From Sphingobacteriaceae bacterium (GTDB taxonomy: Bacteria > Bacteroidota > Bacteroidia > B-17B0 > Aurantibacillaceae), in the NCBI GenBank assembly GCA_947480015.1, contig CANKBS010000004.1, forward strand, positions 62,001 through 126,000: a stretch of DNA of 64,000 nucleotides, read 5' to 3'. The notes beneath the pieces were generated by a model that was not told the DNA's origin, made no database searches, and was given only the letters and a program-made list of their open reading frames with translations. Of this stretch, positions 1-64,000 are shown piece by piece (the first letter of the stretch is position 1; the number at the start of each line of letters is the position of its first letter). Both the position numbers and the translations under genes were made by a program.

Positions 1-641
1 GAGCTACAGCCATCGGATTATCGGTGACCGGTATTGTATATGCCTCTTGCATTGCCATTGCGCAAAAAGATTTTAAACGCTTAATTGCGTATTCATCCAT
101 AGCTCACGTGGGTTTAATTTCAGCAGGGATCTTGTCGTTGAATCAACAAGGTATTCAGGGTGCTATGATGCAGATGTTGGCACATGGTGTGAATGTATTC
201 GGTTTATTTTTTATTGCTGATATTTTATGGCGCCGCACCGGAACACGGGACATGGATAAATTAGGCGGTATAAGAAGTATGAATGGAAATTTTGCCGTGT
301 TATTTTTATTAGTGGTGTTAGGCTCCGTAGCCCTTCCCTTAACAAATGGATTTGTTGGTGAGTTTTTATTGATCAACGGGGTTTATCAATATGGGGCTAT
401 GACAGCTGTATTTGCCGGCTTAACCGTTATTTTGGGAGCAGTATATATGCTCAGAAGCTACCAACACATTATGTTAGGAGAACGTAAAGATTCGCATCAT
501 GCTTTTGGCCCGTTGGCTTCGAGTGATAAACTGGTGTTGATCATTGTGTGCGCTGTAATCATTGCATTTGGTGTGTATCCAAAACCCCTGAATGATATTG
601 CTGAAGAAGCCACTAAAATTGTATTATCAAATTTAAAATAA
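1..641 (+). CDS. nuoM: NADH-quinone oxidoreductase subunit M, C-terminal part
   Basis: Proton-pumping membrane subunit of respiratory complex I (NADH to quinone), related to Mrp antiporters. The gene is cut by the left edge; the first whole codon is at nt 3, so about 212 C-terminal residues of a usual 480-500 are present. The motif QKDFKRLIAYSSIAHVG with its conserved lysine is typical of NuoM/ND4, and several hydrophobic helices follow. The GTG at nt 24 is internal and is not the start. nuoN follows after 60 bp on the same strand, the usual end of a nuo operon. The family is clear; the N-terminal half cannot be judged. Confidence 0.95.
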   Translation, partial: ATAIGLSVTGIVYASCIAIAQKDFKRLIAYSSIAHVGLISAGILSLNQQGIQGAMMQMLAHGVNVFGLFFIADILWRRTGTRDMDKLGGIRSMNGNFAVLFLLVVLGSVALPLTNGFVGEFLLINGVYQYGAMTAVFAGLTVILGAVYMLRSYQHIMLGERKDSHHAFGPLASSDKLVLIIVCAVIIAFGVYPKPLNDIAEEATKIVLSNLK

Positions 642-701
642 ACATTGCATTTTAACCGAAGGCATGGTTTTCGGTCACAAAACTAATTGTAAACAAAGGA
701 T

Positions 702-2093
702 ATGAAAGGATTACTGATTATAAGCGGACTAGGGATTTTAGCCATGTTGGCCGAAATATTTAAGTTCAAAAAACTGTTGCTGCCCCTTGTATTAATAGGA
801 ATTGTTGCGGCTTACGCTTTTAATTTCATGGAATGGAGAAACGGTTTTGGGATTTCGTATTTCGATAATATGATCGCCTTTGATAAAATGGCCATTGCGT
901 TTTCGGGAATTATTATAGCTACTTCTTTTTTCTGGTTTATTTTAGCCAACGATTATTTTGAAGAAGATTCAAATCTGGTAGATCACTTTGCTTTGGTATT
1001 ATTTGCTTTGGTTGGCGCTTTAATGTTGACAGCCTTTAATAACATGACCACTTTGTTTTTAGGAATTGAGATCATGAGTATTCCAATGTATGTATTAGCT
1101 GCCAGCAAAAAGAAAGACATGAAAAGTAACGAGGCTGGTTTTAAATACCTCATCATGGGATCTTTTGCAAGTGCCTTTTTATTATTTGGCATCGCCTTAA
1201 TTTATGGGGCTACCGGAAGTTTCGATATCATGCAGATCCGCACCTACATCAGTGCTAATGCTGATCATTTACCCATGTTCTTTTACGTTGGTGTAGTGAT
1301 GATGTTAATTGCCATGTGCTTTAAAGTATCTGCTGCACCATTTCATTTTTGGGCTCCCGATGTGTATGAAGGTTCACCAACCTTGATTACTGCCTTAATG
1401 AGCACGGTTGTAAAAACAGCTGCGTTTGCGGCTTTCATGCGTTTGTTCTTAGTTGGTTTTGCCAATGTAAGCGAAACATGGACCGGCATCTTATCGGTTG
1501 TGGTGGCACTTTCACTTATCATCGCCAACTTTTCTGCAGCCATGCAAAGCAGTGTAAAACGTATGTTGGCCTATTCAAGTATCAGTCATGCGGCCTTTAT
1601 GCTCATGGTTATACTTGCTAATGTTAGAAGTAATATTTCGGTAGATGCTATTATTTATTATTCATTGGCTTACTCCATAGGCAGCATTGCAGCCTTTGGA
1701 ATCCTTTACAATGTTGGTCGTTCGGGTGGAGAAGACATTTCAGCATTTAATGGTTTAGGCAAACGTAATCCTCTTTTGGCTTTGTGTATGACGGTTGCCA
1801 TGTTGTCTTTAGCAGGTATTCCGATTACTGCGGGCTTCTTTGCTAAGTACTTTGTTTTTATTACCATGATCGGAACTTCTTATAAATGGTTATTAATTCT
1901 GGCCATATTAACTTCTGCAGTAGGGGCATACTACTATTTAAAAGTAATTATTGCCATGTATTTTAAAGAGCAGGATTCAGAGCTAGCTGTACCGGTTGAA
2001 AAATCAAACAGTCTTGTGATTATTGTGACCACGATCCTAACCATTGTGATAGGTGTAGTTCCGGGCTTTGTGGCAGAAATGTTTAAATACTAA
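702..2093 (+). CDS. nuoN: NADH-quinone oxidoreductase subunit N
   Basis: Antiporter-like membrane subunit of complex I, 463 residues, about 14 predicted helices. Diagnostic motifs are KVSAAPFHFWAPDVYEGSP near residue 208, with the conserved lysine of the proton channel, and SSVKRMLAYSSISHA near residue 283. The start is the ATG after an A-rich stretch with no clear ribosome binding site, normal for this phylum. It is the last nuo gene of the run; the next gene starts 3 bp after its stop and is probably cotranscribed although it is not a complex I subunit. Confidence 0.96.
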   Translation: MKGLLIISGLGILAMLAEIFKFKKLLLPLVLIGIVAAYAFNFMEWRNGFGISYFDNMIAFDKMAIAFSGIIIATSFFWFILANDYFEEDSNLVDHFALVLFALVGALMLTAFNNMTTLFLGIEIMSIPMYVLAASKKKDMKSNEAGFKYLIMGSFASAFLLFGIALIYGATGSFDIMQIRTYISANADHLPMFFYVGVVMMLIAMCFKVSAAPFHFWAPDVYEGSPTLITALMSTVVKTAAFAAFMRLFLVGFANVSETWTGILSVVVALSLIIANFSAAMQSSVKRMLAYSSISHAAFMLMVILANVRSNISVDAIIYYSLAYSIGSIAAFGILYNVGRSGGEDISAFNGLGKRNPLLALCMTVAMLSLAGIPITAGFFAKYFVFITMIGTSYKWLLILAILTSAVGAYYYLKVIIAMYFKEQDSELAVPVEKSNSLVIIVTTILTIVIGVVPGFVAEMFKY

Positions 2094-2096
2094 ACC

Positions 2097-3554
2097 TTGA
2101 AGCCAGGCAAAAATCAAATCCTGTTTTTTGCAGTCTTCTTTCATTTTATTGCAGCCTATTTTAGCATTGGTGCTCACCAAAGCGACGAGTTATTTCAGGT
2201 ATTTGAATTTGCCGGCTATAAACTTGGCATGAATACTGCCGCCGAATTACCCTGGGAATTTAGTGAACAAATGCGTTCGGGCTTACAGCCGCTTCTGATC
2301 GTATTTATAACCAAAATCTGCTTCGCCCTTTCTTTTAAAAACCCATTCAGCATTGCTTTTTTGGTCCGACTCTTACAATCTTGTTTTTCTTTATTTGTAA
2401 CCTTACAATTTGTTATACTTTTTGAAAAAGAATTTTTAACCGAAAAATTCAAAACCTGGTTTTGGGCAGGTTCATTTTTGTTCTGGTGTCTGCCTTATTT
2501 TCATGCGCGTTTCTCTTCCGAAAATTTTGCCGCTACGCTTTTTGTATTTGGCTTTGTAAAACTCTGGCAATCGAAAGAAGCGAATACCTCTTTTTATAAT
2601 TTAATTTTAGCCGGACTGCTTTTTGGTTTTTCTTTTTTGTGTCGTTTTCAAATGGCTTTTACGCTTTTGGGTATGTTTGGCTGGTTAGTGTTTGTTAGGA
2701 GAATGGAACTGAAACGATTCGCTCTATGTGGTCTGGGTGTAATTATAGCTCTGGGACTTGGATTACTAGTGGATAAGTGGCTCTATGGTAATTATACTTT
2801 AAGTTGGTGGAATTACCTTGACCTGAATCTGTTTCAGGATAAAGCTTCTGTATTTGGGAGAGAGCCATTTTATTTTTACCTAAGCGAATCGCTTTTACAA
2901 TTAATTCCACCATTTAGTTTGATCATTGTGCTTTCTATCCTTGGCTTCTGGTACAGATTTCCAAAACATAGTATCAGCTGGATAAGTTTACCATTTGTAT
3001 TGCTGCATTTTTTTGTGGCACATAAAGAGTTGCGCTTTTTATTTCCTCTTTTATATTTTTTACCCTTTATGGTTTTATTTTATTTACAAAACCTTACAGC
3101 TGCCAATCAAAAAATAAAAACCATTCTAACCAACAGAAAAGTTATCGTAATTTTTATAACAGTTAACGCCTTGCTTTTATTGTTTTTTAGTTTGAAGCCT
3201 GCGAGCGAGAGCAGTGCTGTCCTCGAGAAGATCTATGTTCATGTTAAAGGAGACCAGGCTCTTTTACTTTATGAAGGGAAGGATCCCTACAATAATATGG
3301 CCTCTTTACATTATTTCAGAAATCCTAAAATAAAAACCATGGCTTTGGAACAATTTCTAATGGAAGAACAAACCAACTGTTCAGACATTTATTATTTCTC
3401 TGAAAAGTATTCGGAAGGTCGAGACATATTTATTGCGCATACTAAGTTTGAAAAGATCTACGCAAATTTTCCTGATTGGATCAGGTATTTAAATTTTAAC
3501 GGCTGGCTTGAAAGAAGCGGTACTTTTTCAATTTACCGAATCGTTAAAACTTAG
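2097..3554 (+). CDS. GT22-like (Alg9/PIG-B type) membrane mannosyltransferase
   Basis: Multi-spanning membrane protein of 485 residues with two hallmarks of GT-C glycosyltransferases of family GT22: an acidic loop motif after the first helix (HQSDELFQVFEF, residues 27-38) and the HKELRF motif near residue 308 inside hydrophobic sequence, matching the HKExRF signature of eukaryotic Alg9 and GPI mannosyltransferases. It probably transfers a sugar, perhaps mannose, from a lipid-linked donor on the outer face of the inner membrane. The start appears to be TTG, 3 bp after the nuoN stop: the next ATG (2229) would remove the first helix and the acidic motif. Donor and acceptor are unknown; the place behind nuoN may be only read-through expression. 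Confidence 0.75.
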   Translation: MKPGKNQILFFAVFFHFIAAYFSIGAHQSDELFQVFEFAGYKLGMNTAAELPWEFSEQMRSGLQPLLIVFITKICFALSFKNPFSIAFLVRLLQSCFSLFVTLQFVILFEKEFLTEKFKTWFWAGSFLFWCLPYFHARFSSENFAATLFVFGFVKLWQSKEANTSFYNLILAGLLFGFSFLCRFQMAFTLLGMFGWLVFVRRMELKRFALCGLGVIIALGLGLLVDKWLYGNYTLSWWNYLDLNLFQDKASVFGREPFYFYLSESLLQLIPPFSLIIVLSILGFWYRFPKHSISWISLPFVLLHFFVAHKELRFLFPLLYFLPFMVLFYLQNLTAANQKIKTILTNRKVIVIFITVNALLLLFFSLKPASESSAVLEKIYVHVKGDQALLLYEGKDPYNNMASLHYFRNPKIKTMALEQFLMEEQTNCSDIYYFSEKYSEGRDIFIAHTKFEKIYANFPDWIRYLNFNGWLERSGTFSIYRIVKT

Positions 3555-3557
3555 GCA

Positions 3558-4640
3558 TTACAGGCAACGGAACAAGTCTTTGATATAATCCAGTGTTGCA
3601 ATTTCTTTGTAATTATCACCAAAAGCATGGTTCCACATAAATGGCAGATTATAACTTACCATGGCCATTTTATCAAGCGTGGCTTCATCCCAGTCCTTAC
3701 TTAAATTCTGAGGCAGCTCTATTTTATGCTTTTTGATCATTTGCATGAACTCACTATGACCTTGCGGATAGATATCACCCAGGTGTTGAAAGATCACACA
3801 GTTGGCATAACAATGACGTGTGCCATGAATTTTTGATAGTCCGTAACTTAAGGCATGACAAACACCTACTTCACTGTAAGTTAAACTTAAGCCACCCATA
3901 AGTGAAGCTACCATAAGGATATCATTGTTTTCCGGGGTCTGACCTGCTTTTTCGTTCAGATAAACTTCGCGGCACAAATGTAAGGCCTGATCGCCATAAG
4001 CCAATGAAAACGCGTTATTACGGATACCGTTATGAGATTCGATACAATGGATATAGGTATCCATGCCTGTATAAAACCACCAGTCGGTTGGAACCGTTGC
4101 AATTAATTCCGGATCAAGAATAACCTGGTTAAAAACGGTCCAGTCGCATTTTAATCCGAGTTTTTTTTCGGGACCTGTAAGCACCGCAGTCATGGATACT
4201 TCAGCGCCTGTACCACTGATGGTTGGAACCCCGAGATGGTAAATGCCCGGATTTTTAATAAGATTTAAACCCTGATATAAAGTAGAAGACCCTTCATTGG
4301 TAAGCATGAGTGAAAGAGCTTTTGCTATGTCCATAATACTTCCTCCGCCAATACCAATTACTCCGGAAGGCAATCCTTTCTTAGCCAGGATTTCATCGCG
4401 CAACGCGTCAATCTGATGGGTGGTGGGTTCGTAGGGATCTACATCCACATAGTAAACTAGATCCTCAGGTTTGTTCTGTAGTTTAGCACTCAGATCTTTG
4501 CCTTTAAAATAATTATCTACAACAAAAACAAAATACTGTTTGTTTTCTTTTCTAATTGGAGCAATGGTTTCGCTGAGTTGTGCAAAGGAACCACGACCAT
4601 AGGTTACCTTATCGATGTTTTTAAAATTTTTATGAGTCAT
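3558..4640 (-). CDS. iron-containing alcohol dehydrogenase, KdnB-like
   Basis: Group III metal-dependent alcohol dehydrogenase, 360 residues. The nucleotide-binding motif GVIGIGGGSIMDIAKA lies near residue 95, and the metal ligands are visible: D and H in GMDTYIHCIESHNG, then two histidines 14 apart in CHALSYGLSKIHGTRHC. Overall it resembles KdnB of Shewanella (3-deoxy-D-manno-octulosonate 8-oxidase, first step to 8-amino-Kdo in lipopolysaccharide) more than ethanol or butanol dehydrogenases; this is from memory of the sequence, not a search. The KdnA aminotransferase that would complete the route is not in the window. It is the last of three same-strand genes (biotin carrier, superoxide dismutase, this), 56 bp after the dismutase. 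A generic alcohol dehydrogenase is the alternative. Confidence 0.8.
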   Translation of the reverse strand: MTHKNFKNIDKVTYGRGSFAQLSETIAPIRKENKQYFVFVVDNYFKGKDLSAKLQNKPEDLVYYVDVDPYEPTTHQIDALRDEILAKKGLPSGVIGIGGGSIMDIAKALSLMLTNEGSSTLYQGLNLIKNPGIYHLGVPTISGTGAEVSMTAVLTGPEKKLGLKCDWTVFNQVILDPELIATVPTDWWFYTGMDTYIHCIESHNGIRNNAFSLAYGDQALHLCREVYLNEKAGQTPENNDILMVASLMGGLSLTYSEVGVCHALSYGLSKIHGTRHCYANCVIFQHLGDIYPQGHSEFMQMIKKHKIELPQNLSKDWDEATLDKMAMVSYNLPFMWNHAFGDNYKEIATLDYIKDLFRCL

Positions 4641-4696
4641 TCTATTCGGTTTATTTGCAGCCGGGCTGCTTGTATAAATTTAAGCTTAGTTTAAAA

Positions 4697-5443
4697 TTAT
4701 TTTCCGGAAAACAATTGTGCGGCTTTTTCCCAGTTCACAATGTTCCACCAGTTTGAAATATAATCGGCCCGTTTATTTTGGTATTTGAGGTAATAGGCGT
4801 GTTCCCAAACATCAAGAGCAAGTACTACTTTTCCTCTGTCGGCCATTACTTTCATGTAAGGGTTATCCTGATTCGGGCTGGTAACAATTCTCAATTTGTT
4901 AGTTGTATCCAAAATCAACCAGCACCAACCGCTGCCAAAAATCTTAGTGGCTTTTTCAGAAAATTCTTTTTTAAAATCATCAATCGATTTAAAATCTCTG
5001 TTAATGGCTTCGGCCAATGCGACGCCTGGATTATTAGCTTCTCCTTTTGGATTCGGTTTTAAGAGGGTCCAGAATAAACTGTGATTAAAATACCCGCCCA
5101 GATTATTTCTGATAAGTGCAGTGGTAGTAGCGTCTACACTCTCGCATTTTGTTATGTCGTCTACACTAAAATTAATACTGTTGGCCGGAGCTCCGTTTAA
5201 TTTATCAATATAAGCCTGATGGTGTTTGGTGTGATGAATTTCCATGGTTTGCTTATCAATGTATGGCTCCAAAGCATCATAAGCATAAGGTAATTTAGGT
5301 AACACAAAACTGTTGCCATCGTTCACCAAAAAATCGCTGGCGCTTTCCACGGCATCGAGTTTTTCTTTGCCAATAAGGCTTCCGGCAAGGCCGCTTAAAC
5401 CAAAAAGGGCCGTTTTTCTCAAAAAATCTCTTCTGTCGCTCAT
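4697..5443 (-). CDS. sodB: superoxide dismutase (Fe/Mn), with Tat signal
   Basis: Converts superoxide to hydrogen peroxide and oxygen. The core of about 205 residues has the family features: MEIHHTKHHQAYIDKLN with the first ligand, GGYFNHSLFW with the second, and DVWEHAYYLKY with the Asp and His ligands. In front are about 40 extra residues beginning SDRRDFLRK and a short hydrophobic stretch, a twin-arginine export signal. The enzyme is therefore probably folded with its metal in the cytoplasm and exported, unlike the usual cytoplasmic SodB. Fe versus Mn cannot be decided safely. It starts 1 bp after the stop of the biotin carrier gene, so the two are surely cotranscribed. Confidence 0.92.
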   Translation of the reverse strand: MSDRRDFLRKTALFGLSGLAGSLIGKEKLDAVESASDFLVNDGNSFVLPKLPYAYDALEPYIDKQTMEIHHTKHHQAYIDKLNGAPANSINFSVDDITKCESVDATTTALIRNNLGGYFNHSLFWTLLKPNPKGEANNPGVALAEAINRDFKSIDDFKKEFSEKATKIFGSGWCWLILDTTNKLRIVTSPNQDNPYMKVMADRGKVVLALDVWEHAYYLKYQNKRADYISNWWNIVNWEKAAQLFSGK

Positions 5444-5444
5444 T

Positions 5445-5954
5445 TTAAAATTGAATTAGTAATTGATTTTTTTCAACTGCATTTCCTTTAATGGCTGCAA
5501 TTTTTTTAATGATTCCATCTGTTGGTGACTTTAAAATGTTCTCCATTTTCATGGCTTCTAAAACCAAAAGCGCATCGCCTTTTTTAATCTGATCGCCTTC
5601 CTTCACCAAGATATTAAGAACCATGCCGGGCATAGGCGCTTTAACATCGTTTACTTTTTTAGCGGCTAAATTATCTAGGCCAAGGTTATGCAGTAATTCG
5701 TCATATTTATCTTTTAATTGAAGGTTAAACTTTACGGAATTCACTTTAAGAACCATCGATTTTTCTTCGGCATTTAATTTCACAACATCAACGCTATACG
5801 ATTTTCCTTCAAACAAAAAATGAAACTGGTGGGAGTTAATCTTAATATAGTCCCCTTTTATCAGGCGGTCATTAATGGTCCCGTCAATGCTTGAATTAGA
5901 AATTTCAAGTTCGGTTTTAAAGTACTTATCTCCGTTTATGCTTATTGAATACAT
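5445..5954 (-). CDS. biotin carboxyl carrier protein of an acyl-CoA carboxylase
   Basis: Protein of 169 residues. The C-terminal 70 residues are a biotinyl domain with the biotin lysine in EAMKMENI; PMPGMV opens the domain. The N-terminal 95 residues are beta-rich, like the region preceding the carrier domain in propionyl-CoA carboxylase alpha chains. It should carry carboxybiotin between a biotin carboxylase and a carboxyltransferase (acetyl- or propionyl-CoA). Neither partner is nearby, so they must be encoded elsewhere. The start ATG is followed by a normal polar N-terminus and the protein is cytoplasmic. It heads the run with sod and the iron alcohol dehydrogenase. Confidence 0.85.
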   Translation of the reverse strand: MYSISINGDKYFKTELEISNSSIDGTINDRLIKGDYIKINSHQFHFLFEGKSYSVDVVKLNAEEKSMVLKVNSVKFNLQLKDKYDELLHNLGLDNLAAKKVNDVKAPMPGMVLNILVKEGDQIKKGDALLVLEAMKMENILKSPTDGIIKKIAAIKGNAVEKNQLLIQF

Positions 5955-5978
5955 GCTGCAAATTTAAGCTTATTAAAC

Positions 5979-6011
5979 AAAAAAACCCTCTTCCAATAAG
6001 AAGAGGGTTTT
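5979..6011 (-). terminator. rho-independent terminator
   Basis: Perfect 9-bp stem (5984-5992 with 6001-6009), 8-nt loop, flanked by an A run on the left and a T run on the right. It lies just past the stop of the minus-strand gene at 6031 and separates it from the biotin carrier gene. The symmetry would let it work in both directions. Confidence 0.85.
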
Positions 6012-6030
6012 TTTAACGATTTTAGTTAAT

Positions 6031-6849
6031 TTATTTTTTTACAAATTCTCCCATTTTATTGTCGTAGTTCAAAAAGTAGCCACCTTTAGGGAGGTTGCTC
6101 ACATCTACTTTATTGCCAAATCCTTTTTTAACGATGTTACCATACTGATCATAGATTTCGTACATGGTTTCAACGGCTTTGTCTACTTTGCCCTTCACAA
6201 AAAAATTAATGTCCTTACTTGTTTTTAGTGGCGTGTAATCTGTTTCAGGCACGTCGCTAATAAAATCAACAGCTTTGCTTAAACGAGGCTGACCACTGTA
6301 ATCCGTTTGACGCACCCGTAATTGATTTTTACCACTGTGAGGGGCGATTTTAAACGAATAATCATTGCTGGTTGGAGTGCCAACGCCTTCTACTTCGCCA
6401 ACCTTTACCCATTTATTCCAACGAAATTGTTCAATAATGAAGGTTAATTTACCGGTTTCTGATTTGGTTGACCATTTGTAAGTGCCGTCTTTATCGGCGC
6501 TCATGGCAATAATTTCATAAGTACTTTTTGGCTTAAGAACTTCCGGGTTGAGAACTTTTGGTTTACAACCTTCTTTATGAAAAATTTGAATGGTTACTTT
6601 GTCGCCAATCTTTAGATTATGCGGTTTAAGATCAATTTCAAAAGCACTGGAAGTTAATTCATCAGTGGTAATGTTGCCATTTACCTTCACCTCTGAAACA
6701 CAAAAGCCAACACCACCTGAAGAAAAGGGGTTTTGAACATAAAGAACCTTACCTTGATAATTTCCTTCCAGAACTATAACATTATTTTGAGCCTTAATAA
6801 AATTGGCCGAAATAAGTAGAAAAAAAAAGTATAGAAGGGCTCTATTCAT
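6031..6849 (-). CDS. exported protein with T9SS sorting domain
   Basis: Unrecognised protein of 272 residues. It has an N-terminal signal peptide (hydrophobic stretch ending ANFIKAQ). The middle part has two or more beta-rich modules that look fibronectin/Ig-like (ITFIIEQFRWNKWVKV and SFKIAPHSGKNQLRVRQ style strands). The last 70 residues (YEIYDQYGNIVKKGFG, then VSNLPKGGYFLNYDNK) match the type A C-terminal sorting domain of the type IX secretion system, so the protein is probably moved across the outer membrane and anchored or released. It has its own terminator downstream and a 300-bp upstream region. Function unknown. Confidence 0.75.
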   Translation of the reverse strand: MNRALLYFFFLLISANFIKAQNNVIVLEGNYQGKVLYVQNPFSSGGVGFCVSEVKVNGNITTDELTSSAFEIDLKPHNLKIGDKVTIQIFHKEGCKPKVLNPEVLKPKSTYEIIAMSADKDGTYKWSTKSETGKLTFIIEQFRWNKWVKVGEVEGVGTPTSNDYSFKIAPHSGKNQLRVRQTDYSGQPRLSKAVDFISDVPETDYTPLKTSKDINFFVKGKVDKAVETMYEIYDQYGNIVKKGFGNKVDVSNLPKGGYFLNYDNKMGEFVKK

Positions 6850-7149
6850 TAATCAAAACTAATGGTCTTAGCGTACAATATTATAACCTAAAATCTGAAT
6901 TACAAAATATATGAACGAAATTTACGATTTCTTTCTCATATTTTAAAGTAAAAAGTACATTTTTTGTGAGGATAAAAGAAGCAAAAATTACAAAGTTTAC
7001 TTTCATGATAAAGAAGGTGTTTATGAAGGGTTTAATCAAAGCAAATACAGCGTTGTTATTTGCAGAAAATAAACAGCACGCTGTAACAAGCAAAAAATCC
7101 TTTTTGAAAAAACGCAATTAGTTTCTTTTTCGTATTTTTAGGTTCTTAT
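6850..7149. other. AT-rich intergenic region between divergent genes
   Basis: No supportable gene. A 78-codon reading frame on the minus strand (6881-7117) is AT-driven, lacks any recognisable family or good start, and is not counted. The region must hold the promoters for the divergent genes at 6849 (minus) and 7150 (plus); a TAnnTTTA-like sequence about 15 nt before the plus-strand ATG is the only hint. Confidence 0.5.
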
Positions 7150-9618
7150 ATGAAAATCAGACTTTCGGCAGCTTTACTACTATTTGCTTTTTTTCATGCT
7201 TCCTTAAACGCACAGTATACTATACGAGGTAAAGTGTTTGCAAGCGAGAATAAGGAAGCGCTCCCCTTTGTATCCGTTATATTAAAAGGTACGACAATTG
7301 GAGCTCAAACTGATTTTGATGGAAATTTTATCATAAAAACCGCTAAGTTAAGTGATTCTATCATTGCAGTCTATGTTGGCTATAAGCGTTTTGCCCGACC
7401 AATTAACAAAAACTTATATCAGCAGGACATTAATTTTCCACTGGCAAACGAAGGCGGAATTGCATTGGAGGAAGTGACGGTGAAAGCAGGCGAAAATCCT
7501 GCCCATCGCATCATCAGAAACTGCGTTAAGAACAAGGAAAAAAACGATAAAAATCATTTAGCCGCTTATGAGTACGAGAGTTATAATAAACTTGAATTTG
7601 ACTTAAACCGAATCCCAAAAGAAATGCGGGATAAAAAACTCCTCAAGCCCATCAGTTTTATTTTTGATAATGTGGATAGTACATTTAGCGATGAAAAACC
7701 ATCTTTACCATTTTTTATCATCGAGAGTTTATCGGATTTTTATTTTAAAAGCAATCCCAGAAGAAAAAAGGAGATTGTAAAAGCGAGTAAAATTACCGGT
7801 ATTGAAAACTCAAGTGTGTCGCAGGTTTTGGGCGATATGTATCAAAATGTAAATGTGTTTGACAACAACATATTGGTTTTTAATAAACAATTGCCAAGTC
7901 CGATTAGTGAAAACGCATTGTTCTATTATAAGTTTTATTTACAAGACAGTGTCTTTGAAGGCAATCAATACATTTATCATTTAACCTTTAAGCCCAAGCG
8001 CACCCAGGAATTAAGCTTTACCGGAAACATTTGGGTTGCTGACACCACTTGGGGGGTGAAGCGTTTGGAAATGAAGATGCCCAAAGATGCCAATCTTAAT
8101 TTTATAAATACGGCTAATATTATTCAGGAATTTACCTATGCCGACAGTACCTGGATGTTAACTAAAGACAGGTTGGTAATTGATTTTGCACCGACTAAAA
8201 AAGCCATTGGTTTTTACGGAAGGAAAACGGCTTCTTATAAAAAGATAACACTAAATAAACTGCACGAAGAGAAGTTTTATGAATTTGCCGATAAAATTAT
8301 TGTGGACGATGGTGCCACCCAAAAAACGGATGCGTTTTGGAATGAAAACAGGCATGATAGCCTTACGCAGCGGGAGAAGAAAATTTTTAAAATGATAGAC
8401 ACCATACAGTCTTTACCCATTTATAAAACCTGGGTCGATTGGTTTTATGTCATTGTTGCCGGCTACAAAAAGTACAATAATTTCGAAATTGGTCCGTATT
8501 CTAATCTCGTTTCCTATAATAGTATTGAGGGAATGCGCATGCGATTTGGTGGCCGAACCAGTGACATATTCAGCAAATGGTATGAGTTAAATGGTTATGT
8601 GGCTTATGGTTTAAAAGATGAAAAATGGAAATATGCTTTAGGCTTCCGAAGTTTTCTTTCTAAAAAACCAAAAAGGCAAATTGTTGGCATGAATTACCGC
8701 AGCGATAATGAAATTTTAGGGCAGAGTACGAATGGTTTTTCTCAGGACAATGCCCTCGCCTCTTTATTTCGCACCAGCCCTCTTACTAACTTAACGCGGG
8801 TTGCCAGTACATCGGCCTACTATGAACGCGAATGGTTCCCTGGATTAATTTCCAAGGTAACCTTGGTTGGCCGGCAGTTTACGCCTTTGGGTACCAACAC
8901 CTATAAGTACATTCAAAATGATGGCAGCTACGGACTCAGAGAAAACATTAATAATACGGAGGTGCGTTTAAATGTGCGATTTGCTTGGAAAGAAAAATAT
9001 GTTGGCGAAGGGTTTACGCGTTTATCCATTGGAACAACTTATCCGATTATTCAGTTGAATTATGCCAAGTCTTTACAAAATGCCTTTAAAGGTGAATACG
9101 ATTATCATAAACTAGCCCTCAATGTGAGTGACCGTATTCGCATCACGCCTATTTTGGGTTATACCGACTACGTTATTGAAGGTGGCAAAATATGGGGCCA
9201 GGTGCCTTATCCCATTATGGAATTGCACGGTGGTAACCAAACCTACATTTATGATTATATGGCCTTTAACATGATGAAATATTATGAATTTGTGAGTGAC
9301 CAATTTATTTCATTTGCCGTATTTCATCATTTTGAAGGATTGTTCTTAAATAAAGTACCTTTGTTAAGGAAGTTAAAATGGCGCGAGGTGGCAACCTACA
9401 AAACTGTGTGGGGAACTGTAAACGATAAAAATAGAAAAACACTTATTTTTCCTTCCACGCTTTCTTCCTTAGATAAAGGTCCATATGCGGAAGCCAGCGT
9501 TGGCATTGAAAATATATTTAAAGTGTTTCGTGTTGATGCTTTTTGGCGTTTGAATTACCAAGGGCCACGCGCTATTGATAACTTTGGATTTAAATTTGGA
9601 TTTCAGTTAGCCTTATAA
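7150..9618 (+). CDS. DUF5686 outer-membrane protein with CarboxypepD_reg-like domain
   Basis: Protein of 822 residues with a signal peptide (to about residue 21). Residues 24-100 form a CarboxypepD_reg-like beta-sandwich ([20 protein letters not shown], then TDFDGNF), the N-terminal module shared with SusC/TonB-dependent proteins. The rest matches DUF5686: a soluble beta region and a C-terminal half of alternating aromatic strands that ends in a barrel-like strand ([11 protein letters not shown] with terminal hydrophobic residue). It is therefore probably an outer-membrane beta-barrel of unknown role. lptB starts 1 bp after its stop; the pairing hints at an envelope role, by inference only. 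Confidence 0.82.
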
Positions 9619-9619
9619 T

Positions 9620-10345
9620 ATGATTTTAAGAAGCGAAAATTTAGTAAAACGATATAAGAGCCGCACGGTTGCAAACAATGTATCGGTAGAAGTTCAGCAA
9701 GGTGAAATTGTAGGTTTACTGGGGCCGAATGGTGCCGGCAAAACCACTTCGTTTTATATGATTGTAGGCATGGTTAAACCCAACAGTGGTCGTATATTTT
9801 TGGATGATCAGGATATCACTAAGGAACCCATGTACCGTAGAGCCCAATTGGGCATTGGCTATTTACCTCAAGAAGCATCGGTATTTAGAAAACTAAGCAT
9901 AGAAGACAATTTATATGCTATTTTAGAAATGACCAAGCTCACTAAAAAAGAGCAGCAGATGAAGGCTGAAACCTTGTTGGATGAATTTGGATTGCATCAT
10001 GTGCGCAAAAGTTTGGGTGATCAGTTAAGTGGAGGAGAGCGTCGTCGCACTGAAATAGCGCGAGCATTGGCCACCGATCCAAAATTTATTTTGTTGGATG
10101 AACCTTTTGCCGGCGTTGATCCTATTGCTGTTGAAGACATTCAGCAGGTGGTACGTAAACTAAAAGAAAAAAACATTGGGATCTTAATTACCGACCATAA
10201 TGTACACGAAACCTTAAGTATTACCGATAGGGCTTATTTACTTTATTCGGGCAGCGTGATTAAAAGTGGTACAGCAGAAGAGCTGGCCAATGATGAACAA
10301 GTGCGTAAAGTATATCTGGGCGAGAATTTTGAATTGAGAAAATAA
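9620..10345 (+). CDS. lptB: LPS export ABC transporter ATP-binding protein LptB
   Basis: Cytoplasmic ATPase of the LptB2FG complex, which extracts lipopolysaccharide from the inner membrane and pushes it along the Lpt bridge. Length is 241 residues, as usual. Walker [10 protein letters not shown] at residues 35-43, Q-loop in YLPQEASVF, signature [16 protein letters not shown] near residue 136, Walker [14 protein letters not shown] near 156, and H-loop ITDHNV. The [12 protein letters not shown] signature and the PQEASVF Q-loop distinguish LptB from other ABC ATPases. It directly follows the DUF5686 gene; LptF, LptG and LptC are not in the window. Confidence 0.93.
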
Positions 10346-10387
10346 TCCTTTCCGCTTAGTGCGATATAATCAGGTTTAATCATCACC

Positions 10388-10981
10388 ATGAAACTATATT
10401 TTGCTTCTGCAAATAAAAAAAAGATTGAAGAAATAAAGGCCATTGTGCCTAAGCCATTCGATTTATTCGGACTTTCAGATATAGGCATAGTAGACGACAT
10501 ACCCGAGCCGGGAACCACTATCAAAGAAAACTCGTATTTAAAAGCACTATACGTTTGTGATTTTTTAAAACAAAAAAACGAAGAAGCCTTTGTGTTTGCC
10601 GACGACAGCGGTTTAGAAGTAGAAGCCCTCTTTGGCGCACCCGGGGTGTATAGCGCCCGTTATGCCGGTAGTCCGAAAAGCGATGAGGATAACAATAGTA
10701 AATTATTGACTGAATTAAAAAACCGCACACTGCGCAAGGCAAGGTTTGTGACGATAATAACCTTGATTATAACAGATGAAGTGTATTATTTTGAAGGAGA
10801 AATAAAAGGAACCATTTCATATGAGCCAAGAGGCAAAAGCGGTTTTGGATACGACCCTTTATTTATTCCAACCGGATACAGAAGTACTTTTGCAGAGCTA
10901 GGGCCTGAAATAAAAAACAGCATCAGTCATCGTGCTATTGCTGTAAAAAAGCTAATTGAGTTTTTAGCGAAGTATAAATAA
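10388..10981 (+). CDS. rdgB: dITP/XTP pyrophosphatase (RdgB/HAM1 family)
   Basis: House-cleaning nucleotidase that hydrolyses non-canonical purine triphosphates (dITP, XTP, ITP) to monophosphate and pyrophosphate. Length is 197 residues, the family norm. Motifs: the N-terminal substrate loop FASANKKKIEEI, FADDSGLEVEAL with the catalytic acidic residue and GAPGVYSARYAG after it, GKSGFGYDPLFIP, and the C-terminal SHRAIAVKKL. It lies 42 bp after lptB on the same strand and may be cotranscribed with it. Confidence 0.95.
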   Translation: MKLYFASANKKKIEEIKAIVPKPFDLFGLSDIGIVDDIPEPGTTIKENSYLKALYVCDFLKQKNEEAFVFADDSGLEVEALFGAPGVYSARYAGSPKSDEDNNSKLLTELKNRTLRKARFVTIITLIITDEVYYFEGEIKGTISYEPRGKSGFGYDPLFIPTGYRSTFAELGPEIKNSISHRAIAVKKLIEFLAKYK

Positions 10982-11020
10982 AATTAGTTTTTAATTTTTA
11001 GTGCTTAGTTTTAAGTATAA

Positions 11021-11069
11021 AATCTCTAATCTCTAATCTCTAATCTCTAATCTTTAATCTGCAATCAAA
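11021..11069. repeat. 7-bp tandem repeat (AATCTCT)
   Basis: Four perfect tandem copies of AATCTCT (11021-11048) followed by three copies that keep AATC but drift at the end (to 11069). The last copies reach into the stop codon of the minus-strand rsgA gene. It lies between two convergent genes. Confidence 0.85.
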
Positions 11070-11994
11070 TCTCCCATTCCTTCCAATCCATTTCTTCACC
11101 GTTTAAAATACCGAGATAAGAAATGTAACGCTCGCTGCTAATTTCGCCCTTTTCAACCGCTGTAATAACGGCGCATTTGGGTTCGTTTACATGCAGGCAG
11201 TTATTAAACTTGCAGCCATTCATGCGTGAGCGAATCTCCGGAAAATAATGCCCAATTTCTTCCTTTTTCATTTCAACCAGACCTAATTCTTTAATACCCG
11301 GACTATCAATAATACTACCCCCAAACGAAAGCGGATACAGTTCGGCAAAGGTGGTGGTGTGCATGCCTTTGGCATGCGCAGAAGAAATTTCTCCGGTACG
11401 TAATTTTAATTCAGGCGCAATGGCAGTAATAAAAGTTGATTTCCCAACCCCCGAATGTCCGGCCACCAAAGTGGTTTTATCTTTAAATAAAATTTTCACG
11501 TTTTCAATTTGTTTCACGTTAAAACTGCTTATCTCATAACAATCGTAACCAATTTTTTTATACAGATCAATGATCTCTTTTTGAACTTCCAAATGCGCTT
11601 CATCCAATAAATCACATTTATTAAAAACGATCACAGCCTTTATGCCATAGGCTTCAGCGGTAATTAAAAAACGATCAATAAAACCCAAGCTGGTGCGTGG
11701 CGAAACTAGGGTGGCTATTAAAACAGCTTGATCTAAATTACTGGCAAGAATTTGTGATTGTTTACTCAGGTTAATAGATTTTCGGATGATATAATTCTTG
11801 CGCGGGTGAATGGTACGAATAATTGTTTCACCATTTTCTTCCATGTCAAAATCCACATAATCGCCAACAGCAATCGGATTGGTTGTTTTACGGCCTTCCA
11901 AACGGATCTTCCCCTTTAATACACAATCGTAAATTTCGGTCCCAGCTTTAACCAGATATCTACTACCGGTTGATTTTATTACAACACCGGTCAT
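11065..11994 (-). CDS. rsgA: ribosome small subunit-dependent GTPase RsgA
   Basis: Circularly permuted GTPase that acts in late 30S maturation. An OB-fold comes first (residues 1-75); the GTPase motifs come in permuted order: FNKCDLLDE (G4) near 125, the P-loop GHSGVGKST near 178, and DSPGIKELGL (G3) near 225. The zinc cluster follows in CKFNNCLHVNEPKCAV. I choose the ATG at 11994 (protein beginning MTGVVIKSTGS, 309 residues); the frame is open to a TTG at 12006 but the family begins at this ATG. It is convergent with rdgB. Confidence 0.93.
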   Translation of the reverse strand: MTGVVIKSTGSRYLVKAGTEIYDCVLKGKIRLEGRKTTNPIAVGDYVDFDMEENGETIIRTIHPRKNYIIRKSINLSKQSQILASNLDQAVLIATLVSPRTSLGFIDRFLITAEAYGIKAVIVFNKCDLLDEAHLEVQKEIIDLYKKIGYDCYEISSFNVKQIENVKILFKDKTTLVAGHSGVGKSTFITAIAPELKLRTGEISSAHAKGMHTTTFAELYPLSFGGSIIDSPGIKELGLVEMKKEEIGHYFPEIRSRMNGCKFNNCLHVNEPKCAVITAVEKGEISSERYISYLGILNGEEMDWKEWEI

Positions 11995-12200
11995 GTCAGA
12001 AAACAAAAATGATATTTCTCATGCAGGTTTTTTCCATCATATTGAGGGTGATAAAAATAACTAATTTAAATTTAGCAAGAATTAAAAAACAATACAGCCT
12101 TAGTCGGACTAAAATGATAAGAAAACCTAATTTCACTAGATGGCCGCGAAATAATGTGTAAATTAGGCGCGTTTTGAAATCAAATCGTAAAAATTTTCTT

Positions 12201-13379
12201 ATGAAAGAAGTATACATCGTATCAGCAGTTAGAACAGCCATGGGTTCATTTGGCGGAACTTTAGCAGGCATTCCTGCAACAAAATTAGGAGCAATAGCCA
12301 TTAAAGGAGCGCTTGATAGAATTAATCTGGATGGTAATTTAGTAAATGAGGTTTATATGGGATGTGTGCTGCAGGCCAATCTTGGTCAGGCTCCGGCGCG
12401 TCAAGCAGCTAAGTTTGCAGGATTACCCGATCATGTTTCTGCTACAACAGTAAATAAGGTTTGCGCCAGTGGATTAAAAAGTATTTCAATGGGCGTACAA
12501 AGTATTTTGTTAGGCGATAATGACATCGTGGTTGCAGGTGGCATGGAAAGTATGAGTCAGGTTCCTTTTTATTTAGAGAATAACCGTTGGGGCGCAAAAT
12601 ATGGTAATGGTGTGGTAGTAGATGGTTTAGCCAAGGATGGTTTGGTTGACGTGTATGGCGCTGTACCCATGGGGAATTGTGCCGATGCTTGTGCTAAAGA
12701 ATATCAGTTTAGTCGTGAAGAACAAGATGCCTTTGCTATTGGTTCATATACTAAATCAGCCGCTGCCTGGGCAGCAGGAAATTTCAAAAACGAGATTGTG
12801 CCGGTAACCGTTAAAACCAAAAAAGGTGATATTGAGTTTAGTGAAGACGAAGAATACAAAAATGTGAATTTTGAGAAGATCCCGGCTTTAAAACCGGCCT
12901 TTGGAAAAGACGGCACTGTAACGGCGGCTAACGCTAGCACCATGAATGATGGCGCAGCGGCATTGGTTTTAATGAGCAAAGAGAAAGCCATCGCCTTAGG
13001 AATTAAGCCACTTGCAATTATTAGAGGTTATGCTGATGCCGAACAAGCGCCTGAACGCTTTACTACTACACCAAGTGTAGCCATTCCTAAAGCTGTTGAA
13101 AAAGCCGGACTAAAAATGACAGACGTTAATTTGTTTGAATTACATGAAGCATTTAGTGTGGTAGGTTTGGCAAATATAAAACTCATGAATTTAGATCCTA
13201 CGAAAGTGAATGTTAATGGCGGAGCAGTTTCTTTAGGACATCCGTTAGGAGCCAGTGGCGCCAGAATAGTAGTGACCTTAATCAATGCTTTAAAACAAAA
13301 TAAAGGCAAGTATGGTGCAGCAGCAGCCTGCAATGGAGGTGGTGGCGCAAGCGCACTGGTTATTGAGAACGTGGACTAA
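12201..13379 (+). CDS. acetyl-CoA C-acetyltransferase (thiolase)
   Basis: Condenses two acetyl-CoA to acetoacetyl-CoA, or the reverse in degradation. Length is 392 residues from the ATG at 12201 (the frame is open to a TTG at 12174, but MKEVYIVSAVRTAMG is the family N-terminus). Catalytic residues are visible: the acylated Cys in NKVCASGLKS near residue 89, His in LHEAFSVVG, and the second Cys in CNGGGGASALVIE; GHPLGASGARI is the C-terminal thiolase signature. It matches the biosynthetic AtoB/PhaA type in length. It stands alone, with its own terminator. Exact pathway not decidable. Confidence 0.93.
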   Translation: MKEVYIVSAVRTAMGSFGGTLAGIPATKLGAIAIKGALDRINLDGNLVNEVYMGCVLQANLGQAPARQAAKFAGLPDHVSATTVNKVCASGLKSISMGVQSILLGDNDIVVAGGMESMSQVPFYLENNRWGAKYGNGVVVDGLAKDGLVDVYGAVPMGNCADACAKEYQFSREEQDAFAIGSYTKSAAAWAAGNFKNEIVPVTVKTKKGDIEFSEDEEYKNVNFEKIPALKPAFGKDGTVTAANASTMNDGAAALVLMSKEKAIALGIKPLAIIRGYADAEQAPERFTTTPSVAIPKAVEKAGLKMTDVNLFELHEAFSVVGLANIKLMNLDPTKVNVNGGAVSLGHPLGASGARIVVTLINALKQNKGKYGAAAACNGGGGASALVIENVD

Positions 13380-13394
13380 TTTTTTTAAAAGATA

Positions 13395-13429
13395 AAAAAC
13401 CTCAACTAAACATTAGTTGAGGTTTTTTT
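13395..13429 (+). terminator. rho-independent terminator of thiolase gene
   Basis: Inverted repeat CCTCAACTAA / TTAGTTGAGG with a 3-nt loop, preceded by an A run and followed by seven Ts. It begins 16 nt after the thiolase stop. Confidence 0.9.
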
Positions 13430-13549
13430 GTTTATTTTTGTCCGCTCCTAAAACAAGGAGTAAAAAAATTCTTAAGGCAAATTCTCCTTAAAAAGATACT
13501 TGTTTTTTGGAAGAAATTTCGATCGCTCAACACATTAGAAAAACAACAT

Positions 13550-14632
13550 ATGAAATCAACAGCATTATCAAACAAACACATTTCTTTAAAGGCAAAAATG
13601 GTTCCATTTGCCGGTTACAACATGCCGGTATCTTATACCGGGTTAAACGATGAGCATCTGGCTGTGCGAAACAGTGTGGGTGTATTTGACGTGAGCCATA
13701 TGGGTGAATTTATTTTAAAAGGCGCTAATGCCCTAAACTTGATTCAAAAAGTAACCAGCAACGACGCTTCTGTTTTAGTGGATGGTAAAGCACAATACTC
13801 TTGTTTGCCAAATGCCACAGGTGGTATTGTTGATGATTTAATCGTTTATAAAATAGATTCAGAAACCTACATGCTTGTGGTTAATGCAAGTAACATTGAA
13901 AAAGATTGGAATTGGATCAAGCAAAACGATACGTGGAATGTGGACATGAAAAACATTTCAGACGATACGTCTTTATTGGCTATACAAGGGCCAAACGCAA
14001 CAGCCACGTTACAAAAACTAACTAGCGTTAAATTGGCCGATATCCCATATTATGGATTTGCCAAAGGAACTTTTAATGGCGTGGCTAATGTGGTAATTAG
14101 TAATACCGGATATACCGGAGCGGGAGGTTTTGAATTATATTTTGAAAATCAATATGCTGAAAAAATGTGGGATGATATTTTTAGCGCCGGAGCCGAATTC
14201 GGAATTAAACCAATTGGTTTAGGAGCTAGAGATACACTGCGCTTGGAAATGGGTTTCTGCTTATATGGGAATGATATTGATGACACCACTTCTCCTATTG
14301 AAGCCGGTTTGGGCTGGATCACCAAATTCACCAAAGATTTCACGAATCGCGAAAAAATCGAGCTGGATAAAGTTGGTGGCGTGTCTAAAAAACTGGTTGG
14401 TTTTGAGATGATAGACCGTGGTATTCCCCGTCATGATTATCAAATAGCCGATGCGGCCGGAACTATTATCGGGAAAGTGACTTCCGGAACCCAGTCGCCT
14501 AGCCTTAATAAAGCTATCGGTTTAGGTTATGTAAAATCTGAATTCTCTAAAGCCGATTCCGAGATCTTTATTCTAATCCGCGACAAAGCGATTAAGGCTA
14601 GGGTTTGCAAGATCCCGTTTCTTAAAAAGTAG
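13550..14632 (+). CDS. gcvT: glycine cleavage system aminomethyltransferase (T protein)
   Basis: Transfers the aminomethyl carbon from the lipoyl H protein to tetrahydrofolate, releasing ammonia. Length is 360 residues, the family norm. Family features: N-terminus with [25 protein letters not shown], the conserved Asp region [23 protein letters not shown], and [15 protein letters not shown]; a C-terminal barrel (KKLVGFEM, then GIPRHDY) follows. gcvP is 1.5 kb downstream on the same strand, separated by a MORN-repeat gene and a tRNA. gcvH is not in the window. No glycine riboswitch could be recognised upstream. Confidence 0.95.
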
Positions 14633-14693
14633 GCTACCATAATCTGAATTATTTAGTTTGTTTTATTTTGAAAGAAAAATAAATAGCCTATCT

Positions 14694-14726
14694 TTATTTG
14701 AATAAAATTAAATTTTATTCAAATAA
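14694..14726. repeat. perfect AT-rich palindrome upstream of MORN gene
   Basis: A perfect 16-bp inverted repeat with a single central base; arms 14694-14709 and 14711-14726. It sits 24 bp before a TAnnTTTG promoter element and 60 bp past the gcvT stop. No T run follows, so it is not a standard terminator; a protein-binding operator is the other reading. Confidence 0.8.
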
Positions 14727-14749
14727 TTATTAATAAGATGAAAAACTTA

Positions 14750-14757
14750 TATATTTG
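14750..14757 (+). promoter_or_regulatory. putative -7 box (TATATTTG)
   Basis: Matches the Bacteroidota -7 consensus TAnnTTTG, 12 nt before the ATG at 14769, implying a very short leader. No good TTTG -33 box at the right spacing was seen. Confidence 0.45.
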
Positions 14758-14768
14758 AGTCTGCATAA

Positions 14769-15671
14769 ATGAGTAAACTGATCTATATTTTGATTTTATT
14801 TTTTACCCTAAACTCCATGAAATCACAGTCGTGGGAGCTTTACGGGAAGGATACAATTAATAAAATTGATGCAGATGGCAAGAAGCAAGCTAAGTGGGTT
14901 CTTATGGGCAAGCATAAGCCTGGTACCTGCTACCAGACTGATCAGAAAGCGGAAGAAGGGAAATACAAAGACAACCGTAAAGCTGATGTTTGGATTGAAT
15001 ATTACTGCAACAGCAACATGAAAAACAAGCTCACTTTTGTGAACGGAAGGCCTGATGGTTATGCTCAAATGTTTCATGAAAATGGGAAAATTTCTGAAGA
15101 AGGTAATTGGAAAAACAACCGCTGGGTAGGCAATTACAAGCTTTATTACGATAACGGGCAAATACAACATGAATTTATTTTCGGCCCAACCGGTAAACGT
15201 GATGGCCCACAAAAATATTTTTACGATAATGGGCAATTAGCTATTGAGGGTAGCTTTTCGAACGGGAAAGAAAGCGGTTTGATTAAAGAGTATTACGAAA
15301 ATGGCGATCAAAAAGCCGAGAAAAATTTCGCAGATGGTTTAGTCGACATAGCTTCAATTAAAGAGTTTCAGCCTAAGAAACCAATACAGCCTAAATCAGA
15401 AATTCCTGCTGAAAACGCACCTGTTGTAAAAGTACGTGAAGATGAACGTCCGAATGAAGCTGCGAAAAAAGGCGCTTCAAAAGGACCATTAGTATTAAAT
15501 GGACAGTTTACTTTATACAACAAGAATAAACAACTTACAAAAGACGGTGTGTTTAAGGATAATCGTTTTTTGGATGGCAAAGCCTATATTTACAACGATA
15601 ATGGCATTTTAACACGGGTTGCCATGTATAAAAATGGTATTTACATAGGGGACACACAAGCAGAAAATTAA
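14769..15671 (+). CDS. exported MORN-repeat protein
   Basis: Protein of 300 residues. A signal peptide or hydrophobic anchor occupies residues 1-20. It then has at least six MORN-variant (toxin-antitoxin YwqK type) repeats of about 22 residues, each with a Y-x-N-G-x-x-x-x-x-G pattern, for example FHENGKISEEGNW, YYDNGQIQHEF, YFYDNGQLAIEGSF and YYENGDQKAEKNF. A Pro/Lys-rich linker (about residues 197-235) separates two last repeats. Such repeats make extended beta-hairpin rods; the role here is unknown. It has a palindrome and promoter element of its own, so it is probably not cotranscribed with gcvT. Confidence 0.8.
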   Translation: MSKLIYILILFFTLNSMKSQSWELYGKDTINKIDADGKKQAKWVLMGKHKPGTCYQTDQKAEEGKYKDNRKADVWIEYYCNSNMKNKLTFVNGRPDGYAQMFHENGKISEEGNWKNNRWVGNYKLYYDNGQIQHEFIFGPTGKRDGPQKYFYDNGQLAIEGSFSNGKESGLIKEYYENGDQKAEKNFADGLVDIASIKEFQPKKPIQPKSEIPAENAPVVKVREDERPNEAAKKGASKGPLVLNGQFTLYNKNKQLTKDGVFKDNRFLDGKAYIYNDNGILTRVAMYKNGIYIGDTQAEN

Positions 15672-15779
15672 CAGGGGGTGCGCTTTTAAGCGCCTTTTTC
15701 AATTTCTCTTTTTTCAATCAGAAATTTGTATTACTTTTGCTCCTCGTTATTAAAATCAGAACAGATCTGATTGAAACAA

Positions 15780-15853
15780 GGGGGATTAGCTCATTTGGCT
15801 AGAGCGCTTCGCTGGCAGTGAAGAGGTGATCGGTTCGAATCCGATATTCTCCA
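15780..15853 (+). tRNA. tRNA-Ala (anticodon GGC)
   Basis: All arms fold: acceptor 15780-15786 with 15846-15852 (two G-U pairs), U8 A9, D-arm GCTC/GAGC, anticodon stem CTTCG/TGAAG with the loop CTGGCAG giving anticodon GGC, and T-arm with TTCGAAT. The discriminator base is A at 15853. CCA is not encoded, as is common in this phylum. A terminator hairpin follows. A TACTTTTG box at 15732-15739 could be its promoter. Confidence 0.95.
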
Positions 15854-15855
15854 CT

Positions 15856-15887
15856 AAAAGGTCTTTCAGAAATGGAAGACCTTTTTT
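15856..15887 (+). terminator. rho-independent terminator of tRNA-Ala
   Basis: Stem 15856-15865 with 15876-15885 (AAAAGGTCTT / AAGACCTTTT), 10-nt loop, T run. Directly behind the tRNA. Confidence 0.85.
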
Positions 15888-15902
15888 GTAATAAAAAATG
15901 AA

Positions 15903-15986
15903 GGCTAGAGCGCTTCGTCCAGACTTGGGTCGGGATAAAGAGGTGATCGGGTCGACCCCGATAGTGATTGGGATGATAGTCTCCAC
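15903..15986 (+). pseudogene. scrambled tRNA-Ala-like copy
   Basis: Begins with 15 bases identical to the D-arm/anticodon-stem part of the tRNA-Ala 105 bp upstream (GGCTAGAGCGCTTCG). After unrelated sequence in place of the anticodon loop it resumes with AAGAGGTGATCGG, then a disturbed T-arm, a 15-nt insertion bounded by GATAGT direct repeats, and a final match TCTCCAC to the acceptor end. The 5' acceptor strand and anticodon are missing, so it cannot be a working tRNA. Confidence 0.8.
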
Positions 15987-16160
15987 AAAATATTATTTTT
16001 TGTTCGGATTTGTTTAAGTTCTGAATCCTGTTTTTTTGACAAATGTCACATTGTAGGTCCTTTTTATTTGGCCTAAAAACGGCTTCATTAAACAAAAGCA
16101 TTAGGCTACCACTTTAAAAACGGATATTTATTTGACTGCTAATAATCACTGGAAAATTCG

Positions 16161-16168
16161 TAAATTTG
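16161..16168 (+). promoter_or_regulatory. putative -7 box of gcvP (TAAATTTG)
   Basis: Exact match to TAnnTTTG, 21 nt before the chosen gcvP ATG. A TTTG at 16131-16134 is 26 nt upstream, longer than the ideal spacing, so the -33 box is doubtful. Confidence 0.45.
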
Positions 16169-16189
16169 ACCTCTAAAATTTTCGTATCA

Positions 16190-19063
16190 ATGACTACCGA
16201 CAAATTTGTTAGCCGACACAACGGCCCTCGCGAGCAAGAGGTTAAAGCCATGCTTAAAAAAATTGGTGTTTCGAGTGTTGAAGAACTAATCAGCCAAACT
16301 GTTCCACCAAGCATTCGTTTAAAACAGCCATTGCGTGTAGCGCCGGCCATGAGCGAGTATCAGTATGCAAAACACTTAAAAGCCCTTGGCAAAAAGAACA
16401 AACTATTTCGTTCGTACATTGGCTTAGGATACTATAACAATATTTTACCGGCGGTTATTCAAAGAAACGTTTTAGAAAATCCAGGCTGGTATACGGCATA
16501 CACGCCTTATCAAGCCGAGATTGCACAAGGCAGGTTAGAAGCCATCCTTAATTTTCAAACCATGATTATGGATCTTACGGCTATGCCAATTGCGAATGCC
16601 TCCTTATTGGATGAAGCAACCGCTGCAGCAGAAGCCTTGTTTATGTTTTACAGCAATCGCAGTAAAGACAAAGTAAAAACTAACGCGGTTAAGTTTTTCG
16701 TGAGCAATACCTGTTACTTACAAACCATTGATGTGATTAAAACCCGCGCTGTACCATTTGGTATTGAGCTGGTGGTTGGTGATGCCAACACCATTAAGTT
16801 TGATGATTCTTATTTTGGGGCTTTAATTCAGTATCCGGATATTAACGGTGAAGTAAATGACTACAAAAAGTTTGTAGCTGATGCAAAAGCCGCAGGTGTT
16901 CAGGTAGCCGTTGCCACTGATCTTTTAGCTTTAGCCCTTTTAACACCTCCGGGTGAATGGGGTGTTGATTGCGTTTTAGGAAACTCACAACGTTTTGGTG
17001 TGCCATTGGGTTATGGCGGACCACATGCCGCATTTTTTACTTGCAGAGAAGAGTACAAGCGTTTGATTCCGGGAAGAATAATTGGTGTTTCGGTGGACGC
17101 GGAAGGCAATCAGGCTTTACGCATGGCTTTACAAACCCGCGAACAACACATTAAACGCGATAAAGCGACTTCTAACATTTGCACGGCTCAGGCTTTGTTA
17201 GCGATTATGGCCAGCATGTATGCCGTGTACCATGGTTCGGAAGGCATTAAAGCCATTGCTGAAGGGGTTCACAGTGCCACAGCTTTTGTAGCTTCTGAAT
17301 TAAAAAAATTAGGATACGAAATCAAAACAAAATTATTCTTTGATACCATTGTTATTGCCGCTGATTCTAAAAAAGTACGCGCTTTAGCAGAAGCGAAAGA
17401 AATTAATTTCCGTTATGTTGATGACAATCATGTTGCCATTTCATTGGATCAAACCGTTGAAGAAGATGATACCAATGACATCCTGGGCATCTTTGCTGCC
17501 GCTAACGGCAAGACCTATTCAGACAAAGGATGTGACGTGCAAAATCTCATCAAAGGAACTTTTGCAGAAAGAACATCGCGTTATTTAACGCACCCGGTAT
17601 TTAATACTTATCATAGCGAAACCGATATGATGCGTTACATTAAACGTTTAGAGAACAAAGATCTTTCTTTGGTGCATAGCATGATCTCTTTGGGTTCATG
17701 TACCATGAAACTAAACGCCGCTTCCGAATTATTACCAATAACCTGGCCTGAATTCGCCAACATTCATCCATTCGTGCCAATGGATCAGGCTTTGGGTTAT
17801 GCCGAACTGATCGAACAATTGAATAAAGATCTTTCTGAGATCACCGGTTTTGCCCGCATGAGTTTCCAGCCAAATTCGGGTGCTCAAGGCGAATACACCG
17901 GTTTAATGGTAATCCGTGCATATCACATAGCTAACGGAAACGCCAACAGAAACGTGGCCTTAATTCCTTCTTCGGCACACGGCACGAATCCTGCCAGTGC
18001 AGCGATGGCAGGGATGAAAATTATTGTGACTAAATGTGATGCAAAAGGAAATATTGATTTAGTTGACTTAAAAGAAAAAGCAGAATTGTATAAAGATAAT
18101 TTATCCTGCTTAATGGTAACTTATCCATCTACACATGGTGTTTACGAAGAGTCCATTTCTGAGATCACTCAAATGATCCACGATAACGGTGGTTTGGTTT
18201 ATATGGATGGTGCAAACATGAATGCACAAGTTGGTTTAACTTCTCCGGGAAATATTGGTGCCGATGTGTGCCACTTAAATTTACACAAAACCTTCGCTAT
18301 CCCTCACGGCGGTGGCGGTCCGGGCATGGGACCAATTGGCGTGGTTGAAAAATTAGTGCCATTTTTACCTTCACACACCATTGTGAATACCAGTGGTGAT
18401 AAAGGAATTACTGCTGTTTCAGCAGCGCCATATGGCAGCGCTTTAATTTTATTAATTTCTTACGGTTACATTAAAATGTTAGGTGCCGAAGGTTTAAAAG
18501 CAGCCACTGAAACGGCCATTTTAAATGCTAATTATATGAAAGAATTATTACAAGGCAGTTACAAAATTTTATATACCGGTAAAAACGGACGTTGTGCCCA
18601 CGAAATGATTTTGGATTGCAGCGATTTTAAAGCCGCCTCCGGAGTTGAAGTTGGTGATATGGCCAAACGTTTAATGGATTATGGCTTCCACGCGCCAACG
18701 GTTTCTTTTCCGGTTCACGATACCTTAATGATTGAACCTACCGAAAGCGAAAGCAAAGGTGAGTTAGATCGTTTTTGTGAAGCGATGATTTCCATACGTA
18801 AGGAAATTAAAGAAATGGAAGAAGGTAAATTTGATAAGCTTAACAACGTGATTAAAAACGCGCCCCATACCTGTAAATTGGTGGTGAGTGATACCTGGTC
18901 AAAACCGTATTCACGCGAAAAAGCTGCTTATCCATTAAACTGGGTACGCGACAATAAATTCTGGCCAACGGTGGGAAAAGTTGATAATGCTTTTGGCGAC
19001 AGAAATTTAGTTTGCTCATGCGCACCAATTGAAGCTTATATGGAAGAGGGCGTTGTAGCCTAA
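16190..19063 (+). CDS. gcvP: glycine dehydrogenase (aminomethyl-transferring), P protein
   Basis: PLP enzyme that decarboxylates glycine and loads the aminomethyl group on the lipoyl H protein. Length is 957 residues, single-chain form (both halves fused). Start is the ATG at 16190 (MTTDKFVSRHNGP); the frame is open to a TTG at 16166 but this ATG gives the family N-terminus and lies behind the -7 box. Motifs: GYYNNILPAVIQRN, the YTAYTPYQAEIAQGRLE region, SLGSCTMKLNA, and the PLP-binding lysine in HLNLHKTFAIPHGGGGPGMG near residue 698. It is followed by a terminator. Confidence 0.97.
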   Translation: MTTDKFVSRHNGPREQEVKAMLKKIGVSSVEELISQTVPPSIRLKQPLRVAPAMSEYQYAKHLKALGKKNKLFRSYIGLGYYNNILPAVIQRNVLENPGWYTAYTPYQAEIAQGRLEAILNFQTMIMDLTAMPIANASLLDEATAAAEALFMFYSNRSKDKVKTNAVKFFVSNTCYLQTIDVIKTRAVPFGIELVVGDANTIKFDDSYFGALIQYPDINGEVNDYKKFVADAKAAGVQVAVATDLLALALLTPPGEWGVDCVLGNSQRFGVPLGYGGPHAAFFTCREEYKRLIPGRIIGVSVDAEGNQALRMALQTREQHIKRDKATSNICTAQALLAIMASMYAVYHGSEGIKAIAEGVHSATAFVASELKKLGYEIKTKLFFDTIVIAADSKKVRALAEAKEINFRYVDDNHVAISLDQTVEEDDTNDILGIFAAANGKTYSDKGCDVQNLIKGTFAERTSRYLTHPVFNTYHSETDMMRYIKRLENKDLSLVHSMISLGSCTMKLNAASELLPITWPEFANIHPFVPMDQALGYAELIEQLNKDLSEITGFARMSFQPNSGAQGEYTGLMVIRAYHIANGNANRNVALIPSSAHGTNPASAAMAGMKIIVTKCDAKGNIDLVDLKEKAELYKDNLSCLMVTYPSTHGVYEESISEITQMIHDNGGLVYMDGANMNAQVGLTSPGNIGADVCHLNLHKTFAIPHGGGGPGMGPIGVVEKLVPFLPSHTIVNTSGDKGITAVSAAPYGSALILLISYGYIKMLGAEGLKAATETAILNANYMKELLQGSYKILYTGKNGRCAHEMILDCSDFKAASGVEVGDMAKRLMDYGFHAPTVSFPVHDTLMIEPTESESKGELDRFCEAMISIRKEIKEMEEGKFDKLNNVIKNAPHTCKLVVSDTWSKPYSREKAAYPLNWVRDNKFWPTVGKVDNAFGDRNLVCSCAPIEAYMEEGVVA

Positions 19064-19084
19064 AACCAAATGTTATAAAGCGTT

Positions 19085-19114
19085 AAGCCTCCCGAAAATC
19101 GGGGGGCTTTTTTA
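19085..19114 (+). terminator. rho-independent terminator of gcvP
   Basis: GC-rich stem AAGCCTCCCG / CGGGGGGCTT (one T-G pair), AAAAT loop, then six or more Ts; 20 nt after the gcvP stop. Confidence 0.9.
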
Positions 19115-19160
19115 TTCCTATTCACTAAATTCGTAAGAGGAAAATAAGTATTCCCGTCAC

Positions 19161-20018
19161 ATGCATAAATTTATCGGGTTAAAATCTTTATTGTTTGCCA
19201 CTACGGTTTTATTATTGAGCGGCTGTTATGTGCTTAACCGCTATATCTATACAGATAAAGAGCTCGATGAGCATTTTAAAAACAAAAGCCTCAAACCGGT
19301 TTACAAAAACACGCGCTTTTTAAATCACCAGCTGCATTATGCTGTGATGAGTAAAAACGACAGCCTGCCGCTTCTTTTGCTAATACACGGGGCTCCCGGA
19401 GCCTGGTACGGGTATATGAATTTAATGGAAGACAGTTTATTGCTCAGTCATTTTAAAATAATTTCCGTTGACCGCCTGGGATATGGAAAATCAGATTATG
19501 GTAAAGGGGTTCTATCAGTGCAAGTGCAGGCTCTTGCCATTAAACAGGTGATGGAGGAAGAAAATCACACACATAAACAGGTTTATTTATTGGGGCGTTC
19601 CTACGGTGCCCCCATTGCCGCCTGGCTCGCTATTAATTATCCTCAAGAAATAAAAAAATTACTCATGGTCTCTCCGGTGATTGATCCAGAGAAAGAAAAG
19701 TTCTTTTGGTTCAGCAATATGGGCCGTTGGCCTCTGGTACAATGGTTCTTACCCAAGTTATTAAATGTGGCAACCGATGAAAAATTTTCGCATGCCGATC
19801 AAATGCGTTTAATGCTTCCAAAATGGAAACGTTTATACACGCCAACCGATGTGCTGGTGGGCGAAAACGATCAGATTGCCGATACCGCCAATTATTCGTT
19901 CGCTAAAAAAAACATCAGCAATTCAAGTGCTACTTTTATCTTGGTTAAAAACAGCGGGCATTTGGTAACGCGCGAAAATCCTAAAATAATTGAAGACTTG
20001 TTGCTGGATAAAAAATAG
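19161..20018 (+). CDS. alpha/beta hydrolase lipoprotein
   Basis: Protein of 285 residues with a lipoprotein signal peptide (LLLSGC, cysteine at about residue 22) and an alpha/beta hydrolase fold. The oxyanion motif LLIHGAPGAWYGY is near residue 75, the nucleophile Ser is in LLGRSYGAP near 145, the acid is probably Asp in LVGENDQIAD near 233, and the catalytic His is in VKNSGHLVTREN near the end. The triad looks complete, so it should be an active esterase or similar enzyme anchored in the envelope. Substrate unknown. It is convergent with the SPOR gene 4 bp away. Confidence 0.82.
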   Translation: MHKFIGLKSLLFATTVLLLSGCYVLNRYIYTDKELDEHFKNKSLKPVYKNTRFLNHQLHYAVMSKNDSLPLLLLIHGAPGAWYGYMNLMEDSLLLSHFKIISVDRLGYGKSDYGKGVLSVQVQALAIKQVMEEENHTHKQVYLLGRSYGAPIAAWLAINYPQEIKKLLMVSPVIDPEKEKFFWFSNMGRWPLVQWFLPKLLNVATDEKFSHADQMRLMLPKWKRLYTPTDVLVGENDQIADTANYSFAKKNISNSSATFILVKNSGHLVTRENPKIIEDLLLDKK

Positions 20019-20022
20019 AAAA

Positions 20023-20418
20023 TTAGCCTACTTTAATCTTTCCCTTTACAATAAAGGCATTTGGGAATTCTCCTTGAATTTTCTTGAGTGATTCAAAAGC
20101 CTCGAGTTTGGTTTTAAAATCACCCACTAACACCACAAAATTAGGTTGTTGGTATTCTTTATAGGTTACAAAATCAGGAAAGCGGTTCGAAAATTTAACA
20201 CGCATGGCTTCTGCACCTTCACGATCAACGCCAAAATGGATCTTAATACGATAACCATCCTGCACCCCGCCGGTTAAACGGTGGTACTCCGATTTTTTAT
20301 CGAGTAATTGTTTTACCTGTAATTGTGATTGTGTTTGAACCGGATTCTGATAAGGATTGTCTTGAGCAAACAGACTCATGCAACAAAAACTAATGAATAT
20401 AATAATGACCTGTTTCAC
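20023..20418 (-). CDS. small exported SPOR-domain protein
   Basis: Protein of 131 residues: a signal peptide (residues 1-18, ending SLFA) and a C-terminal SPOR-like domain (about residues 50-131; YRIKIHFGVDREGAEAMRVK, then FVVLVGDFKTKLEAFESLKK), the alternating pattern of the two repeat halves. SPOR domains bind glycan strands lacking stem peptides, so a periplasmic peptidoglycan-binding role is likely. It ends 4 bp from the stop of the hydrolase gene on the other strand. Confidence 0.75.
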   Translation of the reverse strand: MKQVIIIFISFCCMSLFAQDNPYQNPVQTQSQLQVKQLLDKKSEYHRLTGGVQDGYRIKIHFGVDREGAEAMRVKFSNRFPDFVTYKEYQQPNFVVLVGDFKTKLEAFESLKKIQGEFPNAFIVKGKIKVG

Positions 20419-20615
20419 AAAACAAAAGTAAATAAAATATCTTTCAATTACTTAATTCGCATTTTTTACATTTTGTGTTTTTGTCCCTTCAGTAATGATA
20501 GTGCTTTTAGGGCTTTTAGAATAACAATAGTAATTTATGAGCGTCTTCTTTTGGATTTTTTGAGATGTTAATCCTTATTTTTATTTAAATTTACCTTTTA
20601 TTCCAATTCGATAAA

Positions 20616-23342
20616 ATGGACAAATTTTCTTATTTAGGAAACAGTGATGTAAACGCAGTAGAAGAGCTCTTTAATCAATTTCATAAGGACCCTAATTCGG
20701 TTGATAAAAGTTGGCAGGATTTCTTTAGAGGATTTGAATTTGCGCGTACCGATTATTCGCAAGAAAGAGGTTCTCAGAAAGTACCTCAAAATGTCATTAA
20801 AGAGTTTGCTGTTATTAACCTCATAAACGGTTATAGAAGCCGCGGACACCTATTTACACTTACTAATCCGGTGCGAACCCGCCGTAAATACAAGCCTGAT
20901 CTGGGAATTGACGTATTTGAACTAGTGGATGCCGACCTTGAAACTGTTTTTCAGGCAGGTAATGAGATTGGTATTGGGCCAGCTAAATTAAAAGACATCA
21001 TTACCCACCTAAAACAAACGTATTGCCAAAGCATTGGGGTGGAGTACACCTTTATCCGCAATCCCAATTTGTTTACCTGGCTGCAAGAACGCATGGAGTC
21101 GACCAAAAACATTCCAACGTTTAGTAAAGAGGAGAAGGGAAGAATACTCAATAAGGTGACCGAAGCCGTCACCTTTGAGAATTTTTTAGCTACCAAATTT
21201 GTGGGCCAGAAACGTTTTTCGCTTGAAGGCGCGGAATCTTTTTTACCGGCCATGAGTTCTTTAATGGAACATGGGGTAGAAATGGGTATTGAAGATTATG
21301 TTATTGGTATGGCACACCGCGGACGTTTGAACGTGTTGGCTAATATCATGAATAAACCTACCATTGATATTTTTACTGAATTTGAAGGCCGACCAAGTGA
21401 AGATGGTTTGTTTGACGGTGACGTAAAATACCACATGGGTTACAGCAGCGATGTTACCAGCGAGTCGGGTAAGACCGTACATATTAGTTTAACGCCAAAT
21501 CCATCACACTTAGAAACCGTTGCTCCGGTGGTGCAGGGCATTACCCGTGCTAAAATCGAAGGTCGTCATAAAGGCAATCACCGCAAAGTTTGTCCTATTA
21601 TTATTCACGGTGATGCGGCCATTGCAGGCCAAGGTTTGGTGTATGAGGTGGTTCAAATGGCACATTTGGAAGCCTATAAAGTTGGCGGCACCATTCATTT
21701 TATTATTAATAATCAGGTTGGTTTTACAACCAATTACCGCGATGCGCGTTCGAGTACGTATTGTACTGATGTGGCAAAAGTTACCAAAGCACCGGTGTTT
21801 CACGTAAATGGCGATGATGTGGAAGCCTTGACTCTGGTTGCAAAAATGGCCATGGAATTCCGTTCGAATTTCAGAAAGGATGTATTTATTGATATTTTAT
21901 GTTACCGTAAATACGGCCACAATGAAGGCGACGAACCTCGTTTCACGCAACCCTTGTTGTATAAAGAAATTGCCAAGCATCCAAATCCAAAAGAAATTTA
22001 CGCGAAAAAATTAATCGCAGAAGGAAGTTTTACGGTAGAAGAAATTTCGGCGCTTGAAAAAGGTATAAAAGACGACCTTGAGAAAAATTTAGAAGCGGCC
22101 AAAAAAGTAGAGAAAGCAAAAGTAACGTCTTATTTGCAGGGGCCTTGGAAAGGGGTGAGAATGCCAGAGAAAAGTGATTTTGATAAATCGCCGGAGACTA
22201 GAATTGATTCCAAAACTTTTTTAGACATCGCTAACAAAACCACACGTCTTCCGTCCGATAAAAAATTCTTTAATAAAATTGAACGTTTGTTTCAAGATCG
22301 TCAGAACATGATTAAGAACAACACGTATGATTGGGCCATGGGTGAATTAATGGCTTATGCCACGCTTATGAATGAAGGGCACCATGTGCGTTTCAGTGGA
22401 CAGGATGTGGAGCGCGGCACTTTTTCGCATCGCCATGCGGTAGTTAAAGTAGAAGACAGCGAAGAAGAATACGTGCCATTAAATAATTTTGGTGCCAGTC
22501 AGCGTTTAGATATTTACAATTCCTTATTAAGCGAATACGCTGTGTTAGGTTTTGAATACGGTTATGCCTATGCCTCACCTGATGCCCTTACCATTTGGGA
22601 AGCGCAGTTTGGTGACTTCTTTAACGGCGCACAAATTATTATCGATCAGTATTTAGCGGCCTCTGAATATAAATGGCGCCGTATGAATGGTTTGGTGCTT
22701 TTATTACCTCACGGTTATGAAGGTCAGGGACCAGAACATTCGAGTGCACGCATGGAACGCTTTTTACAAATGTGTGCCGAGAACAACATGCAAATCGTAA
22801 ACACCACTACACCGGCACAACAGTTTCATGTATTGCGTCGTCAGTTAAAACGGAACTTCCGTAAACCACTGATTTGTTTCACGCCAAAAAAATTATTACG
22901 ATACCCCTCTTGTGTAAGTACTTTAACCGATTTTACCGAAAGTAATTTTATAGAAGTTTTGGATGATACAGTGGATGCAAAAAAAGTGACCCGTTTGGCA
23001 TTTTGTTCCGGTAAGATCTATTATGAATTAATTGAACGTCGTGAAAAAGAAGGCGCTCAAGACATTGCCTTTATTCGTTTGGAGCAATTGTACCCATTCC
23101 CTGCAATTCAGGTGAATGAGATTCTTAAAAAATACACTAAGGTAAAAGAGTATTTATTTGTACAAGAAGAATCGGAAAACATGGGCCCATGGCGTTTTGT
23201 AGATAAGAATCTTCGTTCGTTAAACTTAAAGTATTTTGGCAGAGATGAAGCCGCAAGTCCTGCAACAGGCTTTGCCAAACGACATGCTGCCGAGAGTGAA
23301 GAGATTCTCGCAAATGTGTTCTCTAAAGTATTAGTTAAATAA
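20616..23342 (+). CDS. sucA: 2-oxoglutarate dehydrogenase E1 component
   Basis: Thiamine-diphosphate enzyme of the TCA cycle that decarboxylates 2-oxoglutarate and transfers succinyl to the lipoyl arm of E2. Length is 908 residues. It has the N-terminal E1 helix ([18 protein letters not shown] and [16 protein letters not shown]), [10 protein letters not shown], the ThDP/Mg motif GDAAIAGQG through NNQVGFTT near residues 330-370, [14 protein letters not shown] near 430, and [14 protein letters not shown] with [13 protein letters not shown] in the C-terminal half. sucB follows after 20 bp. lpd (E3) is not in the window. Confidence 0.97.
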
Positions 23343-23362
23343 ACATTCAATTTTTTGAAAAT

Positions 23363-24637
23363 ATGGCAATTATAGAATTAAAAGTACCAAGTCCGGGTGA
23401 GTCGATTACCGAGGTGATCATTGCCCGTTGGGTTAGAAATACCGGTGATGTGGTTGAAAAAGACGAGGTGCTTGCAGAAGTTGATTCCGATAAAGCAACC
23501 TTGACTTTAAATGCCGAGGAATCGGGTAAAATTGAAGTGTTGGCCGCTGAAGGCGACACCGTAAAGGTTGGCCAGGTAGTGGTAAAAATTGACACCTCCT
23601 TTAAACCCGAGGCGAAAGCAGAGGCCCCTAAAGCAGTCGCGACTGGTCCGGCTCCAGCCAGTGCAGTCGCAGCAACAAAGGCAGCAGCGGTGAGTAGTGC
23701 AGCTCCTGCAAGTTCAAGCCCAACTACTTATGCCACTGGAACTGCGAGTCCTGCTGCTGCGAAATTAATGGCAGAAAATAATATTCAGGCTTCTCAGTTA
23801 ACTGGAAGTGGCAAAGACGGGCGAATTTCCAAGAAAGATGTGTTAGCAGCCTTATCTAACGGTTTACATACTGCCGAAAAAGTACTAAGTAATAGTTGGC
23901 AAGGTGAGCGTGAAAAAGAGCGTGTAAAAATGACCTCTTTACGCAAAACAGTGGCCAAACGTTTGGTGGCTGTGAAGAATGAAACGGCCATGCTGACAAC
24001 TTTTAACGAGGTGGACATGAGTGCCATTTACGCTATTCGTGCTAAGTACAAAGATAAATTTAAAGAGGTTTACGGCAGTAACATTGGCTTTATGAGTTTT
24101 TTCACCAAAGCCGTTACTGAAGCCTTGTTCCATTTTCCGGCAGTTAATGGTATGATAGATGGCGAAGAAATAGTTTACAATAAATACTGCGATATTGGTA
24201 TAGCTGTAAGTGCGCCAAAAGGATTGATGGTACCGGTATTACGAAGCGCTGAGTTAATGAGTTTGGCTCAGATTGAAATGGGCATTAAAGAAATGGCTAT
24301 TAAAGCCCGCGATGGTAAATTAACCATTCAGGATATGGAAGGCGGTACATTTACCATTACCAATGGCGGCGTTTTTGGCAGTATGATGAGTACCCCAATT
24401 ATTAATCCGCCGCAAAGCGCTATTTTAGGCATGCACAATGTGGTTGAAAGACCAATGGCCGTGAATGGTCAGGTGCTTATTCGCCCCATGATGTATGTGG
24501 CATTAAGTTACGATCACCGTATTATTGATGGCAGAGAAAGTGTTGGCTTTTTAGTGAAGGTAAAAGAGATGCTTGAAAATCCGAACCGCATGTTATTTGG
24601 CGGAAAAAACCCGGAAGAGATCTTACTGGGACTATAG
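23363..24637 (+). CDS. sucB: 2-oxoglutarate dehydrogenase E2 (dihydrolipoyl succinyltransferase)
   Basis: Core acyltransferase of the 2-oxoglutarate dehydrogenase complex, 424 residues. One lipoyl domain (residues 1-76, lipoyl lysine in EVDSDKATL near 43), a Pro/Ala/Lys-rich linker, a peripheral-subunit-binding domain ([14 protein letters not shown] to [12 protein letters not shown], about 130-170), and the catalytic domain with [16 protein letters not shown] and the active-site His and Asp in [13 protein letters not shown]. The one-lipoyl layout and the catalytic domain point to succinyl rather than acetyl transfer, supported by sucA 20 bp upstream. Confidence 0.96.
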
Positions 24638-24662
24638 TTTTAATCAGTCAAAATTCATAAAG

Positions 24663-24690
24663 CCTTTCCGATTACGGGAAGGGTTTTTTA
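24663..24690. terminator. terminator between sucB and the convergent gene
   Basis: Hairpin CCTTTCC / GGGAAGG (one mismatch or wobble), loop GATTAC, then TTTTTTA, 25 nt after the sucB stop. Its right side touches the end of the minus-strand gene at 24688. Confidence 0.75.
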
Positions 24691-26085
24691 GTTGCCTTCT
24701 TTGGAAGGCAAGAGCACCCGGCCCTGCAGGATCTGATCGGCAGATTGTTTAACGGAGTTAACGATGATTAATTGGGTTTTATCTTCAAGGAAAACCGCAT
24801 ACAAAAAATCTTGTTTGGCTTTGTATTTCCAGGTTTTGAGTTCGGGAAATTTGTTTTTGATTAGCTTTAACTGCGCTTCATTGTTTTTCGATAGCAAAAT
24901 CATTTTAGTGAGAGCGGTATTTTTTAAGCGTTCCAAAGCGTTTTCAGTAATTTCATCTTCAAATTGTGACAAGGATGAATAAGCATAATTTTTTGCAAGC
25001 ATTTGATTGTCGTGCTTATCATCGCTTATCACCGCGCGGTAACACATTAAATTATCTAGCTCAATTAACCAGCCTGAGAAGTTTTCTTCGTAAACTTTAA
25101 GATAACTAGTTACAAAATCCTGATCCAAAGCCTTGCCTTGAGAAATATAATCGCGCAGCAGGGGATAGATCTTTTTAGCCATGAGGTTAATGTATTTGTG
25201 GTCGTACCAATCGTCTTCATCCATTTTTCCTTTTAACGACTCGTACACATAACCAGTGCCTAGGGCTGTAGCCAGCACTTCGTTCAATAAATGATACGCG
25301 TATACCGAGCAGTTAGAGGGATTAGATTGAAACCAAAGCGCCACATTGTTTTTTACTTTAAGTGGTTGTTCATCATAAAAGATGTGATACACCTCATGCA
25401 TCATCACACTAAATAGGGCATTATAATTGCTGAGGTCTTTTGGTATACCACTGACTGCATTATTATAAAAAGCCTCTGCCGAAAAACTTTTGGCATTGGG
25501 TTGGGGATAAAAAACCAGTTCGAAGGGAATGGATTCTTCCCAATAGGATTTATAGAAAATAAGCGCTTTATCAAAATACTGGACCAAATTCCTGGTCCTT
25601 AAAAAATCGGATAAAGCCCCTAATTGTTTGGTGAATAGTGCTTTATTAGGCTGATAAATTAGTTCGCGGTACACCTGCTGAAATTCGTAAAGTATAGCGG
25701 AGAGTTGCAGCAGCTTTGCATTGGGAATGGTGCCCAGTGAAAGGGTTTTAAAATCTTTAAGATTGGCCGAGGCAATGAGGTTTTTTTTAAGAATACTTTT
25801 GGTCATGCCCGGTTGTTTGGAACCAAATGGAAATTCATCGTAAGGATACACATAGTTAAATTCGAGGGTGTCAAATAAAGCAAGGAGGTTTTTATACTTG
25901 TCGCTATAATATTTTGAATTTTCGAAAAGTGTTCGAAACGCGTTTTCAGGTTTTAAGGGTGAGCATTGTTCAACAAAAACAAAAACGGCAAGGGGTTCGG
26001 AGAATTTCACCTCCATGCGAGGCGACTGAGCCTGCATGGCTTGTGAGAGGAACAAAAAAATAAAGCTAATGCGCAATATGTTCAT
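24688..26085 (-). CDS. exported HExxH (gluzincin-like) putative metalloprotease
   Basis: Protein of 465 residues with a signal peptide (residues 1-19, ending QAMQAQ). A zinc-type motif MMHEVYHIFYDE near residue 230 gives HExxH, and about 40 residues on LLNEVLATALG offers NExxA, the usual place of the third ligand (Glu) in gluzincins. The rest is mainly helical. No known family was recognised. Its start is 11 bp after the stop of the 1499-residue exported protein, so the two are probably one transcript and may act together in the periplasm or outer membrane. Protease activity is inferred from the motif alone. Confidence 0.65.
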   Translation of the reverse strand: MNILRISFIFLFLSQAMQAQSPRMEVKFSEPLAVFVFVEQCSPLKPENAFRTLFENSKYYSDKYKNLLALFDTLEFNYVYPYDEFPFGSKQPGMTKSILKKNLIASANLKDFKTLSLGTIPNAKLLQLSAILYEFQQVYRELIYQPNKALFTKQLGALSDFLRTRNLVQYFDKALIFYKSYWEESIPFELVFYPQPNAKSFSAEAFYNNAVSGIPKDLSNYNALFSVMMHEVYHIFYDEQPLKVKNNVALWFQSNPSNCSVYAYHLLNEVLATALGTGYVYESLKGKMDEDDWYDHKYINLMAKKIYPLLRDYISQGKALDQDFVTSYLKVYEENFSGWLIELDNLMCYRAVISDDKHDNQMLAKNYAYSSLSQFEDEITENALERLKNTALTKMILLSKNNEAQLKLIKNKFPELKTWKYKAKQDFLYAVFLEDKTQLIIVNSVKQSADQILQGRVLLPSKEGN

Positions 26086-26096
26086 GTTTGGTTTAA

Positions 26097-29000
26097 TTAT
26101 TCTTCCTCTTTCTTCTCCTGTTCGTCGCCGAAGGCACCTATTTGTTTTAATTTATCAAGAAATAACTCTTTTTTCTTTTTGTTGGTAATGTCAAAGCGAT
26201 ATGATGCGCCACGCTCGACATTCATTTTTTTATTTTTGCCTTTCAGTTCCGATACACTTTTATTAAAATCGTCGTTGCTACTCACGGCCAGCATTTGACC
26301 ACGACTAAAGGTAAAATAGTACCAGGTGTTGGCGTCAGCTTCCAAATAAATATCCAATAAATCGCCACCTCTTTGTTTTTTCACCTGTACAATTCCATTC
26401 ATGTATCGGAAGAGCTCTGTTTTTAAAATGTTGCCAACGCCTATCATGCCGGTTGACAAATAGGCTTTCGCTTTTTCGTTATAGCTCAATTTCACATCGC
26501 TGAATACCATGGTTTTTTCTAACTCATCGGGGAAGCGTTTGTAATTTCCGTATAAATTTAATTCAGCTAAAGCTCTGTCACCACGCTCTTTTCCTAGTAA
26601 TTCGATAATCCCATGATTAAATAAATCGCCTTCAAAAGGGGTTGGATTTAAGGTTCCTAAATATAATTCAAAATCCTTAGCCATTTTACGAATGGCTGAA
26701 CTTTCAAAAAAGAAATCAATCACCATCATCATGTTAAAATTAACAGAGTCATTTACGGCATTGTATAAGGCATTGCCCACGCACTTTAATTGTACCTGCC
26801 CCAAATCATTACTGATGTTATAAGTGCCTTCAGAATTAATTAAACAGTTGGAAGTATTTAAACTCACATAATTACCGGGCAAACTTTTCTCTTGTAATTT
26901 TTCTTTATTTGAAATTTCGTATTCCGAGTTTTCTTTATCAAAGGTTAAAACCCCATCGGCTTCTATCACATCTTTTGAACTACGTGTTCCTTGCAACGAG
27001 AGGAAGGAAGCAAATACCGCATTAGAATCCGGATTAAAGAACAGGCCGGTTCCTACGGCTGCACCTTTCATGTCGAGTGCTTTTTTCGGAATAGGAATCT
27101 GAATTTCTTTCGGATCTATTTCGCCTACAAAACGCAGATAAGATTTTCCGATTTTACCGCAGTTGTGAACGATTTTGGTTCCACCATCAAAAGTTAAGAA
27201 TTGTTGAGTAGCTTGTAAATAAACCTTTCCGGCAAAACTAAAATAATCGTTGAATTTAAAATTTTCCTTTTCAGGAATCTCACCTTCAGAAATGGTTTGT
27301 CCGGAAGTGTCGGGTTTAATGGTTTTAAATAAAATCAAATAGGGTTTATCATTCTCATCGATGTATTGGTATTCGCCTGAAGCGATGTAATCACGCCTGC
27401 TGAATATACTCACGGTTGTGTTTCTGATGCGGTGAAATTTTGTTACCACGTTTGCTAAAATAGACGATTCACGGATGGTATCCATCACAGCGTTTTTAAA
27501 GATCACAATGTCATCTCCTCCTACTTTTGGAAAGATACGCGCATCGGCAACATTTATGAAGGGCACGTTTTTACAACGAATAATGTATTTACGTAAATTG
27601 TATTTGGCACCCGGCGCAAAAAAGCGCAGCGAATCTTGTTTTGGATGAATGCTTATAAATTCAGGACCCTCTAAATCAACGCCTACTTCAGAAGTGTCTA
27701 TATCCATTTTTTTCTGGGTGTCTCCCAATTCTATATCTTCAGCATCCATGTACCATTTAAAACGATCCATAAAGGCGATGTACTGGTTCTTATCAAACTT
27801 TACATAAGAACCTTCTCCATTCGTAACAAACTCGCCAATGCGCGCATCAAAATCTACTTTTGCGTTTACGTTAACTGTACTAAAAGTAAAACCTTCTTCC
27901 TCAAATGCCTTGAGCCTGAAATTGGCCGTATCACTAAACATCCGCCGTTTAACGAATAAGATGACCCGCGATGAGAGATAAGCCTTTTCAAAATCAACTT
28001 TTCCATTTCCAATTAAATCCTTAAAGGTGAGATCAAAACGACCCCTGAAGTTTACTTTTTCTTTGTAAACCGAAAACGGCGTTCTTAAATCGTAAGCCTG
28101 TAACATGTCCTGGTAAGGCATAAAATGCAATCGCACCGTATCGCCATGAGCCATCGGAAATTCGGGACTGTCACTTTCCTTCACATCAAAGGTGCTCGCA
28201 TTGCCATTAGCCGAATCGGGAAAGAAAACAAGATCGGGCACTTTGGAGTGTGAGGAACTGAAATTAAGATCGCCGCCACCACGTAGGCCTTTATTACTTA
28301 ATCGAATTTCCTGTTCAAAATTTCCTTTGCCATTGTAAATGTTAAATCCTCCTGGCGGCGTTTGCCTTATAAAGCCCAGCGAATAGTCTTTTTGTAAAGA
28401 GACTACTTCTTTGAAGACAGGAAATATGCCTGCCGAAGAAAAGTTACCAGTAAAGCGCAGGCCCTCATTTCTAAAGTTATCCAAACTGTCAATACTAAAA
28501 GGATCGAGTTTAAAATAAAATTTATCGCGATTGTACACCCCTTTAAATGTTTGACGTTTGTCGTAAAAGGCATAACTTTCTTTAAAGCTCTGAAAGCTAG
28601 GGAAGGTGGGCGCTTTACCCCATCCGCTTTTGTTTTTCGGGGCATCAATACGCAATTCGCCATTTACATTTTCGATGAGTGTTTGTACTTTTCTAAAAGG
28701 AATATTTCCATTCACATCGGCTTCAAAAGATTCTACATAAATTTTAATAGAATCAATGGTCTTCATGTTGAGTTTAAATTCATCGTAATCAAAAAGAAAG
28801 TCTTTACCAACAAATTCAAATTTACCCGAGGCGATGGTGCCACTGAATTCCATACGGCGGTTACGTTTTAATAACACCTCACCTTGACGCGGGAACATAA
28901 ATACTTTTTGTGTATCGCTTAAGAGCACTTGTTTAATGCCATGCACGGCGATATCGAAATTCAAGAGGTTCATGTTGGCGTTATCCTTGCCCGGATTTAC

Positions 29001-30596
29001 CGAATGCAGCGTAATGATATCAAAATCGTGTTTGTGTTTGGCGTTTTCGGAGTAATTAAACAAACGCTCACGCACCGTAATCATATCTGATTCGGGGTTA
29101 AAATAAATGAGACCAAATACCGCCATTTTAAATATAATGGGACGTAAATCGTTGGCTAGGAATTTAATGTTTTTCGCAAAATCAACTACCGAAAAAGAAG
29201 GTTCTTTGTTGTTGGCATTGTAATACTCGATCATGCGGGTAATAGGACTGATGCTCTCTCCCAGCTTTACGGCCTCAGCTTTATCGCGGGTATAAAAATC
29301 TATCGATTCAAAATAAGCTTCACCCTGAAAATTATTTGGCAGGAAGTTAAAAGCCAGAGTAGGTTCATCAATTTGCCATACGATCTGTTCAAAATACATG
29401 TCGTATTTATGGAAGCTGTTTAAAAATGGAGTTTTTTGTAAACCATCGTCACCACGTAAAATCGTTACCAAACGTTTATCTACTTGATAAGTAAAACTGA
29501 GTCCGGGATGATAAATGGTATCCTTATCTAAAAAGAACTTAATGATGCCCGGATTGGCCACAATTTTATCTTTGCTCATGCCAAAGGCTCGGGCACTGAC
29601 TTCTAAAAATTTAACACCGGCATTTTTGAAAATGATGCGGGCAGGTGCCGCAGAGCTACCGGAACCGATGAACTTGGCGCCACGTAAACCAAAACCGCCG
29701 TCGTAATCCACATCGGGGTAAATATCTTTTACAATTAAACGTTTGCTGTAGGAATCAAAACGAGGATAGGAATTTTCGCCGTTCTCAGTAATTACGCGGT
29801 CACTTAATCGCCCTATTTGTGCTTTATCAAAAAACTGTTTACCAATAAATACTGCGCTATCACTTATGTAAGAGCCGGTTTTGCAATCAATGGTATAGCG
29901 TTTTAAAGTGGCATAAACCTCGTCGTCAAGGCCGCAACGCGCCCAACTCACCTTGCCGCCTTTGCCTACAAATTTTCCGCTAGTGGGATAAAAAATTCCT
30001 CGTGTTTCTTCAATGGCAATACTGTCGCCACGGGGGTTGCGACCAATTAGGGTCATTCCTTCAAATAACACCTTGGGAATGGTGTCGTATTCGAAGCGGT
30101 AATTGGGTTCAAGACTGTAATAGGCGTAGGAAGGCGTTTTATAAAAGACGTTGTTCTTAAACACGTTCTCACTCACATCAAAAAAATCCTGCGTCCCTCG
30201 TAGCGATTTGCCTTTTAAGATCTTATCCACACAGGCTTGCCAGTTTTCGTAAGTCTCGCCGGTTTGTTTGGCTTGGATTGCATTTATAACCGTGTTGAGG
30301 TAACCATAAAAATAGGGGTAAGGCTTCATGCGCTTGGTAAGCATGGTATTGGCCGTTTGCATGATTATTTCTTTAAAGTAACCGGCAATGATATTTTCTT
30401 TCCACAATTTTTCGAAGTTGCGGATGTAATCGGCGGCTTGTTCTTTGTTGGCGGAGTTCTCGAGAAAATACTGACCCAGATCTTTGGTAAACTTAGTGGT
30501 ATCGGTAGAAAACTGCGTCATCTTTTGTGCAGGAAGCAAAAAGAGAAGCAGCGTAAAAATAAGCAAGAAAAAAGTATGTCGGGAAAAGAAGGTCAT
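26097..30596 (-). CDS. very large exported protein of unknown function
   Basis: Protein of 1499 residues. An N-terminal signal peptide (hydrophobic to about residue 25) is followed by a helical part (30-130), then a very long beta-rich part without further membrane helices. Short patterns of the type G-x-F-x-F-x-G-K recur, for example TSGKFVGKGGKVSW, FSGTIASGKFEFVGKDF and LRGGGDLNFSSSH, reminiscent of beta-jellyroll or beta-taco proteins (LptA/OstA, TamB), but no domain is certain. The C-terminus is highly charged (many K and E). The HExxH gene follows after 11 bp. It resembles hypothetical proteins common in Bacteroidota; a periplasm-spanning or envelope-assembly role is a guess. Confidence 0.7.
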   Translation of the reverse strand: MTFFSRHTFFLLIFTLLLFLLPAQKMTQFSTDTTKFTKDLGQYFLENSANKEQAADYIRNFEKLWKENIIAGYFKEIIMQTANTMLTKRMKPYPYFYGYLNTVINAIQAKQTGETYENWQACVDKILKGKSLRGTQDFFDVSENVFKNNVFYKTPSYAYYSLEPNYRFEYDTIPKVLFEGMTLIGRNPRGDSIAIEETRGIFYPTSGKFVGKGGKVSWARCGLDDEVYATLKRYTIDCKTGSYISDSAVFIGKQFFDKAQIGRLSDRVITENGENSYPRFDSYSKRLIVKDIYPDVDYDGGFGLRGAKFIGSGSSAAPARIIFKNAGVKFLEVSARAFGMSKDKIVANPGIIKFFLDKDTIYHPGLSFTYQVDKRLVTILRGDDGLQKTPFLNSFHKYDMYFEQIVWQIDEPTLAFNFLPNNFQGEAYFESIDFYTRDKAEAVKLGESISPITRMIEYYNANNKEPSFSVVDFAKNIKFLANDLRPIIFKMAVFGLIYFNPESDMITVRERLFNYSENAKHKHDFDIITLHSVNPGKDNANMNLLNFDIAVHGIKQVLLSDTQKVFMFPRQGEVLLKRNRRMEFSGTIASGKFEFVGKDFLFDYDEFKLNMKTIDSIKIYVESFEADVNGNIPFRKVQTLIENVNGELRIDAPKNKSGWGKAPTFPSFQSFKESYAFYDKRQTFKGVYNRDKFYFKLDPFSIDSLDNFRNEGLRFTGNFSSAGIFPVFKEVVSLQKDYSLGFIRQTPPGGFNIYNGKGNFEQEIRLSNKGLRGGGDLNFSSSHSKVPDLVFFPDSANGNASTFDVKESDSPEFPMAHGDTVRLHFMPYQDMLQAYDLRTPFSVYKEKVNFRGRFDLTFKDLIGNGKVDFEKAYLSSRVILFVKRRMFSDTANFRLKAFEEEGFTFSTVNVNAKVDFDARIGEFVTNGEGSYVKFDKNQYIAFMDRFKWYMDAEDIELGDTQKKMDIDTSEVGVDLEGPEFISIHPKQDSLRFFAPGAKYNLRKYIIRCKNVPFINVADARIFPKVGGDDIVIFKNAVMDTIRESSILANVVTKFHRIRNTTVSIFSRRDYIASGEYQYIDENDKPYLILFKTIKPDTSGQTISEGEIPEKENFKFNDYFSFAGKVYLQATQQFLTFDGGTKIVHNCGKIGKSYLRFVGEIDPKEIQIPIPKKALDMKGAAVGTGLFFNPDSNAVFASFLSLQGTRSSKDVIEADGVLTFDKENSEYEISNKEKLQEKSLPGNYVSLNTSNCLINSEGTYNISNDLGQVQLKCVGNALYNAVNDSVNFNMMMVIDFFFESSAIRKMAKDFELYLGTLNPTPFEGDLFNHGIIELLGKERGDRALAELNLYGNYKRFPDELEKTMVFSDVKLSYNEKAKAYLSTGMIGVGNILKTELFRYMNGIVQVKKQRGGDLLDIYLEADANTWYYFTFSRGQMLAVSSNDDFNKSVSELKGKNKKMNVERGASYRFDITNKKKKELFLDKLKQIGAFGDEQEKKEEE

Positions 30597-30747
30597 TATA
30601 GTATTTTATAATAACCAAATATAAAAAATCAATCAGGCTTTTAATAATATATTTTTCAGCCCCTTCGATTTAATCATCATAAGAATATTGGTACATTTAT
30701 ACTAAGTAAAAGTATTCCTGTTTTATTTCGTGTGTAATTTTATAAGC

Positions 30748-31248
30748 ATGACCGCTAATCTTTTTGAGGAGGAACAAAAATTCAGAAGCAATTGGCTTTG
30801 GGTAATTGTATTGCTTAGTCCGGTTTTAATATTACTGTATTTATTGTTTGAAGCTTTAAGTGAAAAAGCAGCCGGAAACGGCACAGCATCCGCACTTCCC
30901 ATAGCCATCCTTTCATTGATGTATGGTTTACCGGCTTTGTTTTGTTTAATTTTTATTCGGCTTAATACGGTAATTGAGGAAGATAAGATCCGTTTTGGAT
31001 TTAATGTGCCCACGAATGATCTGGATACCATTCATTTTTCGGAGATAAAAGAAATGGCCGTGATACGTTACAGCTTTAAGGGATATGGCTACCGGGTATC
31101 GAGGCGTTATGGTATTATCCACAATGTGAGTGGCAATAAAGGTTTACTCATTACAAAAAATAACGGACGAAAATTATTGATAGGTACTAACAAACCGGAA
31201 GCTTTACAAAAAGCAATTGAAAAAACGGGTTTGGTTGCGAAGCCTTAA
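30748..31248 (+). CDS. small membrane protein with two helices and a PH-like tail
   Basis: Protein of 166 residues from the ATG at 30748 (the frame is open to a GTG at 30730, less likely). Two hydrophobic helices (about residues 16-35 and 48-70), then a C-terminal beta-rich domain (TVIEEDKIRFGFNVP, IKEMAVIRYSFKGYGYR, GLLITKNNGRKLLIGTNKPE) with the strand pattern of bacterial PH-like/DUF304-type membrane domains. Such proteins are common and of unknown role. It is monocistronic: divergent from the giant gene, and followed by a repeat element. Confidence 0.65.
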   Translation: MTANLFEEEQKFRSNWLWVIVLLSPVLILLYLLFEALSEKAAGNGTASALPIAILSLMYGLPALFCLIFIRLNTVIEEDKIRFGFNVPTNDLDTIHFSEIKEMAVIRYSFKGYGYRVSRRYGIIHNVSGNKGLLITKNNGRKLLIGTNKPEALQKAIEKTGLVAKP

Positions 31249-31279
31249 ATAGCTGAACCTCAAAATTAATATTTCTATT

Positions 31280-31400
31280 TGGGCGCCCGGGCGGGCCGCT
31301 ACAGGCTTCGCTATCGCTCCGGCTTTTTTGAGGCGGTAACGCGCACAACATATCAGAGGCGCCTCAAAAAGAGCTAAACCTTTCGCGTCCCTGGCGCTAA
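31280..31400. repeat. GGGCGCC-type palindromic element
   Basis: GC-rich block in AT-rich intergenic DNA (31249-31575, which holds no gene). It starts GGGCGCCCGGGCGGGCCGCT, has an 11-bp inverted repeat (31325-31335 with 31360-31370), and ends TTTCGCGTCCCTGGCGC. This plan recalls the dispersed extragenic palindromes (GGGCG... CGGGC..CCGCT ... CCCTCGCGC) scattered in many Bacteroidota genomes. A diverged relative on the other strand lies at 62570-62712. Confidence 0.7.
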
Positions 31401-31575
31401 ATCATGTTAATTATTACTTTAACAAACAGTTGAATAATGAACACTGTATGAATAAGGGTTTGAATGAATTTTAGAATGTTGCGATATAAAAAACCTTAAC
31501 GAATAAAAATCAGGATTAACCATACTAAGATTGGTGCAAACCTATTTCTAAGACTTTAAAAAAACAAATGCGTTT

Positions 31576-32565
31576 TTATATTATTTGCAATTCGGGCATG
31601 TGGCGGGCGCCTTCCAGCACCTCAATAATTTCGGAGGTGGTACTCAAGGTCACTAATTTGGTACGGGTTTCTTTAAAGTTAGGAATGCCCCTGAAGTAAT
31701 TAGCATAATGGTTCCGCATTTCGAGCAGACCTAATTTCTCACCTTTCCACTCAACCGATTTTAATACATGGGTTTTGGCAACATCCACGCGATTGTCCAT
31801 AGTAGGTTTAGCCAAATGTTCGCCGGTGGCAAAATAATGTTTTATTTCATTGAAGATCCATGGATAACCAATGGCGGCGCGGCCTATCATGATACCATCT
31901 ACGCCGTATTTATTTTTGTAGTCGAGTGCTTTTTCGGGCGAATCAATATCACCATTCCCAAAAATAGGAATTTTTATGCGTGGATTATTTTTAACTGCGG
32001 CAATGTGCGACCAGTTAGCTGAGCCTTTGTACATTTGTGCGCGGGTTCGTCCGTGAATGGATAAAGCCTGCACGCCAATATCCTGCAAACGTTCGGCCAC
32101 TTCCATAATGTTGATCATCGATTCGTCCCAACCCAGGCGGGTTTTAACCGTAACCGGTAAAGAAGTGCTTTTAATAACCGCTTTGGTTAAACGCACCATT
32201 AAGTCGACATCTTTTAGCACGCCGGCGCCGGCGCCTTTGCAGACCACTTTTTTAACGGGACAACCAAAATTAATATCTACAATATCGGGTTGTGTGGCAT
32301 CAACAATTTTAGCCGACATGGCCATGGCCTCTTCGTCGCCACCAAAAATTTGAATACCAATGGGGCGTTCGTAATCAAAAATATCGAGTTTTTTGCGGCT
32401 TTTAATGGCATCGCGTATGAGGCCTTCGCTGCTGATAAATTCGGTGTACATCAAATCGGCACCGTATTGTTTACATACGAAGCGAAAAGGCGGATCACTC
32501 ACATCCTCCATGGGAGCCAAGAGGAGCGGGAAATCGGGGAGTTCAATATTTCCTATTTTAATCAA
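31576..32565 (-). CDS. dusB: tRNA-dihydrouridine synthase (DusB type)
   Basis: FMN enzyme that reduces uridines in the tRNA D-loop to dihydrouridine with NADPH. Length is 329 residues. TIM-barrel Dus features: LLAPMEDVSDPPFR at residue 15, MYTEFISSEGL, the catalytic Cys in DINFGCPVKKVVCKGAGAGVL near 103, SIHGRTRAQMYKGSANW, and IFGNGDIDSPEKA followed by GIMIGRAAIGYPWIF. The short form with KGAGAGVL fits DusB. Monocistronic; the upstream intergenic region holds a putative RNA gene. Confidence 0.93.
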   Translation of the reverse strand: MIKIGNIELPDFPLLLAPMEDVSDPPFRFVCKQYGADLMYTEFISSEGLIRDAIKSRKKLDIFDYERPIGIQIFGGDEEAMAMSAKIVDATQPDIVDINFGCPVKKVVCKGAGAGVLKDVDLMVRLTKAVIKSTSLPVTVKTRLGWDESMINIMEVAERLQDIGVQALSIHGRTRAQMYKGSANWSHIAAVKNNPRIKIPIFGNGDIDSPEKALDYKNKYGVDGIMIGRAAIGYPWIFNEIKHYFATGEHLAKPTMDNRVDVAKTHVLKSVEWKGEKLGLLEMRNHYANYFRGIPNFKETRTKLVTLSTTSEIIEVLEGARHMPELQII

Positions 32566-32741
32566 GCATCAAAGATACTGAAAAAAGGTCGAAATTAAGT
32601 TAGGGAAACCAATGGCCTTGCTTTTAGTTTTTTTTGGTAAGGCAGGTTTAATAACCCAAAAACCTGAAAAATATTACATCTGTATTATTGTAGGAGGCTT
32701 TGAATTTTATTTTGCGAAGTTTTGAGGCATATTTGTACTGT

Positions 32742-32906
32742 AAATCATTCGCGTTTTAAAGCGTAGGGCCTCTAAGCCTGAACCAAAAGAACCGACATGC
32801 TGTGTGACTTGTTCTCAAGGTCTGACCTCTAGAAGGCAGAAGTGGTCCCGGAAGACCACAAAAACCAAAAAAGCAAAAAGCCAGCCCTGTAAGGTTGGCT
32901 TTTTTA
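32742..32906 (+). ncRNA. putative stand-alone structured RNA
   Basis: A CATATTTG box at 32728-32735 (one mismatch to TAnnTTTG) would start a transcript near 32742. It could fold into a rod: 32768-32774 with 32830-32837 (one bulge), 32782-32784 with 32819-32821, 32788-32792 with 32811-32815. A separate perfect hairpin follows (GTGGTC/GACCAC, 32842-32859, loop CCGGAA), then an A-rich linker and a strong terminator (32876-32886 with 32893-32903, T run). There is no reading frame of substance and no same-strand gene behind it, so it is not a leader. I could not match it to SRP RNA, tmRNA or RNase P; a 6S-type or lineage-specific sRNA remains possible. Confidence 0.5.
32876..32906 (+). terminator. 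rho-independent terminator of putative RNA gene
   Basis: Stem AAAAGCCAGCC / GGTTGGCTTTT with one G-T pair, loop CTGTAA, T run. No coding gene ends before it on this strand, which supports a non-coding transcript. Confidence 0.85.
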
Positions 32907-33040
32907 TTCGTGATAAAATTCAAAATACAATTCGAGTCTCGAATATTCTCAATGGCTTATTTCACGTAATTCCGGCTATGAATGGGTGTTTTGTAATCCC
33001 GAGAAAACACATAACCGTTTAAAACCTGGTATCTATTTCT

Positions 33041-33213
33041 GATACTTTTGACGCGCAAAAGTATCCAAAACGCTTTTGACCTTTTGTAGGAGATTTTTCT
33101 TTCGCGAGCTAGAGGCAGTGAAAGAAAACCACTGCCTGTTCAGGCCATTTTTCTAAACGCTCAAACCCATTGATGTAGGCCTGTCCAGCAGCTATCTCTG
33201 CAAAAGGTCAAAA
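33041..33213. repeat. nested inverted-repeat element
   Basis: Dense set of perfect inverted repeats in a gene-free stretch (32907-33306): GATACTTTTG/CAAAAGTATC (33041-33050, 33056-33065); outer pair TTTTGACCTTTTG/CAAAAGGTCAAAA (33074-33086, 33201-33213), extended inward by GAGAT/ATCTC; and inside it GGCAGTG/CACTGCC (33114-33120, 33130-33136) and CAGGCC/GGCCTG (33141-33146, 33178-33183). It looks like a small palindromic mobile or REP-type element. No open frame. Confidence 0.75.
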
Positions 33214-33306
33214 AGGCAGCACCCGTCAAACTGAACCCAAAAAACTCCGGGCATATTAACTGAATTTCAATCCGAATTTTGTGGCACAACTCCTATAAGA
33301 ATTCGC

Positions 33307-34368
33307 TCAAACCTTCCTGCGGTTAAAACGCAGGGCTTTTAACATCCAGCGCGGGAGTGGCTTTTCGGGTTTACGTTTTTTAAGATCGAGGTACCAGCCG
33401 AATTTTTTCATAATTGGAATTTTTTTGGTCTCCACAAATTCGATCAAGGCCCCATCGGGATCTTCAACATACGTAAAATGCCCTGCCGCTTCGCCCATTT
33501 CAAAACCTGCGCCACCATCTACTGTAAAGGGATGTCCGGCTGCTTCGCATTTTGTTTTTAAGGCAGCCATGTTTTTAATGTCAAAACACAAATGAATAAA
33601 ACCTAAATCGCCCCAAAAACGGTTTTCGAATATTTTTTTAGGCGTATAATTTTTTACTTCAATCAGTTCGATGTAACTGTTTCCAAAAAGCTCGGCAAAT
33701 GGACCTACGCGCGGTTTGGCGTGGGTTAAAATGGCACGTTTCATGCTTGAAGAACCACCTGGTAAAACGGCAAGATCGTTAAAGGAATTTTCTTCCTTAA
33801 ATAAAACTTTATCGTAACCCAATACCTCGCTGTAAAACTTAATTGATTTTTCGAGATCGCTAACACCAATGATCATACCGCTGGGACCGCCTGTGTGCTT
33901 TAAGCCGCGGGCATACCACACCGTATCTTCAATGATTTCGAATAAATTTCCAAAAGGATCTTCTACAAAAAAGTGTTTGAGAGAAAGTGGATTGGAAGAA
34001 ATTTCTCCCAAAATTTTTACACCCTGTGTTTTTAAAAAGTTATGGGTAGATTGAATGTTATCGGTTTTTATTTTCGCACAATACAAACCCAGATCGCCCA
34101 GTTGTGGCTGAAATGCCGGGGCTTGTGGGGTACGTGAGGTGTATTGCCAAATTTCAAATCCACCGCCGCCTTTCATATTAATGGCTAAAATAGCGTGACG
34201 TTTTTGTGCTTTGCCGCCGGTATAAGGCAGCATTTGATTGGCTTCGGCCGCTTCTTCAAAAATGGGAATGTCCATTCCGAAGTTGTTGCTGTACCATTTA
34301 AATCCTTCGTGAACATTGGCCACCCCAATACCCACCTGTTGAATACCCGAAATAATATATTGTTTCAT
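33307..34368 (-). CDS. VOC-superfamily (glyoxalase/dioxygenase-like) protein
   Basis: Protein of 353 residues with two VOC modules in tandem, about residues 5-145 and 163-320. Each starts with the typical strand-helix (GIQQVGIGVANVHEGFKWYS; GMIIGVSDLEKSIKFYSEVL) and ends with a metal-site-like motif (HFFVEDPFGNLFEIIE; HFTYVEDPDGALIEFVE). Putative metal ligands His and Glu are present in these. The fold fits dioxygenases, glyoxalase I or related isomerases; substrate unknown. A basic tail of 40 residues (LDLKKRKPEKPLPRWMLKAL) follows the second module. It lies alone. Confidence 0.8.
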   Translation of the reverse strand: MKQYIISGIQQVGIGVANVHEGFKWYSNNFGMDIPIFEEAAEANQMLPYTGGKAQKRHAILAINMKGGGGFEIWQYTSRTPQAPAFQPQLGDLGLYCAKIKTDNIQSTHNFLKTQGVKILGEISSNPLSLKHFFVEDPFGNLFEIIEDTVWYARGLKHTGGPSGMIIGVSDLEKSIKFYSEVLGYDKVLFKEENSFNDLAVLPGGSSSMKRAILTHAKPRVGPFAELFGNSYIELIEVKNYTPKKIFENRFWGDLGFIHLCFDIKNMAALKTKCEAAGHPFTVDGGAGFEMGEAAGHFTYVEDPDGALIEFVETKKIPIMKKFGWYLDLKKRKPEKPLPRWMLKALRFNRRKV

Positions 34369-34410
34369 TTGAAGCGCAAATATATTGATGTTTGGCTAAA
34401 AAGAGGCAAA

Positions 34411-35112
34411 CTATTTCACGATTAGTTTTTGATTGCAGAGGGGATTAAAGGAAGACGCAATAACCAAATAACTTCCTTTTTGAAGTTTATTTTTAGGGTC
34501 AAGGGCATAGAGAACGTCCTTGTCGCTATTAAAATTAATCTTGGTAAAAAACTCATCGCCTTTATTGTCACGCAGCACTACTAGCACGTCTTTCTGTTCA
34601 ATTTCCAATAAATCCTTGTCATTAAAACCGGTAACATTATCTGACAGAACGGTGCCATTTTTTGAGAGGCAATAATTTACGCTGATGATTGGAGAATAAA
34701 CAACTTGTCCGAAATAGTCGGTTTGTTTAAGGCGGTAAAAGGATATGCCGTTAAAAGGGGCAAAATCCACATCGCAGTAATCGATGAGTTCGGCAATGTT
34801 GCCTGAGCTTTTTATTAATAAAGCGATTTCGAAATTTTTGCCATCTTTTGATTTTTCGATGGTAAAATAGTCGAAGCTGGCGGCGCTGCTAATGGTCCAG
34901 GTAAGGTACACTTTTTTGCCGTCGGAAATGGCTTCAAAATCCTTAAGCGGACTGTTTAAATTATTGAAGGGTTTATCATGACCATCCCTAACAAGGCCCA
35001 GAATGCCCGTTTCAGTGCTAGAAAATTGAAACCAATTTATTGGCAGGTTACCTGCCTGAAGTCCTGTGAGCTGAAATACAATACAGGCAATTAAAATACG
35101 TTGTTTAAACAT
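34411..35112 (-). CDS. exported T9SS-sorted protein of unknown function
   Basis: Protein of 233 residues from the ATG at 35112 (the frame is open to a TTG at 35121). Signal peptide to about residue 20. Residues 55-145 look like a fibronectin-type module common in Por-secreted proteins (KKVYLTWTISSAASFDYFTI, EKSKDGKNFE, ISFYRLKQTDYFGQVVYSPI). The C-terminus (LLEIEQKDVLVVLRDNKGDE to SYLVIASSFNPLCNQKLIVK) resembles a T9SS sorting domain, ending in KLIVK as usual. Function unknown. Confidence 0.7.
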   Translation of the reverse strand: MFKQRILIACIVFQLTGLQAGNLPINWFQFSSTETGILGLVRDGHDKPFNNLNSPLKDFEAISDGKKVYLTWTISSAASFDYFTIEKSKDGKNFEIALLIKSSGNIAELIDYCDVDFAPFNGISFYRLKQTDYFGQVVYSPIISVNYCLSKNGTVLSDNVTGFNDKDLLEIEQKDVLVVLRDNKGDEFFTKINFNSDKDVLYALDPKNKLQKGSYLVIASSFNPLCNQKLIVK

Positions 35113-35216
35113 TGGCAGCAAAGATAAGTCCTTTACTTCGACGAAAGTTTATAATTTATCGACCGACGATTGTTATTAACGGGCAATTTATTCCCTCATT
35201 ATCATCAAATAGCAAT

Positions 35217-35224
35217 TATCTTTG
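35217..35224 (+). promoter_or_regulatory. putative -7 box of kbl (TATCTTTG)
   Basis: Exact TAnnTTTG match, 18 nt before the kbl ATG at 35242. It supports that ATG as the start rather than the upstream TTG of the same frame. -33 box not clear. Confidence 0.55.
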
Positions 35225-35241
35225 CCCCAAAATTTAACACT

Positions 35242-36429
35242 ATGTACGGCCAGTTAAAACAGCAATTACAAACTACCCTTTCGGAGATAGAAAGTAACGG
35301 ATTATACAAACGCGAACGCATTATCACAACGCCTATGGACGCTGTGGTTAAGGTGAATGGAAAGGATGTGGTTATTTTTTGCGCGAACAATTATTTGGGA
35401 TTATCGAGTCACCCCAGGGTAATTGAAGGCGCTAAAAAGGCCTTGGATTCGCATGGTTTTGGTATGAGTTCGGTGCGTTTTATTTGCGGCACGCAGGATA
35501 TTCATAAAACACTTGAGAAAAAGATATCAGAATTTTTAGGAACAGAAGATACGATTTTATACGCGGCGGCCTTTGATGCGAACGGTGGGGTGTTTGAACC
35601 ACTTTTTGATGAGCAGGACGCTATTATTAGTGATGAATTAAATCATGCCAGTATTATTGATGGTGTGCGTTTGTGTAAAGCGCTACGCTACCGTTATAAG
35701 AATTGTGACATGGCCGATTTGGAAGAACAATTAAAGGCTTCACAAGCACAACGCAATCGTATTATTGTTACGGATGGCGTATTTAGTATGGATGGCTTTG
35801 TAGCGCCTTTGGATAAAATTTGTGCATTGGCCGAAAAGTACAATGCTTTAGTGATGGTAGATGAGTGTCATGCCAGCGGCTTTATTGGCAAAACCGGTCG
35901 TGGTACCATTGAAGCTAAAAACGTTATTGGTAAAGTGGATATTATTACCGGCACTTTGGGTAAGGCTTTGGGTGGCGCTATGGGTGGCTTTACCAGCGGC
36001 CGTAAAGAAATTATTGACATGTTACGTCAGCGTTCTCGTCCGTATTTATTTTCGAATTCATTAGCCCCAAGCATTGTGGGTGCGAGTATTGCGGTGTTTG
36101 ATTTATTAACTGAAACTACCACCTTGCGTGATAAATTAGAGTGGAATGTAAATTACTTTAAAAAAGGAATTAAAGCCGTGGGCTTAGAAATTAAAGATGG
36201 TGATTCGGCCATTGTACCGGTGATGTTGTATGATGCAAAATTAGCGCAGAACTTTGCTGATAAATTATTGTTGGAAGGTATTTATGTGATTGGCTTTTTC
36301 TTTCCGGTGGTACCAAAAGATAAGGCCCGTATTCGTGTACAGCTAAGTGCGGCTCATGAACAAGAACATTTGGACAAGGCTATAGCAGCCTTTGCCAAGG
36401 TGGGTAAAGAGTTGGGTGTGATTAAATAA
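35242..36429 (+). CDS. kbl: glycine C-acetyltransferase (2-amino-3-ketobutyrate CoA ligase)
   Basis: PLP enzyme that cleaves 2-amino-3-ketobutyrate (from threonine) with CoA to glycine and acetyl-CoA. Length is 395 residues from the ATG at 35242; the frame is open to 35170 but the family starts near MYGQLKQQL. Motifs: FCANNYLGLSSHPRV, GMSSVRFICGTQDIHKTLE, DELNHASIIDG, VMVDECHASGFIGKTGRG, and the PLP lysine in TGTLGKALGGAMGG near residue 241. KBL is favoured over KAS (BioF/ALAS) relatives by CGTQDIHK. Threonine dehydrogenase is not in the window. Glycine made here could feed the gcv system. Confidence 0.9.
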   Translation: MYGQLKQQLQTTLSEIESNGLYKRERIITTPMDAVVKVNGKDVVIFCANNYLGLSSHPRVIEGAKKALDSHGFGMSSVRFICGTQDIHKTLEKKISEFLGTEDTILYAAAFDANGGVFEPLFDEQDAIISDELNHASIIDGVRLCKALRYRYKNCDMADLEEQLKASQAQRNRIIVTDGVFSMDGFVAPLDKICALAEKYNALVMVDECHASGFIGKTGRGTIEAKNVIGKVDIITGTLGKALGGAMGGFTSGRKEIIDMLRQRSRPYLFSNSLAPSIVGASIAVFDLLTETTTLRDKLEWNVNYFKKGIKAVGLEIKDGDSAIVPVMLYDAKLAQNFADKLLLEGIYVIGFFFPVVPKDKARIRVQLSAAHEQEHLDKAIAAFAKVGKELGVIK

Positions 36430-36594
36430 ATTCAATAAAGATTTAAACTCACAAACTAAAAGCACCCGTTTGCAAAGAAGAAGGCTATTTTCACAAAAAC
36501 CGCTTATTCTAACGAAACAACGATTAACTTTGTTCTGGCAGGCAATCTTTGTTTGTTGACTACTTTTTATTAATCCGAAATAAAAATTTTACCC

Positions 36595-37815
36595 ATGAAA
36601 AAAACCCTACTCTTTTTATTATGTGGTGTATCCTTGCTTTACGGGCAGGTAACAACCAATGGCCTGGTGGCTTATTATCCCTTTTGCGGAAATGCGCAAG
36701 ATGCCAGCGGAAACAATTATCATTTAACCCCAACCGGTTCGCCGCTGTTAAGCAACGACCGTTTTGGCGCGGCAAATAATGCCTATGTGTTTAATGGTAG
36801 CAGCGATTATTTTAAGGCTCAGGCTTATGGCCCAATGAATGGGCATAGCCGTACGGTTACCTTTTGGGCTAAAATGAGTTCTAATTACAATGGTAGTGGC
36901 TACGCTGTTTTGAGTTATGGTGGACCAACGGGTTTTGGTACCCGCTATGAAGTGGGTTTAAACGGACAATGCAATAGTTTGTATAATGATGTGGGATACG
37001 GCCAGGTAGCTGCCACTTATGCCACTACCGATAACCTCTGGCATTTTTACGCCGTGAGTTATGATAGTTTGGTTAGCAACGATTTGACGGCTGTTACCTA
37101 TTATATAGATGGTATTGTACAAAGTAGTTTTTGTTATAATTATGGGAACACCATGCCAATAAATACAGGTCTTGGTAATCCAATCACTATAGGTTATTTA
37201 TCTACGAATGATACCCGCTATTTTAATGGTTCGCTTGATGAGGTGAGATTATATAATCGCACACTAAGTTCGGCAGAAATTATGGCTATTAAAACCAGCA
37301 CGTGTTCTTGCGTTCAGGCCGCGCCGGTTGCCGTTTTGGGATCAACAGTGCTTTGTTCTTCGGCCGGTAATAATTATTCGGTAGCGCCTGTTGCAGGGGC
37401 TAGTTCTTATTTGTGGACGCTACCCCCGGGCTGGAGTGGCAGTTCAACCAGCAATACTATTCATGCCACCGCAGGCACAGGTTCGGGAACCATCACGGTA
37501 AAAGCAACGAGTGCTTGTGGTTCTTCAACCATCACGAGTTTAAGTGTAAAAATCACCACTTGTGTTGGTATTCCTGAAAATCAGGCTGAATTAGAATATC
37601 AACTTTTTCCAAATCCGAACAAGGGTAAATTTGAGGTTGTATTAGCTGATGAAACCAGTATGACCATTACCAACTTATTTGGTCAGGTGATTTCGGTTAG
37701 TGCTAAAATAAAAGGCAAAACGTATTTTGACTTAAGCGAACATGCGGCGGGTATTTATTTTATTTTGTTCGAACAAACTAATTTAAAACGTGTTGTGAAG
37801 ATTATTAAAGAATAA
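36595..37815 (+). CDS. LamG-domain surface protein with T9SS sorting domain
   Basis: Protein of 406 residues. Signal peptide 1-18 (LLYGQ). Residues 20-235 form a LamG/concanavalin-like jellyroll: FNGSSDYFKAQ, then SRTVTFWAKMSS, WHFYAVSYDS and GSLDEVRLYNRTLSSAEI, a standard LamG ending. Residues 240-325 are an Ig/PKD-like module (SYLWTLPPGWSG, GTITVKATSACGSS). The last 75 residues (YQLFPNPNKGKFEVVLADE to LSEHAAGIYFILF and KRVVKIIKE) are a type A T9SS sorting domain. Probably a cell-surface carbohydrate- or surface-binding protein. A terminator follows. Confidence 0.88.
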   Translation: MKKTLLFLLCGVSLLYGQVTTNGLVAYYPFCGNAQDASGNNYHLTPTGSPLLSNDRFGAANNAYVFNGSSDYFKAQAYGPMNGHSRTVTFWAKMSSNYNGSGYAVLSYGGPTGFGTRYEVGLNGQCNSLYNDVGYGQVAATYATTDNLWHFYAVSYDSLVSNDLTAVTYYIDGIVQSSFCYNYGNTMPINTGLGNPITIGYLSTNDTRYFNGSLDEVRLYNRTLSSAEIMAIKTSTCSCVQAAPVAVLGSTVLCSSAGNNYSVAPVAGASSYLWTLPPGWSGSSTSNTIHATAGTGSGTITVKATSACGSSTITSLSVKITTCVGIPENQAELEYQLFPNPNKGKFEVVLADETSMTITNLFGQVISVSAKIKGKTYFDLSEHAAGIYFILFEQTNLKRVVKIIKE

Positions 37816-37845
37816 AAATCACATTCATTTCTAGCAACAAAAATT

Positions 37846-37876
37846 AAAAGCCCGGAAATTTCTTCCCGGGCTTTTG
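37846..37876 (+). terminator. rho-independent terminator of LamG gene
   Basis: Stem AAAAGCCCGG / CCGGGCTTTT (37846-37855 with 37866-37875), 10-nt loop. About 30 nt past the stop. Confidence 0.85.
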
Positions 37877-37916
37877 CCTTTGGTCTGCTTACCAAAGGGT
37901 ATTCACACAAAACTGT

Positions 37917-38051
37917 TTAAGGTTTTACAATGGTTGTACCAGCTAAGGTAATAGCTCCGTTCGAGGCAAGCGCCCTTCCATTTAAAGTTGAGCTGGCATA
38001 AAAACGTTGTGTTATTGCAGGAGCAAGCTTTAAAACAGATTTGCGAAGAGA
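37917..38051 (-). pseudogene. C-terminal relic of a DUF3494 ice-binding-like gene
   Basis: The minus strand reads 44 codons ending in a proper stop. The last 33 residues include RFYASSTLNGRALASNGAIT followed by LAGTTIVKP, the typical end of DUF3494 ice-binding/adhesin domains (repeats of the type TLNGRALA..AVTLAxNTV). The next codon upstream of the open stretch is a stop (TAG at 38052-38054) and no more of the domain is found, so this is a remnant of a deleted gene. Confidence 0.55.
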
Positions 38052-38054
38052 CTA

Positions 38055-38508
38055 CTTATTTTACCTGAAAAAGCATGGATGGGCACATGGTAAAGCTGCG
38101 GAAGTATTTAGCGGCCGATGCTAATATTGAGATCAGTAATTTACACGGGAACGGCTATAGTTTATCGGCGAAGTGAATTTAAAAAGGCAGACACGAATTT
38201 CACAGAATTGCACCACTTAGTGTTTGGAAAGAGACACCAATTTGCACTAATGTGTAGGCTGCAGGAGACGCTGATTGTGCAGAGCTTTTTGAAACTGATT
38301 CGTCCTTAATGTTTTCAATATTATCTGAGTTATCCCCGAAATCTGAGTCCCCTTTTGGTAGCTTGTTGAACAAAATTCACCTTAGTTCTTTGTGTTAATT
38401 AGTGAAATTTGTATCTCGGCATCCACCGCAAAACCCCACCATTATTGCCCCGAGCCACAATTTTTCAAAATACTATAATTCGTAGCAAGGCCTTGCTATC
38501 TAATCCTA
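38055..38508. other. decayed intergenic DNA before recA
   Basis: No gene supported. Short open stretches are broken by many stops in all frames. Fragments such as CACGAATTTCACAGAATTGC (near 38190) and TTAGTGAAATTTGTAT (near 38400) resemble each other in opposite orientation and look like worn repeat sequence. Confidence 0.4.
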
Positions 38509-38516
38509 TACTTTTG
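38509..38516 (+). promoter_or_regulatory. putative -7 box of recA (TACTTTTG)
   Basis: Matches TAnnTTTG about 96 nt before the recA ATG, in the only upstream region on that strand. No LexA-type box was recognised. The -33 element is not clear. Confidence 0.4.
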
Positions 38517-38611
38517 TAAAGGAGTTAGCGGCGGGTGAATAAGAAAAGTGGGGAGGAACAAAAACGATGACTAACTTTATATAAACCTGTAATCTATAAA
38601 ACGTATATATC

Positions 38612-39667
38612 ATGGCAAAGAAAAATGCAGACGATGTGCTGGAAACAACGGAGAAAAAATCTGTTAATTCCGAAAAACTGAAGGCCCTACAGTTAACACT
38701 CGACAAATTAGAAAAAACTTACGGTAAAGGAACCGTGATGAAATTAGGTGACAGTAAAATAGAGGCCATGGAAGTGATCTCTACCGGTTCACTTGGTTTA
38801 GATATTGCCCTGGGCATTGGTGGTTTACCAAAAGGCCGTGTGGTTGAAATATACGGGCCGGAATCATCCGGTAAAACAACCTTAGCCATACATGCCATTG
38901 CCAATGTGCAAAAAACGGGCGGTATTGCTGCTTTTATTGATGCGGAACATGCTTTTGACCGTTTTTATGCCGAGAAATTGGGTGTGGATACCGGAAATTT
39001 ATTGATCTCGCAACCCGATAACGGAGAACAAGCTTTAGAAATTGCCGACAATTTAATTCGCAGTGGTGCGGTTGATTTGGTGGTAATTGACTCAGTAGCT
39101 GCCTTAACCCCAAAAGCCGAAATTGAAGGTGAAATGGGAGACAGCCGTATGGGTCTTCAGGCGCGCTTAATGAGTCAGGCTTTGCGTAAACTAACCGGTA
39201 CCATTAACAAAACAGGTTGCTGCTGTATTTTTATTAATCAGTTGCGTGAGAAGATTGGTATCATGTTCGGTAATCCTGAAACCACTACAGGTGGTAATGC
39301 TTTAAAGTTTTACGCTTCCATTCGTTTAGACATCAGAAGAATATCTCAGTTAAAAGAAGGTGATGTGGTATCGGGTAACCGTGCCCGTGTGAAGGTGGTA
39401 AAAAATAAACTGGCACCTCCTTTCCGTATGGCTGAGTTTGATATTATTTTTGGTGAAGGCATTAGCAAAGTGGGAGAGATTATTGATATTGGTGTTGAAA
39501 AAGGTGTTATTAAAAAAGCCGGATCTTGGTTTAGTTATGATGATACCAAATTGGGACAAGGACGTGATTCGGTTAAAAACTTATTTGCTGAGAATCCTGA
39601 TTTAGCTGAAGAAATTGAGAATAAGATTAAGGATATATTAGTTGCCGAGGCTGCGCCAGCGGAATAA
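38612..39667 (+). CDS. recA: recombinase RecA
   Basis: DNA strand-exchange ATPase, also the SOS co-protease. Length is 351 residues. Walker [10 protein letters not shown] near residue 90, the catalytic Glu in FIDAEHAF, Walker [12 protein letters not shown]1 region [20 protein letters not shown], and [22 protein letters not shown] (L2) are all present. The first 25 residues are a charged non-conserved extension (start ATG 38612), and the C-terminal tail is acidic. Monocistronic; its terminator hairpin is also the first unit of a tandem array. Confidence 0.98.
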
Positions 39668-39689
39668 AAAAAATTGTGAGAGATTTGTA

Positions 39690-39727
39690 TCCCTGAAGCA
39701 GAACGCCATTCTGCCTCAGGGATTTTT
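39690..39727 (+). terminator. recA terminator (first unit of repeat array)
   Basis: Long hairpin: ATCCCTGA / TCAGGGAT outer stem and GCAGAA / TTCTGC inner stem around a CGCCA loop, with one unpaired base on each side, then TTTTT. It lies 22 nt after the recA stop. Confidence 0.85.
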
Positions 39728-40114
39728 ATTTATCCCTAATTGAAAGACAGGAGTCTTTTATAACACTAGATTATTTTCTTCTTTATTTAATCACCTTAGT
39801 CTTTCTACTTTAGGGTGTATAGGGCAGAATGTCCTTCGCTTCAGGAAAGGCTTCAAGCAGAACGCCACTCTGCCTTAGGGATTTTATTTATCCCTAAAGT
39901 GAAAGAGACGAGTATTTTTTATTATTACAGCTTTTTCTAATTTATTTAATCACCTAGGTCTTTCTACTTTAGGGTGTTTATGGCAGAATGTCCTTCGCTC
40001 CAGGGCAAACTTCAAGCAGAACGCCATTCTGCCTCAGGGATTTTATTGTTTATGGCAGAATGTCCTTCGCTTCAGGGCAAACCTCAAGCAGAACGCCATT
40101 CTGCCTCAGGGATT
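39692..40114. repeat. 159-bp tandem repeat array derived from terminator hairpins
   Basis: The 27-bp core AAGCAGAACGCCATTCTGCC followed by TCAGGGA occurs four times at 39696, 39855, 40014 and 40086, i.e. spacings of 159, 159 and 72 bp. The 159-bp units also share blocks around TCTTTCTACTTTAGGGTGT and GGCAGAATGTCCTTCGCT. Within each unit, GGCAGAATG pairs with CATTCTGCC, and in the second unit CCCTAAAGTGAAAGA pairs with the TTTCTACTTTAGGG block. The last unit lacks the middle part. No open frame; fills most of the 560-bp gap between recA and the next gene. Confidence 0.85.
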
Positions 40115-40227
40115 AAATCAGAATCGAAAGGAAAATTGAATTGAAGTTTCAAAAATCGGATTGCTCAACTGATCGAATGGAAACGGGCGGCGCGCAATAT
40201 TTCTGTAGCTTATTCGTTATTCTGTTT

Positions 40228-40986
40228 ATGCGTCCAAGTAAATCCATCTACTTTATACTTTTATTTTTTATGTTTGCTTGTAAGAAGCAAGTCATCCAAG
40301 GAGAAGAAGGACCACAGGGTGCCCAAGGGGCCATCGTGAATGGCTTCATTGCAGGCAACGTGAGGCAAGTCGATGAAAGTAATATCTTGTATACTAATGG
40401 TCTCAACACAACAACCATCAGTATTTTAGGAACTAACCTTTCTGCCATTACAGATAGTATGGGGAATTATAAAATCCAAAACGTGCCACCCGGCATTTAT
40501 GACCTTGCATTTAATAAACCATATTGTGGTGAAATGCAAATTCAACAACTTTCTTTTCCTGGTAACGGTACCTATTACCTTAATGATACTATTCATGATA
40601 AAGCTACATTTAACTTTATTAAATGTACCGTACAGCCTGATTACATTGTCACCCAAGGTTCTTCCAACACCACTTCTGTGAATAAACTGATCATGGAACT
40701 TAATTTATCTAATAAGCCAAGAGGGGCACTACTTATACTTGGCAATGACAGTACTTTAGAAATTACAAAACCGAACACGGGACTATTATTTTACCATATT
40801 ATCATACCGGCAAATGTTACGAGTCAATCTTTTATATACAACAGTCATTCCATAGGCTACCATTATGCCAGACTTTACCCAAACACTGTGGGTTATAATA
40901 ACAGCGGATATTACAATTTTTATACCGGTAAAATGGTGTATCCTAATGTAGGTGTGGTTTACCCTGAAATTCTTCATATGAAATAA
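40228..40986 (+). CDS. lipoprotein with short collagen-like stretch and CarboxypepD_reg-like domain (copy 1)
   Basis: Protein of 252 residues from the ATG at 40228 (the frame extends to a TTG at 40141 without a signal peptide in front, so the ATG is better). Lipoprotein signal ending FMFAC near residue 18. Then GEEGPQGAQGA, a few Gly-X-Y triplets. Residues 45-110 form a carboxypeptidase-regulatory-like beta-sandwich (MGNYKIQNVPPGIYDLAF). The last 130 residues are beta-rich and unrecognised, with HYARLYPNTVGYNNSGYYNF close to the end. The next gene is a diverged tandem copy. Function unknown; outer-membrane or surface lipoprotein inferred. Confidence 0.75.
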   Translation: MRPSKSIYFILLFFMFACKKQVIQGEEGPQGAQGAIVNGFIAGNVRQVDESNILYTNGLNTTTISILGTNLSAITDSMGNYKIQNVPPGIYDLAFNKPYCGEMQIQQLSFPGNGTYYLNDTIHDKATFNFIKCTVQPDYIVTQGSSNTTSVNKLIMELNLSNKPRGALLILGNDSTLEITKPNTGLLFYHIIIPANVTSQSFIYNSHSIGYHYARLYPNTVGYNNSGYYNFYTGKMVYPNVGVVYPEILHMK

Positions 40987-41003
40987 CTAATATAAAAATT
41001 AGA

Positions 41004-41774
41004 TTGAGTTATTTTAGATCATTTATTTTTATAGGCATAGTAATTTTATTTTCGCCGGCTTGTAAAAAACCACTTGCTCCCACTGGAGCGCAGGGTTTAC
41101 AAGGTTCTACGGGTAGTTCTAAAGTTGGAGGCATGTCGGGGACGGTAATGTTATACGATGAATATGGTGCTCAAAAATTGGATCAACTTTTTACAGTTAC
41201 GGTTTCTATAGATGGTAGCAATTATTTCACAAGCACTAGTTCAGACGGCACCTACACACTTAGCCAAGTACCACCGGGAATTTACAACTTATCCTTTCTT
41301 CGAAGGGCTTGTGGCCTGATCCAAAAACAACAAGTTGTATTTACGGGTAATGGAAATTTGTTGTTAGGTAATACCAATGTATTTGAAAGGGCGACATTTA
41401 TTTTATGGAATGCTACTGTTGTCGACACCTCGTTTATTCCAGGCTTTTTCACAGCTTCCATTTATTATCCAAATAATTATCTCGATGGGTATTATCGTGG
41501 TTTAATGGTTGTACTAGGCAAAAACCCAAACTTAAGTCTCGAAAACCCTTTGAGTTATGATAATTTGCAAAGTTTTATAATCAATGATAATAAGGGCTCT
41601 CACAGTTTTTTGGTTGAAATACCTTTCGAAAAAGGCACTAAGTATTACGCCAGATTCTATCCAAATATTCCGGCAGGTACTAGCGATGGTTATTACGATG
41701 TTCGTCTCGATAAAAAAGTGTATACAAATTGGAATGGCCCGATTGCAGGGGTATACAGCTTAACTGCCCGATAA
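41004..41774 (+). CDS. lipoprotein with short collagen-like stretch and CarboxypepD_reg-like domain (copy 2)
   Basis: Protein of 256 residues, paralogue of the gene 17 bp upstream. Same plan: lipobox FSPAC near residue 20, Gly-X-Y part PTGAQGLQGSTGSS, the regulatory-like domain DGTYTLSQVPPGIYNLSF, and a tail with YYARFYPNIPAGTSDGYYDV that aligns with the end of copy 1. No ATG lies before the signal peptide, so translation probably starts at the TTG at 41004. The two are probably cotranscribed. Function unknown. Confidence 0.72.
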   Translation: MSYFRSFIFIGIVILFSPACKKPLAPTGAQGLQGSTGSSKVGGMSGTVMLYDEYGAQKLDQLFTVTVSIDGSNYFTSTSSDGTYTLSQVPPGIYNLSFLRRACGLIQKQQVVFTGNGNLLLGNTNVFERATFILWNATVVDTSFIPGFFTASIYYPNNYLDGYYRGLMVVLGKNPNLSLENPLSYDNLQSFIINDNKGSHSFLVEIPFEKGTKYYARFYPNIPAGTSDGYYDVRLDKKVYTNWNGPIAGVYSLTAR

Positions 41775-41828
41775 ACCTTTGCATGTTCTGGGAAAGAAGG
41801 AAAAAAGAATCAAATAACAGCAATTTAA

Positions 41829-42023
41829 GACCAAAAACATCAAAAGAATATCCTAGTTAATGAGCTTAATCCTCTAGAAGATGCGGACTTTGATATTCAA
41901 CGCTAGAAAGGTAGCATCAAGAATCCCGAATGGTTAAAGAGACGCATATTAGCGGAGTTATTGCATGAAAGCAGGTTTAAAAGATTAGGGTTTAATTCTA
42001 GAATTGCGCTCAAGTTGAATTAG
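41829..42023 (+). pseudogene. possible relic of a small gene
   Basis: A 64-codon stretch with plausible protein character (ELNPLEDADFDIQR, stop, then KNPEWLKRRILAELLHESRF and KRLGFNSRIALKLN) is broken by an in-frame TAG at 41904-41906 and has no good start. It could be the rest of a decayed gene or chance. The remainder of the 41775-42123 gap holds a terminator and nothing else seen. Confidence 0.3.
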
Positions 42024-42072
42024 AACAATCATGCGAACAAATCGCTAAAAATCACAGGTTAAGGGCAGAAAC

Positions 42073-42103
42073 AAAAAGAGCCGCTTGTTTTAGAAGCGGC
42101 TCT
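42073..42103 (-). terminator. rho-independent terminator of DUF805 gene
   Basis: Stem AGAGCCGCTT / AAGCGGCTCT (42077-42086 with 42094-42103), 7-nt loop; read on the minus strand it is followed by a T run. About 20 nt past the stop at 42124. Confidence 0.85.
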
Positions 42104-42123
42104 GTATAGTTGTAAGCTATTTA

Positions 42124-42489
42124 TTAATTGGTTAAATGGCTGTCAAGGGCGTCGTTATTAAAACTGGTGCCACCTTTTGGATCGGCTCCATATTTGTTTT
42201 CACCGGCAACACCATTAATACAAGCTAAATAAAGGTTGTAAAAAGGAATCAGAATAAACCAGCCGCTATGGTTTGTGTCGTGCATACGACGAACACCCAC
42301 AGCGATGGAGGGCAATAATACCGCCAGAGAATAGATGCTGTCCAAAAATTTTATATCCATGGTTTGTCCAATCGTGGACAAGATCACAGAAACAATTGTG
42401 GTAAACAGTGTGAACATCCAGTATTCTTTTCTTCTTGCCCGGCCATCAAAGCCTGCGTAATTTTTTAAAACCATTAAATACCAATTCAT
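42124..42489 (-). CDS. DUF805 family membrane protein
   Basis: Protein of 121 residues. The family pattern is clear: N-terminal YLMVLKNYAGFDGRARRKEYW, three to four hydrophobic helices, VGVRRMHDTNHSGWFILIP in the middle, and a hydrophilic tail with GENKYGADPKG. DUF805 proteins are small inner-membrane proteins of unknown role. Monocistronic, with its own terminator and about 110 bp before the next gene. Confidence 0.88.
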   Translation of the reverse strand: MNWYLMVLKNYAGFDGRARRKEYWMFTLFTTIVSVILSTIGQTMDIKFLDSIYSLAVLLPSIAVGVRRMHDTNHSGWFILIPFYNLYLACINGVAGENKYGADPKGGTSFNNDALDSHLTN

Positions 42490-42601
42490 AATTTTTCTTG
42501 TGTTTAGTTAATAAATTAAATTTTAATAAAAATAACCAAAAAAATGAAAAAGAAAAATAATAGTTGAAAATAAAGGCCCTGTATTTAACATTCGACCTCT
42601 A

Positions 42602-43930
42602 TTAAATAACACCGCGGGTTTTTAGTTCAAGATATTTATTTATGGTAGAAGCCGATAAGTTTTCGGGTTTGCACTGTATGGCTTGAATGCCGTGCTTTTG
42701 CAGCTCTTTGTAAATCTGATTCTTTTCGAGAATAAACTTCTTGGCAATACTTAATTGATAGATGTCGAGCAGGGAATTGGCTTCTGATTTTGCGTAAGTC
42801 TCTAATTCGGCATTTTCAAAAAACACCACCACCAGTAAATGGTTTTTATTAATGAGTCGTAATACCGGAATATTCCTTTCTAAAGCATAAATACTATCAA
42901 AATTAGTATACAAAAACAATAGGCTTCTATTTGGAATGGTGCGGCGAATGTTTGTGTATAGGGTTTCGTAATTGGCTTCTGAATAATCGTATTTTTCCTT
43001 GTACAGGGCATACATAATTTTTTTCAAATGGCGTGGCCCCTTATCCGCCTTGAGATTAGCGCCAATGCCTTTCGAAAAAATGAGCAATCCTGCTTTATCT
43101 TGTTTTTTAAGAACGATGTTAGAAAAAGCCAGCGCAGCATTAATGGCATAATCCATTAAGGTTAAGCCATTAAATGGCATTTTCATCACCCGGCTTTTAT
43201 CAATAATTGAATAAATTTGTTGTGAACGCTCGTCTTCATAACAATTCACCATCATTTTATTCAATGTGCTGCTGGCTTTCCAGTTAATGTTGCGTGTATC
43301 ATCGCCGGGCACATATAATTTAATTTGATCAAATTCGTAACTCTGCCCGAGTTTTCTGTTTTTATTCTCACCCTGAATAAAAGAGGGATGATGCAGGGCT
43401 ATCAATTCCTGACGACTCATTTGAATGATGGAAGGGTAAACGGCTATTGGTTTTTCGCAGCGCGTGGTTTCTCTTTTACTGACTAAAGCGATTTTACTTT
43501 TAATAAACACATGAATGTTACCAAAGTGATACTCGCCACGGATTAAAGGAGTAACACTATACTGAATGGATTCGGACTTGTTTTTGTGCAAAGTAGTTTG
43601 CATCGAAAAATCCCTCACGTTAAATTGATACGGAATTTCATCGATCACTTTGATCTGTAGCTCTATATTAGAAAGGTTGCTTAGTTGCAGACTGATTTTA
43701 TTTTTATCATTTAAAGAGAAAACAGGGGCAAGTGTTCTTTCTGCTTTAAGAAGGGGTGCTTTAAATAAGAGATAAAGATCGAGTACCAGTAAAGCACACA
43801 AGGCCGCCAGTACAATCAGTGCAAAATTAAAAACCGGGGCAAATAAAAAGGAAACAAAGAACAAAAAGATGCTGAATCCTAAGGCATAGAAAACACGGTC
43901 ACTCAAATATAGATCTTTAACTATTCTCAC
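42602..43930 (-). CDS. DUF58 domain protein
   Basis: Protein of 442 residues: two membrane helices at the N-terminus (about 10-60), a beta-rich exposed part, and a DUF58 region with YVPGDDTRNINWKASSTLNK near residue 210, the family signature, in a von Willebrand A-like domain (SIIDKSRVMKMPFNGLTLMD, then LLIFSKGIGANLKADKGP). DUF58 genes almost always follow MoxR ATPase genes, as here with a 1-bp overlap (the last gene of a five-gene operon). Its role may be to present substrates or act as an effector of the MoxR chaperone. Confidence 0.9.
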   Translation of the reverse strand: MRIVKDLYLSDRVFYALGFSIFLFFVSFLFAPVFNFALIVLAALCALLVLDLYLLFKAPLLKAERTLAPVFSLNDKNKISLQLSNLSNIELQIKVIDEIPYQFNVRDFSMQTTLHKNKSESIQYSVTPLIRGEYHFGNIHVFIKSKIALVSKRETTRCEKPIAVYPSIIQMSRQELIALHHPSFIQGENKNRKLGQSYEFDQIKLYVPGDDTRNINWKASSTLNKMMVNCYEDERSQQIYSIIDKSRVMKMPFNGLTLMDYAINAALAFSNIVLKKQDKAGLLIFSKGIGANLKADKGPRHLKKIMYALYKEKYDYSEANYETLYTNIRRTIPNRSLLFLYTNFDSIYALERNIPVLRLINKNHLLVVVFFENAELETYAKSEANSLLDIYQLSIAKKFILEKNQIYKELQKHGIQAIQCKPENLSASTINKYLELKTRGVI

Positions 43931-45015
43931 TAACGCGGGACTTCAATCTTTTTAATCATTTCACGAATGACTTGTTCAATGGTAACACCTTCCATTTCTT
44001 TTTCAGGCGATAAAATAATGCGGTGGCTCAAAACCGGATAACAAACAATTTGGATATCATCAGGGGTCACAAAATCGCGGCCTTTTAATGCGGCAATGGC
44101 TTTGGCGGTTTTTAATATGGCCATGGAAGCCCGAGGCGAAGCGCCTAGAAAAAGACTGCCGTTATTACGGGTTTGATGAACAATGGTGGCAATGTAATCG
44201 ATGAGTTCATTTTTAATGTGTATCCGTTCAATGATATCCAAGCATTTTTCCACATCCAGAGCATGAATAACCGCTTGTACTTGATCAACTTTTTTTTGTG
44301 AGAAATCACTTTTAAAACGCTGTAAAATGGCCACTTCGTTTTTAAGATCGGGATAATCTACTTTTAATTTAAACACAAAACGATCGAGTTGGGCTTCGGG
44401 TAATTTGTAAGTGCCTTCCTGTTCTATAGGGTTTTGTGTGGCAATCACAAAAAAGGGTTTGTCAAGAGCGTACGTTTCACCATCCACAGTAACTTGTTTT
44501 TCCTCCATGGCTTCAAACAGGGCTGCTTGGGTTTTTGCCGGCGAACGATTAATCTCATCAATTAATACAAGATTAGAAAAAATGGGACCTTTTTTAAAAA
44601 CGAATTCTGTTTTTTGCATGTTAAACAAAGTCACGCCAATAAGATCGGAGGGCAAAAGATCGGGGGTAAACTGAATGCGTTTGAATGCGATATTCATGCA
44701 TTGTGAAATTAATTTAGCCATGAGTGTTTTTGCAACCCCGGGAACCCCTTCCAACAAAATATGTCCACCACTAAACATGGCAGCGAGTATGAGTTGAATA
44801 AGCGCATCATTACCAATAATCACTTTTTGAATTTCGTTTTTGGTTTTTTCGTAAATGGAATTTACAAAATCGATTTCCGTTTTTGATGGGGCCGAAACCA
44901 GCATCGTTGGTTCGCTTAAATTCAAATCGGGTAGATGCTGAGAGGCCTGCTCTTTTGCCGGTTCGGAATGTTCGTTTGACGTTGTTTCTTCCGGCGATGG
45001 GTTTTCTATACTCAT
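43930..45015 (-). CDS. MoxR-family AAA+ ATPase
   Basis: Protein of 361 residues. Low-complexity acidic N-terminal 50 residues, then an AAA_3 module: Walker A LLEGVPGVAKTLMAK near residue 95, QFTPDLLPSDLIG, Walker B LVLIDEINRSPAKTQAALFE near 155, sensor 1 FVIATQNPIEQEGTYKLPEA, and a lid with LGASPRASMAILKTAKA. MoxR ATPases are thought to act as chaperones for maturing other complexes. It starts 1 bp after the DUF4350 stop and overlaps the DUF58 gene by 1 bp. Confidence 0.93.
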   Translation of the reverse strand: MSIENPSPEETTSNEHSEPAKEQASQHLPDLNLSEPTMLVSAPSKTEIDFVNSIYEKTKNEIQKVIIGNDALIQLILAAMFSGGHILLEGVPGVAKTLMAKLISQCMNIAFKRIQFTPDLLPSDLIGVTLFNMQKTEFVFKKGPIFSNLVLIDEINRSPAKTQAALFEAMEEKQVTVDGETYALDKPFFVIATQNPIEQEGTYKLPEAQLDRFVFKLKVDYPDLKNEVAILQRFKSDFSQKKVDQVQAVIHALDVEKCLDIIERIHIKNELIDYIATIVHQTRNNGSLFLGASPRASMAILKTAKAIAALKGRDFVTPDDIQIVCYPVLSHRIILSPEKEMEGVTIEQVIREMIKKIEVPR

Positions 45016-45016
45016 A

Positions 45017-46252
45017 TTATTTTCGTTTTTTATGATAATTTTCTATGGCGTTATAAAGATTGATTAATTCATCGGAACTAGCCTCGGCACTGCTACTTAC
45101 ATGCTTGAATTGTTTGAAAAGATTATACAAAATATTCTTAGCGATACCCGAACGTAATGATAACTGGTCGATCAGCTGAGCTTCGGGCATATCGGTTGAA
45201 ATAAAATAACGTGCACGTACCTCTGATAAAAAAATCTGTTGCATTTCGCTCGCAATGTGGTTGTGACCTTTGTTTTGAAAGTACAAAGTACCAATGGCCT
45301 TTGTGTATTCGATAGAAGCATTGGTGTTAAGAGGCATAAGTGGAATAATGCGTTGCTCGCGCTTGGAACGAAACACAAGATATAAAAGAATGGTGATTAA
45401 AAACACATACCATGCCCATTGAAGATAAGGATGCGAAAATAGAAATTTTAGGGGATTGTTATGAGGTGTTTCCGAATTCTTGGTTTGACTGGAGTACTGA
45501 TCATCCCAGTAAACGGGACCGGGATGTAATTGGGATAACATGTTGTTGAGATGCTCATAACCATTGGTACGGATAAGGTAAAAGTTGGTAAATAGAATGG
45601 GATTGGCATGCACAATTATTTTTCCCTTGCCGTGCAGAATATAAAAGGAATTAACATTTGAATCGTTTAAATAAGAAAAGGGTACATAGTTATAATAACT
45701 CAGTGTATCCGCAAAGTACTGTTTTCGATAAACATACCAAGAACGCATGGCTGTATCTTTGAACTGCTGAAAATGGAATTTAAGTTTAACAGGATAAGGC
45801 ACGCGCGCTTTTGTAAAATCGATGTTCACGATGGAATCATGCTGTTCTTTATAATCATATATGGAATCGCTTACCGGCACAAAATAACGAATGAGTGATA
45901 AAGGTGAATAATTACTTGAAATAAGCACCCTGTTCCCTTTTTCAACGTATTTCAGAATCCTCATAGCTCCAATGGAATCCACTTCAAATCCGGTACCCAC
46001 AAAAATCATCGTGCTGTTACTTTGGTTTGTATCCAACTCCTCGTAAGCCTGATTATAAATTAACGTTGTTTTCTGTTTACGGTTTTTAATGATGTCATAA
46101 AAAAGTTTTAATCCGTATGGTTGTTCATTGCTCTTTTTGTATTCAACGCTCCAGTCGTATTTTGGAAAATAATTGTTCTTATAATAGATAAATGCAACAA
46201 TGCTACCAACAATGATCAAAACAATTAGTATGAGTGCGCCCATTCTATTCAT
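45017..46252 (-). CDS. DUF4350 domain membrane protein
   Basis: Protein of 411 residues with one N-terminal helix (residues 5-25), an exposed domain (about 30-255; QPYGLKLFYDIIKNRKQKTT, then YVEKGNRVLISSNYSPLSL) matching DUF4350, a second helix around 280-297, and a cytoplasmic C-terminal helical part (TNASIEYTKAIGTLYFQNKG HN type). Genes of this kind are regular members of MoxR-DUF58 clusters. It overlaps the DUF4129 gene by 8 bp. Biochemical role unknown. Confidence 0.82.
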   Translation of the reverse strand: MNRMGALILIVLIIVGSIVAFIYYKNNYFPKYDWSVEYKKSNEQPYGLKLFYDIIKNRKQKTTLIYNQAYEELDTNQSNSTMIFVGTGFEVDSIGAMRILKYVEKGNRVLISSNYSPLSLIRYFVPVSDSIYDYKEQHDSIVNIDFTKARVPYPVKLKFHFQQFKDTAMRSWYVYRKQYFADTLSYYNYVPFSYLNDSNVNSFYILHGKGKIIVHANPILFTNFYLIRTNGYEHLNNMLSQLHPGPVYWDDQYSSQTKNSETPHNNPLKFLFSHPYLQWAWYVFLITILLYLVFRSKREQRIIPLMPLNTNASIEYTKAIGTLYFQNKGHNHIASEMQQIFLSEVRARYFISTDMPEAQLIDQLSLRSGIAKNILYNLFKQFKHVSSSAEASSDELINLYNAIENYHKKRK

Positions 46253-46907
46253 GAGGCATCAGTTTTTTTTGCATAGCTTGATAAACAGGTTCAGTAAGCG
46301 AATAGCGGTATTCATTTAAAGGATGTTCACCATACCAAAACGTTTCGAAACTTAAAATAATCTCTTTAAACTGGTCGGCCAAAAGTTTATCCTGCAGTTC
46401 GGTATAATATTCCCAATTCGTTTTTTCTTTGGCCCAAGTAATTTTGTTGGATTGCGATAACAATTTGATGATGATTAAAAAATTTAAACGCAAAGCAATG
46501 CGGTAATTTTTAACCAGCAGGGCTTCTTTTAGAAGATCTTCCAGATTGACTTCATGTATATTATCTTCAATCTCTTCCATCGAATCAATGGTGACAACTT
46601 TTTCAGACAGGTCTGAATTAATTTTAAAACTGTTAAATACCCTTACAAAAAGAAAACCAACCAGCACTAATACTAAAAAGTAAATAAGGTATTTGTAATC
46701 CGACAAGGTAGAATCCGAGCGAAGTGTCGACTTTACCTTTTCAATCTTTTTGTTATCCGGACTGATAAAGGTTTCGGTGTAATCGATGCCTTTCGTTACT
46801 TCCTGCCATTCTTTTTGATTCAGGCGCATCACCGTATCCTTCTGAGCCTGCTGCTTGGGCGCCAAGGCGAAAAAAAACAGCAGCAAAAGTAAGCGATACG
46901 AACTCAT
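46245..46907 (-). CDS. DUF4129 domain membrane protein
   Basis: Protein of 220 residues: signal peptide or first helix (residues 1-20), a short exposed part, a helix near 72-90, and a C-terminal helical domain (ALRLNFLIIIKLLSQSN, NWEYYTELQDKL, FETFWYGEHPLNEYRYS) typical of DUF4129. It overlaps the SpoIIM gene by 4 bp and DUF4350 by 8 bp, so all are translationally coupled. Role unknown, part of the MoxR system. Confidence 0.82.
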   Translation of the reverse strand: MSSYRLLLLLFFFALAPKQQAQKDTVMRLNQKEWQEVTKGIDYTETFISPDNKKIEKVKSTLRSDSTLSDYKYLIYFLVLVLVGFLFVRVFNSFKINSDLSEKVVTIDSMEEIEDNIHEVNLEDLLKEALLVKNYRIALRLNFLIIIKLLSQSNKITWAKEKTNWEYYTELQDKLLADQFKEIILSFETFWYGEHPLNEYRYSLTEPVYQAMQKKLMPHE

Positions 46908-48730
46908 TTGTTAACGGCTATTTTTTTAATTTTTGCAATTAGGTGCTTAGCTGTGTAGGCCTCCTTTAAGGTGTAGAATAATAAACTAGTTGAAATGATA
47001 GATAAACACAGGTATAAAAAGAAACTTAAAAAACTTTGAAGCGCAATAAAACCAAATGAAATTTTTGTGGCCGTGGCTTCGTCATCGGTGAGTGCCCAAA
47101 CCAAAGCGTCGTTAATAAAAAGTGTACGAAGTCCATAGAGGGCTGTAGAATAAACAATCAAACTTATTAAGGCAAATGTGCCTGCCGTAAATAAAAACTT
47201 TGACCAAGACTGGCCAATTAGACCGGCAGCGTAGGAGATGGATTCATAAAAATTGAGATCTTGATAGCGCGAAACACAGGCCACAAAAATAAGGAATGGC
47301 AAAAGAATTTGAGCTGCTGCAAAAGTATAATCAACATTCGAGTAAATGATAAAAGAAAAAAGCAGAGCGGCTAAAAACACCGAGAAAAGGGTTCTAAAAA
47401 TAGGCGGAGATTGAATCCTGGAATCCAGATCAGCGGCAATGGTCAATTTGCGTGTGAGAAAAATGAGCGATAAGAAGCCGATGCCAAAAAACGAAAAGAG
47501 TAATAGAATGCCTAAAAAAGGATTTTCATTAAAGTTAAACATCACATCGGAATTGAAAGTGGTGTTTTCATAAGCATGAAAAAGGTTCAGTGGATTGTAA
47601 GCCACTAAAAATGCACAAATGAATGCCGGAAAAAATATAAGACGACCGAAGAACAAAAAATTTGCAAAAAGTAAACGAAAAGTTTCAGTCATAATTTTTA
47701 CACTCGAAAAAATCTCTGAAGGGTCAAATTCAACCGGTGGTTTATAAACTAAGGTAGTACGATTTGTTATGTTTTCTAAGTCAGCCTGTTTGGCTAGCCT
47801 TCTGGGATAGAAGAAAAAGTAAAGAAAAATAAAAGCGAAGGAGAGTAAAATAAAAATAAAACGAACGGCATCTGGAATATCAGTGTGCCGCGTTAAAAAG
47901 CCTTCAATAAAAGCCGCCAGAAAGGTGATTGGGGTAACCGCCATAATTATTTTAAGGCCATTCATCCCACTGAGTTTAAAAGCCTGAAAACGCGAATGGG
48001 TGCCGGGAAATAGCAAGCCCTTGCCTAAGGTTAATCCCGCCCCCCCACTCAATATAATAGCTGATATTTCTAAGGCGCCATGGGTCCAAATGGTGAGGAA
48101 AGAAGGCCAGAATAAGCCACGTTCGATGAAAAAATATTGAAACACACCAACCATTACACCATTAAATATCATAATTACCAGCGAACCGATGGCCATAAAG
48201 ATGCCTGAGAAAAAGGTGAGAAAATCAACTTTAAGGTTGTTATATAAGATGGGCAGAAAGGTTTGGAGTTCGCTTTCTGACTTGTATACGGCCATGGGAT
48301 CACCTTTAGCTATATTTTCGTTGGTCATATTTACATAATCATTGCTTAAGATTGCACTTGCAAAATTTTTATCTTGCATACTGGTTACCACACCTAAAAG
48401 AAAGCAAGCCACAAATACGAGAAAAGAAATGAGCATGGCTCGGCGCGCGTGATACATGGTAAGGGGCAGATCTTTTTTCCAGAAATTAGCAAAAGCAGCC
48501 ATTCCTTTTTTTTGTGATTTATTCAGGTCGTTAAAAAGAAGTTTGGCAATGCCATTTAAATACAATTTAACCGAGCGGTTTTTGTAAAAAGTGCGGGCAT
48601 AAGAAAGATCGTCAGTAATCTGAACAAAAAGTTTAGCAGTTTTTGAAGGGTCGAGCTCTTTTTTTAGGAGATTATTTTCAAAGTCCAGCCACTTTTCTTT
48701 ATTTTGCTCAATAAATTCGGATTCTTTCAT
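46904..48730 (-). CDS. stage II sporulation protein M (SpoIIM)-like membrane protein
   Basis: Protein of 608 residues from the ATG at 48730 (the frame is open to a TTG at 48754). N-terminal soluble helical part (1-100), then about ten hydrophobic helices. The SpoIIM/DUF95 signature is seen in FLTIWTHGALEISAIILSGG (near 215) with GLTLGKGLLFPGTHSR after it. In this phylum the family has no link to spores; it travels with MoxR/DUF58 genes and RDD proteins. It heads the operon and is divergent from the RDD gene, with only 36 bp between. Confidence 0.85.
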   Translation of the reverse strand: MKESEFIEQNKEKWLDFENNLLKKELDPSKTAKLFVQITDDLSYARTFYKNRSVKLYLNGIAKLLFNDLNKSQKKGMAAFANFWKKDLPLTMYHARRAMLISFLVFVACFLLGVVTSMQDKNFASAILSNDYVNMTNENIAKGDPMAVYKSESELQTFLPILYNNLKVDFLTFFSGIFMAIGSLVIMIFNGVMVGVFQYFFIERGLFWPSFLTIWTHGALEISAIILSGGAGLTLGKGLLFPGTHSRFQAFKLSGMNGLKIIMAVTPITFLAAFIEGFLTRHTDIPDAVRFIFILLSFAFIFLYFFFYPRRLAKQADLENITNRTTLVYKPPVEFDPSEIFSSVKIMTETFRLLFANFLFFGRLIFFPAFICAFLVAYNPLNLFHAYENTTFNSDVMFNFNENPFLGILLLFSFFGIGFLSLIFLTRKLTIAADLDSRIQSPPIFRTLFSVFLAALLFSFIIYSNVDYTFAAAQILLPFLIFVACVSRYQDLNFYESISYAAGLIGQSWSKFLFTAGTFALISLIVYSTALYGLRTLFINDALVWALTDDEATATKISFGFIALQSFLSFFLYLCLSIISTSLLFYTLKEAYTAKHLIAKIKKIAVNK

Positions 48731-48766
48731 TGGAGAATTATGCGAGTGCCCCAATTTACATAAAAA

Positions 48767-49489
48767 TTGAAGAACATAGAAATAACCACTTCACAAAATG
48801 TGACCATACAATACGGACTTGCTTCCGTATGGGAAAGAGCGCTTGCCCTTTTTATAGATATGCTTGTTATGACGGCAGTTTCGCTTCTTTTATGGGGAAT
48901 TCAATCCTTGCTTATCCCTTCGGCTTTTGAGCTGGCTATGTATTTTACCATAGCCCCTTTTGTGTTATTGTATAGTTTAGCTTTTGAGCAATTAAACAAT
49001 GGCCAATCTATAGGGAAGACGGCTTTAAAAATACGGGTAATCCGTATGGATGGCGAAAAAATTAATTTCCTCGATTACCTGATGCGTTGGATTTTTAGGG
49101 CCCTCGATATTTATGCTTCTTTAGGAGGGGTGGCCATTCTAAGTATCGTTTCTTCGTCTTATAGTCAGCGTTTAGGCGATTTGTTAGCGAATACCGTGGT
49201 GGTGAATGTGGGGCAAACAGAACGCATGCGTTTAGAGAATTTATTGCGACTTAATAAAATGAGCCAATATAAGGTCACATACCCCCAAGTGATTAAAATG
49301 CCGGAAGAAGCCATGCTTATTGTGAAGGAGACCATTACCAAACAAAACAAATTGAAGAATGCCGCTCACGACGAGGCGCTCGACCTGTTGGTGGCAAAAA
49401 TGATGAAAGAGCTCAAATTAAAAGCGCCTGAAGACAATGAGGCGTTTTTAAAAACCTTGTTACGGGATTATATTGTTTTAACACGTTAA
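48767..49489 (+). CDS. RDD-family membrane protein
   Basis: Protein of 240 residues. It begins IEITTSQNVTIQYGLASV, the usual opening of this family, then an RDD domain: WERALALFIDM (R and D), two helices, NNGQSIGKTALKIRVIR, and FLDYLMRWIFRALD before a last helix, and SQRLGDLLANTVVV. The hydrophilic tail (155-240) is helical. The start must be TTG at 48767, because no ATG precedes the conserved N-terminus. Divergent from the SpoIIM gene; the pair is a common arrangement in MoxR clusters. Confidence 0.85.
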   Translation: MKNIEITTSQNVTIQYGLASVWERALALFIDMLVMTAVSLLLWGIQSLLIPSAFELAMYFTIAPFVLLYSLAFEQLNNGQSIGKTALKIRVIRMDGEKINFLDYLMRWIFRALDIYASLGGVAILSIVSSSYSQRLGDLLANTVVVNVGQTERMRLENLLRLNKMSQYKVTYPQVIKMPEEAMLIVKETITKQNKLKNAAHDEALDLLVAKMMKELKLKAPEDNEAFLKTLLRDYIVLTR

Positions 49490-49621
49490 CGATCGCATCG
49501 TAAATGATCCTTCATAGGAGCAGGTGACTGAATAAGCATGGCGTTTATTTCTTAACTTAGCTTAGCCTAAAACTTAATGGCGTAGATAGCAAGATGATAA
49601 CACCTTCAACGTATACTGGTA

Positions 49622-52012
49622 ATGAAATGGCTTAAACGCATCTTTCTGGCACTTTTTGTGTTTTTTGTTGTGATCACCGGCGCCGTGTTCTTACTGATTG
49701 CCATTTACAAAGGCGATATGGCAGAAATGCTAAAAGATAATTTAAAACAAAATTATGGCCTTGAGTTAAAGGTGGCTGATGTAAAAGTTTCTTTTTTTAG
49801 TAACTGGCCCCGCGCTTCGGTTGAATTAAAAGAAATCAGACTATCATCAACCATTAATGCAGCTGGGCACACCGAACTGCTTAAGGCGGCTAGCCTATCG
49901 CTTTCTTTTAATTTGAGAAAGTTAGTGCAAAAACAATTCATTGTTAAATCCATTTCATTAAAAGATGCCGAAATAAACTTAATTAAGTATGCCGACGGCA
50001 CTAAAAATTTTGAATTTAAAAAACCAAAAAGCGATACACATGCCGATGGGTCAGGAATAAAATTTGAAGTAAACCAGGTGAGTATTAAAAACACCTTGTT
50101 TCATTATTTAAATGAAGAGAGATGTCAAAATATCGGCTTCAATTTTAAGGATAATAACATAACAGTTAAAAATTATCAAGATGGGGTAAGGGCTGAATTC
50201 AAGGGAAAAACCTTGGTTGAAGGGCTTATGTTTAATCCGGATAAAGGGGAGTTTTTAAAAAACACCCGCTGCATTTTTAACCTAAATTTAACTTACTTTA
50301 AAAACACAAAAAGTATTTGTGTGCAACCACCTTCTTATGTTGAAATTGAAGGACAACGCCATCAACTGACTGCACTCATTGACCTTACCGATAATAAAAA
50401 ATTAGCTCTTATCATTCAAAGTAGTGGCATAAAAGCCGAGAGAGCCGCCGCGTTGCTCACTCCAAAAATAAGAAAAGCACTTTCAAACTTTGAAGTTAAA
50501 CGCCCACTCGATGCCAAAGTGGTAGTCCTTATTAATCTTGGCAAAAAAGAAGAACCTATTTTGTTGGCCGAAATCATTGGTAGGCACTGCGATTTGAATA
50601 TTGGCAGGAGCAAGATCCCCTATTCGGATTTAAGTTTTGTGGGGAAGATTACCAGCCTGCATCAAAGCCGCACCAAAGGTGATATGGAACACGGAAAGAT
50701 CGTATTTACTCCAATTAAAGGAAATGTTTATGATTTTCCTTTTACTGCCAATGTAATTGTTTCGAATTTGCTATATCCGCAAATTAGCATCGATGCCGGC
50801 CTATTTATTGACGCTACGAAAATAAAATTTAAACTGGCACAGGACTTTGCACTGAAAGGAACCGCCAAAGCATTGATAAGTTATGTTGGTCCTGCCGATC
50901 ATTTGAATAAAGAAAACTTCTTAGATAATGAAATGCACTTAAAAGCGGAAGTGCTTTTTACTAATTTGAGTTACCGGGAGCTCGATCAGCGCACAAGCTA
51001 TTTGGTAAATGGCAAAGCGATTGTAATTAATAAAGATTTAACCTTTGAAAATTTAAAATTAAGAAGCAATTTGGGTGATGCTGATCTAAAAGGCAAAGCC
51101 ATTAATTTTATACCCTATGTTTTAGGATTTACGGCTAAATTAAAGGCTGAAGTTAATGCAAGCACCGAACAATTAGATCTCAATCCTCTTTTGAATCGTG
51201 ACGAGAAGAGTAATGGAAAATCTAAAAAGCAACATTCATCGGGAAAAATAGCGCACAGTGATTTTGAATTGGGCATCAACATTTTTGCTAAAAAATTACG
51301 TGTCAGAAAAGTTACTGCTCAACAGGCTAGATTACATTTCGTTTATAAAAACAATACCATTGACGTAAAATCACTTAGCATGAATACCTGTGAGGGCCAA
51401 TTACAGGCAAAAGCAATGATCTCTGATCTAAAAAAAGTAACTGGTGAAGTATCGTTACAAAATGTAAACGTGAGTGCTTTATTTAAAGAATTTGAAAATT
51501 TTGGTCAAGATGCCATTTCAAGTGAAAATTTACAAGGTACCATGTTTGTAGACACAAAATTTAAATTTGAACTGAATGACGATAGGCAGATTAGAGGCGA
51601 GACGATGAGTGGCGAAGTAAAATTGAAATTAAATGAAGGCCATTTGCTTAATTATGAACCCATACAAAATTTGTCCAATTTTCTTTTCAGAAACCGCGAT
51701 TTAAATGATATTGTTTTTACCGAATTAAATGAAAAGTTTAAAGTAAGAGGCTATGATATGGAAATTGAAGAATTGGAAATCGGTTCTAATGTGTTGAACT
51801 TGTATGTGGTGAATGGGATATACAGCGTGAAAGGCAATTCGAGTATTAATATTTTGGTTCCTTGGTCAAATTTAAAAAGACGCGGTAAAAATTATATCCC
51901 TAAAAATACCGGTGAGAGCGCTGAAAACATAAAGGGTGTAAAACTCAATTTTTTTGGCGAGAATAAGAAGATGAAGATATCTTTCGGACATAAGGAGATT
52001 AGGCACTTATAA
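49622..52012 (+). CDS. AsmA-family protein
   Basis: Protein of 796 residues with one N-terminal helix (about 6-28), then the AsmA N-terminal pattern (YGLELKVADVKVSFFSNWPR, SVELKEIRLSS, IVKSISLKDAEINLIKYADG). A long beta-rich region follows, and a C-terminal AsmA_2-like part (GEVSLQNVNVSALFKEFENF, GQDAISSENLQGTMFVDTKF). AsmA-like proteins are anchored in the inner membrane, reach through the periplasm as beta-taco bridges and are linked to phospholipid transport. Monocistronic. It is one of two very long beta-rich envelope proteins in the window (the other is 26097-30596). Confidence 0.85.
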   Translation: MKWLKRIFLALFVFFVVITGAVFLLIAIYKGDMAEMLKDNLKQNYGLELKVADVKVSFFSNWPRASVELKEIRLSSTINAAGHTELLKAASLSLSFNLRKLVQKQFIVKSISLKDAEINLIKYADGTKNFEFKKPKSDTHADGSGIKFEVNQVSIKNTLFHYLNEERCQNIGFNFKDNNITVKNYQDGVRAEFKGKTLVEGLMFNPDKGEFLKNTRCIFNLNLTYFKNTKSICVQPPSYVEIEGQRHQLTALIDLTDNKKLALIIQSSGIKAERAAALLTPKIRKALSNFEVKRPLDAKVVVLINLGKKEEPILLAEIIGRHCDLNIGRSKIPYSDLSFVGKITSLHQSRTKGDMEHGKIVFTPIKGNVYDFPFTANVIVSNLLYPQISIDAGLFIDATKIKFKLAQDFALKGTAKALISYVGPADHLNKENFLDNEMHLKAEVLFTNLSYRELDQRTSYLVNGKAIVINKDLTFENLKLRSNLGDADLKGKAINFIPYVLGFTAKLKAEVNASTEQLDLNPLLNRDEKSNGKSKKQHSSGKIAHSDFELGINIFAKKLRVRKVTAQQARLHFVYKNNTIDVKSLSMNTCEGQLQAKAMISDLKKVTGEVSLQNVNVSALFKEFENFGQDAISSENLQGTMFVDTKFKFELNDDRQIRGETMSGEVKLKLNEGHLLNYEPIQNLSNFLFRNRDLNDIVFTELNEKFKVRGYDMEIEELEIGSNVLNLYVVNGIYSVKGNSSINILVPWSNLKRRGKNYIPKNTGESAENIKGVKLNFFGENKKMKISFGHKEIRHL

Positions 52013-52069
52013 TCACTATTTAATCTCAGGATGACATAAATGAGCTACAAAGCATCGTGTAAGCTGAGA

Positions 52070-53716
52070 TTACCTAAAATAAGTATTCAAAGGTTCTGAA
52101 ATGCAGGAATTGGTCTGATTGATTTGTAGCAATTCGCAAACCGTTGGGGCAATCTGGGTAATGGTGATGTAATTAAAGTTCAGTCCTTTTTTAATCCCGT
52201 TTCCATAAAAAATTATCGGCACATGTGTATCATAATTATAACCGGCACCGTGGGTAGTTCCTTTTTCCGAATAGTCCATCCAAGCAGCTTGGTAAACAAA
52301 ACTAACATGTCCGCTTAGTTTATGATTGTAACCGTTTTGTAACAAGGAGGGCAAATTATTTTGCGCAAAAGCTTCATTTCTTAAAACACTTGAAGGATAG
52401 GCTTCGGCAATGCCTTTGAGGCTAATTAAAAAAGCACAAAGATCTGTTTCAACTTTATTTTTGTCCAGTTTCAATTCTCTTAATTTCTCTTCATTTAAAA
52501 ACACCTGCTCATTGCTAATATTAGCTAAAAGCAAGGTGTCGCCATACGTTGATTTAAAATAGGATTTCACTTCTTTAGTTACTTTCGATTCTTTTAAATA
52601 ACCGGCCGGAATTTTTGAATCCAATAAATGTGCCGGCACATCAGCTCCTCCATGATCGGCAGTTAAAAAAACCGTATAATTGTTTTTACCAACTTCTTTG
52701 TCCAATGCATTCAATAAATCTTCAAGTTCTTTGTCGAGGCGTAAATAAATGTCCTCAGTTTCTATGGCGCGAGGGCCGTAGTAGTGACCGATATAATCGG
52801 GACTTGAAAAACTAATACACAAAAGGTCGCAGTCGTTATCTTTGCCTAATTTCTCGCTGCGCAGGCATTCCAAGGACAGTTCCTTAGTAATGGTATTGCC
52901 AAAAGGGGTCATTTTTAAAACTCCGAAACTGTTTTTATTGAGATAAGATTTGTATTCATAAGGGAAAACCGCTTTCTCTTTTTTGTTTGGAGCGGCTTCG
53001 TAATTATTTTCATCGGCAATGGAATTCGTATAGCTCTCAATTGGATAAAGTGTTGACCAGCCTTTTTGTAAATAGCTGGCAGGTAATTTTTTGTCGTTAA
53101 AATTCGTTAGCCATATAGGTAATTCTTTCATATACCAGGTAGAAGAAATAAAATTACCACTGGCATCATCGTACCAGAAAGCAGCATTGGCCGCGTGACC
53201 AGCCGGCAGTATGGCAGACCGGTCTTTTAATGCAATACCAAAAACCTTCGAACCTTTGTTGCTGCTCATGATTAATTCATCACCAATGGTTGAACTTAGC
53301 TGGTTGTGAGGCGACATTTGACCGCTTGTACTATCACTTCCAACCGATCGTACCGAAGTATCACTCACACAGTATTGCATGGTAGAATTGTTTTTGTTAT
53401 ACCAGTCGTTGGCAATAATGCCATGGGTTCGTGGTGTAGCACCGGTGTAAATACTGCAATGGCCAGGACCGGTATACGTGGGAATATAATTGTAATGAGC
53501 GTTCTTAAAATAATAACCCTCATTAATGAGGCGTTTAAAACCACCGGCACCAAAACGATCCCAATAACGGTAAATGTAATCGTTGCGCATTTGATCAACC
53601 ACGATGCCTACCACGAGTTTGGTTTTGGTATCGCCTGGCGTTTTGGTTTGGGAAGAAAGAGGTGTGATCTTACCTAGAATAAAAAGTGTAACAAAAAAAA
53701 GGCTAAGTTGACGCAT
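52070..53716 (-). CDS. pafA: PafA-type alkaline phosphatase
   Basis: Exported phosphomonoesterase of 548 residues, signal peptide 1-23. Active-site elements of PafA/NPP-like alkaline phosphatases are all there: Asp in GIVVDQMRND (residue 41), nucleophile Thr in YTGPGHCSIYTG (residue 82), Asn in GIIANDWY 21 residues later, Lys and Arg in ALKDRSAILPAG, SSPDYIGHYYGP, LTADHGGADVP, and the last His in GTTHGAGYNYDTHVP. The K-x-R pair is specific for monoesterase PafA. It would release phosphate from organic phosphate outside the inner membrane. No Pho-type regulator is nearby. Confidence 0.85.
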   Translation of the reverse strand: MRQLSLFFVTLFILGKITPLSSQTKTPGDTKTKLVVGIVVDQMRNDYIYRYWDRFGAGGFKRLINEGYYFKNAHYNYIPTYTGPGHCSIYTGATPRTHGIIANDWYNKNNSTMQYCVSDTSVRSVGSDSTSGQMSPHNQLSSTIGDELIMSSNKGSKVFGIALKDRSAILPAGHAANAAFWYDDASGNFISSTWYMKELPIWLTNFNDKKLPASYLQKGWSTLYPIESYTNSIADENNYEAAPNKKEKAVFPYEYKSYLNKNSFGVLKMTPFGNTITKELSLECLRSEKLGKDNDCDLLCISFSSPDYIGHYYGPRAIETEDIYLRLDKELEDLLNALDKEVGKNNYTVFLTADHGGADVPAHLLDSKIPAGYLKESKVTKEVKSYFKSTYGDTLLLANISNEQVFLNEEKLRELKLDKNKVETDLCAFLISLKGIAEAYPSSVLRNEAFAQNNLPSLLQNGYNHKLSGHVSFVYQAAWMDYSEKGTTHGAGYNYDTHVPIIFYGNGIKKGLNFNYITITQIAPTVCELLQINQTNSCISEPLNTYFR

Positions 53717-53763
53717 GGGATATAAATGGTTGATTGGTATGAATAAAATGAATTTTCAAAACA

Positions 53764-55653
53764 TTAGTCTAATTTTTGAAAAACTGAATTATTACTCTTG
53801 AACTCAGGAACCAGATCTTTCATACGCTGCACAATAACTTCGTTGTTTTGGGTGTCGAATGATTTAATAAGTTCAACGATAATTCCTTTTACATCCTCGT
53901 AATCGTATTCCCGCACCTTACCAATTAAAATCTGCGCATGATGTGTTGGCAGCGTATTTTCATTATTTGCCAGTAATTCTTCGTATAATTTTTCACCGGG
54001 TCTTAGCCCCGTATAAACAATACTAATATCCTTGCCTTCTTTCATACCTAAAAGCAAAATCATTTTCCTTGCCAGATCAACAATCTTTATTGATTCACCC
54101 ATATCGAAGACAAATATCTCGCCTCCATTACCCATGGCCGCAGCTTCCAAAACCAGTTGGCTGGCTTCTGGGATAGTCATAAAATAGCGGGTAATATCGG
54201 GATGTGTTATGGTAATAGGTCCACCTTGTTCAATTTGTTTTTTAAAACGTGGAATAACCGAACCATTAGAGCCTAATACATTGCCAAACCGAGTGGTGAT
54301 AAATTTTGTTTTGGAGTTTTTTCCTAAGCTCTGAATGTAGATCTCAGCAATGCGTTTACTGGCCCCCATTACATTGGTAGGGTTGACTGCTTTATCGGTA
54401 CTTACAAATACAAAACGTTCTACGCTGTGTTCGTTTGAGAGCTCAGCAATGTTTTTGGTACCCAATACATTCGTGAGAATTGATTCAGAAGGATTGTTCT
54501 CCATCATTGGCACATGTTTGTATGCTGCTGCGTGAAAAACAATTTCGGGTTTAAAAGTGGAGAACACGTTTTTTAAACGGTCGAAATTACGCACATCGGC
54601 CATGATCACTTCAAAGGGAGGTTTGATTAAACGATCAGAAAACTCAAGGTCTAATTCATGTAAGGGACTTTCGGCCTGATCGAGCAGATAGATTTTTTTT
54701 GGATTAAATTTAGCGCATTGGCGGGCCAGCTCACTGCCAATACTTCCGGCGGCGCCGGTAATCAAAATAATTTTGTCTTTTAAGGCGTGACCAATCAAAT
54801 CATTATCCAGTCGAATAGGGTCGCGTTCTAAAAGATCTTCAATACGTATGCTTTTGATTTGATTAAAGCTCAGTTCGCCATTAATCCATTTGGCTGCGGG
54901 CGGCACATTGAGAACCCGAACATTGTTTTCCAGACAAACATCAGTGATTTGATTTTTCTTTTTGATAGAAATTTTCTGTATGGAAATAATCACAAACTCG
55001 ACTTCATTCTCTCTAATAAGTGATTCTAACTTATTCGGACCAAATATAAACACCCCTTCTAAACTGCGATCATGTTTTTTTTCATCATCATCAATAAAAC
55101 CAACGACCTTGTATTTTATGGCGGCATCCCTATCGAGGGTACGTTTAGTAATAATACCAGATTCTCCGGCACCATAAATAATCACATTCATTTTTTCCTT
55201 GGCCGGATTTTTTATTTCGAAATAAAGCGCTTTTACCGCCAGTCGGGAACTAATCATTAAAAATAAACCCACTAGGCCGTCGATGATGATGACAGCTCTC
55301 GGAATAAAATAAAACCCAAAAACAAAATTCAGTGAAATAAGGTTTAATAAAAAAACAATGACTGATCCGGCTAAAATAACTGTAAAGATACGCACGGTGT
55401 CACGTGAGCTGGTATAGCGTACCACACCTTTATAGGTTTTAGAAATGGCAAAGGAAACAAAACGAATTCCAAGTACTATTAAAAAGGAATAAGGTAAATT
55501 TTGGGCGTCCATGGCAGGCATGGAATTAAAATCAAAATCGAAGCGGATTAAAAAAGCCAGGCTTAACGCAAAAGCACAGATGAAAGTATCAATGAATAAT
55601 ATTGACCAACGGGGTAAATTATATTGCCAGAAAAGCTTAAATAAACGATACAT
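53764..55653 (-). CDS. membrane-bound UDP-sugar 4,6-dehydratase/epimerase (FlaA1/CapD/WbpM type)
   Basis: Protein of 629 residues. Four N-terminal helices (about 12-140), a first Rossmann domain with GAGESGIITKRTLDRD (near 166), and a catalytic SDR domain with TGAAGSIGSELARQCAKF (near 295), HAAAYKHVPMMENNP, and VSTDKAVNPTNVMGASKRIA (the TDK variant of the catalytic triad). It makes the keto-deoxy sugar intermediate for amino sugars of surface polysaccharide or glycoproteins. It stands alone, with no glycosyltransferase cluster beside it; upstream on the other strand is a PKD operon. Confidence 0.9.
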   Translation of the reverse strand: MYRLFKLFWQYNLPRWSILFIDTFICAFALSLAFLIRFDFDFNSMPAMDAQNLPYSFLIVLGIRFVSFAISKTYKGVVRYTSSRDTVRIFTVILAGSVIVFLLNLISLNFVFGFYFIPRAVIIIDGLVGLFLMISSRLAVKALYFEIKNPAKEKMNVIIYGAGESGIITKRTLDRDAAIKYKVVGFIDDDEKKHDRSLEGVFIFGPNKLESLIRENEVEFVIISIQKISIKKKNQITDVCLENNVRVLNVPPAAKWINGELSFNQIKSIRIEDLLERDPIRLDNDLIGHALKDKIILITGAAGSIGSELARQCAKFNPKKIYLLDQAESPLHELDLEFSDRLIKPPFEVIMADVRNFDRLKNVFSTFKPEIVFHAAAYKHVPMMENNPSESILTNVLGTKNIAELSNEHSVERFVFVSTDKAVNPTNVMGASKRIAEIYIQSLGKNSKTKFITTRFGNVLGSNGSVIPRFKKQIEQGGPITITHPDITRYFMTIPEASQLVLEAAAMGNGGEIFVFDMGESIKIVDLARKMILLLGMKEGKDISIVYTGLRPGEKLYEELLANNENTLPTHHAQILIGKVREYDYEDVKGIIVELIKSFDTQNNEVIVQRMKDLVPEFKSNNSVFQKLD

Positions 55654-55731
55654 ACAATCACGTAAAAATACTCATTTTTTCTGAGCTTCTTACAATCCGT
55701 GAAGCCACTAACGGCAAGGGGAAAAGAGATT

Positions 55732-55761
55732 TTTGATAAGCACCCTTATTTTGTATATTTG
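55732..55761 (+). promoter_or_regulatory. Bacteroidota-type promoter (TTTG N18 TATATTTG)
   Basis: A TTTG at 55732-55735 and TATATTTG at 55754-55761 are 18 nt apart, close to the consensus TTTG-N19-TAnnTTTG. The start codon lies 14 nt after the -7 box, giving a short leader. The best promoter match in the window. Confidence 0.6.
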
Positions 55762-55775
55762 TTTCCGGCGTCAGC

Positions 55776-56792
55776 ATGAGAAAAGGTGGCAGCATATTCA
55801 CAACAGTAACAGTCAGGTATATTTTGTCTGGATTTTTGTTCAGCCTATTTTCTTTTACGGGCCACTCACAAAAACAAGCTCTCATTGATGCTGACAATTT
55901 ATTCAAAGAAAAAAGATATTCGGAAGCGATTGTTTCTTACCGGAAAATTTACGAGAAAAAGAAAGAAAGACCAACGCTTTTAAAAATTGCCGATTGTAAT
56001 TTCCTTAACGAAAACTATCCTCAGGCGCAAAAATATTATGCCGAGTATTTTAAGGATAGTATTTATGAAAACATTCCACAGTTTGCCAATTATGCGAAGA
56101 GCTCTAAACTCAGCGGTAAACTTCCTTTGGCCATTCGCCTATATCAAAAAATGTTTGAAATAGCCAAAGATGAAAACGCTAAGGCAGAGGCCGAATTGTA
56201 TAGCTACTATTTTGAACACATCACGTATAACCAGCTGTTTGATTTGGATGCCAATAATAATTGCATAACCCTTGATGCCAGTGAATCGATCGATTCTGCT
56301 GCAGCGCCTATTAATTACGTTTGGGATTTTGGTGACGGTTAAACCGGCGAAGGTATGGTGATAGAACATTGTTATGTAAAGCCGGGCGCGCACCAGGTTT
56401 TTTTAAGTATTCGCGATCGAATGACCGGACTAGTTAAATTGAATGACACCAGTTTTACGATTAACGTGGCGAGTCCCCCTGTAACCTTTACAGTACATCC
56501 AATTGGCCGTCGTTATTTTTACATGGACCTGGAAACTCCCACCGTTGAAATTCCGGGCTATGACATTGTTGATTATGTGTGGGATATGGACAATGGTGAT
56601 TATGAGTTGGGAAAAAAAATTAAATTTCGTTACAATGAAAGTCGCGATTATCATATTAAATTAACAGCGATTGCAAAAAGCAAATACACCAAATACACCG
56701 AGTTATTTTCTTCCACACGTAAAATTGAGATTAGAGAGAATTACGAAATGCCTAGTAAAAAATTTACCGACTCTTTAAATGAATCAAAGTAA
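55776..56792 (+). pseudogene. TPR plus PKD exported protein, interrupted by a nonsense codon
   Basis: Reads as one protein of 338 codons except for TAA at 56340-56342. The N-terminal part (188 residues) has a signal peptide ending GHSQ, TPR-like helices (ALIDADNLFKEKRYSEAIVS, LLKIADCNFLNENYPQAQKY) and the first half of a PKD domain ending WDFGDG. The same frame goes on directly after the stop with TGEGMVIEHCYVKPGAHQVF, the second half of the same domain, and then a second PKD-like domain. A single G-to-T change (GAA to TAA, Glu after GDG) explains it. The promoter is good and the next gene overlaps by 14 nt. It is either a recent pseudogene, two pieces, or a sequencing error. Confidence 0.75.
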
Positions 56793-57762
56793 GAATCATA
56801 TCCGGTTCCTTGTTTTTATACCAGCCTTATTGCTGGGTTTTACCTACTATGCTCAGGAAGTACCATCGTTAAAGGAGAACATCCCATATATGGTAACTTT
56901 TGGTTTGAATTCAGATACCTCCTTGGGTGATGATGATTTTTCGCAAACGGTTTTTTTCGCGGTTCCAAAGCAACACCTTGCTCCGGTTTATGTACGCATT
57001 TTCGATCCTGAAACTTTTGGTGGATTAGACGAAATAAAGGAAGGGGCAAACACCAGAATGAAGTATTTTGTTTATGGTGGTAAAGATTCTTATTCAGACA
57101 AAGATGCCCGTAACACAAACCCCGTTGGTAATTATAAAAGCGGGACATTACTTTATTCACGCATTTTTGGAAGTGAAAAGGAAACAGATCAAAAGTGGGT
57201 AAGCATGGGTCCTTTTAATCCCGAGCAAGGCGAATTTGTAGCTGAATTAGACGCCTATGTTTTTAAGGTTATTATTGACGGCATGAAGGGTAATGATGGA
57301 AATATTTACAAATTATTTTTAAGCACCAAAAACACGGAGAATGTTGCCGTTGAGGGCGGCAATGCTTTTGTTTACGAATACTCGGTTAGGTTGCAAATGG
57401 CGGCTTATTCCTTGGCACACCTCTATCCTTATGCCGATAATTTAGTAACGAGTATTAATATTAGTTGTTTTGATTTTGATAATGATGGGCAAATAAAATT
57501 ATATTCTAATGTGAAAAACGGGCATCTTGTTACAACTATGGATAACAACGAATGGAGCCACAGCATTCATCCTATAATAGAGGAAGAACACAACAAATGC
57601 TTAGACCTTCAGATCGTAAAAAACGGAGACTTTAAGAACGATATGGTTTTTTATATCACCAATCAATATAATGCGCCGATACCTTTATTTATAAAGCCCA
57701 TAGGGGAACTGCCAAAGTATAAATACAAGATTAGCGTTAAAAGCATTGTAAAACCGAAATAG
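56779..57762 (+). CDS. exported protein of unknown function
   Basis: Unrecognised protein of 327 residues with a signal peptide (1-25, ending TYYAQ). It is mostly beta-structured: TVFFAVPKQHLAPVYVRIFD, MKYFVYGGKDSYSDKDARN and AFVYEYSVRLQMAAYS are typical lengths of strands; no metal motif or repeat is obvious. It starts 14 nt before the stop of the PKD gene (different frame), so it is cotranscribed and translationally coupled with it. The partner's PKD domains point to a periplasmic or surface complex. Function unknown. Confidence 0.72.
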   Translation: MNQSKNHIRFLVFIPALLLGFTYYAQEVPSLKENIPYMVTFGLNSDTSLGDDDFSQTVFFAVPKQHLAPVYVRIFDPETFGGLDEIKEGANTRMKYFVYGGKDSYSDKDARNTNPVGNYKSGTLLYSRIFGSEKETDQKWVSMGPFNPEQGEFVAELDAYVFKVIIDGMKGNDGNIYKLFLSTKNTENVAVEGGNAFVYEYSVRLQMAAYSLAHLYPYADNLVTSINISCFDFDNDGQIKLYSNVKNGHLVTTMDNNEWSHSIHPIIEEEHNKCLDLQIVKNGDFKNDMVFYITNQYNAPIPLFIKPIGELPKYKYKISVKSIVKPK

Positions 57763-57790
57763 CTTTTGTGGTAATTGCTAATCAATTCGC

Positions 57791-59251
57791 CTAAAAATTC
57801 AAATAAGGTATTAGACCATGTACGCCACCTTCTCTTCCAAAACCACTTTCTTTAAAACCGCCAAAAGGAGAAGCCGGATCAAATTTATTGTAGGTGTTGG
57901 CCCATACAACTCCCGCTTTTAATTTAGCACTTAGTTGTAAAATTTTAGCGCCTTTGTCTGTCCACACACCGGCACTTAAACCGTAATTAGTATTGTTGGC
58001 TTTTTCAATAACTTCTTCAATAGTTCTGAAAGTTTGTATGGTTAAAACCGGACCAAATATTTCTTCCTGCACCAAACGGTTGCTTTGAGCCACACCAATA
58101 AATAAGGTGGGTTTGCAGTAGAGTCCTTTTTTTGGAAGGTCACAAGAGGATTGATGTACCTCAATGCCTTCGGCAATACCCGTTTTTATAAATTCATTTA
58201 TTTTATCTAATTGCACTTTGTTGTTGATGGCGCCTATGTCGGTGTTCTTATCCATGGGATCACCAACAAGTAAACTTTCCATACGGAATTTTAATTTTGA
58301 AATAAGTTCATCGGCAATTGTTTCCTGAACAAATAAACGTGAACCGGCGCAGCAAACATGACCTTGATTAAAAAAGATGCCATTCACAATCCCTTCAACA
58401 GCCTGATTGATGGCCGCATCAGCAAATACAATGTGAGCAGCCTTTCCGCCTAACTCCAGACTTAATTTTTTGTTAGTTCCGGCAGTTGCGTGTTGAATTA
58501 GTTTGCCCACTTCGGTACTACCGGTGAAGGCTATTTTATTTACATCCGGATGATTTACCAGGGCAGCCCCGGTTTGGCCGAAGCCGGTTATGATGTTTAC
58601 AACCCCGGGTGGAAGACCACAATCGCGGATAATTTCAGCTAATTTTAAGGCTGTTAGTGGTGTTGTTTCAGCAGGTTTTAAAACAACAGTGTTTCCGCAA
58701 GCCAGAGCCGGTGCTATTTTCCAGGCCGCCATCAATAATGGAAAATTCCAGGGAATGATTTGCCCTACTACACCCAGTGAATTTACTTTTCTATTTGGAA
58801 AAGCATAATCAAGTTTATCGGCCCAACCGGCATAATAAAAAAAATGGTTAGCGGCTAAAGGAATATCAAAATCGCGACTCTCACGAATGGGTTTGCCGGT
58901 ATCGAGACTTTCAATCACTGCAAATTCGCGGGCACGCTCCTGAATCATTCGGGCGATTCGGAACAAATAGACGGCCCTTTCTTTGGCCGGCATTTTTTTC
59001 CAGGTTTTGTTGTAGGCTTGTCTGGCTCCATTTACTGCGGCATTCACGTCTAGTTCGCCTGCCAAAGCTATATTGGCTATTTTTTTTCCACTAGCCGGAT
59101 TCTGAGTTTCGTAATATTTTTTGCTGAGTGGTTTTACGAATTTTCCGTTTATAAAAAGTTCGTAACGCTCTTGTAATTTTATGTGATCGCTCGATTCAAG
59201 CGCTGTGGCGTAGGACCAGTTAAAATTGTTAATGGAATTTTCTTTATTCAT
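57791..59251 (-). CDS. aldehyde dehydrogenase (NAD-dependent family)
   Basis: Protein of 486 residues. ALDH features: IIPWNFPLLMAAWKIAPALA near 165, TGFGQTGAALVNHPDVNKIA then FTGSTEVGKLI, the catalytic Glu in SLELGGKAAHIVF near 267, the catalytic Cys in GHVCCAGSRLF near 300, and QEEIFGPVLTIQTF near 390. Its start is only 14 bp downstream of the deoC stop (59266) on the same strand; deoC makes acetaldehyde, so this enzyme may oxidise acetaldehyde (inferred from the neighbour). Betaine-aldehyde-type ALDHs are the closest family by eye; the substrate is not fixed by sequence. Confidence 0.9.
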   Translation of the reverse strand: MNKENSINNFNWSYATALESSDHIKLQERYELFINGKFVKPLSKKYYETQNPASGKKIANIALAGELDVNAAVNGARQAYNKTWKKMPAKERAVYLFRIARMIQERAREFAVIESLDTGKPIRESRDFDIPLAANHFFYYAGWADKLDYAFPNRKVNSLGVVGQIIPWNFPLLMAAWKIAPALACGNTVVLKPAETTPLTALKLAEIIRDCGLPPGVVNIITGFGQTGAALVNHPDVNKIAFTGSTEVGKLIQHATAGTNKKLSLELGGKAAHIVFADAAINQAVEGIVNGIFFNQGHVCCAGSRLFVQETIADELISKLKFRMESLLVGDPMDKNTDIGAINNKVQLDKINEFIKTGIAEGIEVHQSSCDLPKKGLYCKPTLFIGVAQSNRLVQEEIFGPVLTIQTFRTIEEVIEKANNTNYGLSAGVWTDKGAKILQLSAKLKAGVVWANTYNKFDPASPFGGFKESGFGREGGVHGLIPYLNF

Positions 59252-59265
59252 TTTATTATTTTCAA

Positions 59266-60162
59266 TTAATCAGCGCTTATATAGTCTTTACTAAAATACA
59301 CGCCTCTGTTTTCTTTTTCGAGTTGAAGCACTATGTCATTGGCCAGACTGCTAGCCCCGAAGCGGAACCAGGTATTGTTCATCCATTTTTGTCCTAATGT
59401 TTCATTGAGCATGACTAAGTACTGTAAGGCGCTTTTGGCTGTAGAAATTCCACCCGCGGGTTTCATGCCAATCATTTTATTTGTTTTTAAATAATGATCA
59501 CGAATGCATTCCAGCATCACCAGTGTAACCGGCATGGTTGCGGCAGGTTGAATTTTGCCGGTGGAGGTTTTGATAAAATCGGCGCCGGCATGAATAGCTA
59601 TTTCTGAAGCTCTTCTAACATTTTCTAAAGTGGATAATTCACCCGTTTCGAGAATCACCTTTAAACGTGTAGATTTGCAGACTTCTTTAATGGCCGCAAT
59701 TTCATCAAATACATAAGCATAGTTGCCTTTTAAAAATTCACCGCGACTAATCACCATATCAATTTCATCAGCTCCTTCTTCCAAAGCAAAGCGGGTTTCT
59801 TCCAGTTTAATAGCTAACGATGTATTTCCGCTTGGGAATCCGGTAGCAACGGAAGCCACCTTAACGGTACTTCCAACCAAAGCTTTTTTAGCTGTTCTTA
59901 CATGTGTGGGATAAACGCATATAGCCGCAACAGTGGGGAGTTGGAGCAAGGCATCATTTACGTGCAACGCTTTATAACAAAGCTGTTTTACTTTAGCCGG
60001 CGTGTCTTTACCCTCTAAAGTGGTAAGATCTATCATGCTGAGAGCAAGTTTGAGCCCCGAAATTTTACTTTCTTTTTTAATGCTTCTGGTATTCAAACGC
60101 GCTATACGCTCTTCAATGCCAAGCTGGTCAATAGGCGGAGTATCTTTAAAATCGGGCAACAT
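59266..60162 (-). CDS. deoC: deoxyribose-phosphate aldolase
   Basis: Splits 2-deoxyribose 5-phosphate to glyceraldehyde 3-phosphate and acetaldehyde. Length is 298 residues, longer than the 220-260 of many homologues because of an N-terminal extension of about 45. Barrel motifs: AAICVYPTHVRTAKKALVGS, VATGFPSGNTSLAIKLEETR, LKVILETGELS, and GADFIKTSTGK with the Schiff-base lysine near 203; MKPAGGIS follows. It forms a unit with the aldehyde dehydrogenase 14 bp downstream, which could take the acetaldehyde. Confidence 0.92.
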   Translation of the reverse strand: MLPDFKDTPPIDQLGIEERIARLNTRSIKKESKISGLKLALSMIDLTTLEGKDTPAKVKQLCYKALHVNDALLQLPTVAAICVYPTHVRTAKKALVGSTVKVASVATGFPSGNTSLAIKLEETRFALEEGADEIDMVISRGEFLKGNYAYVFDEIAAIKEVCKSTRLKVILETGELSTLENVRRASEIAIHAGADFIKTSTGKIQPAATMPVTLVMLECIRDHYLKTNKMIGMKPAGGISTAKSALQYLVMLNETLGQKWMNNTWFRFGASSLANDIVLQLEKENRGVYFSKDYISAD

Positions 60163-60258
60163 GCCTATAAATATAAAGCTTTTTTAGCGGGTCATTTAAG
60201 GTTTTTTAATAGCTGTTTAGACAAGATGCCAACAATTAATTTTGTAATTTTAAGGGCT

Positions 60259-61515
60259 ATGTTCAGCTTTTGTAAGCCGGTTTCTTCAAAAAAACGTTTT
60301 CTTCCGCACAGGAAATTAACCGATGATTTTTCATTTAGCCTGTTTGAAAATGCCGCATCTATACGAATTCCGGATTGGGAAACCATTACATGGAAAAAAA
60401 CAATTTTCTTAGAACCTGAGTTTTTAAAAATTGTTGAACAGTGCGAACACACGAAACTCACTTGTCGTTATGTGATTGTTTACGAAAAACAAAAGCCTTG
60501 TGGTATTATTTATTTTCAAATTGCCGATTTTAAAGCCGGTGTTTTTGGGGATTTATTAAATCAACAGGTGGAAAGTTTAAAATCGAAACGTTTGCATTTG
60601 TTCGAAAAATACGTCGATTCGAACAAACACGAAGTGTTAATGCGACTCTTCACCTGCGGAAACAATTTGGTTAGCGGCGAATATGGTTTTTTATTTAGTA
60701 AGTCTATTAAAGAAGAGGTGGCCCATGATTTGCTCTTAGAAATAACCGACCTTGTTTCTAAAGAAGAGAAATTACGAGGCACCATTTCAGCTATTTTATT
60801 AAAGGATTTTTACAAACCTTTAGAACCCGCCGATTTATTTGAGGATAAAAAATATTTAAAATTTTTGGTGGAGCCTAACATGATGGTAAATATCCCACCG
60901 GGAGTAAGCACATTAACTGAATACATTGAACTTTTCTCAAAAAAATACAGAAACCGTGCCAAGTCTATATTCAGAGGTATGGAGGGCATTGATACAAAGT
61001 TTTTAAGTCTGGAAGAAATACTTCTTCATGAGAAACAGATGTACAAATTATACGAAGCTATTTTTGAAAAAGCAAAATTCAAACTCATTAAACTTCCTAA
61101 AAATTATTTCTCAGCTGTAAAAAGTATTTATGAAGATCGTTTTTCTGTAAGGGCTTTTTTTCATCAGGATAAACTCGTTGCCTTTGGTTCATGTTTCGTA
61201 ATGCCTGATGGAACAATGGAAGCGCATTACATTGGATTTGATTATGAATTGAATAATCAGTTTAATTTATATCAGAATTTATTGTATTCAGTCATTAATG
61301 AAGCCATCACTAATAGATGTCACCGTGTTAATTTAGGCAGAACGGCAGCTGAAATAAAAACAACAGTTGGCGCCAAAGCGGAAGAGTTATTCTGTTATAT
61401 CAAACCGCAAAACACCATTTCGAAACTCATACAAAAACCGTTTATTAGTTTTCTTCAGCCGGCGGAGTGGATACCGAGGAATCCTTTTAAAGAGGCAGAG
61501 GAGCTTGTGAAGTAA
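60259..61515 (+). CDS. GNAT/FemAB-like acyltransferase
   Basis: Protein of 418 residues from the ATG at 60259; the frame also has an ATG at 60226, but a TAATTTTG -7-like box at 60237-60244 lies between them and favours the second. The C-terminal half has the pattern of the FemAB/GNAT double fold: FRGMEGIDTKFLSLEEILLH, FSVRAFFHQDKLVAFGSCFV, AHYIGFDYELNNQFNLYQ and NRCHRVNLGRTAAEIKTTVG near 370. It probably transfers an acyl or aminoacyl group; acceptor unknown. No membrane helix or signal peptide, so cytoplasmic. Divergent from deoC. Confidence 0.7.
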   Translation: MFSFCKPVSSKKRFLPHRKLTDDFSFSLFENAASIRIPDWETITWKKTIFLEPEFLKIVEQCEHTKLTCRYVIVYEKQKPCGIIYFQIADFKAGVFGDLLNQQVESLKSKRLHLFEKYVDSNKHEVLMRLFTCGNNLVSGEYGFLFSKSIKEEVAHDLLLEITDLVSKEEKLRGTISAILLKDFYKPLEPADLFEDKKYLKFLVEPNMMVNIPPGVSTLTEYIELFSKKYRNRAKSIFRGMEGIDTKFLSLEEILLHEKQMYKLYEAIFEKAKFKLIKLPKNYFSAVKSIYEDRFSVRAFFHQDKLVAFGSCFVMPDGTMEAHYIGFDYELNNQFNLYQNLLYSVINEAITNRCHRVNLGRTAAEIKTTVGAKAEELFCYIKPQNTISKLIQKPFISFLQPAEWIPRNPFKEAEELVK

Positions 61516-61556
61516 ATTCTGATTTAATACATTTATAGCTGGCACAGGCCCGTTTG

Positions 61557-62342
61557 ATGAAGAAAAAATCCCAAAATTCAATCTTATTTTTTCTGCTTTT
61601 ATTTTTTTTGAACAACTGTTCTTCCATTCAATTTGTTTCAAAAACAGCTTATAAAAGTAAACCTTCAAAAGAAATAGATCAAATCTACATGCTTTCGCAA
61701 TTAGATTCTGTAGCGCCAAACATGCAATTAATAGGGACCTTTAAAATGAAGGAAAACTCTTCCTGCCAATGGGATTCCATACACAAAAAACTAAAAATAG
61801 TTGCCTACGAAAATGACGGCAACATTATTAAGCTGGATGAATACCACATGGCTCGAGGCTATGGCACCAAAGGAAATGCAGGTTACCTGAGAGGACGCTT
61901 GTATTATTCGGATAAAATGACTGATTTTTATAAGGAAAAGGATTCCACATTTTTATACATATCACGCTATGAAAAAGATAATTTTTTAGCCACACAAATT
62001 GATTTGGATCTGGAAGTAAATGGAAAATTAATAGGCCCAATCAATAATCTGACGTATTATAAAATTCCGGTAAAACCCGGCGATGAGTTAACATTAAAAG
62101 TAAAGGATCAAAAAACACTGTTTGACGTTTTGATACATGAGAAAAAAGATTATTATGTGGGCTTACGCAAATATGTGGGCCCCTCGTCAATGCCCATAGC
62201 TCCAGCTGGAAGGATTGGCTTAAATGTTGGAATTAAAATAGGAGAGGCTTATTTTTATGATATGAATCGCATTGAAGGCAAACTGGAAGTGGAGAATATA
62301 ATGCAGTTGAAAATTTTCAATAAGATTCAAAAGAAAAAATAA
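61557..62342 (+). CDS. putative lipoprotein of unknown function
   Basis: Protein of 261 residues from the ATG at 61557 (a TTG lies directly in front). The N-terminus is KKK, a hydrophobic stretch and a Cys in FFLNNCSSIQF near residue 20, so it is probably a lipoprotein, though the lipobox is atypical. The rest is a single beta-rich domain (LIGTFKMKENSSCQWDSIHK, YHMARGYGTKGNAGYLRGRL, GPINNLTYYKIPVKPGDELT) without a recognised family. It follows the acyltransferase gene after 41 bp on the same strand and may share its transcript. Confidence 0.65.
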   Translation: MKKKSQNSILFFLLLFFLNNCSSIQFVSKTAYKSKPSKEIDQIYMLSQLDSVAPNMQLIGTFKMKENSSCQWDSIHKKLKIVAYENDGNIIKLDEYHMARGYGTKGNAGYLRGRLYYSDKMTDFYKEKDSTFLYISRYEKDNFLATQIDLDLEVNGKLIGPINNLTYYKIPVKPGDELTLKVKDQKTLFDVLIHEKKDYYVGLRKYVGPSSMPIAPAGRIGLNVGIKIGEAYFYDMNRIEGKLEVENIMQLKIFNKIQKKK

Positions 62343-62453
62343 AAAAATCAATAAGAAAAACCTAAGCTGTAATATTTAATATTTTGTTCCATGATATACT
62401 TTGCAGCAGATTCCGAACAACGCGCCAAGACCGCAGCGGCATCTCCTAAAGCA

Positions 62454-62485
62454 GAAAGGCCATGTTTTGTACATGTGAGCCTTTC
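62454..62485. other. hairpin in gene-free stretch
   Basis: GAAAGGC/GCCTTTC outer and CATGT/ACATG inner stem around TTTGT. No T run follows, so it is not a standard terminator. It lies in the 430-bp gap 62343-62774, which otherwise holds only the palindromic element and a terminator. Confidence 0.5.
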
Positions 62486-62569
62486 GATTAAGGATGGGCC
62501 CTAAAAAATAACAAATAATTTTAAAATTTAAAATAAAAAGAAAATTGGTAGAACACAAATTAGACCAAG

Positions 62570-62712
62570 CGCCATGGGATGTAGGGCAGCAAGCCGGTGG
62601 CTTGATGAGCCGGCTTCTGTGTTGATGGAAAGCGGAATCCGATTGCTATCGGGTCGGAGCAGCCCGGTCACAAGCAGGCTAACGAATGAAACATTGGCCT
62701 GCTTGTGAGGCG
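62570..62712 (-). repeat. GGGCGCC-type palindromic element (second copy)
   Basis: Read on the minus strand it begins GGGCGCCTCACAAGCAGGC. It has two perfect inverted repeats: CACAAGCAGGC/GCCTGCTTGTG (62669-62679, 62697-62707) and AAGCCGG/CCGGCTT (62591-62597, 62610-62616), and runs through CCGGGCTGCTCC to CCCTACATCCCATGGCGC. Its order of blocks is like the element at 31280-31400, with little base identity in the middle. Confidence 0.6.
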
Positions 62713-62723
62713 CCCAAAAAAAT

Positions 62724-62756
62724 AAAAGGTCTGAATAATTTTATCCAGACCTTTTA
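62724..62756 (-). terminator. rho-independent terminator of the aldehyde dehydrogenase gene
   Basis: Stem AAAAGGTCTG / CAGACCTTTT (62724-62733 with 62746-62755), 12-nt loop; on the minus strand a T-rich run follows. It is 20 nt past the stop at 62775. Confidence 0.85.
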
Positions 62757-62774
62757 AGAAATAAAAAAATAAGT

Positions 62775-64000
62775 TTAACCTAAGTCAAATTTAATGCCCT
62801 GCGCTAATGGTAAATTATCGCCCCAGTTAAGCGTGTTTGTTTGGCGACGCATATAAGCTTTCCAGGCATCAGAGCCACTTTCGCGACCACCACCGGTTTC
62901 TTTCTCTCCACCAAAAGCACCGCCAATTTCGGCACCGCTGGTACCAATGTTTACATTGGCAATGCCACAATCGCTTCCTTTTGCACTTAAAAATAATTCC
63001 GCTTCACGCATATTAACAGTCATGATAGCACTTGATAAACCTTGAGGCACATCGTTTTGCAGAGCAATGGCTTCATCTAGCGTCTTGTATTTAATGAGGT
63101 ATAAAATAGGAGCAAAGGTTTCGTGTTGTACAATTTCCATGTCGTTACGAGCCTCGGCAATAGCAGGCTTTACATAACAACCACCCTCGTAACCTTTACC
63201 TTCCAAAACCCCACCTTCTACAATAATTTTTCCGCCTTCGGCGATAATACGTTCTAAAGCGCTTTGGTAATTTTTAACAGCGTCTTTATCAATTAAAGGA
63301 CCCACGTGATTATTTTCATCCAATGGATTTCCGATTTTTAATTGTCCGTAAGCTTTTACCAGTGCATCTTTTACTTTTTGATACACATTTTCATGAATAA
63401 TCAAACGGCGTGTAGAAGTACAACGCTGTCCGGCTGTACCCACTGCGCCAAATACAGCACCCACGATGGTCATATTTAGATCGGCGTTTTCGGTAATGAT
63501 AATGGCGTTGTTGCCGCCTAGTTCTAAAATACTTTTCCCAAAACGTTCAGCTACTTTTACACCAACCAGTTTGCCCATGCGGGTAGAGCCTGTTGCGGAA
63601 ATAAGCGCTACGTTAGTATCAGCGGTCATGTATTCACCAATGCGGTAATCGCCGTTAATGATACTTGAAATGCCTTCAGGCAAATTATTTTCTTTGGCTA
63701 CCTGATTCCAGATGTTCTGGCAGGCGATTGAACATAGAGGCGTTTTTTCGGAAGCTTTCCAAACACACACATCGCCGCAAATAAGGGCTAATGCGGTATT
63801 CCAGGCCCAAACAGCAACCGGAAAATTAAAGGCGGAGATAATTCCGACAATTCCAAGTGGATGCCATTGTTCCATCATACGGTGTTTAGGACGTTCGCTG
63901 TGAAACTGGATACCATATAACATGCGGGCCTGTCCCACTGCGAAATCGCAGATGTCGATCATTTCCTGCACTTCACCTAAACCTTCTTGTAGGGATTTTC
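62775..64000 (-). CDS. amaB: antiquitin-type aldehyde dehydrogenase (ALDH7/AmaB), C-terminal part
   Basis: Cut by the right edge; about 408 C-terminal residues of an expected 510 are present (the GTG at 63971 is internal). The ALDH7 family is clear: [53 protein letters not shown] (catalytic Glu), [17 protein letters not shown] (catalytic Cys), and [20 protein letters not shown] close to the end. The family oxidises alpha-aminoadipate semialdehyde (piperideine-6-carboxylate) in lysine breakdown. Its own terminator is downstream. The rest of the lysine pathway is not in view. Confidence 0.92.

Follow-up and report, generated by a model that had tools for sequence, protein, structure and literature searches.

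A predicted transcript of about 165 nt, lying between dusB and a VOC gene in a 64-kb window (the whole stretch of DNA analysed here) of a 3.77-Mb genome in 66 contigs, probably belongs to a family of hairpin-array RNAs, in which many short hairpins share one hexaloop. The fuller claim, that the locus is a short, diverged hairpin-array RNA and as such a small stand-alone RNA gene, is one to which we give an even chance. A sequence-only reading of the same DNA had already proposed a stand-alone RNA; this is still the best reading, because short hairpins with related loops tie the locus to covarying CCGUAA arrays in related genomes, but the grounds first offered for it, namely a foldable rod and a possible 6S identity, were not supported by the analysis. 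The parts of the candidate and its surroundings are as follows, in window coordinates.

31576-32565, minus strand: dusB, one flank of the candidate
32728-32735, plus strand: promoter-like -7 box CATATTTG, fitting TAnnTTTG with one mismatch and weak on its own
32742-32908, plus strand: predicted transcript of about 165 nt, with ends predicted from the positions of box and terminator
32766-32779, plus strand: hairpin GGGC-CUCUAA-GCCU, with 4 pairs (one G-U) and a loop that fits C-[CYNUAA]-G
32822-32839, plus strand: hairpin CUG(A)CCU-CUAGA-AGGCAG of the predicted fold, its loop not strictly of the family type
32842-32859, plus strand: hairpin GUGGUC-CCGGAA-GACCAC, a perfect 6 bp with a loop one base off CCGUAA
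32860-32874, plus strand: A-rich linker, U-rich when read on the minus strand
32875-32905, plus strand: intrinsic terminator AAAAAGCCAGCC-CUGUAA-GGUUGGCUUUUUU, ending in six T and with a loop that is an array variant
32932-33294, no strand assigned: dispersed repeat of about 360 bp, separating the candidate from the VOC stop codon and lying outside the RNA
33307-34368, minus strand: VOC gene, the other flank of the candidate

Both neighbours are encoded on the minus strand, and the next long frame on the plus strand begins only at 35170, which bears out the earlier statement that no gene follows the candidate on its own strand. The perfect CCGGAA hairpin, the A-rich linker, and the strong terminator that had been described are likewise all present. 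The terminator was recovered on both strands by a purpose-made scan, and a standard terminator scan of the window did not list it; because its minus strand is likewise rich in T, it could act in both directions. Hairpin, linker, and terminator are real, but the promoter box is weak. A box does stand where it had been claimed, but it departs by one mismatch from the -7 consensus TAnnTTTG (as given in PMC9723704), it is of a kind common by chance (boxes with one mismatch number 1341 in the window, below the count in shuffles), and a sigma-70 promoter scan of the window placed no promoter at the candidate. The longer pattern TTTG-N17-23-TANNTTTG has four matches in the window, which is no more than chance, and the box of the candidate is not one of them. 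By eye, ATATTTGTAYTGT stands before the array L169 too. The segment had also been said to contain no reading frame; a stop-free frame of 92 codons (32744-33019) does cross it, but at chance level, with a frame as long in 128 of 500 shuffles, no match in Pfam, and a sole NCBIfam match of 13.8 bits against a cut-off of 100. The segment itself is present in a single copy in its own genome. For dusB, the nearest named carriers are uncultured Bacteroidia and Bacteroidetes MAGs.

The link to a family comes from arrays in other members of the genus. A covariance model built from the window RNA alone (R1) gave one match elsewhere in 40 genus genomes, at locus L168 (22.3 bits, E 0.09 per genome); since an E value of 0.09 per genome over 40 genomes predicts a few such matches by chance, the match is not significant by itself. 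L168 contains no frame longer than 90 codons and is, by eye, non-coding; five C-CCGUAA-G hairpins stand there in a tandem array (AAACC-CCGUAA-GGUUU, GACC-CCGUAA-GGUU, GGUC-CCGUAA-GACC, UGCC-CCGUAA-GGCA, and GAAACC-CCGUAA-GGUUUC) that a terminator closes. A pattern of two hairpins derived from L168, CCCGTAAGN{10,40}CCYGKAAG, matched 46 times in 11 of the 40 genomes, 8 of the matches coming from the genome that supplied the pattern, versus 2 matches for the reversed control. On inspection, 8 of these 11 genomes hold 13 array loci; the single matches in G024, G035, and G006 were set aside as coding or as a single 3' hairpin with a terminator. Two further arrays in G061 bring the set to 15 loci in 9 genomes, 6 of which carry two arrays each.

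All of these arrays are intergenic, and each consists of 2 to 12 hairpins on a single strand, with stems that vary and a hexaloop, C-[CCGUAA]-G, that hardly changes; CCGUAA occupies the loop in 57 of the 72 hairpins listed, and the variants comprise CUGUAA and rarer loops. By eye, a box such as GTAATTTTACTTCAGAAAC or ATATTTGTATTGTC precedes many arrays, and a terminator closes most of them. Among the 15 loci, a downstream gene is common to L168 and L172, to L171 and L178, and to L182 and L185, and the other nearest neighbours found differ. In two arrays of G021 (L176 and L191), a GC-rich hairpin is, by eye, inserted in some loops between CCG and UAA, and these loops look as if their two halves could form an internal loop. 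The arrays have no match in Rfam 15 at the cut-off (L182 gave only noise at E <= 1), and the DNA of one array had no match in plasmids or phages. Among the papers listed in our literature searches, we met none on arrays of this type or on a queA leader like the one described below, which leaves absence from print unproven; the family is apparently undescribed.

The stems of the arrays covary. In a set of 48 distinct 20-mers from 13 loci, picked by loop and closing pair only and including units from the same or related arrays, which are not independent in these counts, 84.4% of cells were paired, versus 67.4% (sd 1.7) after shuffling; 75 cells were changed on both sides, versus 30.6 (sd 5.0); and the covariation score was 0.595, versus 0.278, with none of 500 shuffles as high in any of the three measures. 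Controls in which the partner was slid by one to three columns gave at most 25 both-side cells. Two other counts were not above chance: pairs with both-side change numbered 5, versus 4.8 in shuffles (425 of 500 reached this value), and further pair types numbered 16, versus 14.5 (reached by 101 of 500). The closing C-G is uninformative because it is invariant. The result holds for the array family, not for the candidate's own copy.

Membership of the window RNA was assessed with a unit model (R2) built from array units of other genomes, with the window excluded. Its best match in the window is the terminator hairpin of the candidate at 32880-32899 (20.6 bits, E 0.00076); over the whole genome, with 150 of 628 first-look candidates scored, this hairpin ranks second-equal (E 0.044), tied by a match at G000:C7 inside a coding frame, and the genome's other five weak matches reveal no second array. 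Hairpins of the form C-[CYNUAA]-G with at least 4 pairs occur just twice on the two strands of the window, both times in the candidate (loops at 32770 and 32887); they lie 117 nt apart, and none of 200 block shuffles put two within 130 nt. With the class widened to C-[CYNKAA]-G, in which the K was chosen after the window's CCGGAA hairpin had been seen, the plus strand holds three hairpins, all in the candidate, with the loops CUCUAA, CCGGAA, and CUGUAA within about 140 nt, and the two strands together add one more elsewhere; three such hairpins fell within 130 nt in 0 of 200 shuffles, and two in 1 of 200. The canonical CCGUAA loop is found in no candidate hairpin, and the CCGGAA loop in none of the listed array units. 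In local alignments of the segment with 14 array elements, those with L168, L179, L182, and L199 beat all 400 shuffles and that with L169 was reached by 1 of 400; 9 of the 14 were reached by at least 10 of 400, the alignment with L212 of G061 among them. The last hairpin of L212 is the one that most resembles the terminator of the window.

The whole segment folds with z -3.15, and 166 nt from 32821, comprising the hairpin and the terminator, reach z -5.0, in a 64-kb window in which 87 of 568 overlapping intergenic stretches of 166 nt on both strands lie at z <= -3 (40 shuffles each). Cuts that omit the terminator (1000 shuffles each) fold no better than shuffled sequence, with z -0.54 for 32742-32870, +0.06 for 32759-32861, and +0.37 for 32742-32841. 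The terminator exceeds chance and the rod does not; the foldable rod of the sequence-only reading is not supported. Two other places in the window fold strongly as well: at 39688-40120, a hairpin unit like AGCAGAACGCCATTCTGCCTCAGGGATTTTATT recurs, by eye, several times behind a gene end, and the intergenic stretch 62566-62760 folds strongly on both strands (z to -6.8) and is followed by a terminator-like hairpin.

This chance-level fold outside the terminator is one of three observations that favour a different account, in which the terminator serves the VOC gene on the minus strand, the A-rich linker is its U-rich tail, and a plus-strand RNA does not exist. The others are that the hairpin is T-rich on both strands and that the dispersed repeat sits 12 bases past the VOC stop codon, so that, with the repeat removed on paper, the terminator would stand about 40 nt behind that stop. 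We consider this account fairly unlikely: it accounts neither for the two additional plus-strand hairpins of related loop type nor for the array-type loop of the terminator itself, and a terminator working both ways could serve the VOC gene and a plus-strand RNA alike. The repeat has 8 matches in the genome including itself, the others being 83-88% identical and some of them partial; several copies start, by eye, just behind a likely stop codon, and the stretch 33036-33213 matches genome G061 at 64%.

A second account denies the loop any specific meaning. Here, a CCGUAA-type hexaloop is merely stable, the window holds a terminator plus chance hairpins, and the arrays, lacking a specific partner, are repeats or RNAs that resist nucleases. 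Its support is viral: of 120 viral loci listed from a pattern scan, 7 have a C-CCGTAA-G hairpin and, behind it, a terminator-like one with the same loop (L235, L253, L273, L285, L293, L310, and L342; at least 7 among the matches listed). Where the flanks were tested with PHROGs, L273 being excluded, L253 lacking a downstream flank, and L293 lacking an upstream one, a major head protein lies upstream (5 of 5) and a PhoH-like protein downstream (5 of 5). A further viral locus, L258, has the hairpin pair in another setting. Against a merely stable loop stands the distribution of R2 matches in the genus, where the 21 loci listed from 12 genomes comprise (i) 5 queA leaders, (ii) 3 places in the G061 arrays, (iii) 10 places inside frames longer than 90 codons, and (iv) 3 others, namely one 3' hairpin found in both G006 and G007 and one other non-coding hairpin; moreover, the other terminator-like hairpins of the window have different loops. 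On this tally and these differing loops, CCGUAA seems not to be a loop of general use in terminators here, within a scope of 12 genomes for R2, 40 genus genomes for the two-hairpin pattern, and, beyond the genus, viral contigs searched by pattern. We hold the stable-loop account to be unlikely. In G007 (L215) and G006 (L218), a single GCC-CCGUAA-GGC hairpin precedes a terminator, and the gene at whose 3' end it lies appears to be the same in the two genomes.

Relatives of the segment itself were sought at several distances, and the conservation that the sequence-only reading had looked to in the syntenic dusB region did not appear: no orthologue was found at the locus. Among 29 other genus loci read (30 loci for 41 places), dusB stands beside a VOC gene in 12, with a frame of about 200 codons between the two in 9 and 20-85 bases between them in 3; the remaining 17 have no dusB within reach. 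None of the 12 dusB-VOC loci has the segment, the best match of any locus read to the candidate part having E 1.5, and the intervening gene of about 200 codons has left no remnant in the window better than E 0.2. The 39 congeners yielded no DNA relative; in 28 of them nothing beyond short stretches (about 15-31 nt) matched at E <= 1, and the 14 loci read among these were coding or unrelated by eye. A DNA search of 59 other relatives gave 7 with a match at E <= 0.001, all within query positions 151-209, that is, the A-rich linker and the terminator; by eye, 4 are ordinary terminators and 3 other A-rich sequence. In 395 genomes of the class, with the best 2 candidates scored per genome listed, 6 others matched at E <= 0.01, and the 7 places from this search were rejected, all lying in open frames longer than 100 codons. 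Phages and plasmids had no match to the candidate.

Known RNA families offered no home for the segment. Rfam, the search that had been proposed as a check, returned one tRNA and nothing else for the whole window at the gathering threshold, and only noise around the candidate, both at that threshold and at E <= 10. A diverged 6S RNA, the identity that had been floated, would fit the candidate in its similar size, its stand-alone position, and its terminator, as well as in the lack of any recognised 6S RNA elsewhere in its genome. Like the candidate, 6S RNA (RF00013) and 6S-Flavo (RF01685) are stand-alone, similar in length, and equipped with a terminator of their own; unlike them, the candidate has no model match, no significant rod, and no relative found in the genus. 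Neither model matched 32600-33310 at E <= 10, and the long rod with a central bubble that marks a 6S RNA is replaced by several small hairpins, with z near 0 once the terminator is left out. Nor did either model exceed its cut-off in any of the 40 genus genomes, in searches where RF00013 passed it in four control genomes and RF01685 in zero, the latter search thus lacking a positive control. Sub-threshold matches at E <= 10 appeared in 2 of the 40 genomes with RF00013 and in 28 with RF01685, and 12 such loci, when compared, had no mutual similarity. The absence of any relative found in 39 congeners also sits badly with a housekeeping RNA, and we regard a 6S identity as very improbable.

The loop of the arrays recurs, as a single hairpin, in the leader of queA. 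In 12 genus genomes (L201-L210, L229, and L230; in the genome of the window at G000:C1:48751-48770), the hairpin UAAUC-CCGUAA-GAUUA is identical in 12 of 12, and immediately behind it comes a conserved frame of five codons, ATGACATTTATTTTTTAG or the same ending in TGA, which by eye encodes MTFIF with the stop TAG or TGA. A second hairpin has a loop, UUGAGUC, that can pair with a downstream GACUCAA in a pseudoknot-like manner. Covariation in the leader is modest, with three pairs showing both-side change (4 of 500 shuffles as high) and four such cells (0 of 500). Further pair types fall below the shuffles, 497 of 500 of which reach the observed count, and the first hairpin is invariant. The name QueA derives from an NCBIfam match to 33 residues of the genome's own gene (E 2.2e-8), which falls below the full-length cut-off because the query is a fragment. 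Two of the leaders, scanned against Rfam with the preQ1 models included, had no match at the cut-off, and the leader may be an undescribed cis-regulatory element. It shares with preQ1 riboswitches (reviewed in PMC11625349) a queuosine gene and a pseudoknot-like pairing, and differs from them in that no preQ1 model scored over the cut-off in the two leaders; the comparison concerns the leader, not the window RNA.

That the loop stays the same while the stems change, always on one strand of an array, favours an interaction that reads the loop in RNA and speaks against a DNA operator, because the stem sequence of an operator would be fixed. CsrB/CsrC and RsmY/RsmZ are sponge RNAs that titrate CsrA, to which their loops present GGA. 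The arrays resemble them in being stand-alone, in being built from numerous short hairpins that repeat one loop motif and are joined by linkers, and in often occurring as two per genome; unlike them, the arrays present CCGUAA or CUGUAA without GGA, and their partner protein is putative. The window copy differs further in having two or three related hairpins only, and its CCGGAA loop contains GGA. By this analogy, the repeated loop would be the binding site for a putative RNA-binding protein, and an array, with its many sites, may act as a decoy that soaks the protein up. The candidate small RNA would be transcribed from the plus strand and, with two or three sites only, would be either a decoy of little strength or a copy in decay, in a family whose spread is patchy in this uncultured Bacteroidota genus. 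The single hairpin of the queA leader would be a candidate for a natural mRNA target. That arrays, window RNA, and queA leader hairpin form one post-transcriptional system, in which a protein or a queuosine-pathway enzyme binds C-[CYGUAA]-G and is titrated by the multi-hairpin RNAs, is speculative, and we think it improbable; the queuosine-pathway enzyme enters as a candidate binder since C-U-G-U-A-A presumably recalls the anticodon loop of tRNA-Tyr.

Post-transcriptional control in Bacteroidota is, to our knowledge, poorly known. Multi-hairpin RNAs that share one loop, covary in their stems, and find no match in Rfam 15 point to a system of protein-RNA recognition in these bacteria, for which the same hairpin in the queA leader is a candidate target.
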